Source of the DNA: Chitinophagales bacterium
Lineage (GTDB): Bacteria > Bacteroidota > Bacteroidia > Chitinophagales > UBA2359
Reading direction: 5' to 3'
Length of the DNA stretch: 41,787 bases
NCBI GenBank assembly: GCA_016787295.1
Contig: JAEUUX010000025.1
Span: 1 to 41,787 of the forward strand
In this document: in pieces, positions 1 to 41,787 of the stretch
Layout: each line of letters begins with the position of its first letter
Numbering within the stretch: position 1 is the stretch's first letter
Notes under the pieces: model-generated
Databases searched by the model: none
The model's input: the letters and a program-made list of their open reading frames with translations, nothing else
Told to the model about the DNA's origin: nothing
Program-made: the position numbers and the translations under genes

Positions 1-605
1 GAAAAATTAGCGGCTTTTGAAGAAAAGATATTTTATTATTTGGACAATACTTTAAGTTATGCTGATGAATTAAAGTCATTGCTTACACTAAACTTTCAAA
101 TTATAAACAAATAATTGAAAGTATGATTTGTTTTGACTATATCAATGCTTTGCGGATCATTGAGCCACAAGTAGAACGTTTGGCTTTTATTGGAGAGCGA
201 GAACGTGTAGCATATATCAAACTGACGCATCAACAAACGCCAATACCGCTTAAAAGTATGGGAGACGGCTTGAATAGAGTATTGACGATTATTTTGGCTT
301 TGGTGAATGCCGATAATGGTTATTTGCTCATAGATGAATTTGAGAATGGCTTGCACTATAGCGTACAAGAAACTTTGTGGAAAATGATTTTTATGGTAGC
401 GAACAAATTGAATGTACAAGTTTTTGCGACCACCCATAGCGAGGATTGTATATTTAGCTTTGAAAATGCTATGAATAAATATGATTTTACTCACCAAGGA
501 CGTTTGATTAGGCTTAATAGTGGTTTGAATAGTCAGGTGCAGGCGGTTGAGTTTGATGCACAAGAATTAAGTATAGCTAAACACAATCATATCGAAATCC
601 GCTAA
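1..605 (+). pseudogene. 3' fragment of AAA-family (OLD/ABC-like) ATPase, probably broken
   Basis: Positions 123-605 encode about 160 residues of an ABC/OLD-like ATPase C-terminal half. Visible are a signature-like SMGDGLNR, a Walker B with D-loop (YLLIDEFENGLH) and a switch-histidine segment (ATTHS), ending in an IEIR tail. No Walker A is present in this part. The reading frame stays open back to about position 69 without an obvious start, and the homologous block (ALRIIEP...) begins close to the ATG at 123. Another frame is open from the window edge to a stop at 112-114, so the upstream part may be joined by a frameshift near 70-114. The stop lies 2 bases before the next ATG, the spacing of a translationally coupled pair. 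With its partner broken too, decay is the best reading; a gene intact outside the window with a sequencing frameshift is the alternative. Confidence 0.6.
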
Positions 606-607
606 AC

Positions 608-951
608 ATGAATAACGATAAATTTTCCAATAAGTTGTTAGTGGAGGGTAATGATGATTTGCACGTCATAAAGGCAATATGTCAGAAAGCCAATATTTCT
701 CAAAATTACTTGTTCCCGATGATGATATGTTAATGCCTATTGTTGAACAAGTTTTGACTGATATTGAATCTAAACAACTACAAAAATACCTGTCAGCACA
801 CCGTCCAAAGGCACAAATTCATACATGGCTATCCTGGCAATCAAGCCCCGGAACTCCAATGGGTTTAGCAATTACCAAAAATTATTTTTCTACTCATCAA
901 CAAATAGGAAAGTATTTTGTGGAATGGTTAACAACTCTCTACAAATCATAA
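608..951 (+). pseudogene. DUF3226-like TOPRIM protein, internally deleted and frameshifted
   Basis: The ATG at 608 opens a frame whose first residues (LLVEGNDDLHVI) match the N-terminal TOPRIM glutamate motif of DUF3226 proteins, but it stops at 731-733. A second frame, readable from about 679 to 951, carries the family's C-terminal signature: HRPKAQIHTWLSWQ, PGTPMGLAIT, then FVEWL. The central region, including the TOPRIM DxD acidic pair, is missing; the junction is around 700. By memory of the family, roughly a hundred or more residues are lost. DUF3226 genes commonly follow AAA ATPases of the preceding type, so both are read as remains of one OLD-like/defence-like operon. The C-terminal 90-aa frame could still be translated, but without catalytic residues it is unlikely to be functional. 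Confidence 0.7.
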
Positions 952-1008
952 CACCTTACCCGCATTTTTTTGATTTTCATTCCAATATTTCGCTTTCATT
1001 AAGTTATC

Positions 1009-1608
1009 ATGAAATCCCCATCCTCCACCCAAAAACACCTCATAGCCTTTGACATTCCCTTTTTCGGACTAAAAAAAGGCACACACCACTACGAATACGC
1101 CATCGAAGATGAATTTTTTACCCACTTCGAAGACCCTTTGCTCACACAAGCCAACATTACCGTACAATTAGATTTCCACAAAAACAAAGATAACTTGTTT
1201 GTCATGGACATCGCCTTTCAAGGCACTATCGGACTCACTTGCGACCGCTGTTTAGCGCCAATAGACTATCCCGTGAGTGACCAACACGAAATAGCCATGA
1301 AAGTTGGTAATGTTCCAACCTTTGCTACCGACGACGATTTGGACATTGTTTACCTGTCGCCCGATATGACAAGCTATAACGTAGCAGAACTGTTGTACGA
1401 ATTTATTGTGCTACATATTCCCATGCAAAGTTCTATTCCCTTAGACCCCTTGGGCAACCGCCTTTGTCCGAAAAACAGCGAAGGCAAAATGCCTTGCAAC
1501 GAAGACGTATTGCAAGCCCTGCAACGCACCAACCAAGAAGCCATAGATGCCGAAGACCAAGACATCGACCCGCGTTGGTTACAACTACAAAAACTCAAAA
1601 AATCATAA
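1009..1608 (+). CDS. DUF177 (YceD-like) ribosome-associated protein
   Basis: This 199-aa protein matches the DUF177/YceD family, which in bacteria sits directly before rpmF and is linked to 23S rRNA accumulation. Characteristic features are the central GLTCDRCLAPIDYPV segment, a run of acidic residues (DDDLDIVYLSPD), and the late CPKNSEGKMPC motif; the four cysteines could bind metal. The C-terminal DIDPRWLQLQKLK tail is typical of Bacteroidota members. The rpmF ATG follows 41 bases downstream on the same strand, supporting an operon. No Bacteroidota-type promoter box was recognised upstream, so its promoter is unclear now that the preceding genes are decayed. The first ATG gives a normal N-terminus. 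Identification is by family and context; the molecular role is known only by association. Confidence 0.85.
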   Translation: MKSPSSTQKHLIAFDIPFFGLKKGTHHYEYAIEDEFFTHFEDPLLTQANITVQLDFHKNKDNLFVMDIAFQGTIGLTCDRCLAPIDYPVSDQHEIAMKVGNVPTFATDDDLDIVYLSPDMTSYNVAELLYEFIVLHIPMQSSIPLDPLGNRLCPKNSEGKMPCNEDVLQALQRTNQEAIDAEDQDIDPRWLQLQKLKKS

Positions 1609-1649
1609 ACATACTATTAATAATTTTAATCAACATAAACCATTGATCA

Positions 1650-1853
1650 ATGGCACATCCTAAACGAAAAATCTCACAAATTCGTCGCGACAAGCGCCGT
1701 ACCCATTACAAACTTACACCACGTCAATTTGTTAACTGTTCCAACTGCGGACAACCCACCCGTTTGCACCATGTTTGTGGCAACTGTGGCTACTATCGTG
1801 GCAAATTGGCTATGGCCGTGAAAGCTGCAACAACATCGACAGACGACGAATAA
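1650..1853 (+). CDS. rpmF: 50S ribosomal protein L32
   Basis: A 67-aa protein beginning MAHPKRKISQIRRDKRR, the usual basic L32 N-terminus, followed by a zinc-ribbon with both cysteine pairs intact (CSNCG and CGNCG). Both length and order are standard, and it lies straight after DUF177 as in most bacteria. L32 is a structural protein of the large ribosomal subunit. Keeping all four cysteines marks it as the zinc-binding form. A rho-independent terminator about 125 bases downstream separates it from fabH, so the usual rpmF-fabH co-transcription may be weakened here. Confidence 0.97.
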   Translation: MAHPKRKISQIRRDKRRTHYKLTPRQFVNCSNCGQPTRLHHVCGNCGYYRGKLAMAVKAATTSTDDE

Positions 1854-1977
1854 ACTTTTTAGATGTATTGCATCGGGGCTACGTATGTACAACAAAACCA
1901 ACCTCAACCATTATATTTATATGGTAGTAATGATGTTGGCAAGTTTTTTGCGTCTAACCATATAGCCTTTTCTCTAC

Positions 1978-2016
1978 AAAAATCTGCTCTGCCCAAAGTG
2001 TCGAGCAGATTTTTTT
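1978..2016 (+). terminator. Rho-independent terminator after rpmF
   Basis: A perfect 12-bp stem (1978-1989 with 2003-2014) encloses a 13-base loop and runs into a T tract ending at 2016. It lies about 125 bases past the rpmF stop and upstream of the fabH start. The + orientation of the T tract fits termination of DUF177-rpmF transcripts. Confidence 0.85.
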
Positions 2017-2157
2017 GTGTTTATTTATCCAAAAGCCATTTTTGAACATAACCAAACGCTTTTTTTACGTCTAAAAAACATTGGTGGTGGCTATTGTTTC
2101 GCCAATTCCATTTCCTTCCAAAGCATTTTTCCAAACCAACCTATCTGTTTATATTGT

Positions 2158-3147
2158 ATGCAACAAAGATATGCTGCCATTACAGGCGTGGCGGGCTATG
2201 TGCCTGATTATGTGTTAACAAACCATGAATTAGAAAAATTAGTAGATACGGACAACGAATGGATTAGCTCCCGAACGGGTATCAGCGAGCGTCGCATTCT
2301 GAAAGGCAAAGGTAAAGCCACTTCCGATATGGCTGTCGAAGCCGTGCGTTTGCTGTTGGACAAAACGAACCACTTGCCCACCGATATCGACATGTTGATT
2401 TGCGCTACCGTTACGCCCGATATGACTTTTCCATCTACTGCCAATGTTATTTGCGACAAAGTAGGCATGCGCAACATTCCTTCTTTTGACGTAGGTGCGG
2501 CTTGTTCGGGTTTTTTGTATGCCTTAACCATAGGCAAACAATTCATCGAAACACAAGCCTGCCGCCGAATTATTGTGGTAGGAGCAGATAAAATGTCATC
2601 TATTATCGACTACGAAGACCGCACAACTTGCGTGCTTTTTGGTGATGGAGCAGGAGCGGTTTTGTTGGAAGCTCGCGCCGACGGCACAGGTATTATAGAT
2701 TCTATCCTCAAAAGCGATGGAGCTGGCAGACATTTTCTACATATGAAAGCAGGTGGTTCTGCCAACCCGCCAACCCGCGAAACCATCATCGCCAAAGAAC
2801 ATTATGTGTACCAAGACGGACCACAAGTCTTCAAATTTGCCGTTAAAGGTATGGCAGATGTGGCAGCAGAAGTGATGGAGCGCAACGGATTGAAAGGCGA
2901 AGATATTGCATGGTTAGTACCGCACCAAGCCAACAAACGAATCATCGATGCCACCGCCAACCGAATGGGTTTGCCCGCCGAAAAAGTGATGCTCAACATT
3001 CAAAAATATGGCAATACCACCGCTGCCACCATTCCGCTTTGCCTCTGGGAGTGGGAAAAACAGTTACACAAAAACGACAAACTGATTTTAGCCGCCTTTG
3101 GAGGTGGCTTTACTTGGGGAGCTACCTACCTTCGTTGGGCGTATTAA
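2158..3147 (+). CDS. fabH: 3-oxoacyl-ACP synthase III (beta-ketoacyl-ACP synthase III)
   Basis: FabH starts fatty-acid synthesis by condensing an acyl-CoA primer with malonyl-ACP. The catalytic triad is visible: Cys116 in DVGAACSGFLYAL, His256 in VPHQANKRIID and Asn286 in KYGNTTAATIP. The C-terminal GGGFTWGATYLRW motif is also standard. The frame is open further upstream, but the ATG at 2158 gives the usual N-terminus (MQQRYAAITGVAGYVPDYVLTN), about 329 aa. The extra upstream residues would overlap the terminator and do not look like FabH. It follows rpmF as in many Bacteroidota, but the expected accB/accC genes are not next; an amidohydrolase begins 31 bases downstream. Confidence 0.95.
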   Translation: MQQRYAAITGVAGYVPDYVLTNHELEKLVDTDNEWISSRTGISERRILKGKGKATSDMAVEAVRLLLDKTNHLPTDIDMLICATVTPDMTFPSTANVICDKVGMRNIPSFDVGAACSGFLYALTIGKQFIETQACRRIIVVGADKMSSIIDYEDRTTCVLFGDGAGAVLLEARADGTGIIDSILKSDGAGRHFLHMKAGGSANPPTRETIIAKEHYVYQDGPQVFKFAVKGMADVAAEVMERNGLKGEDIAWLVPHQANKRIIDATANRMGLPAEKVMLNIQKYGNTTAATIPLCLWEWEKQLHKNDKLILAAFGGGFTWGATYLRWAY

Positions 3148-3178
3148 ACAACACAGCAATTAGACCTCAAAAATCTCC

Positions 3179-4399
3179 ATGCCATACAAAAAAATCCAAG
3201 CCGATTATACCATCACTTGCGCCGACTCCGAACCTTTGGCACGTGCCATTGTGGTGGTCGATGATGGTGGCTATATCAAAGAAGTTGCTCCCGCCGACAC
3301 CTACAGCGACGTGACCAACTATAAAGGTGTTTTGTGTCCAGGATTTATCAACGCACACTGCCATTTAGAATTGTCTGCTCTACACCGCAAAATCCCTAAG
3401 CACATAGGTTTGCGAAAATTTGTAGACTATATGCGTTTGCGCCCAAAGCAGAACACCGACGAAATTACCCAAGCCATGCTTGCCGCCGAAGTGCAAATGT
3501 ATGCCAATGGTATTGTGGCAGTAGGAGACATCGCCAATACCACCGACTCTTTTGCACTCAAAGATGACAGTGATATGTACTACCACACCTTCGTCGAAAT
3601 CATGGGTTTTGACCCCAAAATAGCTGCTGATAGATTCAGAAAAGGCGTTATGATATTCGAAGAGATATCTCAAATCGGACGTTCGCATGGTAGCCTCACT
3701 CCACATGCACCATATACTGCTTCTTTGGAACTATTGTTGTTGATAAAAACCTACAACGAATTTAACGACACCCCTATAACCAGCATACACCACCAAGAAA
3801 GCCAAGCCGAAAATGAATTATTTATGAATGGCACAGGCGAGTGGGCAAACCTATATGCCGAATTGGGTATAGACATAAATACTTTTTTCCGACCATTGAG
3901 CGCCACTTCACTAGCATTTGTTTGGGCATATTTAGCGCGCGACACCAAAGTTCTTTTAGTTCACAATACTTTTTGCAACCAAGAAGACGCAGAGTGGCTC
4001 ATGACCGAAAGTCCTGAAACGCATTGGTGTTTTTGTCCCAACGCCAACTTATATATCGAAAATAGGTTGCCCAACTTCAATTATTTTTTACCCTATTCCG
4101 ACAATATTTGCCTTGGCACCGACAGCCTCGCCTCCAACGAACAACTATGTATTTTGGAAGAAATGAAAACCATTCAGCGCCATTATCCCAAAATTTCATT
4201 ACCTACCCTCGTACAATGGGGATGTAAGAACGGTGCTAAGTTCTTCGATTGGATACTATTGGGAACAATAGAAGAGGACAAACAACCGGGCATTTGCTTG
4301 ATAGAAAACCTCGATATCACACAACTCAAACTATTGCCCGATTCCCGCTCACGACTGCTCGTCGGAACAAGCAATAGTAACGCCATCTTAGAACCATAA
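3179..4399 (+). CDS. Amidohydrolase / deaminase of the ATZ/TRZ-cytosine deaminase type
   Basis: A 406-aa metal-dependent hydrolase of the amidohydrolase superfamily. Seen are the metal-binding HxH (His60, His62 in PGFINAHCHLELSA), TPHAPYTAS, a histidine-glutamate segment (SIHHQESQAENELF), LVHNTFC, and the late catalytic Asp315 in CLGTDSLASN. This order matches deaminases such as S-adenosylhomocysteine, guanine or aminodeoxyfutalosine deaminase. The substrate cannot be decided from sequence; aminodeoxyfutalosine (futalosine menaquinone pathway) is one possibility but no other mqn gene is in view. A small beta-sandwich at both ends is expected (N-terminal 1-55, C-terminal from about 370). It probably shares a transcript with fabH (31-base gap). 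Confidence 0.8.
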   Translation: MPYKKIQADYTITCADSEPLARAIVVVDDGGYIKEVAPADTYSDVTNYKGVLCPGFINAHCHLELSALHRKIPKHIGLRKFVDYMRLRPKQNTDEITQAMLAAEVQMYANGIVAVGDIANTTDSFALKDDSDMYYHTFVEIMGFDPKIAADRFRKGVMIFEEISQIGRSHGSLTPHAPYTASLELLLLIKTYNEFNDTPITSIHHQESQAENELFMNGTGEWANLYAELGIDINTFFRPLSATSLAFVWAYLARDTKVLLVHNTFCNQEDAEWLMTESPETHWCFCPNANLYIENRLPNFNYFLPYSDNICLGTDSLASNEQLCILEEMKTIQRHYPKISLPTLVQWGCKNGAKFFDWILLGTIEEDKQPGICLIENLDITQLKLLPDSRSRLLVGTSNSNAILEP

Positions 4400-4463
4400 C
4401 ACCATACTCAATAACACATAACCCAACCGTGTTGAAGTTTCCAGAATAGATAGAAAATATTTT

Positions 4464-4557
4464 TTTGGGTTTCCCTGCGGGTCGGGCTTTACAGGGCTAA
4501 CGGTGCAAGCACCAGCCTGCGGCTGCCCTTACAATCCCTAACGCGCTTCGCCATTCG
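4464..4557 (+). repeat. Dispersed ~94-bp intergenic repeat, copy 1
   Basis: About 94 bp starting ttgggtttccctgcgggtc and ending at gcttcgccattcg recur, nearly identical (about four substitutions and a 2-base indel), at 14048-14142. It is GC-rich compared with its surroundings and carries short inverted pieces (CCTGCGG, GGTGCAAGCACC). It lies at the 3' side of the amidohydrolase gene. This kind of CCCTGCGGGTCGGGCTTT...CAATCCCTAACGCG element is familiar from many Bacteroidota genomes; its function is unknown to me. Confidence 0.85.
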
Positions 4558-4585
4558 AACTATTATCCATATCTATTAGACACTA

Positions 4586-4635
4586 AACAGCACAAATCCC
4601 TCTTGCCTAAAACGGCAGGAGGGATTTGTGCTGTT
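4586..4635. terminator. Long hairpin between convergent genes (likely bidirectional terminator)
   Basis: A 22-bp stem (4586-4607 with 4614-4635; one T-G pair) closes a 6-base loop. It sits between the converging amidohydrolase (+) and the secreted protein ending at 4657 (-). There is no T tract on either side, so it departs from a textbook terminator. A role in termination or in 3'-end stabilisation is inferred from position only. Confidence 0.55.
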
Positions 4636-4656
4636 AGAAAAACTACCTTATTATTA

Positions 4657-5934
4657 CTATGTTTTTCGTGGTTTTTTGCGAGCAGCAGGAAACAAAACAT
4701 TGTTGAGAATGAGACGATAGCCCGGTGAATTGGGGTGTAATTCGAGTTTCGTTTCGGGATCTCCCACCATATGTTGATAGTCTTCGGGGTCGTGTCCGCC
4801 ATAGAACGTCCAAAAACCTTCGCCAAATTCGCCATGAATATAACGAGCTTCGTCGGCAGATTTATTTTCACCCATAATCAATACGTCGTCGCGGATATAT
4901 TTTTTGCGAAAAGCAGTTGTTTGTCCCATAAAACCTTTTACGATGTGTGTGTGGTCTTGGGTGAGCATAGACGGCACGGGATCCCATTTGGCAGAAAAAT
5001 CGAACAAAGTAAAATAGTCCGCATCTTTGGGAACAATGCGTGGCGTTGGAATATCTATATCAGCAAACTCATATTCGTTGGGATTGAGACTTAATTTATA
5101 GTCTTTAAATGCAAAACCCTGTAAATAGTTAAGTTTGCTCGACGGGTCGGCAGTCATGCCATCACCATCAAACATAGAGGCACAAATATCAATGCCTTCT
5201 GCTGCCAAAGCAATGTCATAACTATCGGTTGCCGAACACATCGCAAACATAAATCCACCACCTGCTACATACTCTTTGATTTTTTGAGCAACTGCTAATT
5301 TCATTTGCGACACCTTGCCAAAACCTAATTGTTTAGCTTTTTGTTCTTCGTACTGCACCTGTGCCACATACCAAGGCTGATTTCGATAGGAGGCATAAAA
5401 ACGTCCATATTGCCCTGTAAAATCTTCGTGATGAAGGTGTAACCAATCGTATTTAACAAGTCCGCTGTTCAACACTTCTTCGTCATACACCTTATCAAAA
5501 GGTATTTCGGCATATTCCAACACCAAAGTCACGGCATCGTCCCAAGGTAGGTTAGGGTGCGAAGGTTTGTTGGAGGGTGTATATACAGCAATTTTAGGTG
5601 GTTTGTCCAACTTTACGGCATCCATATTGGCTTCGGGCTGCGCAATTTCTGAAAGTATAGCACTATATTTGGCATCGGGCATCACCTCGTAACTAACGTT
5701 GCGAAGAAGGCATTCTTTTTCGATAGCGGCTGTATAGGGAATGCCAAAACTGCCGTCTTGATAGTTGAGCAACCAGTCTATTTTAAGACCATATGTAGCC
5801 AATGCTCTATAAGCAATACCATACGCCTTTAGATGGTCTTTTTGTTGGGGGTTCATCGGTATAAAAATGTAGGAGGCTTGTACAGCGAGACTGCACCACA
5901 ATAATAATCCTACTACCAAAACATTTTTTTTCAT
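4657..5934 (-). CDS. Secreted protein of the family often labelled 'asparagine synthetase B' in Bacteroidota
   Basis: A 425-aa protein with an N-terminal signal peptide (about residues 1-20, MKKNVLVVGLLLWCSLAVQA), then YIFIPMNPQQKDHLKAYGIAYRAL, a block typical of this Bacteroidota family. The middle (KIAVYTPSN, GGGFMFAMCSATDS) resembles a glutamine-amidotransferase-like or BPL_N-like fold. Later blocks are TPRIVPKDADYFTLFDFSAKWDPVPSML, MGENKS and GEGFWTFYGGHDPEDYQH. The name in databases looks like propagated misannotation: no AsnB synthetase ATP-pyrophosphatase loop or N-terminal Cys is visible. Its function is unknown; the GGHDPE ending suggests a ligand-binding or hydrolytic role in the periplasm. 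A TACTTTTG -7 box lies about 40 bases upstream. Confidence 0.7.
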   Translation of the reverse strand: MKKNVLVVGLLLWCSLAVQASYIFIPMNPQQKDHLKAYGIAYRALATYGLKIDWLLNYQDGSFGIPYTAAIEKECLLRNVSYEVMPDAKYSAILSEIAQPEANMDAVKLDKPPKIAVYTPSNKPSHPNLPWDDAVTLVLEYAEIPFDKVYDEEVLNSGLVKYDWLHLHHEDFTGQYGRFYASYRNQPWYVAQVQYEEQKAKQLGFGKVSQMKLAVAQKIKEYVAGGGFMFAMCSATDSYDIALAAEGIDICASMFDGDGMTADPSSKLNYLQGFAFKDYKLSLNPNEYEFADIDIPTPRIVPKDADYFTLFDFSAKWDPVPSMLTQDHTHIVKGFMGQTTAFRKKYIRDDVLIMGENKSADEARYIHGEFGEGFWTFYGGHDPEDYQHMVGDPETKLELHPNSPGYRLILNNVLFPAARKKPRKT

Positions 5935-5971
5935 GTTGATTTTAACTTGTTTTTTTTATTCATTTAAACGG

Positions 5972-5979
5972 CAAAAGTA
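5972..5979 (-). promoter_or_regulatory. Bacteroidota -7 box (TACTTTTG) for the 5934 gene
   Basis: Reading the minus strand, TACTTTTG matches the TAnnTTTG -7 consensus and lies 37 bases before the ATG at 5934. No good -33 TTG was found at the expected distance, so the promoter is partial. Confidence 0.5.
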
Positions 5980-6047
5980 AGGATTTGTTACTTAATAGCC
6001 TTTTTTTTAACAAGAATTAATTTTTCTGCTACTAAAACAGCATATTA

Positions 6048-6079
6048 TTTGGTGAATCTTGCTGAACTTATTACCTTTG
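6048..6079 (+). promoter_or_regulatory. Promoter of terC (TTTG-N20-TACCTTTG)
   Basis: TTTG at 6048-6051 and TACCTTTG at 6072-6079 are spaced by 20 bases, a full match to the Bacteroidota housekeeping promoter. It places the transcript start about 15 bases before the ATG at 6100. That leaves no room for a leader riboswitch such as the manganese type sometimes found ahead of terC-like genes. Confidence 0.8.
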
Positions 6080-6099
6080 CACCCAAAAAAACGATATTG

Positions 6100-6870
6100 A
6101 TGGAAAGCTTATTTACAGGAGCTGGTTTAGTTAGTATGCTTACCTTGACACTGATGGAAATCGTGTTGGGTATAGATAACTTAGTGTTTGTGTCTATTGT
6201 ATCAACCAAGTTGCCCAAAGAAGAGCAGAAAAAAGCGCAGCAAATTGGTTTGATATTAGCATTAGGCATCAGAATTGTGCTGTTGTTTGGCATTGGCTAT
6301 TTAGCCAGTTTGGAACAACCCGTTACAGGTGTCATACCAATTCTCAATGTTGCCCTAAGTTGGCGCGATATTATTTTGTTGGCGGGTGGTATCTTTTTGT
6401 TGTACAAAGCAACTTCCGAAATTCACCAAAAATTGGAAGGACACGAAGAAAATGTGCAGTTCCAAAAAGGCAAATCTGAATTGGGGAAAGTTATATTTGA
6501 AATAACTTTGCTCAACTTGGTGTTTTCTGTCGACTCCATTTTGACGGCAGTTGGTTTGGTGAAAGAAGTATCCATTATGATTATTGCTGTCGTAATTTCT
6601 ATGGTAGTGATGATTATATTTGTCAACAGCTTGAGTAATTTTATTCAACGTCACCCTACTGTTAAGATTTTGGGGCTTAGTTTCTTGATGTTGATTGGCG
6701 TGATGCTCATTACCGAAGGTTTACATAAACATGTCGAAAAAAGCTATTTCTATTTTGCTATTTTCTTCTCTTTGGCTATAGAAATGCTAAACATTCGTCT
6801 CAAAAGAGTAACAGACAAACCTGTCGACTTGCACGACGAATATGTAGACAATTCTATCATTCAGAAATAG
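6100..6870 (+). CDS. TerC-family integral membrane protein
   Basis: A 256-aa polytopic membrane protein. The family hallmarks are the two acidic membrane motifs, LMEIVLGIDNLVFVSIVS near the N-terminus and LVFSVDSILTAVG in the middle, whose aspartates are thought to bind metal. About seven hydrophobic segments are seen, with a charged loop (KLEGHEENVQFQKGKSELGK) between halves. Family members (TerC, Alx, MeeF/MeeY) have been linked to tellurite resistance and to manganese export, including metalation of secreted proteins. The frame is open upstream, but the promoter boxes at 6048-6079 place the start at the ATG at 6100. A strong terminator follows at 6926-6969. Confidence 0.92.
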   Translation: MESLFTGAGLVSMLTLTLMEIVLGIDNLVFVSIVSTKLPKEEQKKAQQIGLILALGIRIVLLFGIGYLASLEQPVTGVIPILNVALSWRDIILLAGGIFLLYKATSEIHQKLEGHEENVQFQKGKSELGKVIFEITLLNLVFSVDSILTAVGLVKEVSIMIIAVVISMVVMIIFVNSLSNFIQRHPTVKILGLSFLMLIGVMLITEGLHKHVEKSYFYFAIFFSLAIEMLNIRLKRVTDKPVDLHDEYVDNSIIQK

Positions 6871-6925
6871 TTGAATGGCAAAATTTGTGTTGGTCATCAA
6901 AACCAGATGAGTTATACCTATTAGG

Positions 6926-6969
6926 TATCGGCTATTTCTCCAAAGGTGAGAAGTAGCCGATATTTTTTT
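6926..6969 (+). terminator. terC terminator overlapping the 3' end of the GrpB gene
   Basis: A 15-bp stem (6926-6940 with 6948-6962, one G-T pair) with a 7-base loop is followed by seven Ts on the + strand. The GrpB gene on the other strand ends at 6932, so its last codons and stop are inside the hairpin. Confidence 0.85.
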
Positions 6970-7570
6970 GGTTGGTTGTTATTTTAGCTTCATACCAAGT
7001 CATCGCTTGTTCTTGTACATCAAGGATAAAACTTTCTTTGGCTTTGTTGTATTCCATCATGTTTTCCCACTCGCGTTCGCACAAAAGTTGTTTAAGGTCT
7101 TGGTATTGTTGTCGGACGTTTGGGTGTTGGCGCACATAGTCACGGAAAGCAATGTGGCGTTTCCAATGATAGGTGTCTTTGGGAATGATGTGGATATTTG
7201 ACAAGACATACTGGCTCAAATTGGGAGGCACTACATCGTATTCTCTAAAAACCTTTGGGAGGCTAAATGACAAAGACAATTCGGGTTTCAAGGCTACAAA
7301 AAAACGACGATACGGCATGATAGCGTTGTATTTTTCATAGTAAATAAAACCGTGTCGCAGCATCGGTTCGACGCACTTATCTAAATCTTCGGGTTGCTGC
7401 ACGCCTATCAAAATGTCAATAATAGGTTTGGCAGCCAATCCTATTACAGATGTGCTGCCAATATGTGCTATATTTGGTGACAAAGGAGCGAGAATTGGCT
7501 CAAGTTGTTGGCACAATTGGTCAAAAACCGTGTTCCACTCGTCTTGGTAGGGAGATAGCGTAATTTTCAT
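6932..7570 (-). CDS. GrpB family protein (UPF0157, nucleotidyltransferase-like)
   Basis: A 212-aa protein matching GrpB/UPF0157. Visible blocks are the opening YQDEWNTVFDQL, AHIGSTSVIGLAAKPIIDILIGV (nucleotidyltransferase-fold GS...KPxxDI motif), the arginine-rich YRRFFVAL, and NIHIIPKDTYHWKRHIAFRDYVRQHP. The family shares the beta-polymerase-like nucleotidyltransferase fold, but no cellular reaction is established. The last 10 or so residues coincide with the terC terminator and may be poorly conserved. It begins 10 bases after the LysM gene stop on the same strand, so the two are probably co-transcribed. Confidence 0.9.
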   Translation of the reverse strand: MKITLSPYQDEWNTVFDQLCQQLEPILAPLSPNIAHIGSTSVIGLAAKPIIDILIGVQQPEDLDKCVEPMLRHGFIYYEKYNAIMPYRRFFVALKPELSLSFSLPKVFREYDVVPPNLSQYVLSNIHIIPKDTYHWKRHIAFRDYVRQHPNVRQQYQDLKQLLCEREWENMMEYNKAKESFILDVQEQAMTWYEAKITTNQKNIGYFSPLEK

Positions 7571-7580
7571 TATGTATCGG

Positions 7581-8639
7581 TTACTTCTTTTTGCGTGGCA
7601 GATAGTATTGCCAAGTCAAACGGCTGCGCTGTTGGTCTCCTAACCCTAATCGTTTAGCAACAGTAGAATTAAATCTAATACCGATGTCTTCTGTTGTCAC
7701 ATTGTCGGGCAATTTTTGTACCACTTTTACAAATTCTGTTTTACCGTTTTGGGGATTGGTGATTTTGATAACGGTTTGTATGGGAGCAGTTCGGTGGAAA
7801 CAATAGAGACCACCACTGCCTGCGTCGTCGAACCAGTCTCCAATGCCTTCTTCGCTATGCAGTTTATTATTAGCTGTCGTATCGTTTCGGAGCTGCATAA
7901 ATTGTCCACGATGGTCATTGATCAGTTCCACTCTGCTCATTTTTTTGGGTGTGCTGGAGGCTTCGCCGCTGGGTAGTAACCACATAACAACCACCTCTTG
8001 TCCTGGTTTGATGTCCAAACTGCTGAAGTTGTTCCATTTTTTTAGGTCATTGAGGCTTTGGTCATAGTAGCGAGCCAACGCAAATAGATTTTCACCCGAA
8101 GCAACGATGTGTTTAATCGGTTTTAGTTTACTAAGCGGCACAGTATCGGTCAAACCCAATTTTTTGCTAGTGTCTGTCGGAATTAGCATGGGTGCGCCTT
8201 TCATAATAGGTTTTTTTGCCTCCGTTTGGCTGACCTTCATCTCTTGGGCAACGGTTTCCTTCAATGCTGTTGAGATGGGGGTTTCTTTTTCTTTGGCAAT
8301 AAGCGTTTTTTTAGACGTGAAACCTTCTTTTTTCGAAGCAATTTGATCCGAAACAGTTATTTGAATAGCTTCGGGTGGTGGTGTAATGGCGGCGGTAGTG
8401 TCGGTTTTTTCGGCGGGAGGAGCAGGGAGCAATGGCACGGTAAGCACCTCTCCGATGTGTATGCTTGTTCCCACAATTTGGGGATTAAGGCGTTTGAGTT
8501 CGGCGATGGTGGTACGATGTTGTAGCGCTACGCCATACAAAGTTTCGCCTTTCTGTACTTTATATTTACCCGTTTCGTTTGCCCAAGTCCATTGTCCAAT
8601 GGTGAGCGCCAAGAGTAATAATCCTATTTTTTTCATCAT
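7581..8639 (-). CDS. Secreted LysM protein with C-terminal double-psi beta-barrel-like domain
   Basis: About 352 aa: signal peptide (1-20, MMKKIGLLLLALTIGQWTWA), LysM domain 1 (about 25-70, YKVQKGETLYGVAL...), a Thr/Ala/Lys-rich linker, LysM domain 2 (about 176-221, HIVASGENLFALAR...). A C-terminal region (about 265-352) with GGLYCFHRTAP, VIKITNPQNGKTEFVKVVQKLPD and a late R/L-rich end resembles the RlpA-like double-psi barrel paired with LysM in Bacteroidota. It likely binds peptidoglycan in the periplasm. The frame extends ten codons upstream, but the -7 box at 8678-8685 would put the transcript start next to that first ATG; the MMKKIG start at 8639 also begins the signal peptide properly. 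Whether it is a lytic enzyme is not known. Confidence 0.85.
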   Translation of the reverse strand: MMKKIGLLLLALTIGQWTWANETGKYKVQKGETLYGVALQHRTTIAELKRLNPQIVGTSIHIGEVLTVPLLPAPPAEKTDTTAAITPPPEAIQITVSDQIASKKEGFTSKKTLIAKEKETPISTALKETVAQEMKVSQTEAKKPIMKGAPMLIPTDTSKKLGLTDTVPLSKLKPIKHIVASGENLFALARYYDQSLNDLKKWNNFSSLDIKPGQEVVVMWLLPSGEASSTPKKMSRVELINDHRGQFMQLRNDTTANNKLHSEEGIGDWFDDAGSGGLYCFHRTAPIQTVIKITNPQNGKTEFVKVVQKLPDNVTTEDIGIRFNSTVAKRLGLGDQQRSRLTWQYYLPRKKK

Positions 8640-8677
8640 GGATAGGTATGTTTTAGTGGATAGCAAGATTTTTTTTG

Positions 8678-8685
8678 CAAAAGTA
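8678..8685 (-). promoter_or_regulatory. -7 box (TACTTTTG) for the LysM-GrpB operon
   Basis: On the minus strand TACTTTTG lies about 39 bases before the MMKK start at 8639. No clear -33 TTG was seen. It supports the downstream start choice. Confidence 0.5.
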
Positions 8686-8710
8686 CGAAAAAAATCACGT
8701 TTTTGACTAT

Positions 8711-9352
8711 TTAGTGACTATTTTTTTGTAATATCCACACATAATAGTCAAAGAAAAAAGCTTGTTGATAGTTGATTTCTTGCACAACATGAAGGTCGTT
8801 GGGTAGCTGTTGTCGATACTCTGCCAAGTCAAATTGGTGAGGATGTAGCGCATCTAAGGGGAGGAGTCGGAATAGGTGTTTAAAGAAGTTGTGGTTATGT
8901 ACATCAGTACTTAGCACCAATGTGGCATTGGGTCGCAAAGCTGCGCTCAAGCGTGCCAATGCCAACGGTAAATCACTAACATGGTTGATGGCATTGATGC
9001 AAAAAATATAGTCAAAACTTTGTTGATAGTTGATGTCCTCCAAACGGCAATCTTCAAAACGGACATGTGGATAGGCAGCCGTAGTGAAGTGAGGAGACAA
9101 TTGCTCGGCATAATGCGCCAAAAGCGGGTCTATAGCAACGACTTTTTGTTGTTCCAAGATGGTGAAAATGCCCGCAGGACCGCAACCTGCATCAAGCACA
9201 TCGCAAATGGGAGGCAGTTGGAGTGCCAAATTTTGCAAAAAGTTTTGCCAATAACGACGTTTCCACACCAAATAATCAGCGGGAGATTTTCGGCGAAGGT
9301 AGTTTTTCCACCACAATAGCTCGAGTTGTTGTGCTAATTTCCATTTAAGCAT
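8711..9352 (-). CDS. Class I SAM-dependent methyltransferase
   Basis: A 213-aa protein with the SAM-binding motif I DAGCGPAG at residues 54-61, motif II VVAIDP, an acidic LEDINY segment and a motif IV-like FDYIFCINAINHV. The N-terminal basic/aromatic helix (WWKNYLRRKSPADYLVWKRRYW) may be an interaction region. This architecture is that of small-molecule or lipid Methyltransf_11-type enzymes; the substrate is not predictable. It is a single-gene unit: a -7 box lies 35-43 bases upstream, and a divergent promoter serves the ATPase gene on the other strand. Confidence 0.85.
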   Translation of the reverse strand: MLKWKLAQQLELLWWKNYLRRKSPADYLVWKRRYWQNFLQNLALQLPPICDVLDAGCGPAGIFTILEQQKVVAIDPLLAHYAEQLSPHFTTAAYPHVRFEDCRLEDINYQQSFDYIFCINAINHVSDLPLALARLSAALRPNATLVLSTDVHNHNFFKHLFRLLPLDALHPHQFDLAEYRQQLPNDLHVVQEINYQQAFFFDYYVWILQKNSH

Positions 9353-9387
9353 ACCAAATTTGTGCGAAAAAAAGGTGAATGGGCGGA

Positions 9388-9395
9388 CAAAGGTA
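9388..9395 (-). promoter_or_regulatory. -7 box (TACCTTTG) for the methyltransferase gene
   Basis: TACCTTTG on the minus strand, 36 bases before the ATG at 9352, in the 175-base divergent intergenic region. No convincing -33 TTG. Confidence 0.5.
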
Positions 9396-9457
9396 CGGAA
9401 ATTAGGTGGGGATTTTATAGCGTGATATTGGTAATTTTAAAAAACTTTTGCAATTTG

Positions 9458-9489
9458 TTTGTTTTTGTCATGTTTAAATGGTAATTTTG
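9458..9489 (+). promoter_or_regulatory. Promoter of the ATPase-RloB pair (TTTG-N20-TAATTTTG)
   Basis: TTTG at 9458-9461 and TAATTTTG at 9482-9489 with 20-base spacing. The predicted transcript start near 9496 lies after the most upstream possible start codon (9459), which is therefore rejected in favour of the ATG at 9528. Confidence 0.75.
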
Positions 9490-9527
9490 CGAAAAAAATA
9501 CAAATAAACCCAATAAACAACTGCTCT

Positions 9528-10847
9528 ATGTTTATAGAATTTAGTTTTGCCAACTTTAGGTCTTACAAAGATTTGCAAACTTTGAGTATGATAGCAGCCG
9601 ATATAACTTCTAATCCATCTATCATTGACCAAAACAATACTTTTGCAGCCACACCCAAATTGCGCCTATTGCATAGCAAAGCGATTTATGGTGCGAATGC
9701 GAGCGGTAAAAGCAATATTGTCAAAGCATTGTCTGTTTTTATTGCGTTGGTGCGGCATTCGGTTAAAGATGATAATTTGTTACAAAAAACGATAGATGTA
9801 TTTCAACTCAATACTCAAACCGTTCACGAACCTGCTTTTTTTCAGTTAATATTTTTGCACGAAGGTGCGGTTTTTCGATATGGTTTTGAGGTGCGACAAC
9901 AACAAATCATTACAGAATGGTTGTTTGGCGCACCCAACGGACGCGAAACTACTTATTTTTTGCGTGAAAACAAAGATGTTGATGTTAAACCCATCTTTAA
10001 AGGGGCGAAAAGATTTGCTACTTTGAACAAAGAAAATAACGAAATTTTTAGGGATAATGCACTTTTCTTAACGGCTGTGGCAACAATGGGCAACAAAATA
10101 GCTGCTTCGATGGTCAATGCCATTGCTGCTATTAACCTTATATCGGGTTTGCAGTATTCGATGATTCAAAAGATACTGGAACAAGAATTGCAAAATAACC
10201 AAATAAAAGAAGCCATTATTGAGTTATTGAAAAATGCAGATATCGATATGCAAGACTTACACCTACAGCCTGCTAATATTGGTGAAATGGAATTGTCGGT
10301 GGCGCTCAAAGATTGGCTTATTGCACAAGAGGTTAATATGACAAACAACATCATGTCGTCGCGTTATCAATATGACGAGGCAGGTAATCAGACAGCAACT
10401 ATCTCCAAAGATATAGAAGAATGGGAGTCGGAAGGCACCAAAAAAATGCTTTATCTTAGTCCTATTTTGCTTCAAACCCTAACCGAAGGCAAAGTGCTGG
10501 TGATAGATGAGTTTGATGCTCGTTTGCACCCCCAACTCACCCATGCTATTATTGCCCTATTTCATGCACCAGCAACCAATCCACATCATGCTCAATTGAT
10601 TTTTGTGACTCATGACACTTCTTTTCTGAAGCCACATCTATTGCGACGCGACCAAATTTGTTTTGTCGATAAAAACAGTTTTGGACAATCGCACCTCAAC
10701 ACCTTAGTAGAATTCAAAGGTGTGCGAAACGATGCTTTATATGACAAACAGTATTTGGAAGGAGCTTATGGTGCTATTCCTTTTGTAAAGAAAATGAGCC
10801 AGTTTTTTACTGAAAAAATCGACCAGCATGAACAACAAAACCAATAG
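9528..10847 (+). CDS. AAA-family ATPase (AbiLi / RloA-like), partner of RloB protein
   Basis: About 439 aa with all ATPase parts: an N-terminal IEFSFANFRSYKDLQTLS beta-strand block, Walker A GANASGKS at 55-62, a long helical insertion, the Walker B VLVIDEFDARLHPQL (Asp327, Glu328) and the switch histidine His362 in LIFVTHDTSFLK. This is the SMC/OLD-like family (AAA_15/AAA_21) often found with a second nuclease-like gene. Its stop overlaps the start of the RloB gene by 20 bases, so the two are translated together. Such ATPase-RloB pairs resemble the AbiL abortive-infection system. The defence role is inferred from family and context, not shown here. It has its own promoter. Confidence 0.85.
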   Translation: MFIEFSFANFRSYKDLQTLSMIAADITSNPSIIDQNNTFAATPKLRLLHSKAIYGANASGKSNIVKALSVFIALVRHSVKDDNLLQKTIDVFQLNTQTVHEPAFFQLIFLHEGAVFRYGFEVRQQQIITEWLFGAPNGRETTYFLRENKDVDVKPIFKGAKRFATLNKENNEIFRDNALFLTAVATMGNKIAASMVNAIAAINLISGLQYSMIQKILEQELQNNQIKEAIIELLKNADIDMQDLHLQPANIGEMELSVALKDWLIAQEVNMTNNIMSSRYQYDEAGNQTATISKDIEEWESEGTKKMLYLSPILLQTLTEGKVLVIDEFDARLHPQLTHAIIALFHAPATNPHHAQLIFVTHDTSFLKPHLLRRDQICFVDKNSFGQSHLNTLVEFKGVRNDALYDKQYLEGAYGAIPFVKKMSQFFTEKIDQHEQQNQ

Positions 10848-11541
10848 GCACACAAACTCTAACAAGGCGTGGAATAGGAGAGGGGCTAATAAACAAACAG
10901 CCTATCACATCGAAAGTATCCCTTTGCAAAAGCGTTTTTTAATTGTTTGTGAAGGCGAAACAGAGGCAGATTATTTCAATGCCTTTCCTGTGGTTTCTGC
11001 CCAAGTAGAAGCTGTTGCCAAAGGACGTTCAAGAACCGCCTTAGTAGAAGTAGCACGCAAAATGAGTGCCAAATATCCTGAACATGAAATTTGGGTGGTG
11101 TTTGACCTCGATTTTTATGTAGATGCAACCAACCAAAGCAACTATGATTGCCGCGACGATTTTGATGAAGCAGTCTTTTTAGCCGATGCCTATCAGATAA
11201 CAGTAGCCTATAGCAACGATGCCTTTGAGTTGTGGTTTTTGCTGCATTTTGAGCATTGTAATGCTGCTGTATTGCGCCAATATTTTTATGAACGCCTTAG
11301 CGAAATATGGAAAAATGATTTGCGCGGAAAAAGCTATGATAGTGATAAAGCTGGTGGTAAAACCGCTTTTTTTCGCCAACACAATTACTACCGCTTATTG
11401 CCACAACAACGAAAAGCTATCCAACGTGCCAAAAAATTGCATGAACAACACCAACTTAAACACCACTTACCTTCTATGCAAAATCCCTGCACAACTGTCT
11501 ATCAATTGGTAGAAGCACTTAATCAATACCTCAAACGATAA
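10828..11541 (+). CDS. RloB-like protein (AbiLii-type, TOPRIM-like)
   Basis: A 237-aa protein. Residues 38-50 (LIVCEGETEADYF) and VVFDLDFY at 91-97 form the EGExE ... DxD pair typical of RloB/TOPRIM-like nucleases, with Glu42, Asp93 and Asp95 as likely metal ligands. SNDAFELWFLLHF (129-141) is the RloB family hallmark. A basic N-terminal leader (about 1-30) precedes the fold. The gene overlaps the ATPase gene by 20 bases. In known pairs the ATPase is thought to control a toxic nuclease activity. Unlike the broken TOPRIM gene at 608-951, all acidic residues are kept. The target is unknown. Confidence 0.85.
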   Translation: MNNKTNRHTNSNKAWNRRGANKQTAYHIESIPLQKRFLIVCEGETEADYFNAFPVVSAQVEAVAKGRSRTALVEVARKMSAKYPEHEIWVVFDLDFYVDATNQSNYDCRDDFDEAVFLADAYQITVAYSNDAFELWFLLHFEHCNAAVLRQYFYERLSEIWKNDLRGKSYDSDKAGGKTAFFRQHNYYRLLPQQRKAIQRAKKLHEQHQLKHHLPSMQNPCTTVYQLVEALNQYLKR

Positions 11542-11594
11542 CAACAAAATTTATCTTTTTAACACAATTTATACCAAATATCCCCAAAAAAACG

Positions 11595-11602
11595 TACCTT
11601 TG
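11595..11602 (+). promoter_or_regulatory. -7 box (TACCTTTG) before the 11644 gene
   Basis: TACCTTTG ends 41 bases before the ATG at 11644, in the gap after the RloB gene; the -33 element is weak (a TTTA near 11568). It indicates that the secreted protein has its own promoter rather than reading through from the defence-like pair. Confidence 0.55.
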
Positions 11603-11643
11603 CTGCAATTTTTAGCTTTTAGAGCCAAAAAACTATTAATTAC

Positions 11644-12369
11644 ATGAAAACGATTCAACTATTATTGTGTATTATGCTTCTAAGTCAAACCACTATGGCA
11701 CAAACTGCCGATGATGTTATTGCCAAATACCTGCAAGCTATTGGTGGTAAAGAAAATTTACAACAAATCCAAGTGCTGCGCCAAACAGGAATCGCCAAGG
11801 CATGGCAAGATATTCCTTTTAATCTAACCATCACTCGCAAAGGTAAAAGCTATCAGGAGTCTACGATGCAAAACAAAAAAATTGTACGAGCTTTTGACGG
11901 CACAACCGCATGGGGCAACCAACCATGGACAGGGCGCGACATCAATGTTAAATTTGATGAAGACGAAACCAAAAACATTCGTTTTGCTGCCGATATAGAT
12001 TTTGCCTTTGTTGATTATGCCCAAAAAGGTAGTAGTATGCGCTATATAGGAGAAGAAGATGTTGATGGAGCATTGGCATACCACCTACAACTCACCACAC
12101 GCGAGGGCGATACGCATGACTATTTTTTTGACAAAGACCTCTATCTCCTTGTCAAGCACAAAGCCCGAATCAAACGCAAAGACGGTTCGGAGCAAAACTA
12201 CGAAGAGTATTATAGCGCCTATAAACCTGTAGGCAAATTGCTGCTGCCCCACGATTTGGAAAGCCGAACAGTAGAACAAGGTGAAGAATATAATCAATTC
12301 ACCAAAATCAAAACCTACGAAATTAATCCGACTGTTGAAGATAGTTTGTTTATCATGCCTGCTAAATAG
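11644..12369 (+). CDS. Secreted LolA-fold (outer-membrane lipoprotein-sorting-like) protein
   Basis: A 241-aa exported protein with a signal peptide (1-19, MKTIQLLLCIMLLSQTTMA). The opening TADDVIAKYLQAIGGKENL... and later GTTAWGNQPWTG and DYFFDKDLYLLVKHKARIKRKDGSEQNYEEYYSAYKPVGKLLLPHDLESR are typical of the 'outer membrane lipoprotein-sorting protein' family in Bacteroidota, a LolA/LppX-like fold that may carry hydrophobic ligands. It differs from the canonical LolA at 25774. Being single-gene with its own -7 box, its role cannot be refined from neighbours. Confidence 0.75.
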   Translation: MKTIQLLLCIMLLSQTTMAQTADDVIAKYLQAIGGKENLQQIQVLRQTGIAKAWQDIPFNLTITRKGKSYQESTMQNKKIVRAFDGTTAWGNQPWTGRDINVKFDEDETKNIRFAADIDFAFVDYAQKGSSMRYIGEEDVDGALAYHLQLTTREGDTHDYFFDKDLYLLVKHKARIKRKDGSEQNYEEYYSAYKPVGKLLLPHDLESRTVEQGEEYNQFTKIKTYEINPTVEDSLFIMPAK

Positions 12370-12394
12370 TGGGCAGTTTCCTTATCTCAATATC

Positions 12395-12435
12395 TAAAAA
12401 ACACCCCTTCGGAAGTTCAGTCTTCTGAAGGGGTG
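12395..12435 (-). terminator. Terminator between convergent genes (T tract on minus strand)
   Basis: A 14-bp stem (12402-12415 with 12422-12435, one G-T pair) with a 6-base loop; the minus strand has six Ts after it (12396-12401 as As). It would end the HerA-like transcript and could also serve the + gene ending at 12369. Confidence 0.8.
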
Positions 12436-12465
12436 AAATAGTATATAGTTGTAAAGGAAATAAAA

Positions 12466-13983
12466 TTAACGCCTTTTGCCTCCCAATCCAAACACGCCCA
12501 ACAAACTACGTGTTACCTCTTTCACTAAGGTATTACCTAATTGTTTAGCCATTGGATTTTTAGAGATAGTCTCCAGCCAACCCGGTTCTTCTTTTTCTTT
12601 CTTAGCGGGTTTTTGGGTTTCGGGAGTTGGTGTTGGCTCGTTGATTTTGGCAGAAAGCATTTCGAAAGCACTTTCGCGGTCGATAACTTGGTTGTATTTA
12701 TTCACCAAATTCGATTGTGCGTTAATGTCATTAATTTCGTCGGCAGACAAAACGTCCATACGTGATTTGGGCGGACACATCATCGTGTGTGCTAAAGGTG
12801 TGGGTGTACCTTTTTCGCTCAACACCGTCACCAATGCCTCGCCAATACCCAAGGTTGTCAGTAGTTCATCGGTATCATAAAATTCTGACATGGGATAATT
12901 TTCTGCGGCGGCTTTAATGTCTTTGCGGTCTTTGGCAGTAAAGGCTCGGAGGGCATGTTGTATTTTCATGCCCAATTGTCCCAATACTTCGTTAGGAATA
13001 TCTGCCGGATTTTGTGTACAAAAATAGATACCTACACCTTTGGAACGAATCAACTTGATAATCGTTTCTATTTGGTTCAACAAAGCTTTGCTGGCTTCGT
13101 TAAAAATCAAGTGAGCTTCGTCGATAAACAACACTAATTTGGGGCGGTCAGCATCGCCAATTTCGGGAAAAGTGGCATATATTTCTGCCAATAATGACAG
13201 CATGAACGTAGAAAACAACTTAGGACGGTCTTGAATATCGGTCAAGCGCAAGATATTCACCATGCCCATGCCTACAGAATCTTTTCGCAATAAATCTTGT
13301 ACATCAAAGGAACGTTCGCCAAAAAACAATTCGGCTCCTTGCTGTTCCAATTCAATGATTTTTCGCAAAATAGTGCTGGTAGAAGCAGCCGACACCTTAC
13401 CGTATTGTCGTTCGATGATTTCGCTACCTTCGTTCGTTACCCACTGCAAGGCTTGTTTAAGGTCTTTGAGGTCGAGCAGCGGCAAACCGTTGTCATCACA
13501 ATACTTAAACAACAAAGCAATGACACCACTTTGTGTATCGTTCAGTTCGAGGATTTTAGACAGCAAAACAGGACCAAACTCTATGACAGTTGCCCGCAAA
13601 CGAGCGCCTTTTTCGTTAGACAAAGACAAAAATTCTATGGGATAGGATTGGGATTCAAAAGGAATGTGCAGTTTTTGGCAGCGTTCCATCGTGCGTGGGC
13701 TGCTATCACCACACGCCCCGATGCCGCTAAGGTCGCCTTTGATGTCCATCAACAGAACAGGAATACCTTTTTCGGACAAAGCACCTGCTAAGGACTGCAA
13801 AGTTTTGGTTTTACCCGTTCCTGTTGCTCCTGCGATTAGTCCGTGTCGGCTAAGGGTTTTGAGCGGCACACTAATGACCGCATCGGGAAGCACCTCGCCC
13901 TGTAGCATAGCTTTACCCAATAAAATAGACTCGCCTTTGGTGGTATAACCGTTTTGTATGGTGGTCAGAAATTTTTCTTTCAT
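12466..13983 (-). CDS. HerA-like / DUF853 (YjgR-type) ATPase
   Basis: About 505 aa. Walker A GATGTGKT at 52-59, GIPVLLMDIKGDLSGIG, and Walker B LVLFIDEAHLIF at 283-294 place it in the HerA/FtsK-like AAA group called DUF853 or YjgR; the GVGIYFCTQNPADIPNEVLGQLGMKIQHALRAFTAKD block is diagnostic. The C-terminal 430-480 region is a charged, proline-rich linker. Function in the cell is undefined; HerA relatives are DNA translocases, but YjgR acts alone without NurA. The frame could begin at a TTG two codons upstream, but the ATG at 13983 is preferred. A repeat element lies between it and the transporter gene upstream. Confidence 0.9.
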   Translation of the reverse strand: MKEKFLTTIQNGYTTKGESILLGKAMLQGEVLPDAVISVPLKTLSRHGLIAGATGTGKTKTLQSLAGALSEKGIPVLLMDIKGDLSGIGACGDSSPRTMERCQKLHIPFESQSYPIEFLSLSNEKGARLRATVIEFGPVLLSKILELNDTQSGVIALLFKYCDDNGLPLLDLKDLKQALQWVTNEGSEIIERQYGKVSAASTSTILRKIIELEQQGAELFFGERSFDVQDLLRKDSVGMGMVNILRLTDIQDRPKLFSTFMLSLLAEIYATFPEIGDADRPKLVLFIDEAHLIFNEASKALLNQIETIIKLIRSKGVGIYFCTQNPADIPNEVLGQLGMKIQHALRAFTAKDRKDIKAAAENYPMSEFYDTDELLTTLGIGEALVTVLSEKGTPTPLAHTMMCPPKSRMDVLSADEINDINAQSNLVNKYNQVIDRESAFEMLSAKINEPTPTPETQKPAKKEKEEPGWLETISKNPMAKQLGNTLVKEVTRSLLGVFGLGGKRR

Positions 13984-14047
13984 AAACAAAAAACGATGTG
14001 TGGACAGAGAAATTTGGATTTTAAAAATTTAATTTGATATTATTTAT

Positions 14048-14142
14048 TTGGGCGTTTCCCTGCGGGTCGGGCTTTACGGGGCTAACGGTGCAAGCACCAG
14101 CCTGCGGCTGCCCCTACAATCCCTAACGCGCTTTGCCATTCG
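14048..14142 (+). repeat. Dispersed ~94-bp intergenic repeat, copy 2
   Basis: Second copy of the element at 4464-4557, same orientation, between the 5' end of the HerA-like gene and the 3' end of the transporter gene. It keeps the CCTGCGGGTCGGGC, GGTGCAAGCACC and CAATCCCTAACGCG blocks. Its preservation 9.6 kb away marks a dispersed family rather than a tandem duplication. Confidence 0.85.
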
Positions 14143-14158
14143 CATATAATTGAATAAT

Positions 14159-14803
14159 TTAATGATTATGACAAGTGTCGCAACAAGTTTTTTTTCCTGT
14201 GGCTTTATCCAATGCCTCTTTACCTTCTTGAATAGAAAAATACACCAATCCTGCTGCACCAATGGCATCGGAATAAGCAAAACCTGTTAATTTATACACC
14301 AAACTCGACACCAACAAAACAATGCTCATATAAATACAAATCATCGTACAACGAGCATCAGCAATAATCGGTTGTGAATTGAGCGCTGCACCTGTTTTTA
14401 GTTGCGATGATGCCACAAAATACATCACCACAATACTCACGCACGAAATAATAACACCCCAAAAGGTATTGGTAGGACGGTGTTCAGTAATAATACTAAG
14501 TGCAATACCTATCACTAATGTCACTGCCAAAGCATAGAAACTATAGCCTGTAATGTTGAGCGCGGTGCGTTCAAAAGGGGAGCGGTCAGACAAAGGATTT
14601 TCGCGAATACGAAAAATCATGTATAGCACACCAAGATTAGAAGATACCTCGATGAAACTATCCACACCAAAGCCGAATAGAGTAAGCGATTCGTCCTTAT
14701 ACCCCATTAACATGGCAACAATTCCTTCGGCAATATTGTAGAAACACACAAAAGCAGCAAATACCGCCGCTCGACTAAACAGTCTTTGTTCTGATACAAG
14801 CAT
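14159..14803 (-). CDS. Short cation-transporter (CDF-like) membrane protein with Cys/His tail
   Basis: A 214-aa membrane protein with about five hydrophobic segments. LTLFGFGVDSFIEVSSN (Asp48) and ADARCTM (Asp149) match the metal-site helices of cation diffusion facilitators; a further Asp179 is in FAYSDAIGAAG. Canonical CDFs are near 300 aa and carry a cytoplasmic C-terminal domain; this one lacks it and ends in CCDTCHNH, a likely metal-binding tail. Zinc, cobalt or iron could be the ion. The frame is open to 14911 with ATG, but a TTG-N20-TAACTTTG promoter lies inside that extension, so the ATG at 14803 (MLVSEQRLFSRAAV) is the start. Confidence 0.8.
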   Translation of the reverse strand: MLVSEQRLFSRAAVFAAFVCFYNIAEGIVAMLMGYKDESLTLFGFGVDSFIEVSSNLGVLYMIFRIRENPLSDRSPFERTALNITGYSFYALAVTLVIGIALSIITEHRPTNTFWGVIISCVSIVVMYFVASSQLKTGAALNSQPIIADARCTMICIYMSIVLLVSSLVYKLTGFAYSDAIGAAGLVYFSIQEGKEALDKATGKKTCCDTCHNH

Positions 14804-14826
14804 AATTATACTGTATTTAGGCGGGA

Positions 14827-14857
14827 CAAAGTTACCATTTTTTTTTGAATCGTGCAA
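14827..14857 (-). promoter_or_regulatory. Promoter of the cation-transporter gene (TTG-N20-TAACTTTG)
   Basis: On the minus strand TTG (14857-14855) and TAACTTTG (14834-14827) are separated by 20 bases. The start codon follows 23 bases later. This full consensus match decides the start of the transporter. Confidence 0.8.
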
Positions 14858-14937
14858 GATGATATTGTCGGATAGAATATTTTGTTCAAACGTTGCCAGC
14901 GTTCGTTTCAAACACTGGCAACGTTCAAGGATATAGA

Positions 14938-17175
14938 TTAAAACGCTACTACCAATGGAAAGGCAGTTACTTGTAATTGTAGGTGATTGCCTTGTTGTTG
15001 CACTTTTGACATGGCAGGCATCGTATTAGCAGTTTCTCCCAAAACATAAGCATCAACAACAGCTTGGTCGGCGGGGCTTTTGAGCGATACAGTCAGTGGT
15101 GCCGGATTTTGTTCGTTGCCTATTCCTATTGGTCGCCAAGCTACCAAATGTGTAATGTTTTGTGGCGATGTTCCCAAGGCATAAATATAGGCTGTTGCAT
15201 CTTCCTTTAAAGCAGCAATAAAACGCGTGTTTCCTACTTTTTGTTGGAAATTTTTGAGGGCATGAAAGGATAACTTTGGCGCAAAATTTTTGTCCACCGA
15301 AGCCACCAAACCCGAATGACTGAATACGCTTGACTGTTGGTGTTGTGTGTTGGCATAAAAATACCAATAATACTTATCAACACCCATGCGTGACAGCCAC
15401 AAAATACCACGCAGGAGATATGCTGCTTGTGCTTGCTCCGATACACATTCGCTATGAGTGCAAGTTTCGCCACCGCCAGAGCTATCCCAACCCCATTCCG
15501 TCACATAAATTTGTTTTTGGGGCATATTAACATCGCGAAAACGGAGGTCATTGAATAAACCGTGCATTTCCGACAGCGGGTGTTCGGGATAGGTGGCTAT
15601 GCGTTCTCCGTTGGGCAGATAGGTATAACTATAGATATGCACATTCAAACCATCTATATAAGCCGTATCGGTAGCCGTGACACGCGCGCCGGTGTAGTTT
15701 TTAAAATCACCCAATGTTTCGTTCATTGGACAAGTAGCTTGTAAGGCACAAGGAAAAACCAATATTTGTGGTGCTTTGGACTTTACTCCTTGACTCATGC
15801 CATGCAAAATTTGTTGATAGAAGTCGGCAGGATATTGCCATGGTTCGTTACCCACTTCCAAATGTTTGACCAAACCATTTCCTCCAAAATGTGCGCCAAA
15901 AGCGCTACCATAATTAAAACCTGCTTGAAATGGATTGTCCCAAACGCTCATCGGTTGTAAGGCACCATCATCAAATTTAATGGTTACGCTGGGATTAATT
16001 CCATTTTGTTGCCAGCTACCATATTCTCTATCCCAATTGAGCCAAGGTTGTGCGGCAGTGCCTTGACCTTGTTGCATAGCTGCATAGTCAGGAACATGGT
16101 CGGGGTCTGTTACGTCCCAATCCAAGGGGTGATAGTTTCTGGCATTTTGGCAGACTTGTTTTACCCAGCCAGTACCTTGTTCGGGCAACAATTCATCGGA
16201 GTGTTTGTTATTTCCCCAACCCCAGATACCATTGATTCCCATCTGTTCGGCGAAGGTATTTTTACTGGGTTTTGCTGCTTGTGGTTTGCCATATACCCCA
16301 TATTGGTCATAAACAGCTAATTCCCACCAAGAGGCTTTGTTCCAATCGATGTCCTGTAGATAGTGTACTGCTTTGAGGTAACGTTTGGGAGTGGTATCAG
16401 GTAGAGCAATGGGCATAAAAACCGTAGCGCGAGCATCTAAATCAGCGGCTTTTTGCCAATTTATGGTGTCATTGCTCACCCAAATTTCTGTTCGAGCGAT
16501 ATTTTCGCAGAAATGTTTGCTCATTACCACACCCATTGTTTGTGGTTTTCCCAAATCCAGTATAACATATTCGGCGGGATAATCGCCCAAAGCGGCTATT
16601 TCAAAGGCTTGATAGGGTTCGTTGGACACAAAAGAAAAAGCCCAAACTTCCGGTAATGCACGACGTAAACGCACTACTTGGAAGTTTTGGGCAGGTGTAT
16701 AGCTTCCCAAAGAAACCGAGTCAGTTGATGATAGTAGCGCGTAAATTTGAACTGTTTGAGATGTTTGCAGTTTGAGTGAAAGGCTTAGAAAATGGCTTTG
16801 CTGTGCGAGAGTTATGCGAGTGTAGGAGGGTAGGGGAGAGGCAGAATTAACATCGCCGTCTGTCAAATTGTCATGTGATTGATTGTTGTTGAAGTTTGCA
16901 AAAATACGTTGTGCAGGTGTGTGATACAACAAATTTTGATCTTTTCGAGTCATAAATTGCGTAGGCAAAGGTGCGTCTGATTGCCAGAAAGTACGATAGT
17001 CTTGATCATTGATAGATGACTGATTGTTGTTCGATGAGGTTGAGACTTGAGCAGGGTAGGGGAGGACTACTCCTGCGTTTGGATTCCAGCTTGGAGGCTG
17101 TTGAGGACAAGATACACTGCACAGTAAGAACAGGATAATTCCAGAAATACATAAGTTTTGTGTTAGATTTTTCAT
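14938..17175 (-). CDS. Lipoprotein glycoside hydrolase-like (clan GH-A) with F5/8-type-C-like domain
   Basis: About 745 aa. The N-terminus (MKNLTQNLCISGIILFLLCSVSC) is a signal peptide with a possible lipobox Cys at 23. Residues about 215-310 resemble a discoidin/F5-8C carbohydrate-binding domain (YVILDLGKPQTMGVVMSKHF ... WWELAVYDQYG). The TIM-barrel part has the acid/base motif EVGNEPW (Glu444) and a nucleophile-like YVTEWGWDSSGGG (Glu560), 116 residues apart, as in clan GH-A. WYFYANTQ and a C-terminal beta domain follow. Substrate and GH family are not resolved. The longer frame to 17250 would overlap the upstream gene; the ATG at 17175 gives the signal peptide. It follows the cysteine synthase gene by 44 bases on the same strand. 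Confidence 0.75.
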   Translation of the reverse strand: MKNLTQNLCISGIILFLLCSVSCPQQPPSWNPNAGVVLPYPAQVSTSSNNNQSSINDQDYRTFWQSDAPLPTQFMTRKDQNLLYHTPAQRIFANFNNNQSHDNLTDGDVNSASPLPSYTRITLAQQSHFLSLSLKLQTSQTVQIYALLSSTDSVSLGSYTPAQNFQVVRLRRALPEVWAFSFVSNEPYQAFEIAALGDYPAEYVILDLGKPQTMGVVMSKHFCENIARTEIWVSNDTINWQKAADLDARATVFMPIALPDTTPKRYLKAVHYLQDIDWNKASWWELAVYDQYGVYGKPQAAKPSKNTFAEQMGINGIWGWGNNKHSDELLPEQGTGWVKQVCQNARNYHPLDWDVTDPDHVPDYAAMQQGQGTAAQPWLNWDREYGSWQQNGINPSVTIKFDDGALQPMSVWDNPFQAGFNYGSAFGAHFGGNGLVKHLEVGNEPWQYPADFYQQILHGMSQGVKSKAPQILVFPCALQATCPMNETLGDFKNYTGARVTATDTAYIDGLNVHIYSYTYLPNGERIATYPEHPLSEMHGLFNDLRFRDVNMPQKQIYVTEWGWDSSGGGETCTHSECVSEQAQAAYLLRGILWLSRMGVDKYYWYFYANTQHQQSSVFSHSGLVASVDKNFAPKLSFHALKNFQQKVGNTRFIAALKEDATAYIYALGTSPQNITHLVAWRPIGIGNEQNPAPLTVSLKSPADQAVVDAYVLGETANTMPAMSKVQQQGNHLQLQVTAFPLVVAF

Positions 17176-17219
17176 CTGAAAGAAATTTGAGTGTGATAAA
17201 AAAGTAATATAGGGAATAA

Positions 17220-18197
17220 TTATTCGATAAAGCCTTTTTCGCGCATCCAATCGTCATTATAGACTTTGGCTACATAGCGGCTACCGTGGTCGTGAAATAT
17301 CACCACTACCACATCGTTTTTGGTCAGGCGGTCGCCCAACTGCAACAAACCTTGCAAGGCAGACCCGCAAGAGTAACCCACAAAAATACCTTCTTCTTTT
17401 GTGATTCGGCGTGCCATCAATGCAGCCTCTTTGTCGCCCACTTTTTCGAAATGGTTGATAAGCGAAAAATTATAATTTTCGGGAACAAAATCCTCGCCAA
17501 TGCCTTCGGTGATGTAGGGGTGAACTTCACTCATGTCGGCAATACCTGTTTCGTGGTATTTTTTGAGCAACGAACCATATGGATCAATCGCCCAAACTTG
17601 GATAGCGGGATTTTTTTCTTTCAAATACATTGCGGTTCCTGTAACGGTGCCGCCTGTACCTGTTGCAACGACAAGATGAGTAATTTTGCCTTCGGTTTGT
17701 TCCCAAATTTCAGGACCCGTGCTTTCGTAGTGCGCCTGACGGTTGGCAAGATTGTCGTATTGGTTGAGGTGGAGCGAATTAGGAATGTCCTGTGCCAATT
17801 GGCGCGCCACAGAATAGTAGGAGCGAGGGTCTTCGGGTTCTACATTCGTAGGGCAAACATATACTTCTGCTCCAACAGCTCGCAATATATCCACTTTTTC
17901 TTTGGATTGTTTATCGGTAGTTGTGAACACACATTTGTAGCCTTTGACGATGGCTGCCAATGCCAAGCCCATGCCCGTGTTGCCCGATGTGCATTCAATA
18001 ATTGTACCGCCCGGCAAAATTTTACCCGTACTTTCGGCAACTTCGAGCATTTTGAGCGCCATACGGTCTTTGATGGAATTACCGGGATTAAAAAATTCTA
18101 CTTTTGCCAACACTTTGGCGGGCAAATGTTTAGTGATGTTGTTGATTTGAATCATTGGTGTGTTGCCAATGGTCTCTAAAATATTGGAATAATACAT
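17220..18197 (-). CDS. PLP-dependent cysteine synthase / cystathionine beta-synthase-like enzyme
   Basis: A 325-aa fold-type II PLP enzyme. MYYSNILETIGNTPMIQINN, the PLP lysine Lys43 in NPGNSIKDRMA, the CTSGNTGMG loop (69-77) and the glycine-rich ATGTGGTVTG are all present. CysK, CysM and bacterial cystathionine beta-synthase share these. The C-terminal VVVIFHDHGSRYVAKVYNDDWM block is closer to cystathionine beta-synthase types, but no C-terminal CBS regulatory pair is present. Cysteine synthesis from O-acetylserine or transsulfuration is therefore unresolved. The promoter at 18242-18272 supports the ATG at 18197. Confidence 0.88.
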   Translation of the reverse strand: MYYSNILETIGNTPMIQINNITKHLPAKVLAKVEFFNPGNSIKDRMALKMLEVAESTGKILPGGTIIECTSGNTGMGLALAAIVKGYKCVFTTTDKQSKEKVDILRAVGAEVYVCPTNVEPEDPRSYYSVARQLAQDIPNSLHLNQYDNLANRQAHYESTGPEIWEQTEGKITHLVVATGTGGTVTGTAMYLKEKNPAIQVWAIDPYGSLLKKYHETGIADMSEVHPYITEGIGEDFVPENYNFSLINHFEKVGDKEAALMARRITKEEGIFVGYSCGSALQGLLQLGDRLTKNDVVVVIFHDHGSRYVAKVYNDDWMREKGFIE

Positions 18198-18241
18198 GAA
18201 AAAAATATAAATTACAAAGTCCAAAAAAGGTTTTCAAACCG

Positions 18242-18272
18242 CAAAGGTATGAATTAACTCAGAATAATCCAA
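18242..18272 (-). promoter_or_regulatory. Promoter of the cysteine synthase-like gene (TTG-N20-TACCTTTG)
   Basis: Minus-strand TTG (18272-18270) and TACCTTTG (18249-18242) with exact 20-base spacing. The transcript would start near 18235 and leave a leader of about 38 bases. Confidence 0.8.
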
Positions 18273-18342
18273 AAAAGTTTAAAATGTTTCTGCAAATCAA
18301 TATTAAACAGTACTCTATTTAACATAATGCAAATTATAGGGT

Positions 18343-19326
18343 TTATTTAGGAATTATTGTGTGCATGATTTCTTTATACAAGTCAAGTTGATTACCACTA
18401 ATGTCAATTCCCATAAAAAAGACAGTTTTATCACCCATAGGTTTCAATACAATCAATATTTGATGTTCTTGTCCTTTATATTCGTTGGTAATTTGTGTTT
18501 CATATACATCATAACCATCATGTTGATACTTGTTGGCTTGGCGCGATTTGACAATAGTTCTTTGGCTTGCTACTGTGTTGTTTTCCATTCTGTCAATACA
18601 CAAATCAGCATATTCTTTCATTTCGTTGAAGGTTAATTTAGAAGGTAGAATTTGAACCGAAAAACATTCTACTACTTTGTCAATGTCGGTCATGCTATCT
18701 TCGCCATTTATTGTATAGTCCGCTAAACCTCCCATATTTCTGCTAAATTTAAACTTTGAATTTTTTAGGTCTATTGTGAATAGATTAAACTGTTCTTCAT
18801 CAATTTTTTTATTTTTGATGTAGTCGGCTGATAAAAGAATGTCTGTTATTTCTTTCTGTTCTTTGGCATTATTCATGGGAGCCGCTCCTGCTGCCATAAC
18901 AGTAAAATCTTTATCTCCATACATTAACAAAATTTGCCGCACATTTCCATTTGTTTGTGGGGCATATATTAATACAGCATCATATCCATTCAGTTTGAAA
19001 GATTTTTTAAATGATTTAAAACGCACTCCTTTTTCTTTTTCTTCTGCTTCAAGGTGTGCAATAATGTCTGTTTTAGTAAAATGTTTGCCATTCATCTCCA
19101 TAAACATAATAAACGTATTTTCACTTTCTGCTGTTTCTTTTTGAAGGCGCGAAAGTTCGGGAATATATTTAAAATGCGCTGGTTTATTAACAGAAATTCT
19201 GGTTCCCGGAACCTCGAAATTGTTTACCTGTGCGTTATTTATTTCATCAGGGATTTCGGGGTATTGTTGACAAAAAACTGTTGTAGAACTAAAAAGAAAT
19301 ACAAAAATTAGTAATATTTTTTTCAT
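18343..19326 (-). CDS. Secreted protein of two similar halves, unknown function
   Basis: A 327-aa exported protein (signal peptide 1-19, MKKILLIFVFLFSSTTVFC). The rest is two comparable halves. In each, an amphipathic helical segment (TKTDIIAHLEAEEKEKG; FNEMKEYADLCIDRMENN) precedes a GYD[AV] strand (LNGYDAVLIY; HDGYDVYETQ), then a hydrophobic beta stretch (QILLMYGDKDFTVMA; QILIVLKPMGDKTVFFMG) and a final helix ending in D..LS or MHTII. This recalls Mog1/PsbP-like or DUF1795-type modules, duplicated in tandem. No catalytic motif was seen. A -7 box TATTTTTG lies at 19362-19369. I do not recognise a named family. Confidence 0.7.
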   Translation of the reverse strand: MKKILLIFVFLFSSTTVFCQQYPEIPDEINNAQVNNFEVPGTRISVNKPAHFKYIPELSRLQKETAESENTFIMFMEMNGKHFTKTDIIAHLEAEEKEKGVRFKSFKKSFKLNGYDAVLIYAPQTNGNVRQILLMYGDKDFTVMAAGAAPMNNAKEQKEITDILLSADYIKNKKIDEEQFNLFTIDLKNSKFKFSRNMGGLADYTINGEDSMTDIDKVVECFSVQILPSKLTFNEMKEYADLCIDRMENNTVASQRTIVKSRQANKYQHDGYDVYETQITNEYKGQEHQILIVLKPMGDKTVFFMGIDISGNQLDLYKEIMHTIIPK

Positions 19327-19361
19327 TTTAGAGGTTTGGAATTTATTTCGTAAATAAACTA

Positions 19362-19369
19362 CAAAAATA
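19362..19369 (-). promoter_or_regulatory. -7 box (TATTTTTG) for the 19326 gene
   Basis: TATTTTTG on the minus strand, 36 bases before the ATG at 19326; AT-rich context and no clear -33 element make this less certain than other promoters here. Confidence 0.4.
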
Positions 19370-19525
19370 CAAAAAAACCTAAAAAAACAGCGAAAAGGAG
19401 AGCCTCTACCCTACCCTGTTACCAATCCCAATAATTGGACTTTTTTTCGACAGAATACAGTTTTCTCTATATATTTTGCTACCATTAGTAGGTATTTCTG
19501 TGTTAGCCTAAGCGTTTTTCAATTG

Positions 19526-19951
19526 TTAATAATAATCTCTACACTCAATAGCTGTTACATAATTATTTATCAAGATAGTTAATCGATTTAAATACCACGA
19601 AAAATCAGTAGTCCGAGAACCCGCAATAGTTACTCTATTAATAATAGTGCTTAAGATGATGGATAACCTATCAGACATAAAAAGTACAGAGAAACCTATA
19701 TTTGTATCTTCAAATGTTAAACAAATGCCTATTAATTCGTTTGCTTGTTCTTTCTGAAAAAGGACTGCTTTCACTGCTTCCCAATCAGATAATTCAGCAT
19801 ATTGCCAATTAAAATCATCATCACCCAAAGGCAAGTAACTAATATGCCCATCATCGTTAATAGTCCATCCTATCTGGAGCAAATTCTCTATAATATTTAT
19901 AGAATGGCATTTTTTTGCATAACTAATTATTATACCGCTATCTACGCTCAT
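19526..19951 (-). CDS. Small orphan protein of unknown function
   Basis: About 141 aa from the ATG at 19951 (MSVDSGIIISYAKKCHSINII). The frame also opens at a GTG at 20008, which would add a lysine-rich leader; ATG is preferred because GTG starts are uncommon here. Two features stand out: GWTINDDGHISYLPLGDDDFNWQYAELSDWEAVKAVL in the middle, and an aromatic end. The acidic, tryptophan-containing core has the look of small immunity-type or SMI1/KNR4-like proteins, but this is a weak impression. No neighbour toxin is present. It lies in AT-rich DNA and codon use is A/T heavy. A full promoter lies at 20084-20114. Confidence 0.6.
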   Translation of the reverse strand: MSVDSGIIISYAKKCHSINIIENLLQIGWTINDDGHISYLPLGDDDFNWQYAELSDWEAVKAVLFQKEQANELIGICLTFEDTNIGFSVLFMSDRLSIILSTIINRVTIAGSRTTDFSWYLNRLTILINNYVTAIECRDYY

Positions 19952-20083
19952 ATTTAAATGTTTTAGCTTATGTTTCTTTTCCTTGAACAGATTATTTTCT
20001 TTTTTCACATATTAGTTTAATTTCTTTATTGTTCATTATTTATTTTATATTTAGCTATAAAAATCATTTCAGCTATCGTACTA

Positions 20084-20114
20084 CAAAGATACAAAATAAA
20101 CGCCAATATTGCAA
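20084..20114 (-). promoter_or_regulatory. Promoter of the orphan gene (TTTG-N20-TATCTTTG)
   Basis: Minus-strand TTG (20114-20112, with a further T before it) and TATCTTTG (20091-20084), spacing 20. It gives a 5' leader of about 125 bases to the ATG at 19951, or about 70 to the GTG at 20008. Confidence 0.75.
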
Positions 20115-20301
20115 ATAAAATTTCAAAAAAAATGAAAAAAAATGAAAAAAAAATATTTTTTGTGATAATGGGACAAAAAAGCGCTATTTGGGCAGAATAA
20201 AGTAGGAGGAGACTCCTACCCTACTCTACCCAAAACCCTGAAAGTTTAGTAAATTTTAATTACTTTTTGATTAATATATTTTTATTTTAATTGAATTTTT
20301 T
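20115..20301. other. AT-rich intergenic spacer with a small hairpin
   Basis: No gene is seen. The stretch has A-tracts (20120-20160), and a 7-bp hairpin GTAGGAG-GAGA-CTCCTAC at 20202-20219 followed by CCCTACTCTACCC. A similar ctctaccctaccctg string stands at 19404-19418. A CCCTGAAAG half-site (20236-20244) recalls the palindrome of the 38-kb repeats. No function can be assigned. Confidence 0.5.
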
Positions 20302-20340
20302 AAAAAAAATAGCAACCTTCGGAATGAACCGAAAGTTGCT
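20302..20340 (-). terminator. Terminator after the second tRNA-Asp
   Basis: Minus-strand hairpin from 20340 to 20311 (12-bp stem, one mismatch, 6-base loop) followed by eight Ts (20309-20302 as As), downstream of the tRNA at 20355-20428. Confidence 0.8.
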
Positions 20341-20354
20341 ACATGATAAAGAAG

Positions 20355-20428
20355 CGGTATGGACGGGGCTCGAACCCGCGACCTCCTGCGTGACAGGCAG
20401 GCATTCTAACCAACTGAACTACCACACC
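20355..20428 (-). tRNA. tRNA-Asp (GTC), promoter-distal copy
   Basis: A 74-nt cloverleaf: acceptor stem GGTGTGG/CCATACC (one G-T pair), D arm, anticodon loop CTGTCAC giving GTC for aspartate, T arm GCGGG-TTCGAGC-CCCGT and discriminator G73, which fits aspartate identity. The CCA end is not encoded. It is identical to the copy 231 bases away. No strong promoter lies just upstream (a weak TATTATTG only), so it may rely on read-through past the first copy's hairpin. Confidence 0.97.
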
Positions 20429-20530
20429 TCCTATTATTGGAATTGCTGTTACAAAGACTGTTTTTTGCGTACATATAATAGCAACGCCAATAATACTTTT
20501 TGTTTGACGATTTTTTTTTTGTGACTTTTG

Positions 20531-20573
20531 AGAAAAAAGGTAGCAACTCTCTAAACAAACCGAAAGTTGCTAC
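20531..20573 (-). terminator. Hairpin terminator between the two tRNA-Asp genes
   Basis: On the minus strand a 9-bp perfect stem (20573-20565 with 20548-20540), a 16-base loop and a run of six Ts follow the first tRNA copy. It shares its first arm with the terminator of the other copy, as expected from a tandem duplication, but the loop has drifted. Confidence 0.65.
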
Positions 20574-20585
20574 ATGATAAAGAAG

Positions 20586-20659
20586 CGGTATGGACGGGGC
20601 TCGAACCCGCGACCTCCTGCGTGACAGGCAGGCATTCTAACCAACTGAACTACCACACC
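20586..20659 (-). tRNA. tRNA-Asp (GTC), promoter-proximal copy
   Basis: Same 74-nt sequence as the tRNA at 20355-20428, including anticodon GTC, G73 and no encoded CCA. It lies 27 bases downstream of a full-consensus promoter at 20686-20716. The 20-odd bases 3' of the tRNA are also identical in both copies, showing recent tandem duplication of gene plus flank. Confidence 0.97.
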
Positions 20660-20685
20660 TCTTTGCTTTCTTTCTTAAAGCGGTG

Positions 20686-20716
20686 CAAAGGTAAGGTGTT
20701 TTTTTGGTTTGTGCAA
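20686..20716 (-). promoter_or_regulatory. Promoter of the tRNA-Asp pair (TTG-N20-TACCTTTG)
   Basis: Minus-strand TTG (20716-20714) and TACCTTTG (20693-20686) with 20-base spacing; the tRNA begins 27 bases downstream. Among the clearest promoters in the window. Confidence 0.85.
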
Positions 20717-20776
20717 TAGGTAGTGCATTTTTTTTCAAAAAAAAGTAAAAAAATGTTCTTATTTGTCAATATTAGT

Positions 20777-21421
20777 TCAAAATACTATCCTGTTTTTAAG
20801 ATTTTGTAGGATATGAATGATTTGTATGAGTTCGTTGGTGCGTGTAGCATCATATGAGAGGCTAAGGCAATAGGTGGTTTCGCTCAGTATGGCAAAGTTC
20901 CAGTATTGTCCTTGCAAATAACAACCATACACCATTTGTCCATTTTTGTTTAGTTCTTGGGCAATAAGCATGGCTATCAACATTTGTCCTTCGGCATCAT
21001 CTTGTGCTTTTTTACCTTTTTTAAATTCTTGCAAGAAAAAATAAGGTATGTTTGGTGTGTTTACACCCAAAGGTGTTGCCAAAAGTGCATCACAAATTAC
21101 AGACAAAGGCGTATTGTTGACAGTGGCTACCAAAGAACGTTCATAGAAAAGTTGCATTTTTTTGGGAATTTCCATGTCTGCAACATCAAACAGATAGGAA
21201 ATGAAGTGCATTTTTAGTTCCTCTTCATTCCACAAACTACCTTGTTCTATCAGCCTAAGTCGTTTCCGTTCTAATTGTTCCGACAAAACATAGTTTGGAG
21301 CTATGGTAACGTCTAACCATTTTTGCAACAGAACACAGTTGCCAATTTTTCTTTCCAAACCGAAATGTGCGAGAATTTGGTCGGTATCGTATTTGATTTT
21401 TTTGATATCTAATGTTGCCAT
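20777..21421 (-). CDS. Hypothetical protein, possible PD-(D/E)XK nuclease-like fold
   Basis: A 214-aa cytoplasmic-looking protein without signal or membrane segments. The centre, ICDALLATPLG followed by YFFLQEFKKGKKAQDDAEGQMLIAM, shows an Asp and then E-x-K (Glu-Phe-Lys) with a trailing Q/E helix, the order of PD-(D/E)XK nucleases. The N-terminal half is helical (ILAHFGLERKIGNCVLLQKWLDV). Such proteins are multi-copy in some Bacteroidota, with unknown roles. It is the last gene of the 25591-20777 unit, 30 bases behind the DUF4258 gene, though it need not share function. The nuclease idea is inference from one motif. Confidence 0.6.
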   Translation of the reverse strand: MATLDIKKIKYDTDQILAHFGLERKIGNCVLLQKWLDVTIAPNYVLSEQLERKRLRLIEQGSLWNEEELKMHFISYLFDVADMEIPKKMQLFYERSLVATVNNTPLSVICDALLATPLGVNTPNIPYFFLQEFKKGKKAQDDAEGQMLIAMLIAQELNKNGQMVYGCYLQGQYWNFAILSETTYCLSLSYDATRTNELIQIIHILQNLKNRIVF

Positions 21422-21451
21422 TGAAAAGTTTTGTTGAAAAGAAATGAAAAT

Positions 21452-21970
21452 TTATTTGCAGTAACATTGGTGTTCATCATCAAGGTCGATGGCGGTGATG
21501 ACACGCGTTTCGTTGCCACAGTCAGCAAAAATAATCCTAACATTTTGTCCATCTTGGGTGCGGGCTTCCAAGGCATATTTGGGGCAAGGCGAGGCACTGG
21601 GCTCGCTTTTGCGGGCATTTACTTTGCCATATTTCATAACGGTATTGATTTCGGACTCTGAAATGTGGCGGCACGACATTCGACAGCGGGCGTGTTCGGT
21701 GTATTCCAAACGATGCGAGGCGAGGGTTTGATTAATAGCATGAGGTAGTTCGGTAGGTTGTGGCGGACGGTTGGGTGTGGTGGTAGGTGTGTTTGATGGC
21801 TTTGGTGTATTTGACGATGAAGGAGATTCGTCAGGTGTTTGTTCTGTTGATGGGGTGTCGGTAGGCGGCAAAATGGGTTTGTTGTCATCGGTAAAAATTG
21901 GAAATTTGAACCAACTTAAAGCCAATACCAAACATACTGCTATCAGTAAAGGACGGACGTAATTTTTCAT
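21452..21970 (-). CDS. Membrane-anchored DUF4258 protein
   Basis: A 172-aa protein: an N-terminal hydrophobic segment (8-20) that may be a signal anchor, a Pro/Thr/Ser-rich linker (about 30-75), and a DUF4258 domain (about 88-166) with the family's TEHARCRMSCRHISESEINTVMKYG opening and VRIIFADCGNETRVITAIDLD end. Six cysteines in the domain and tail (including CYC near the end) suggest disulfides outside the cytoplasm, unusual for a family that is mostly cytosolic and linked to RNase-toxin-like folds. It lies between LolC/E-like and PD-(D/E)XK-like genes in a tight operon. Confidence 0.8.
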   Translation of the reverse strand: MKNYVRPLLIAVCLVLALSWFKFPIFTDDNKPILPPTDTPSTEQTPDESPSSSNTPKPSNTPTTTPNRPPQPTELPHAINQTLASHRLEYTEHARCRMSCRHISESEINTVMKYGKVNARKSEPSASPCPKYALEARTQDGQNVRIIFADCGNETRVITAIDLDDEHQCYCK

Positions 21971-21995
21971 GGTAGTTGTTTTTAAAAAAATAGTG

Positions 21996-23216
21996 TTATT
22001 TAAATTGTATGGCTTTGATAGGACTAATGCGAACTATCAAAAAACTTGGCAGAACTAAGGCTACAAAACAAACAACCAAAGTACCCACGTTAATCAATAT
22101 TAATGCCACCCAATTGATAGCAATGGGCGCAACAGAAAGATAATAGGATTCGGGTTCGAGGGTGATGATTTGAAAGTACTTTTGAAGGAAACAAACACCC
22201 AACCCTAAAGTGTTGCCCAACAAAACGCCTAAAAACACGATATAAATAGCATTAAAAATAAAGATAATTTGGATATCGAAGTTGGTACCGCCCAAAGCTT
22301 TGAGTATACCAATCATATTGGTGCGTTCGAGGATTAGAATGAGCAAAGTCGTAATCATGTTAATAATTGCCATAATAATCATCAATATCAAAATCACATG
22401 TTCGTTGGTATTTTGAAGGTCTAACCATTGGAACAAATTGGGATTAATCTCTTTCATGCTTTGGGCGCTCAATTTGTTCGGTATACTATAGTATACCTTA
22501 TTGGTAAGTTCGTCCAAACGGTCAATATCGTCAATAAAAACTTCAAAGCCACCTATGTCGGTATCGTTCCATTCATTGAGGCGTTGGATTTGGCGAATGT
22601 CTATAATGGCATATTGTTGGTCATATTCTGCCAAACCTGTGTTGTAGATGCCGCATATAGTGAAACGACGCACGCGTGGCGGTTTTTCGACAAAATAAAT
22701 GGTTAGTTTATCACCCACTTTGAGGCGCAAACGGTTAGCAGTGCTTTTAGAAATAATAATATCGTTCGAAGTCGTTGAATCGGCTTGACTCAAGGCTTGT
22801 CCTTCGACCAAAAAATCTTGAAAATTTTTCCAATCAAAATCTTTTCCGACACCTTTGAGCATCAAACCCTCGATATCGGTGTCGGTTTTGGCAATACCTG
22901 CTTTGCGGGCAAACATTTGGATATGAGTATAACCATCTTGTTGCTCGAGGCTGGGATAAAAGTTTTGTTGGAGCGAAATGGGGTGAATATCGCCTTGCGA
23001 AGGGTTGAGGTCTAAGGCTGTGATGTGGATATGTCCCCAAAAAGCAAAAGTTTTTCGGCTAATTTCCTGTTGAAAACCATTGACAACTGCCGTTGTGATA
23101 ATCATAACGGCAACAGACAAGGCAACAGCCACAATTGCCAAACGAATGATAAAACGGGAAAATGATCCGCTACTGCTTAGGGCAATTCGGCGGGTAATGA
23201 ATAATGGAAAGTTCAA
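21996..23216 (-). CDS. FtsX-like ABC transporter permease (LolC/LolE type)
   Basis: A 406-aa MacB/FtsX-type permease: N-terminal membrane helix (about 25-48), a large periplasmic domain, then three C-terminal helices (about 275-400) with the intervening ERTNMIGILKALGGT coupling motif characteristic of LolC/E and MacB. In Lol systems it extracts lipoproteins from the inner membrane with the LolD ATPase, which is not here; a LolA is encoded nearby at 25774. The start is a TTG at 23216: no in-frame ATG lies nearby, and the N-terminus MNFPLFITRRIA is right for the family. Neighbours are 33 and 25 bases away on the same strand. Confidence 0.88.
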   Translation of the reverse strand: MNFPLFITRRIALSSSGSFSRFIIRLAIVAVALSVAVMIITTAVVNGFQQEISRKTFAFWGHIHITALDLNPSQGDIHPISLQQNFYPSLEQQDGYTHIQMFARKAGIAKTDTDIEGLMLKGVGKDFDWKNFQDFLVEGQALSQADSTTSNDIIISKSTANRLRLKVGDKLTIYFVEKPPRVRRFTICGIYNTGLAEYDQQYAIIDIRQIQRLNEWNDTDIGGFEVFIDDIDRLDELTNKVYYSIPNKLSAQSMKEINPNLFQWLDLQNTNEHVILILMIIMAIINMITTLLILILERTNMIGILKALGGTNFDIQIIFIFNAIYIVFLGVLLGNTLGLGVCFLQKYFQIITLEPESYYLSVAPIAINWVALILINVGTLVVCFVALVLPSFLIVRISPIKAIQFK

Positions 23217-23249
23217 TGCTATGGAGGGTTTCAGGTGTTTTTTGTTTTT

Positions 23250-24182
23250 TTATTTCATCAAAATAAACTCGGCATAAGAACGCGGAATTATTTTGAGATT
23301 CTTTATATAAGGAGGATTATTGACAGCATGAAACGGCACAGTTTTATCCATTTTCCAATTAATATCCTTAAAATCGGCAACTATCTGAAAATTATCAGCA
23401 TTGATGTCGTCAAATTTACTGACTGGCACCTGAAATTGCAAGCTAACTTGGGAAGGATAAAGAAAAACCGACTTGGGAACTGGAAGGTTTTGTATCGTAA
23501 TTGGAATGTGTTCTAAGCGTTTTTCGGTATATTCTTCGACCAACACCTCATAATCGACTTCTCGTATATTGGTTTGAATGGTGCCAATGGCGCTGTTCTC
23601 CAAAGGTAATTTACCTACCAAATTCTCGGTCAAATCGCGCGCACTAAGGGTTTGTGTTTTCCATGCCTGAATAGTGTCTATAGCACTTTTAATCCCACTA
23701 ATTTCGAGGCTGTCGGGACGTATAGCTACGGTTTGTATCGTAAAACGTGTAGCGGGCGAAATATCTGCGGTCATCTGTATTGGTACTTTTTTGGTGTACC
23801 TTTTTTGAAAACCAAACAAAATAGTATCGGGCGAAATGTCGAGAATTTTCGTATTAGAAAATTGTTCGCTCAACAATAACTGAAATTTATCGGTACTAAT
23901 TTTGGTCGAATTTCGATAATCATCATAGTTAATGGCGAGTTGATTTTTTCGCCAATTGTAGCGAAGCATATCTACACCATTAGCTTCTATACCGATGAAC
24001 ACTTGCTTGGGCAAAGCCTGGACAGGCACCAAATCGGTAGGTAAGTTGATGTATTGCAACTCAACAGGCAAACGGCGCGAAATGTGGGTTTCGGACAAGG
24101 TGCTACCCAGCCATAACATAAAAGATATAGCCATACAAATAATTAAAACACCTCGGTCTGTAACGGCTGTTATGGGTTTCAT
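23250..24182 (-). CDS. YbbR-like (CdaR-type) domain protein
   Basis: A 310-aa protein with one N-terminal membrane helix (about 12-30, VLIICMAISFMLWLG) and extracytoplasmic YbbR-like repeats, such as LPVELQYINLPTDL, VPIQMTADISPATRFTIQTVAIRPDSLEISGIKSAIDTI and ITIQNLPVPKSVFLYPSQVSLQF. In Firmicutes CdaR regulates a diadenylate cyclase; in Bacteroidota YbbR proteins also exist, but no CdaA is next to it. It sits in a tight operon between the PBP1-like lipoprotein gene and the LolC/E-like permease. Confidence 0.85.
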   Translation of the reverse strand: MKPITAVTDRGVLIICMAISFMLWLGSTLSETHISRRLPVELQYINLPTDLVPVQALPKQVFIGIEANGVDMLRYNWRKNQLAINYDDYRNSTKISTDKFQLLLSEQFSNTKILDISPDTILFGFQKRYTKKVPIQMTADISPATRFTIQTVAIRPDSLEISGIKSAIDTIQAWKTQTLSARDLTENLVGKLPLENSAIGTIQTNIREVDYEVLVEEYTEKRLEHIPITIQNLPVPKSVFLYPSQVSLQFQVPVSKFDDINADNFQIVADFKDINWKMDKTVPFHAVNNPPYIKNLKIIPRSYAEFILMK

Positions 24183-24229
24183 GCGATTTCAATGTGCAAA
24201 AAATGTGCAAAAAGGGAACAATTTGTTTT

Positions 24230-25591
24230 TTATTCTTTTTCCAAAACAAAATCAGGACGATATCGAACAATATGCACTTTGCTATTTTCTAAATAAGTAT
24301 TATTGCCGCCTTGTATGGTGGTGTCGAACGAAAAATCGGTATAAACACCGCGTGTGTTAATATGAACAGCATTGGCAATATCCCCTTGATAAGCCCTCCA
24401 CAAATCTCCCACATAGCGCATTAGGTCGTAGCCTTTAGCAGCAAACTTGGTAGGTTTGTTGCCATATTTTTGGGTAAAACTATGGTAAAAGTATTGGTGT
24501 TCTGAGCCATTCTCGTTCACCCAAAATTCGGTAGTATAATGGAAATCTAAAGCCGCTAAATAGTTCAAATCTATGTTGGGCATGTCTAACCAATTGGGCA
24601 TACCAAAGAGGGTGATGTCATATTTTTTGCGCAAAGTATACAGATTATTGACCCACTCAATAACTGGTAGTTCCGAAAAGGTGGTCATAACAATAATATT
24701 ATGTTCGGTGGGCGATAGTTTTGCTTCTATATTATCTGTTGTAAGCATAGTTGTCACGCTGGGTATGGGATAGCCCTCGGGACTGTTGGCAAACGTCATA
24801 AAACGTTGACTTAATGCAATTTCGTTCGGTTTGTTGCCGGTTACTACAATGACTTTTGAACGCACTTGTTTTTTTGCAAATTCATAAATAGCTTTGCAAT
24901 GTGCTTCCACAGATGGATTCACAACCATATAATAGGGATTGTCAGTAGCAACTTGGTTAGAAGGTGAAATAGGCGAAAAGTGATATATATGATGCTGTTT
25001 GGCAAAAGCTGCCACAGGTTTTAGCTCCGAATTATAAAGCGGACCAATAATCAAATCAGATTTTTTTAGGTCGGGTGTTGCCAATAATTGTTCTACTTGT
25101 TTGGGGTCGTTTTGGGTGTCATATACTTTGATTTCGGGAGTAAAACCTTTGGAATCCCATTCATCAACTGCCACCAAAAGTCCTTCATAAAACTCCAAAC
25201 CATTCTGTATTTTGTCGGACAAAGCATCTATGGACATTGTTGGCGAATACTGTTGTGACCCCAACGGCAAAAGAACTGCAATGCGAACTGTAGGCGCAGT
25301 GGTGGTCGGCTGTGGCTGCACAATAGGGTCAGGTGGTGGTGTGACCACAATTGGCGGTTCTGTAGTGGGTGTGGTTGGTGGCGTAGTAGAGACAGGCGGT
25401 TTGGTAGTAGTTGGTGTGGTGGTTGGGTTAGGTGTCGTAGGTTGTTCAGAAGTAGGAGGTTCATAAGGTTTTACCTTGGGCGTGGGACTTACAGGAACAG
25501 TTGGCTGTGTCACTTTTCGTTGTCCCCAACAAGCACTTAGCAATACCATCAACCATAATATAGCTACAAAATATACAATTTTATGGGTCAT
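24230..25591 (-). CDS. Lipoprotein with Pro/Thr linker and type 1 periplasmic-binding-like domain
   Basis: A 453-aa lipoprotein: lipobox LLSAC with Cys21, a Pro/Thr/Val-rich linker (about 22-100), then a type 1 periplasmic binding fold (from TVRIAVLLPLG at about 101), with KVYDTQNDPKQVEQLL, SDLIIGPLYNSELKPVAAFAKQH, SPSNQVATDNPYYMVVNPSVEAHCKAI and KFAAKGYDLMRYVGDL as recognisable blocks. It resembles the LpoA/amino-acid-receptor group; the long linker would let it reach across periplasm toward peptidoglycan or the outer membrane, an inference by analogy with LpoA. It leads the five-gene operon, with a TATCTTTG box 17-24 bases upstream. Confidence 0.82.
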   Translation of the reverse strand: MTHKIVYFVAILWLMVLLSACWGQRKVTQPTVPVSPTPKVKPYEPPTSEQPTTPNPTTTPTTTKPPVSTTPPTTPTTEPPIVVTPPPDPIVQPQPTTTAPTVRIAVLLPLGSQQYSPTMSIDALSDKIQNGLEFYEGLLVAVDEWDSKGFTPEIKVYDTQNDPKQVEQLLATPDLKKSDLIIGPLYNSELKPVAAFAKQHHIYHFSPISPSNQVATDNPYYMVVNPSVEAHCKAIYEFAKKQVRSKVIVVTGNKPNEIALSQRFMTFANSPEGYPIPSVTTMLTTDNIEAKLSPTEHNIIVMTTFSELPVIEWVNNLYTLRKKYDITLFGMPNWLDMPNIDLNYLAALDFHYTTEFWVNENGSEHQYFYHSFTQKYGNKPTKFAAKGYDLMRYVGDLWRAYQGDIANAVHINTRGVYTDFSFDTTIQGGNNTYLENSKVHIVRYRPDFVLEKE

Positions 25592-25607
25592 AACATAATT
25601 TTTAGGG

Positions 25608-25615
25608 CAAAGATA
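25608..25615 (-). promoter_or_regulatory. -7 box (TATCTTTG) for the 25591-20777 operon
   Basis: Minus-strand TATCTTTG begins 24 bases before the ATG at 25591; no clear TTG was found at the -33 position. Intergenic gaps of 47, 33, 25 and 30 bases below it support one transcript for five genes. Confidence 0.5.
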
Positions 25616-25773
25616 GCGTTTATTTTTTAAAACTCGTGCTTTATTAAACCTTTCTATTGCGTTTTAGTCAAAAAAAGCAATAAAACCATTCGGTATAACA
25701 CACATTTTATACCATTGTTACACTGCTATTAAATAACCTTTTTCATCTAATAACAACTTTATTTCGATTCAAA

Positions 25774-26409
25774 ATGATAAGAAAATCTTTTTTATTGTTA
25801 AACTGGTGCTTAGTGTTGAGTACCTTGTTTTTGTTCGCTCAAAATGACCCAACTGCCAAACAATTGTTGGACAAAGTGAGCCAAAAATACAAAACTTATC
25901 CCTCGATGGAAGCCGATTTTGTACTAACGATTACAGGCGAAGGTATCAACGAAACACAAACAGGGAAGGTCTATATCAAAGGCGATAAATACAAATTCAC
26001 GTCCAAAGACCTCGACCGTATATGTGACGGCAAAACAGTTTGGACTTGCCTAAAACCGCAAAAAGAAGTGCAAATCAATGTGGTGGATAAAAACGAAATC
26101 ACACCCAACCAACTGTTCACTTTATATACAAAAAACTATAGTTATGTTTCTAATACAGAACTGAAACGCCCTGCCAATCAAGCTATTATTGATCTTATGC
26201 CCAACGATAAGAAAAATACAAGCTATTTTAGGGTACGACTCTACATAGACAAAACAACAAGCCAAATTGTCAAAGCTATGTTGTTCGAAAAAAGCGGTGC
26301 AAAGTATATATACGAACTGAAAAATGTGAAAACCAATACACTAAAAGACGCAACTTTTGTGTTTAACAAAGCCAATTATCCGCAAGCCGAAGTAGTTGAT
26401 TTGCGCTAA
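25774..26409 (+). CDS. lolA: Outer membrane lipoprotein carrier protein LolA family
   Basis: A 211-aa exported protein with signal peptide (1-22, MIRKSFLLLNWCLVLSTLFLFA). Diagnostic blocks are LDKVSQKYKTYPSMEADFVLTI, GKVYIKGDKYKFTSKDLDRICDGKTVWTCLKPQKEVQI and LRLYIDKTTSQIVKAMLFEKSG. LolA carries lipoproteins through the periplasm from a LolCDE-type complex to the outer membrane; the permease at 21996-23216 could be a partner though it is transcribed away from it. A strong terminator follows. No full promoter consensus was recognised in the 180-base divergent gap. Confidence 0.9.
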   Translation: MIRKSFLLLNWCLVLSTLFLFAQNDPTAKQLLDKVSQKYKTYPSMEADFVLTITGEGINETQTGKVYIKGDKYKFTSKDLDRICDGKTVWTCLKPQKEVQINVVDKNEITPNQLFTLYTKNYSYVSNTELKRPANQAIIDLMPNDKKNTSYFRVRLYIDKTTSQIVKAMLFEKSGAKYIYELKNVKTNTLKDATFVFNKANYPQAEVVDLR

Positions 26410-26432
26410 TGTTATTGAACCATTATTCGCCC

Positions 26433-26473
26433 AAACGGTGCAACCACAATTAACATGGTTGCACCGTTTTTTT
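26433..26473 (+). terminator. Terminator of lolA
   Basis: A perfect 14-bp stem (26433-26446 with 26456-26469), 9-base loop and eight Ts to 26473. Confidence 0.92.
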
Positions 26474-26481
26474 ATCTCAAC

Positions 26482-27102
26482 TTAAAACAAACCAACTTCG
26501 ATACCTATTTTGGGCTGAAAAAAACCATATATACCAACAATATAAGGTGTAAAATGGAAAGAATTGTCTGTTATGCCTTTGCTTCGCACCATTTCACCAC
26601 CCAAGAGCGGTAATATGGCATTAAGATGAATGTTATGTCCTATTCTAACATCTATGCCAGTCACTCCTGAAATTTGGGCTACATCGTCATGCACCTTGCT
26701 ACCAATATAGCGCGTGTATCGATAAGCATATACTTCGCCGCCAACCGTCCAATGAAATCTACTGACGGGCTTATTCATAATATAATTGCTACGCCACAAA
26801 AAACCAAAATTACGTGTATCATGGGTAATACTCGACTTCCTATTTTGCAAAAGATATAGCTCGAGTTGGTGAAACCAAAGTTTATTAGGAGAACGGTACG
26901 ACACACCAAATCCCCACTTGTCCTCTGTAAAAGGAGAATAACCAGCCCTAGCACTCCAATTAGGAATATCTTGTGCCACAATAGACTGATAGTTGCCCAT
27001 CGACAATACTGCCCAAACTATGCACATTCGCAGCAAAGATAATGAACAATAAGAGAAAACATTGTTAGAGTTCATAAACATAAAAAAAGTTGTTAGATTC
27101 AT
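26482..27102 (-). CDS. Outer-membrane-type beta-rich protein, unknown function
   Basis: A 206-aa protein with an N-terminal hydrophobic segment (about 18-43) that acts as a signal peptide, ending near SIVAQ. The rest alternates aromatic and polar residues (KLWFHQLELYLLQ, NFGFLWRSNYIM, FHWTVGGEVYAYRYTRYI) and ends in a terminal aromatic, IGIEVGLF, as in small outer-membrane barrels. It begins 7 bases after the previous gene stop, so the two are translated as a pair. I do not recognise a specific family; a small porin-like barrel or an accessory to the upstream protein is likely. Internal ATGs at codons 8 and 10 are possible starts. Confidence 0.6.
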   Translation of the reverse strand: MNLTTFFMFMNSNNVFSYCSLSLLRMCIVWAVLSMGNYQSIVAQDIPNWSARAGYSPFTEDKWGFGVSYRSPNKLWFHQLELYLLQNRKSSITHDTRNFGFLWRSNYIMNKPVSRFHWTVGGEVYAYRYTRYIGSKVHDDVAQISGVTGIDVRIGHNIHLNAILPLLGGEMVRSKGITDNSFHFTPYIVGIYGFFQPKIGIEVGLF

Positions 27103-27109
27103 AGACTAC

Positions 27110-27922
27110 CTAACGCCAACGTCTGCCCAGCATTGCTCGAACATAAAGTGTTGTAAAAAAATAATTAGGTTGCTCTCCCACCATAAGATGAAAGCCTGTC
27201 GGTTCCCCTTTGAACAAACTTCCCACTTCGGGCAGGTAAGCATTGAAGGTTGCTCCCACCTCTACCGCTTTCACAAATTCGTGATACGAAGCCCAATCAA
27301 AGTTCACCGCCACACGGGCTTGTCCTCCCGGAAACAACTGTAATTCATTCCAACCATATTGGAATCCAGCTCCACTATCTATCATATTAGGATTCAAAAA
27401 CCAAGTAGCGTTTTCGTCTGTATAACGTTCGCGTTCAATAATGGGTCTGTTAGTGACCGAGTTGTAGCCAACAACCATATTAAGGTAATAGGGCTTTTGC
27501 AAACCCAACGACAGTCCGCCGCCATAATACAAACCAATACCAACGCCACTACGACGCGCTTTTTCTGCCAAAATCCGTATCTTGCCCATCGAGGCATTGA
27601 TAGCAAAAAAAGCATTTTCTTTGCCATAGATAAAACTTTTGACCAAACCGCGCGTATTAGGAAACAAACTTTGTTGGCGCATTTCTTTAGGACTATGATA
27701 ATCCATAAACTCGATAGAATAGAGCGTTTTTTTAAAAATACTATGGATTTTCACAAAATCGGCTTGAACACCCCAACCTCGTGTATGTAATTTCGCACCG
27801 AAAGTAAATTCTCGGTGATATACAATATCGTCGGCAGTTAGCTTGTCAGGCACAGCCACATTTTGGGCTATACTACAATAGGAATAGCAACTAATAATAC
27901 ATATCCAGAATAGATAACGCAT
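27110..27922 (-). CDS. Outer-membrane beta-barrel-like protein, unknown function
   Basis: A 270-aa exported protein (signal peptide about 1-19, MRYLFWICIISCYSYCSIA). It shows repeated aromatic/glycine strands (FTFGAKLHTRGWGVQADFV, GVGIGLYYGGGLSLGL, GAGFQYGWNELQLFPGG) and a C-terminal YFFTTLYVRAML end, a pattern of Bacteroidota outer-membrane proteins. The MVGEQPNYFFTTLY region is recognisable from uncharacterised Bacteroidota proteins. It is the first of a two-gene unit, and its promoter (27985-28017) is divergent from that of the HPPD gene. Confidence 0.68.
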   Translation of the reverse strand: MRYLFWICIISCYSYCSIAQNVAVPDKLTADDIVYHREFTFGAKLHTRGWGVQADFVKIHSIFKKTLYSIEFMDYHSPKEMRQQSLFPNTRGLVKSFIYGKENAFFAINASMGKIRILAEKARRSGVGIGLYYGGGLSLGLQKPYYLNMVVGYNSVTNRPIIERERYTDENATWFLNPNMIDSGAGFQYGWNELQLFPGGQARVAVNFDWASYHEFVKAVEVGATFNAYLPEVGSLFKGEPTGFHLMVGEQPNYFFTTLYVRAMLGRRWR

Positions 27923-27984
27923 AATTGACTTTATATTTTAGGGCTTAGGAAGAACGACTTTGAAAATAGTCGCCAAAAACAGCC

Positions 27985-28017
27985 CAAAGATAAGGTTTTT
28001 ATACCAATCGACGGTCA
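27985..28017 (-). promoter_or_regulatory. Promoter of the outer-membrane protein pair (TTG-N22-TATCTTTG)
   Basis: Minus-strand TTG (28017-28015) and TATCTTTG (27992-27985), spacing 22. The leader to the ATG at 27922 is about 55 bases. Confidence 0.65.
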
Positions 28018-28050
28018 AAAATGTCTTTTTTTTCAATAATATTGCAAAAA

Positions 28051-28084
28051 TTGGCACTACATCGTGATTTTTGACGTAACTTTG
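28051..28084 (+). promoter_or_regulatory. Promoter of hppD (TTG-N23-TAACTTTG)
   Basis: TTG at 28051-28053 and TAACTTTG at 28077-28084, spacing 23 (longer than the 20 seen elsewhere). The start codon follows 15 bases later. Confidence 0.65.
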
Positions 28085-28099
28085 CCCTAAAAAAAACCT

Positions 28100-29236
28100 A
28101 TGTCCGAACAATTATCAGCCACCCTACCCACCACCACCACCACCACTCCAGATTTCCTACCTCTTAATGGTACAGATTATGTGGAGTTTTATGTCAGTAA
28201 TGCCAAGCAAACCGCCTATTATTACCAAGCCGCTTTTGGCTTCGAAATAGTAGCTTATGCAGGTTTAGAAACAGGTTTGCGCGACCGTGCTTCTTATGTT
28301 TTGCAACAAGATAAAATCCGTTTTGTCATCACTTCTCCCCTTACGCCCGACTCTCCTATTGCCGACCACGTGCGCTTGCATGGCGATGGCGTAAAAGTAT
28401 TGGCACTGTGGGTCGATGATGTAGAAAAAGCCTTTGAAGCCACCGTGTCGCGTGGTGCCAAAGTGGCTCAAGCTCCCACCACTTTGACCGATGAATATGG
28501 TGAGGTAAAAGTGGCATCTATCCACACCTACGGCGAAACCATTCACACTTTTGTAGAACGCAAAAACTATCACGGAGCATTTATGCCCGGTTTTGTGGCA
28601 CGCCAAAGCATGTTTCCTGTCCAAAGTGTAGGACTCAAATACATCGACCATTGTGTAGGCAATGTAAACTTGGGCGAAATGAACCGTTGGGTTGAGTTTT
28701 ACGAAAAAGTAATGGGTTTCCAATTACTAATTACCTTCGACGACAAAGACATTTCGACAGAATATACTGCCTTGATGTCAAAAGTAGTGAGCAATGGCAA
28801 CGGTTATGTCAAATTTCCCATCAACGAACCCGCTCAAGGTCGCAAAAAATCACAAATAGAAGAATACCTCGATTTCTATCGCGATAGCGGTGTGCAGCAT
28901 ATTGCTGTTGCAACAAGTAATATTGTCCACACCGTGACTGAATTGCGTCGTCGTGGAGTAGATTTTCTATACGTCCCTGACAACTATTACGACGACCTAT
29001 TTGAGCGCGTAGGTGTGATTGACGAAGATATCGAAGTCTTGAAAAAACTTAACATACTCGTAGACCGCGACGAAGAAGGCTATCTTTTGCAATTATTCAC
29101 CAAACCAGTGCAAGACCGACCTACGGTGTTTTTCGAAATTATTGAGCGCCATGGAGCCCGTTCTTTTGGCAAAGGTAATTTCAAAGCCCTATTCGAATCG
29201 ATTGAGCGTGAACAAGCATTAAGAGGCACCCTATAA
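28100..29236 (+). CDS. hppD: 4-hydroxyphenylpyruvate dioxygenase
   Basis: A 378-aa vicinal-oxygen-chelate enzyme that converts 4-hydroxyphenylpyruvate to homogentisate in tyrosine breakdown. The iron ligands are visible: His184 in YIDHCVGNV, His267 in GVQHIAVATSNI and Glu346 in VFFEIIERHGARSFGKGNFKALFESIE, the last being the family's C-terminal helix hallmark. The first 16 residues are a Thr-rich low-complexity leader. Homogentisate dioxygenase is not next to it, so the pathway continues elsewhere. It has its own promoter and terminator, thus a single-gene unit. Confidence 0.95.
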   Translation: MSEQLSATLPTTTTTTPDFLPLNGTDYVEFYVSNAKQTAYYYQAAFGFEIVAYAGLETGLRDRASYVLQQDKIRFVITSPLTPDSPIADHVRLHGDGVKVLALWVDDVEKAFEATVSRGAKVAQAPTTLTDEYGEVKVASIHTYGETIHTFVERKNYHGAFMPGFVARQSMFPVQSVGLKYIDHCVGNVNLGEMNRWVEFYEKVMGFQLLITFDDKDISTEYTALMSKVVSNGNGYVKFPINEPAQGRKKSQIEEYLDFYRDSGVQHIAVATSNIVHTVTELRRRGVDFLYVPDNYYDDLFERVGVIDEDIEVLKKLNILVDRDEEGYLLQLFTKPVQDRPTVFFEIIERHGARSFGKGNFKALFESIEREQALRGTL

Positions 29237-29259
29237 ACAATAGATAAGTAAGCCCACCT

Positions 29260-29295
29260 AAACGCTGATAGGGATTTTACCTTATCAGCGTTTTT
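29260..29295 (+). terminator. Terminator of hppD
   Basis: A 10 to 11-bp stem (29260-29270 with 29283-29293), 12-base loop and T run to 29295. Confidence 0.88.
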
Positions 29296-29344
29296 GGACG
29301 TTTTTCTGCAACCAACAATTATAAACTCCTAATCCCCCATTTCC

Positions 29345-30190
29345 ATGATGTTCGATATCCAGCAATTTATTCAGCAAGCACTCTACGAAGACCTCCACAC
29401 ACAAGGCGACCATTCTGCTATGGCATGTATTCCGACCGATGCACAAGGCAAAGCTCGCCTGTTGGTCAAAGATAGCGGCATCTTAGCAGGTGTAGCATTA
29501 GCGCAACAAATTTTCCACCAAGTAGACCCTAACCTACAAATTGAACTACTCCTCCACGACGGAGCAAGCATACAAAAAGGTGATGTGGCTTTTATTGTAT
29601 CTGGCAACGAACAAGCCATTCTCAAAAGCGAACGCTTAGTCCTCAACTGTATGCAGCGCATGAGCGGTATTGCCACCCGAACCCATCAATTTGTCACAGC
29701 CATAGCAGGCACATCAGCACGCATCTTAGACACCCGAAAAACAACTCCCAACTTTCGGTATTTCGAAAAATGGGCAGTCCGAATCGGTGGAGGCACCAAC
29801 CACCGCTTTGGTTTATACGATATGATTATGATAAAAGATAATCATCACGATTTTTGTGGCGGTGTTCGCGCAGCCATTTTGCGCACCCAACAGTACATTG
29901 AGCAAAACAACTTAAACATACCTATAGAAATAGAAGTCCGTAACCTCGATGAATTGCAGACCGTATTAGACACAGGCGGCGTGACCCGCATCATGTTCGA
30001 CAACTTCACACCCGACACCATGTACAAAGCTGTCCAAATGGTGAACCACCAATACGAAACAGAGGCATCAGGCGGAATCAATCTACAAACCGTCCGAATG
30101 TATGCCGAAACAGGAGTCGATTTCATTTCCGTAGGCGCACTAACCAACGGTTATCCAAGCCTCGACCTTAGCCTTAAAGCTATTAAATAG
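29345..30190 (+). CDS. nadC: Nicotinate-nucleotide pyrophosphorylase (carboxylating) / quinolinate phosphoribosyltransferase
   Basis: A 281-aa enzyme of NAD synthesis that turns quinolinate and PRPP into nicotinate mononucleotide. All standard blocks are present: ERLVLNCMQRMSGIATRT, the catalytic/PRPP segment ARILDTRKTTP, RIGGGTNHRFGLYDMIMIKDNH, IEIEVRNLDE, IMFDNFTPDTM, EASGGINL and DFISVGALTN. Start: MM pair at 29345, either Met is possible. No nadA/nadB neighbour; it lies between the HPPD terminator and a lipoprotein gene. Confidence 0.96.
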   Translation: MMFDIQQFIQQALYEDLHTQGDHSAMACIPTDAQGKARLLVKDSGILAGVALAQQIFHQVDPNLQIELLLHDGASIQKGDVAFIVSGNEQAILKSERLVLNCMQRMSGIATRTHQFVTAIAGTSARILDTRKTTPNFRYFEKWAVRIGGGTNHRFGLYDMIMIKDNHHDFCGGVRAAILRTQQYIEQNNLNIPIEIEVRNLDELQTVLDTGGVTRIMFDNFTPDTMYKAVQMVNHQYETEASGGINLQTVRMYAETGVDFISVGALTNGYPSLDLSLKAIK

Positions 30191-30274
30191 TTACTTTCTT
30201 GCACCCTAATCGTCTACTTTACAATTTCCCTAAGTTCGCCTAATATTTTTATTTCCCTCCATAAGAATAACCCA

Positions 30275-31747
30275 ATGTTAATTACAACTTATTATCGTTC
30301 CATTCTCTATTGTTTCGGAATCTCCATCTTATGCAGTTTGGCTGCCTGTACCACACCCGCCCGCATTGTATTTTTCAATGCCCCTTCCATCGAAGATGTT
30401 GACATTTTTAGCGTAGACACAGTGGCTGCCAATCCCCAACCATTCACCTTTGCTAAAAAAAGTTATGCCCCACTGCCTCCCCTCAAACAGTGGGTCAAAC
30501 ATCCTATTGTCAACGAATTTTATTCACTCGAAGAATTCCTTATCCGAACCCAAACCACCTCTTTCCTCGTCATTCGCAACGACACTATCTTGTATGAAAA
30601 CTACTTCAATGGTTTTGATATGGATCGTCCGAGCATCGTCTTTTCGGTCTCCAAAGCCATCACCACTACACTTGTTGGCATCGCTATCAAAGAAGGACAC
30701 ATCAAAAATCTCCAAGAACCTGTCTATAAATACATACCCGAATTTGCCAACGACAACCGCCGCAATATCACCCTCGAACACCTTATCCAAATGACATCGG
30801 GATTAAATGCCGCTGACCATAGCCGTTTATTGCTCTTGGCGCGCATCTATTATAACACCCACCTTGAAGATTTAATCAAAAAAGTAAAGCTGAAACATCA
30901 ACCTGGCACTGTTTTTGACTATAAATCTTTAGACACAGCCATTTTGGGTATTTGTTTGGAACAAGCCATCGGCAAACCTATCTCCGTCTATATGCAAGAA
31001 AAATTGTGGCAACCCATCGGAGCAGAATACAACTGTTTGGTGACTCTCGACCGCGAAAATGGAACACCGCGACTGTATGGCGGACTCGCCGCCTGCGCAC
31101 GCGACTTAGCCAAAGTAGGCAGACTATACCTCAACAATGGCTCATGGAACAACCTCCAAATACTACCCGAACAGTGGGTACAACGAAGCACTACCATCAA
31201 TTTGGCACATCAAGAAGGTTGTTGGTGGGGATATTCCACAGGTTGGTGGTTAGACAGTTATGTAGGTGGCAATCTTTTAGACAAACAAGACTTCGAAGCA
31301 GCAGGCTATAACGGACAACTGATCTATGTCAATCCCGAAACAAACATCATTGTCGTTAGGCAAGGAAAAGCCGAAAGCAAACAAAACTGGGTAGATATTG
31401 CCGCACGTTTAGCCAATTTGCTCAATACATGTACCGAAACAAAAGACTATAGCGCTAAAATTGATACCGCACAATTCATTGGCACATTCAAAAGCATTGC
31501 AGCTCCCAAAACAATATGCAAAATATGGAAAAAAGATGCCGATAAAAGCAGCGACGGAGAACAATGGGTAGTCAAAAAAAGTAATGAACTCAAAGGCGTT
31601 GAAATGACACAAGAATCGCCGCTATCTTTGTTTAACGATAAAGCACGCCAAAGAATTATTTATGACATAGACACAAAAGGCGAAGTTATTGGGCTGTATT
31701 TCGACAATTTCCATAAAACCAAATACTACGAAAAAATCAAACCATAG
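30275..31747 (+). CDS. Serine hydrolase lipoprotein (class C beta-lactamase / penicillin-binding fold)
   Basis: A 490-aa lipoprotein (lipobox SLAAC, Cys25). The hydrolase core has the catalytic S-x-x-K at Ser124-Val-Ser-Lys127, and the tyrosine motif is Tyr216-Lys-Ser218, a Y-x-S variant of the usual Y-x-N. HLIQMTSGL and a late GYNGQLIYVNPETNIIVVRQG replacing the K-T-G/H-x-G motif follow. The C-terminal ~95 residues (from about 395) resemble the lipocalin-like extra domain often appended to such enzymes. Esterase, D-amino-acid peptidase or transpeptidase activities are all known in this family; a classic beta-lactamase function is unlikely to be deduced. Location: periplasmic face or outer membrane. 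Confidence 0.88.
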   Translation: MLITTYYRSILYCFGISILCSLAACTTPARIVFFNAPSIEDVDIFSVDTVAANPQPFTFAKKSYAPLPPLKQWVKHPIVNEFYSLEEFLIRTQTTSFLVIRNDTILYENYFNGFDMDRPSIVFSVSKAITTTLVGIAIKEGHIKNLQEPVYKYIPEFANDNRRNITLEHLIQMTSGLNAADHSRLLLLARIYYNTHLEDLIKKVKLKHQPGTVFDYKSLDTAILGICLEQAIGKPISVYMQEKLWQPIGAEYNCLVTLDRENGTPRLYGGLAACARDLAKVGRLYLNNGSWNNLQILPEQWVQRSTTINLAHQEGCWWGYSTGWWLDSYVGGNLLDKQDFEAAGYNGQLIYVNPETNIIVVRQGKAESKQNWVDIAARLANLLNTCTETKDYSAKIDTAQFIGTFKSIAAPKTICKIWKKDADKSSDGEQWVVKKSNELKGVEMTQESPLSLFNDKARQRIIYDIDTKGEVIGLYFDNFHKTKYYEKIKP

Positions 31748-31856
31748 AGAAAACTAAATACTATTCATTCAAACAAACTGCTACCAACTGCAATACACCC
31801 AGCTCTATCCAATACAAAATCATCATCTTTTAACTTTAAAAAATGAGTATTTGCCC

Positions 31857-32168
31857 ATGTCCCTAATTCCAACTATGATACACAACATACTTCCTCCATA
31901 TCCTGCTACCGTTTATTGTTCTGCCGCTACCACTGCTTGTTTCTTGGTAACTTTGTTAACAGAACCCTTCCTACCCTACCGCATAGCACACTATCTCATC
32001 TATATTTTTGGCTTGTTTGTGCCTCTGATACAAATCGCTTACCTATTGTATAGCTTCCAAAAACGTCCTTTAAACTTCCGAAATATCTTTCCAATTATCC
32101 TAAACATTGTTGTTATTGCGGCTTTTGTCATCAAATATACCGTTTCTTTCAACTTCGCAACCACATAG
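31857..32168 (+). CDS. Small three-helix membrane protein, unknown function
   Basis: About 103 aa with three hydrophobic segments (ATVYCSAATTACFLVTLLT, HYLIYIFGLFVPLIQIAYLLYSF, FPIILNIVVIAAFVIKYTVSF) and short polar loops. Upstream start choices are a TTG at 31851 and a later ATG; the ATG at 31857 is preferred. It is probably translated on its own or from the upstream transcript. No family recognised; I am moderately sure it is real because its length, hydropathy and codon use are coding-like. Confidence 0.5.
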   Translation: MSLIPTMIHNILPPYPATVYCSAATTACFLVTLLTEPFLPYRIAHYLIYIFGLFVPLIQIAYLLYSFQKRPLNFRNIFPIILNIVVIAAFVIKYTVSFNFATT

Positions 32169-32237
32169 AACAATCCTATTTAGACTTATCCAGCACTTTT
32201 AAACGCCTTTCTTTATAGTTTTCCCACCAAAAAACCG

Positions 32238-32245
32238 TACCTTTG
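32238..32245 (+). promoter_or_regulatory. -7 box (TACCTTTG) for the coiled-coil protein gene
   Basis: TACCTTTG lies 48 bases before the ATG at 32294 and overlaps a TTG that could otherwise be a start at 32243. This argues for the ATG start. The -33 element is weak (TTTA near 32212). Confidence 0.55.
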
Positions 32246-32293
32246 CACCCGAATTATCTTATACACCTTATCAAAACTGCAATAACGATAGAT

Positions 32294-32974
32294 ATGGAGT
32301 CAACTAAAAAAACATGGTGGGAGAAATTGGCTATCATCGCCACCATTACCATCGCATTAACAGGGCTAACACGAATAGTGATGGACATCAGGAACGCTAC
32401 AACACCAACTCCCAAAGACACTACCGCACAAGAGTATGCTATCCAAAACGCCCAACTACAACAACAACAACTCGCTTTGATGAAACGCTTAGACCAAATG
32501 GAAAAAGAGCAGCTAAAAAGTAACCAACAACAGTTGGAAACCAAATTAGCAGAACTCACAGCCCAACTCAAGTCCAAAGAAAGCGAATATAATCAAAGCC
32601 AACAAAGCACTAAAACCGATACCACTACCAACCAACATGCCTCACAACACGAAAGACCCGTTTTCAAAGAAATGATTCCTGACCTCAACGGAGTATGGCA
32701 GGCTGATGGCAAAACCACAGAATATACCATCACCCAAAAAAGCAAGTATTTCACTATCAGCGAAGTGAGCGAAACTAATAATGGTATCATTACCACTGCC
32801 GTTGGTGAGGGTTATGTAGAAAATAACAAAGTCATTGCCACTTTTACTACCATCTTTAACACAACTGCCGAAATAGAATGGCAACTCTCTAAAGACCAAG
32901 CTATGATGAAAGGTATCATTAAAGAAACCAATAACCCACTCACCACAGAAATTTACCTCAAGCGCAAAAAATAA
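32294..32974 (+). CDS. Membrane-anchored coiled-coil protein with C-terminal beta domain
   Basis: About 226 aa: short cytoplasmic start (MESTKKTWWEK), one transmembrane helix (about 12-31, LAIIATITIALTGLTRIVMD), a Gln-rich coiled coil (about 45-110, LQQQQLALMKRLDQMEKEQ...KLAELTAQLKSKESE), then a Ser/Thr linker and a C-terminal beta-barrel-like domain (about 128-226, LNGVWQADGKTTEYTITQKSKYFTISEV) akin to lipocalin-like modules. No enzyme motif is seen. The promoter argues for the ATG at 32294 over an upstream TTG. Function unknown; it could be a scaffold or stalk protein. Confidence 0.65.
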   Translation: MESTKKTWWEKLAIIATITIALTGLTRIVMDIRNATTPTPKDTTAQEYAIQNAQLQQQQLALMKRLDQMEKEQLKSNQQQLETKLAELTAQLKSKESEYNQSQQSTKTDTTTNQHASQHERPVFKEMIPDLNGVWQADGKTTEYTITQKSKYFTISEVSETNNGIITTAVGEGYVENNKVIATFTTIFNTTAEIEWQLSKDQAMMKGIIKETNNPLTTEIYLKRKK

Positions 32975-32982
32975 AACAATAT

Positions 32983-33023
32983 AAAGTCCGCAAAATCTTA
33001 TTATGATTTTGCGGACTTTTTTT
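32983..33023 (+). terminator. Terminator of the coiled-coil gene
   Basis: A perfect 15-bp stem (32983-32997 with 33005-33019), 7-base loop, T tract to 33023. Confidence 0.92.
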
Positions 33024-33120
33024 GTCTACACACTTGTTTTATGCCATTATTATCAAGAAAATATGCCTTCCAACAAAGCTATGCTGCCAATAGTGGCATC
33101 AAAAAGTAATAAGCCTCATG

Positions 33121-33162
33121 GTGAAAGCTGGCTATAGATTCATTATCAAAGCCAACTTTCAC
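33121..33162. other. Imperfect hairpin downstream of the T9SS gene
   Basis: A stem of 7 plus 5 bp with one mismatch (33121-33133 with 33150-33162), 16-base loop, 28 bases past the stop of the minus-strand gene. No T run, so a terminator role is doubtful. Confidence 0.35.
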
Positions 33163-33189
33163 TATTACTCAAGTTTGGCGGACTAACAT

Positions 33190-36100
33190 TTATTGCTTCA
33201 CAAACACTACAGCACGCTCTCCCAAGTTGGATTGTATCCAATACACACCATCGCTCAAATCATCTACATTGAAAAAAACATCATTAATACCTTCGTTCAG
33301 CCTTTGTTCAACAACCCGAACTAAGCTACCTTGAATGTCATAGATATTGAACCATAAACTGCGCTCGGTGGTATTATATAGATTCAAGTAGAGATTGGTG
33401 GTGGCAGGAGACGGATAAACATGGTTAAGGTGCAAACTCGTAATGCCCGAAACGATATGTTCTTTGTTGGCTTGACCTCCACCGCCTGCATTCAGCACTA
33501 TCAGCGCTTCGTCGTCCTCTGTTGGTATGTTCGTTGTATTATTGTTAGGCTGTGAGTCTATGTCTATTTCATTGGCATCTAACACCTGCGCAAAACACAC
33601 AATAGGATTTGGGTCTGTCACATGATACAAATGCAATACAACAGTTACAGTCTCGTTAGGTGGTAACTGGGCAATATCCAATGTGCCGAACCAATAATTA
33701 TAATCCGCAATAATAGCCGTACTTGAGACAATAGTACTATCGCTAGAATAAGCCAAATTATCCGGTTGTTTAAACCTCACTTGCACTCCCGTAGCAGGAA
33801 TAGTACCCGTGTTTGTAACCGTTAACGTATAAGTCACAAAGTCATAATCACTTACTGTACCACTCTTATCGCAACTCAACTGCAAGGCAATATCTGTGTA
33901 ATCCGTAGGCGTGCTATTGCTAACCACACTCACGGCTTTGAAATTGGTATTGTTGTACTCATTAACTTCTACTGCCACATTGGTCGCATCGGCTTTTGCC
34001 AACAAATAATATGCCCCAACACTAATGCCAGATGGCAAAGTAAGTGTGTGTAAATGGGTAGCTTTGGTGTTGGCTAAGGTAGCGGGGATAACTTTCTCAC
34101 CCAAGTACACATCTTCGCCCTCCTGTATGTAATAATCAGTAGACAAATAATATTTGACCGTACTAATCGGCGCATCGCCATTGCCCAAGTTCCACACGCG
34201 CACCCCAATATTAAACGGCTGCAAAGCACTCAACGCACTGGGAGCTTGTATATTATCGAGCATCAAGTCGATGACTCCACCATTGTTTTGTCCAATTATG
34301 CTGGTATAAGCCACATAACTGTTATTGTTTTCATTAACTTCTGTTATGTCATTATTGGCATCTGCAACAAGAATAACATACAATAGGCTACCCGAAAAGT
34401 CTGTAGGTATTTGTATGCTTTGCGTATTGTCATACGTTTGATAGGCTTGCAAATTGTTGATAGTCATATCAGCCACCAACAAATCGTCTGCCGACAAAGT
34501 ATTATCCGTAGAAATGTACATGCGCGCTTGGCTACTACCTACTGCCGTACCCGACGCATTTTTGATACGATAGGGTATGTTTAGTGTTGAACCCGCCGAC
34601 GCATAATTAGAAAGGTAGTACAATTCAGGAACAAGATCTGTTGTCAAATCAGTTATTGTAAACTCCAATATGCTGGTATTATTTGACAGATTTGTATCTC
34701 CTGTGTTGTCTACTACTATCATTACTGTATAGTTCCCAACAGCCAGCGCATCAATGCCAACAAGGTCATAACTATAAGTAAGAATGCTGTTTGGCGATAT
34801 GTTGGTACTAAGTAACGAGCTACTTTGGGTTAGTACCACTTCGTCATTGGCATCATACACAAACACATACAAGGCACTTAGATAAGAACTACCTATTCCC
34901 ACATTCTGCAAACTATAATCGATAGTCAGAACATCTGCATTTGCAGGAACAAGATTGGTAGTTGACGCATCGATGATTGCCACATCTATACCCAAAACGG
35001 CACCACCATAATAAAAAGGCATTGTTGCTATATTGTTGGCTTCATTAGTTTCAGTAATGACATTATTATCATCGGCAATAATAATCAGGTAATAATTTCC
35101 GGAAGGTGTAGTATTGGGTACTATAGCATTAAAGTAGACTTGTTGTGAATAGAAGGAATCATTGCTATAGTCGGTCAATATTACATCATCGGGACTAAAA
35201 ATATTGTCAGTAGAAAGGTATAAACCTATGTTGTTAATGGTATTTGTATTGTTTTGTACAATAAACCAGCCCATCAATTGTTCATTATCTGTCTGCAAAT
35301 AAGTGTTTAGCATTGCCACATCTGCTACAAAAGTAGACGAAATAGTGATAGGCGAAATGCTGATATTATTGCTATAATTGCTTTCTATAACCGTGCCGGT
35401 GTTTTCTACCGCCATCGCACCGTATTGAGCAATCAAGTAATAGTTACCGCCTGCTATATTGGAAGGAATAACAATACCAACATCAACGTTACCATCATAA
35501 GGATTATCATAAGTGTAATACGTTCCAATTGACAATACAATATCGTCGGGCGATGGAACATTATCTACAGAAAGTTGGAACGAATAAGGTACATAATACT
35601 GTTGGGTTGTCATTGCGATATTAGCATGATAGCTTATAAAATTTGTATTATTGACCATTGCAGTGGCATTACTAACAGCATAAGTATCACCATACGCTAC
35701 GTGTACAGGCTCACAAATACGGTTATTAGTAGGGTTGGTATCTGTGACATCGCTACTAAACCATTCCATACATAATAGATAATCACCTGTTTGTATGGGA
35801 GAAACGCTGCTTGTGGGAGGGTACACAATATCGGATAGATAAAAATCGCTGTCATATTGCATACTATCCATTTGTGCAAGAGAAGGAATATTTATTACAG
35901 GTGTACTAAGAAAAACGGGCGCATACGCTATAGTAGCATTGAGTGGATAGAGCGCTGTTAACAAAGTACAACTAAAAGATGGATTTACCATGTCACCCAC
36001 ATTGCCCATCGCCCAACTGCCAACTGTGCTGGTCAGCGTATACAGTGTGTCAGGAAAATCAGCGGTGGTGATGGCTATGTCTACTTCGTTCGAAGACAAA

Positions 36101-37623
36101 TACATACCTGCATTGATAGTTGTCGTATTTGTTTGGGCTATAAGAAAATTTCGGCTATTGCCCGTACTAACATTAATAAGACTATTAGTTGGTATGCCAT
36201 TTATGGTATTAGCAGAAAAAACATAGCCTTCGGGCAAAGCAAAATGGGTATAATACAAGCCTATAGGTACATTTTCAAAACGATAAAACCCTGCTGTATC
36301 TGTGGAGGTCATAGCTAACAGGCTATCATTATTACCATTGTATAGTGATACCTCAATGTTTTCCATGCTCGATTCGGTGTCGGATATATTGCCATCATAA
36401 TTACTATCTTCCCAAACGTGCCCTTCCACATTGCCCAACTGCCCATACCATACCAATTTTTTCCAACCAACTATATTCATAATGCCATTCTTTGTCCCAA
36501 TACTCTCTAAGTCAGTCAGCAATGGTGAAGTTGTATTAAGGGATAACTGTATAAAACTTGTGTAAGATAAATCTCCTTCTTGACTTAATAAGATTCGCAT
36601 TTCATGCATATCTGTTCTATACAACACATCATTATCTCCATCAATGTCATAGTCCACAACGTACATATCCATAGGAAAGGCAGCCGTATTGTTAAGCATA
36701 GAAGTAGGTACTGTACTAAATGTACCATTATTGTTGAGATATAATTCTATGCGTCCCAAAGGAGAATTAACAAAGCGCCAAGCTACAATATCGGGACTAC
36801 CGTTACCATCAATATCTCCGAAGCGTACCATACCGGGATTTTCAAATAGGAATGCAGCATTGTCGAAACTGCCATCACCATTGTTAGCAATACCATAATA
36901 ACTGTGATACTGTTGGTATACAATATCATTAATGCCATCTGCATTATAGTCGATGATTTGTAATTGGGTGTCATAATAGGTTATATGATATGAAGGATCT
37001 ATTGCGTCCGCCAAAAAAACAAACTCCGACGAAAATGTGCTATTACTTGTACCCAAGTAATAACCTATCTGCAATTGTCCATAAGCCACATATTTTGCCA
37101 CAACAAGGTCGCGCACATTGTCATTATTAACATCATTGATAACAGCTTGTATACAATCAGGAAGTAAATGGTTAAAAACAGTTGTAAAATTAGCATTGCC
37201 ATCATTGCTCAACAGTATTACACGACTCTTATCAAGTGTGATATTACCTGCAAAAACGGATACCATTCTAAAATTTAATAGTAGATCCTCTGTGCCATTA
37301 CTATCATAGTCTATAACTTGCATTGCAACAGAAGGCATACCATTACTATTTGCAAAAATAGTTGTATCCGTACTTATGCTTGTAATATTGTTTATAGTAA
37401 AAGCATTGTTACCATTGTATGTAGCTACCTTTAAAGATACACCATAACCAACAGCATCACGGGTAAGGTAGGCAATGTCGTTTCGTGGACTACTATTGTG
37501 CAAGTGTCCTGATGCAGTAGCCACAATATAATCAGTTTCCTCAACAATAGTGGTTTGTGAAAAAATGTTTAACGAACACAATAACACACTAAGAACGCTT
37601 AATAATACGGATTTTTTTTTCAT
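33190..37623 (-). CDS. Very large secreted protein: FG-GAP/VCBS, SdrD-B, CARDB repeats, DUF11, T9SS sorting domain
   Basis: A 1477-aa exported protein (signal peptide about 1-22, MKKKSVLLSVLSVLLCSLNIFSQ). In order: FG-GAP/VCBS-like repeats (about 60-390, with DYNADGINDIVYQ and FGDIDGNGSPDIVAW calcium-loop motifs); a Cna-B/SdrD-like domain (about 400-480, GHVWEDSNYDGN...GFYRFENVPIGLY); several CARDB-type beta domains (about 505-1240, repeated SNYSNN, NEANN and NENNN ends); a DUF11-like domain (about 1240-1345, FVTYTLTVTNTGTIPATGV); and a type A T9SS sorting domain (about 1400-1477, VYPSPATTNLYLNLYN ... LSDGVYWIQ). It is predicted to be exported by the por system and bound to the cell surface or released, as an adhesin or scaffold. 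Its promoter box is at 37691-37698, next to the 43-bp repeat array. Confidence 0.85.
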   Translation of the reverse strand: MKKKSVLLSVLSVLLCSLNIFSQTTIVEETDYIVATASGHLHNSSPRNDIAYLTRDAVGYGVSLKVATYNGNNAFTINNITSISTDTTIFANSNGMPSVAMQVIDYDSNGTEDLLLNFRMVSVFAGNITLDKSRVILLSNDGNANFTTVFNHLLPDCIQAVINDVNNDNVRDLVVAKYVAYGQLQIGYYLGTSNSTFSSEFVFLADAIDPSYHITYYDTQLQIIDYNADGINDIVYQQYHSYYGIANNGDGSFDNAAFLFENPGMVRFGDIDGNGSPDIVAWRFVNSPLGRIELYLNNNGTFSTVPTSMLNNTAAFPMDMYVVDYDIDGDNDVLYRTDMHEMRILLSQEGDLSYTSFIQLSLNTTSPLLTDLESIGTKNGIMNIVGWKKLVWYGQLGNVEGHVWEDSNYDGNISDTESSMENIEVSLYNGNNDSLLAMTSTDTAGFYRFENVPIGLYYTHFALPEGYVFSANTINGIPTNSLINVSTGNSRNFLIAQTNTTTINAGMYLSSNEVDIAITTADFPDTLYTLTSTVGSWAMGNVGDMVNPSFSCTLLTALYPLNATIAYAPVFLSTPVINIPSLAQMDSMQYDSDFYLSDIVYPPTSSVSPIQTGDYLLCMEWFSSDVTDTNPTNNRICEPVHVAYGDTYAVSNATAMVNNTNFISYHANIAMTTQQYYVPYSFQLSVDNVPSPDDIVLSIGTYYTYDNPYDGNVDVGIVIPSNIAGGNYYLIAQYGAMAVENTGTVIESNYSNNISISPITISSTFVADVAMLNTYLQTDNEQLMGWFIVQNNTNTINNIGLYLSTDNIFSPDDVILTDYSNDSFYSQQVYFNAIVPNTTPSGNYYLIIIADDNNVITETNEANNIATMPFYYGGAVLGIDVAIIDASTTNLVPANADVLTIDYSLQNVGIGSSYLSALYVFVYDANDEVVLTQSSSLLSTNISPNSILTYSYDLVGIDALAVGNYTVMIVVDNTGDTNLSNNTSILEFTITDLTTDLVPELYYLSNYASAGSTLNIPYRIKNASGTAVGSSQARMYISTDNTLSADDLLVADMTINNLQAYQTYDNTQSIQIPTDFSGSLLYVILVADANNDITEVNENNNSYVAYTSIIGQNNGGVIDLMLDNIQAPSALSALQPFNIGVRVWNLGNGDAPISTVKYYLSTDYYIQEGEDVYLGEKVIPATLANTKATHLHTLTLPSGISVGAYYLLAKADATNVAVEVNEYNNTNFKAVSVVSNSTPTDYTDIALQLSCDKSGTVSDYDFVTYTLTVTNTGTIPATGVQVRFKQPDNLAYSSDSTIVSSTAIIADYNYWFGTLDIAQLPPNETVTVVLHLYHVTDPNPIVCFAQVLDANEIDIDSQPNNNTTNIPTEDDEALIVLNAGGGGQANKEHIVSGITSLHLNHVYPSPATTNLYLNLYNTTERSLWFNIYDIQGSLVRVVEQRLNEGINDVFFNVDDLSDGVYWIQSNLGERAVVFVKQ

Positions 37624-37690
37624 AACGAAACAATGTTTAGTTTAAGTAATTTTTATGTAAAAAAGGAATGTTTACAAGGTATATGAGCCT

Positions 37691-37698
37691 CAAAAGTA
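37691..37698 (-). promoter_or_regulatory. -7 box (TACTTTTG) for the T9SS cargo gene
   Basis: Minus-strand TACTTTTG lies 68 bases before the ATG at 37623 and 34 bases from the 43-bp array. The -33 TTG was not clear. The array's nearest unit would therefore lie over or just upstream of the -33 region. Confidence 0.45.
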
Positions 37699-37731
37699 CA
37701 ACATATTAATGTAACCACTCGTATGAATTGG

Positions 37732-37938
37732 CATTTGGTTAACAATAATAAGGTTTTACACAGTGTGTATACCCCATTTGGTTAACAATAATAAGGTTTT
37801 ACACAGTGTGTATACCCCATTTGGTTAACAATAATAGGGTTTCGCACAGTGTGTATACCCCATTTGGTTAACAATAATAGGGTTTTACACAGTGTGTATA
37901 CCCCATTTGGTTAACAATAATAGGGTTTCGCACAGTGT
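37732..37938. repeat. Tandem array of a 43-bp palindrome-rich unit, about 4.8 copies
   Basis: Units start at 37732, 37775, 37818, 37861 and 37904 with exact 43-base period; the last unit is cut short at 37938. Each unit has GTTAAC, the interrupted palindrome ACACA-G-TGTGT (ACACAGTGTGT), and, in units 1-4, GTATAC. The only variation is in the aaggttttac / agggtttcgc segment. There are no unique spacers and no cas genes. It fills the region upstream of the T9SS gene promoter and could bind a regulator or be a neutral minisatellite. Confidence 0.9.
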
Positions 37939-37964
37939 AAAACATACACCCGCAACAAAAAATC

Positions 37965-38820
37965 CATTAACAATTAACAATTAACCATTAACAATTAAAC
38001 CCAACCCTGAAAGGGTGACAAGTTTATAGAAAAGGTATATAAAGAAAAATCGCCCAAACCCTGAAAGGGTGACACCAATCCACCACCCACCAACCCACCA
38101 CAACAAAATATTGACCATTATTTTTGAGGCAAAAACAACATTCCGCATAATGCGCGGGCTATTTTTCATTCACCCAAATAACATTCCACATAATGCGCGG
38201 GCTATTTTTCATTTACCCAAATAATATTCCACACAACGCAAACCCCACACCCCCAAAAAAAATAATTAACAATTAACCATTAACAATTAACAATTAAAAA
38301 CCCCTCTTCATCACACAACAATGTTAATATCACCCTTTCAGGGTTTTATAAAATGATGGGACAATGGCTGATGGCTATAAACTTGTCACCCCGTTGGGGT
38401 TAGCAATACGATAATAATATTGTCTGCCAACAAAAACAATATTCCACATAATGCGCGGGATATGTTTCATTCACCCAAATAACATTCCACACAACACAAA
38501 CCCCACACCCAAAATAAAAAAAGCATTAACCATTAACCATTAACCATTAACAATTAAACCCAACCCTGAAAGGGTGACAAGTTTATAGAAAAGGTATATA
38601 AAGAAAAATCGCCCAAACCCTGAAAGGGTGACACCAATCCACCACCCACCAACCCACCACAACAAAATATTGATCATTATTTTTGGAGCAAAAATAACAT
38701 TCCACATAATGCCCAACATACCTTTCATTCACCCAAACAACATTCCACACAACGCAAACCCCACACCCCCCAAAAAAACAATTAACAATTAACCATTAAC
38801 AATTAACAATTAAAAACCCC
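37965..38820. repeat. Repeat island: TTAAC blocks, ACCCT-GAA-AGGGT palindromes and ATTCCACATAATGCGCGGG modules
   Basis: This 0.9 kb has no convincing gene. TTAAC/ATTAA low-complexity blocks lie at 37965-37998, 38268-38300, 38524-38558 and 38779-38813. Between them are paired palindromes ACCCT-GAA-AGGGT (38003-38073, again 38562-38632), an inverted single copy (38331-38346), a related ACCCC-GTT-GGGGT (38388-38400), and about four copies of an ATTCCACATAATGC-CGGG...CACCCAAA module (from about 38138, 38181, 38440 and 38696). Segment 37981-38125 is repeated at 38540-38684 with one mismatch (offset 559). The design is that of REP-like dispersed elements of Bacteroidota. A Y1-type RAYT transposase is not in the window. 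Confidence 0.85.
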
Positions 38821-38868
38821 TCTTCTTGCTTCACTCATCGCCACATCTATCACCCAAAACCCAATATT

Positions 38869-41787
38869 ATGACACGACTATTGTTCTGTATTATTATTGT
38901 ATGCTGTGGAGCAGCTACTACATTGTCGGCGCAGCAAAAGTATTTGCCGAAAGTTAACCAAGCACCAAGCGAAGATGCTATGCAGCATTTTTGGGAAACA
39001 TACAATCTTTTGGAAGACACTATTAAGGATCCTGTTTATTGGTATGAAATAATAACAGATGACTATGAAAAAATTATCAATGCTCGCAGCGCAGTTATAT
39101 TCCCTGCTATTAGGGCAAAAAAAAGCGCCTCCTACCTTTGGAAAGAAGCCTATACGGGTTATCGAAAACCTGTTTACAAAAAAATGGCAATACAAATTTT
39201 AGCGCAAGAAGGCTATGAAGAATTGGGTGCTATTAAAGCTCCATTAGATGGTATAAAGCAGCCACTTAATCCACACCCAATTGAGAAAGTACATTGGATA
39301 AAAAGAAAAGTGCCAACAAGCAATATTACAGGTAATTGCTATGACTATCAATTGGAAATAGACACTTGTTTTTGGCAAAAACAGTTAGTAAAAGACTACG
39401 GAGGTGGTATAAGGTATACACAAAATAGGAATGACTCTGTGTATGTCACCAAAAAATATCCCGATATATATACCACACAAACTGTTTGGCGCATAGATTC
39501 TGCGAAAACAGCTAATCAACCTCTGCGCAAGAAACTATTTAAAATAGCTGCTCAATATAAAAATTATAGTCAAACTATTGTTACAAATCCTGCTACCTAC
39601 CTACACATAGTGCCAGAGGATAATTATCGGTATTCAATTGTATATAGACAGAGATGGCATAACTACTATACTTACTACAATGTAAATAGTGGAATAGAAA
39701 ATTGTATTCCCATTTATCCTTGGTTATATGCCAACGCATCTCGTTACAGTAATTTTAATTTCTGTACACGCTATCCACAATCTGTACCGCATCATTACGG
39801 CAAAAAAGAACAAAGGTTAACCCATTGGAAACCCAAATATGAGACGCTGGCAGACTATAAAATACCTTCGAACTTATCGTGGAATTTTTCTAATTACTAT
39901 AATAGTAAAAAGAGGCTACCTCCACCACCGTACTTTTATAAGCACCCTCAACCTATTGCGCTACTACAAGAGGCATTGCAAAAGAAGTATTACTATGTGG
40001 GACCTATCAATAATGTATTGGATACCAATACCCAAACAGCTTTGCGGAAATACCAAGAGCAGCACGATACACAAAGCGACTATGTATCAAAACAAACATT
40101 ACAAGCATTGGAGATTAACCCGTATGATTATAAACCACCTAAAGAACCCGTATTTGCTATCAAACAAGTTGCTAACCCCACTGATTTGAAGCGGATTACG
40201 GAGGCATACAACCAAATTGTTAAAGAACATTTATGTGGAGACGATACCATCAAAATGTATAAGAAGGCATTAGACAACAAAACACTTCAAATACAAAAAG
40301 CGTATACCGATGCTACTTTCAAAGGAGGAGTAAGTGCATGGAGAGAATACCTACAACAGTATCCACCAGATTTTAGTCATGTAGCGGACAAGACCATTTC
40401 GGGTAGAATAAGTGTGTCTGGCGTTGTGAACAAACAAGGTTATTTTATTGCGCCACGTATTATAACAGGTGTGTCGTCTGATATGAACGAAGCAGTATTG
40501 GAATGGTGCTATCGAATGCCCCGCTGGCAGCCTGCCAAACAAGCAGGTCGCAAAGTGATCAAAAGGGTAAATTTTGATGTATACTATACTTGGAACTCTG
40601 AAAGGCAAGAGCCAAGTTTCAGTTTTGATAGGACACAAAGGTATCAATTCTTAGTTGAGAACGAATTTATGAGCAGCGCGCATTTTCCAACTAATCCTAT
40701 ACATCTACAGAAAAGCCCTAAATATATGCAGTCTGCTGAACAACATTCCAATCGTATACAAGAGTCTTATGTGACTGACAAACTTACGGAAGAATTAATC
40801 AACTACCACAACTATGACTACCCTATTCCCGCTGATACAGCCGACTTTAGCATTACAACTGAACTGCAATCTTGCCCTTGGAACTCGCGCCATGACTTGT
40901 TATTGGTAGGTATACAGAGCAAAAAAATAGATTTTTCGAATGTTCCGCCCCATAATTGGGTATTCATTGAAGGGGATAGCCATTCATGGAAAGGAAGATA
41001 TTCATTAAAAGAATCGGCGCTCAACTTGTTAAAAGATAATATGCGCCCACAAGATAGGCTGCATATTGTTCGCAACTTTTGGAAAAAAGAACAAAAATAC
41101 TATGCTTTCGATGAGTATAACAAAAGGCAAGAATGCAATACCTATACCGATTCTATGTACCAAGACATTAATTTTTCTGCGCCAACGCTATACACAGCTT
41201 ATCAACTTGCCCAAAAACATTTTGTGAAAGGAGGTAACAATAGGATAATACTGTTTACGGGTTGTCGCTATGAGCTTGGAATAGGTGATAATGACACATC
41301 TTGGTCATACATAGCAGCTCAAGCGCAAGATGGTATTGCTTTTTACGTGTATACTATGGACTACTACCAACTTGATGAGGCTATGTTGCAAAAATGCGCG
41401 GCTATGGGCAAAGGTGTGTTTCATCATACCAACAACCAAGCAGATGCTAATAAACAGTTATTAAGGAAATGGTGGAACGAAAACTATATTGTTGCACAAA
41501 ATGCCAGTATGAATATTACTTTCAATCCCCAATATATCAAAGCGTATAGACCTATTGGCTATGAAAATCGCCAAGATGCGCATGATGAATCTACTAATGA
41601 TGTGCAAGGCGAAGGCGAAATTCCCGCCAATCATACCATTACTGTACTATACGAAATCATACGCGACACTGTGCAAATGCCTATTTCAAGCAGCAAAATA
41701 CTATCCGACACCACAGCACAATCCACATACGACGGCACCAAAGCGGCTATGTTCGATGTCCAACTGACCTATCAAAAACCCCATGAC
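38869..41787 (+). CDS. Mosaic secreted protein: PG-binding-like, TonB-C-like and degenerate YfbK/vWA domain (3' end beyond window)
   Basis: Open from the ATG at 38869 to the window end, 973 codons with no stop. Signal peptide about 1-22 (MTRLLFCIIIVCCGAATTLS). Residues about 25-350 are not recognised. About 358-414 matches a peptidoglycan-binding-1 fold (IALLQEALQKKYYYVGPINNV, LRKYQEQH, SKQTLQALEI). About 505-575 resembles the TonB C-terminal domain (SGRISVSGVVNKQGYF, EAVLEWCYRMPRWQPAKQAGR). From DYPIP (650) onward it aligns with YfbK-like vWA proteins: ACPWN becomes SCPWNSRHDL, then RPQDRLHIV, FVKGGNNRIILF, the IGYENR block and ANHTITVLYE. The MIDAS DxSxS of YfbK (VFLIDVSGSM) reads WVFIEGDSHSW, aligned Asp lost (Gly702), and TDG reads TGC (797-799). 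It ends before the YfbK-type C-terminal domain. Function unknown. Confidence 0.8.
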   Translation, partial: MTRLLFCIIIVCCGAATTLSAQQKYLPKVNQAPSEDAMQHFWETYNLLEDTIKDPVYWYEIITDDYEKIINARSAVIFPAIRAKKSASYLWKEAYTGYRKPVYKKMAIQILAQEGYEELGAIKAPLDGIKQPLNPHPIEKVHWIKRKVPTSNITGNCYDYQLEIDTCFWQKQLVKDYGGGIRYTQNRNDSVYVTKKYPDIYTTQTVWRIDSAKTANQPLRKKLFKIAAQYKNYSQTIVTNPATYLHIVPEDNYRYSIVYRQRWHNYYTYYNVNSGIENCIPIYPWLYANASRYSNFNFCTRYPQSVPHHYGKKEQRLTHWKPKYETLADYKIPSNLSWNFSNYYNSKKRLPPPPYFYKHPQPIALLQEALQKKYYYVGPINNVLDTNTQTALRKYQEQHDTQSDYVSKQTLQALEINPYDYKPPKEPVFAIKQVANPTDLKRITEAYNQIVKEHLCGDDTIKMYKKALDNKTLQIQKAYTDATFKGGVSAWREYLQQYPPDFSHVADKTISGRISVSGVVNKQGYFIAPRIITGVSSDMNEAVLEWCYRMPRWQPAKQAGRKVIKRVNFDVYYTWNSERQEPSFSFDRTQRYQFLVENEFMSSAHFPTNPIHLQKSPKYMQSAEQHSNRIQESYVTDKLTEELINYHNYDYPIPADTADFSITTELQSCPWNSRHDLLLVGIQSKKIDFSNVPPHNWVFIEGDSHSWKGRYSLKESALNLLKDNMRPQDRLHIVRNFWKKEQKYYAFDEYNKRQECNTYTDSMYQDINFSAPTLYTAYQLAQKHFVKGGNNRIILFTGCRYELGIGDNDTSWSYIAAQAQDGIAFYVYTMDYYQLDEAMLQKCAAMGKGVFHHTNNQADANKQLLRKWWNENYIVAQNASMNITFNPQYIKAYRPIGYENRQDAHDESTNDVQGEGEIPANHTITVLYEIIRDTVQMPISSSKILSDTTAQSTYDGTKAAMFDVQLTYQKPHD

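Follow-up and report, generated by a model that had tools for sequence, protein, structure and literature searches.

Long YfbK-type proteins of a Chitinophagales bacterium in which the vWA metal site has been lost

Introduction

Proteins with a YfbK-type vWA domain are widespread in bacterial envelopes, and their function is unknown. In its canonical form the YfbK module consists of three parts (PF12450, VWA and PF12034), is preceded by a short N-terminus and carries the five ligands of the MIDAS metal site, the classical set known from Mfa5 of P. gingivalis (PMC7835359). The likeness of YfbK to ArnB and to Sec23/24 has been reported (PMC12852372). In a 2025 analysis it was proposed that some vWA proteins act as force transducers; these proteins of the envelope end in a YfbK-like vWA, have an inner-membrane helix (SHLS motif or transpore helix) and are encoded next to genes for TolQ-like motors, and one subfamily reportedly occurs for the most part as heterologous pairs (PMC12204202).

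The DNA analysed here (the window) comprises contig JAEUUX010000025.1 (C23; 41,787 nt) in full; it belongs to assembly GCA_016787295.1, from a Chitinophagales bacterium with a genome of 5.4 Mb in 296 contigs, 98% complete. Its T9SS genes and the YfbK homologues nearest to it among named genomes likewise point to the Bacteroidota. Gene A, at its right end, and a second gene, B, share with canonical YfbK proteins, such as one of 543 aa encoded on another contig of this genome (C246), the three-part module and the blocks TEExIN, CPWN, GGNNR and YRxIGYENR, but they have no MIDAS and are longer at the N-terminus by about 600 residues. A third long protein, encoded on C286, shows the same module order as A and B and differs from them by an intact MIDAS. 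In contrast to the vWA force transducers, A and B have a signal of the cleavable type and neither the SxHxLxS motif nor a TM helix; ten window ORFs on the left side of A included no match to a TolQ/ExbB-like motor family, and the right side is occupied by a giant protein with a T9SS type B sorting domain. On these criteria A and B are not placed in the force transducer class.

Domain Organization of Gene A

An earlier sequence-only reading of this DNA had described a single open frame of 973 codons, and both its coordinates and its codon count proved exact (Table 1). The frame is cut by the contig end and the full-length product would have about 1056 aa. By inspection, the protein starts with a hydrophobic stretch followed by LSA/QQK, where the protein sequence of paralogue B is identical. 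Inspection of A, B and the long C286 paralogue revealed neither a lipobox nor a further TM-like hydrophobic segment past the signal, on which grounds the product of gene A is predicted to be a soluble periplasmic protein.

Table 1. Features of gene A and its flanks in the window.
Feature	Positions	Strand	Basis or remark
Intergenic repeat island	37624..38868	.	between divergent T9SS-A adhesin gene and gene A
Gene A	38869..41787	+	973 open codons, cut by contig end; about 83 more codons on C24 or C231
Sec-type signal peptide, residues 1-21	38869..38931	+	by inspection
N-terminal region, residues about 22-300	38932..39768	+	divergent relative of YETVTEQ-type repeat region
PG_binding_1 (PF01471), residues 362-414	39952..40110	+	Pfam 29.1 bits, cut-off 23
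TonB_C-like (PF03544), residues 507-572	40387..40584	+	Pfam 21.4 bits, below cut-off 24.6
PF12450 vWF_A (YfbK N-terminal part), residues 640-678	40786..40902	+	42.7 bits, cut-off 25
vWA Rossmann core without MIDAS, residues about 692-872	40942..41484	+	alignment and predicted structure
Site corresponding to MIDAS motif 1 (homologues: DxSxS), G702-D-S-H-S706	40972..40986	+	55-homologue alignment
Position of TDG motif, T797-G-C799	41257..41265	+	55-homologue alignment
YfbK_C (PF12034), residues 874-972	41488..41784	+	64.1 bits, cut-off 25; cut by contig end
141-bp stretch identical to C24 end (paralogue B)	41647..41787	+	site of assembly break

The three modules recognised from sequence alone (PG-binding, TonB_C and YfbK) were recovered by profile searches, the first and the last over their cut-offs. 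Since PF12450 and PF12034 follow each other in the right order and both exceed the threshold, the protein belongs to the YfbK family. The TonB_C match, which falls short in A, exceeds the cut-off at the aligned place in B (26.3 bits) and in the C286 paralogue (50.6 bits), which argues that the module of A is real but eroded. The PG_binding_1 domain of B scores 16.5 bits, under the cut-off; the apparent erosion of this domain in B and of TonB_C in A counts against the explanation favoured below. The generic VWA Pfam family gave no match in A, while PF00092 scores 77.1 bits in the C286 paralogue. A search of NCBIfam with the A protein returned weak PG-domain and chance matches, all below cut-off, and a sequence search of the PDB nothing significant. 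The T9SS sorting domains (TIGR04183/TIGR04131) have no match in the 973 codons, and YfbK_C is the only Pfam match in the tail carried by C231, so that no T9SS sorting tail was detected on A or B. A TonB anchor was likewise sought in both proteins: they contain no SxHxLxS, and hydrophobicity is limited to the signal-peptide stretch.

Loss of the Metal Site

When 55 homologues from named genomes were aligned with the YfbK module of A, their five MIDAS columns proved almost invariant (Asp in 55/55, Ser in 54/55, Ser in 54/55, Thr in 55/55 and Asp in 55/55). Gene A has G702, S704 and S706, no residue aligned with the Thr, and G798; gene B shows a different pattern (D, G, N, a gap and A). All five ligands are kept in the C286 paralogue and in the canonical YfbK of C246. 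The residues that had been read at the two motif positions of A were exactly right, and so was the view that the classical Mg site is gone, both Asp positions being Gly in columns that are near-invariant among the homologues. A register error was considered and rejected, as the flanking columns line up in the 55 homologues; the metal site of A is lost and not misaligned. The conserved scaffold blocks quoted in the same reading are real, but over the whole module A retains only 58 of 134 near-invariant YfbK columns and B 64, compared with 125 in the C286 paralogue and 129 in canonical YfbK.

DxSxS and TDG were then looked for in over 100 frames that had been recovered by searching the family, the order and the named genomes, and in about 50 further frames taken from 395 genomes sampled across the phylum and chosen by their likeness to the degenerate profile of A and B. 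Both motifs are present wherever the region is covered, with a single exception, a YfbK gene in a draft of Bacteroides clarus (locus L098, 3960-4400), in which motif 1 is deleted and the Thr and TDG are intact. This candidate for a second MIDAS loss was rejected, since the deletion, with an in-frame stop just upstream, suggests that the gene is broken or its sequence wrong. A literature search for MIDAS-less bacterial vWA proteins retrieved nothing relevant.

It could be argued that the vWA domains of A and B still bind metal through altered ligands, given that A retains both Ser of DxSxS and has D703 beside the lost Asp, and that B retains the first Asp. This is unlikely: the TDG Asp and the Thr-loop motif, invariant in the 55 homologues, are gone from both copies, and the residual ligands differ between A and B. 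The structural model described below, with its low pLDDT in these loops, favours neither view.

Predicted Structure of the YfbK Module

Residues 580-973 of A were modelled with AlphaFold2 using the 55 homologues (mean pLDDT 73.1, pTM 0.71). The model shows a Rossmann core with beta-rich flanking parts and is weak in the loops around the lost metal site (model residues 173-189, pLDDT below 50). Its best Foldseek matches are the ArnB paralogue VWA2 (5a8j, E 2.9e-8), an inter-alpha-inhibitor heavy chain and a vWA protein of C. acidiphila (4fx5), in agreement with the likeness of YfbK reported earlier. Structure prediction and the Foldseek search, both proposed in the sequence-only reading, thus predict that the vWA Rossmann core is still present in spite of the loss of the MIDAS.

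Rpn10 and TFIIH p44/Ssl1 are vWA scaffolds that work without a classical MIDAS. When aligned with VIA-align, the model of A matched Rpn10 with a Z score of 15.6 (3.0 A over 163 residues), and Rpn10 and p44/Ssl1 together gave Z of about 15 and 2.6-3.1 A over about 160 residues, values tied with many others among the matches listed. Like ArnB and Sec23/24, these vWA domains match the predicted fold of A; they are mostly intracellular and share with it about 10-16% identity. By analogy, Rpn10 and p44 would offer a precedent for a working metal-free vWA and not evidence of relationship.

Paralogue B and the Contig Break

The last 139 bp of C23 are identical to the first 139 bp of two other contigs, C24 and C231. 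Extension of the window past position 41787, suggested in the earlier reading, completes gene A on C24 and reveals the second MIDAS-less gene. C24 (3832 bp) opens with the final 129 codons of an A-type gene, of which 83 lie beyond the window, and then carries gene B, whose product is 42% identical to that of A over 973 residues. At the start of C231 lies a near-identical A-type tail, with 13 differences in 391 bp, and further on (locus L019, 698-11080) a gene on the opposite strand, convergent with A and B, for a giant repeat protein of at least 3460 aa with the T9SS type B sorting domain. Since C24 is linked by 139-bp overlaps to both C23 and C231, a tandem order of A and B can be inferred; the simplest and most likely path runs from A to B to C231, with two genes of about 1056 codons each, the alternative being that C24 is a separate circle.

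The window ends within a repeat common to three contigs, and the mosaic or the pair could in principle be an artefact of assembly. This is extremely improbable, as the break affects only the 3' end of A, the contig overlaps are exact and the same module order is found in A, in B and in a strongly diverged paralogue of 1079 aa on another contig.

That protein, encoded on C286 (P0003), displays the order signal, repeat region, PG_binding_1, TonB_C and YfbK, as in A, with DVSGSM, the Thr motif and TDG intact, and shows 28-29% identity with A and B. In the region 3679-13216 of locus L007 its gene is followed on the same strand by genes for PorG (140.7 bits, cut-off 130), undecaprenyl diphosphate synthase (uppS), a T9SS-A protein and an OmpA protein that resembles CHU_0125/PorE, under both cut-offs, a neighbourhood that may represent an envelope/T9SS context. 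A further paralogue, of 414 aa on C67 (locus L020, 4402-5646), corresponds to the N-terminal region only; PG, TonB_C and YfbK modules were not found in it, and it has no Pfam match.

Divergence, Selection and Probable Gene Conversion

Outside the homogenised tracts, A and B differ with dS 1.62 and dN 0.66 (NG86), values near saturation that make the ratio a rough one. All gaps between them are in frame and both frames are free of stops. In a simulation of neutral drift, in which one lineage was carried to half the observed A-B distance in 200 runs, each lineage acquired a mean of about 31 stops and a minimum of 18, against 0 observed. Within the first 31 codons the two genes show silent differences and no amino-acid differences (dN 0).

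Selection keeps the frames of A and B open, and the excess of dS over dN, the in-frame gaps and the lack of stops argue against pseudogenes. According to the opposite interpretation, A and B would be relaxed, non-functional duplicates on their way to becoming pseudogenes. They do have exceptionally long branches (9.0 for A and 3.2 for B, the median being 0.6), they have lost over half of the near-invariant YfbK columns and, as duplicated copies, they adjoin repeats; long branches and lost columns would also be expected under relaxed constraint. Decay is nevertheless hardly probable, considering the intact frames, for which about 31 stops per lineage would be expected under neutrality, the dS well over dN and a signal peptide without amino-acid change despite silent changes. 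The placement of A and B in the tree was discarded as unusable, both branches being too long.

Three tracts are unusually alike between the two genes: the signal peptide with the bases upstream of it, codons 640-690, which include the PF12450 segment, and everything 3' of about codon 922. In codons 926-973 dS falls to 0.03, for which recent gene conversion is the natural reading. In codons 640-690 it is 0.44, possibly reflecting an older conversion event or strong constraint. The combination of identical ends and highly diverged middles, together with T9SS-sorted proteins flanking the genes on both sides, could also indicate a diversifying pair of envelope cassettes, in which divergence and end conversion result from selection for variability under pressure from phages or grazers. 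Selection of this kind is decidedly unlikely, as A and B have no T9SS sorting tail, conserved blocks occur within the YfbK module as well and dN lies below dS overall.

Distribution of the Architecture

The sequence-only reading knew of no protein in which these modules occur together, and this part of it was not supported as it stood: the family contains two-module fusions, and the long form with all modules and an intact MIDAS is encoded in this very genome. In the family, the repeat region (YETVTEQ-like units) and PG_binding_1 make up separate proteins of about 320 aa, which resemble the N-terminal half of A but end after the PG domain, without TonB_C or YfbK. Of 20 genomes of the family, 18 have matches to the repeat region or its PG domain, and other members of the order show the combination as well. 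Fusions of the repeat region with YfbK occur in two genomes (G001 and G007; 774 and 799 aa) and a fusion of TonB_C with YfbK in another (G012; 849 aa). These represent two-module subsets of the architecture of A, none of them with the PG domain and TonB_C together, and unlike A they all have an intact MIDAS. Other YfbK modules follow, by inspection, anti-sigma-like and carboxypeptidase-regulatory-like N-termini.

Among the genomes searched, the complete module order was found in three genes, all of this genome. Order-wide searches (396 genomes each, at the thresholds used) gave no second full architecture, a soft absence in that the set included no other species of the window's genus and many incomplete genomes. 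In a scan of named genomes for the whole architecture, the best 80 loci were ordinary YfbK proteins that match the intact paralogue only from about residue 497-635 on. The modules and their pairwise fusions are therefore ordinary, and the full chain is a local elaboration, a case in which repeat region, PG_binding, TonB_C and YfbK modules have been shuffled within one Bacteroidota family. What stands out is that two copies have lost the metal site and are nevertheless maintained.

Other Bacteroidota repeatedly have two YfbK genes in tandem that differ in length and both keep the MIDAS (five loci, L216, L217, L218, L219 and L220), which by analogy makes a pairing of A with B plausible rather than demonstrated.

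A Possible Metal-Independent Scaffold

The best explanation of these data, held with slightly better than even confidence, is that A and B are a pair of secreted, wall-associated, metal-independent vWA scaffolds derived from a long YfbK protein. The signal peptide would export them to the periplasm, where the repeat region and PG_binding_1 may hold them at peptidoglycan. The TonB_C-like domain could offer a surface for beta-strand addition; as there is no membrane anchor, ExbBD drive of this domain is unlikely and passive binding seems the more probable role. The MIDAS-less vWA core would bind a protein partner via its fold, as a protein-protein scaffold, and A and B would most likely belong to an envelope complex in which they pair heterologously, either together or each with the intact paralogue. 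They would have arisen when the long form with the intact MIDAS, or a close relative, was duplicated, a descent suggested by the shared architecture only, and then diverged very fast while gene conversion exchanged short tracts between them.

The domain anatomy, the missing ligands of both copies, their paralogy, the selection on their frames and the homogenised tracts are observed, while a periplasmic location, binding to the wall, independence from metal and pairing are inferred. The idea of a repurposed scaffold, presumably independent of metal, was put forward in the sequence-only reading and has become likelier now that a second MIDAS-less copy is known and neither frame contains a stop, and the proposed tie to the cell wall extends as far as the PG_binding_1 match in A.

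A more far-reaching and rather doubtful proposal is that A and B form a heterologous, MIDAS-dead vWA pair that binds the intact paralogue or each other at peptidoglycan, as an envelope counterpart of the eukaryotic metal-free vWA scaffolds, possibly serving the T9SS/envelope machinery whose genes neighbour the intact paralogue (PorG, PorE-like). A MIDAS-less pair and an intact paralogue in one genome provide a test of whether partner binding needs the MIDAS or the fold alone.

Surroundings of Gene A

To the left of A, beyond the intergenic repeat island, lies a divergent gene for a T9SS type A protein, an adhesin to which the earlier reading had linked gene A as a guess. The link is still a guess, and the island in between holds a repeat that is dispersed over the genome: the 18-mer AACCCTGAAAGGGTGACA, found at 38003-38633, has 59 exact sites genome-wide on many contigs, and the same pattern read backwards has 0. 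Parts of the island recur on C24, between the A-type tail and gene B. Upstream of the divergent adhesin gene, at 37732-37946, a 43-bp direct repeat (CATTTGGTTAACAATAATA...) is also present in five copies.
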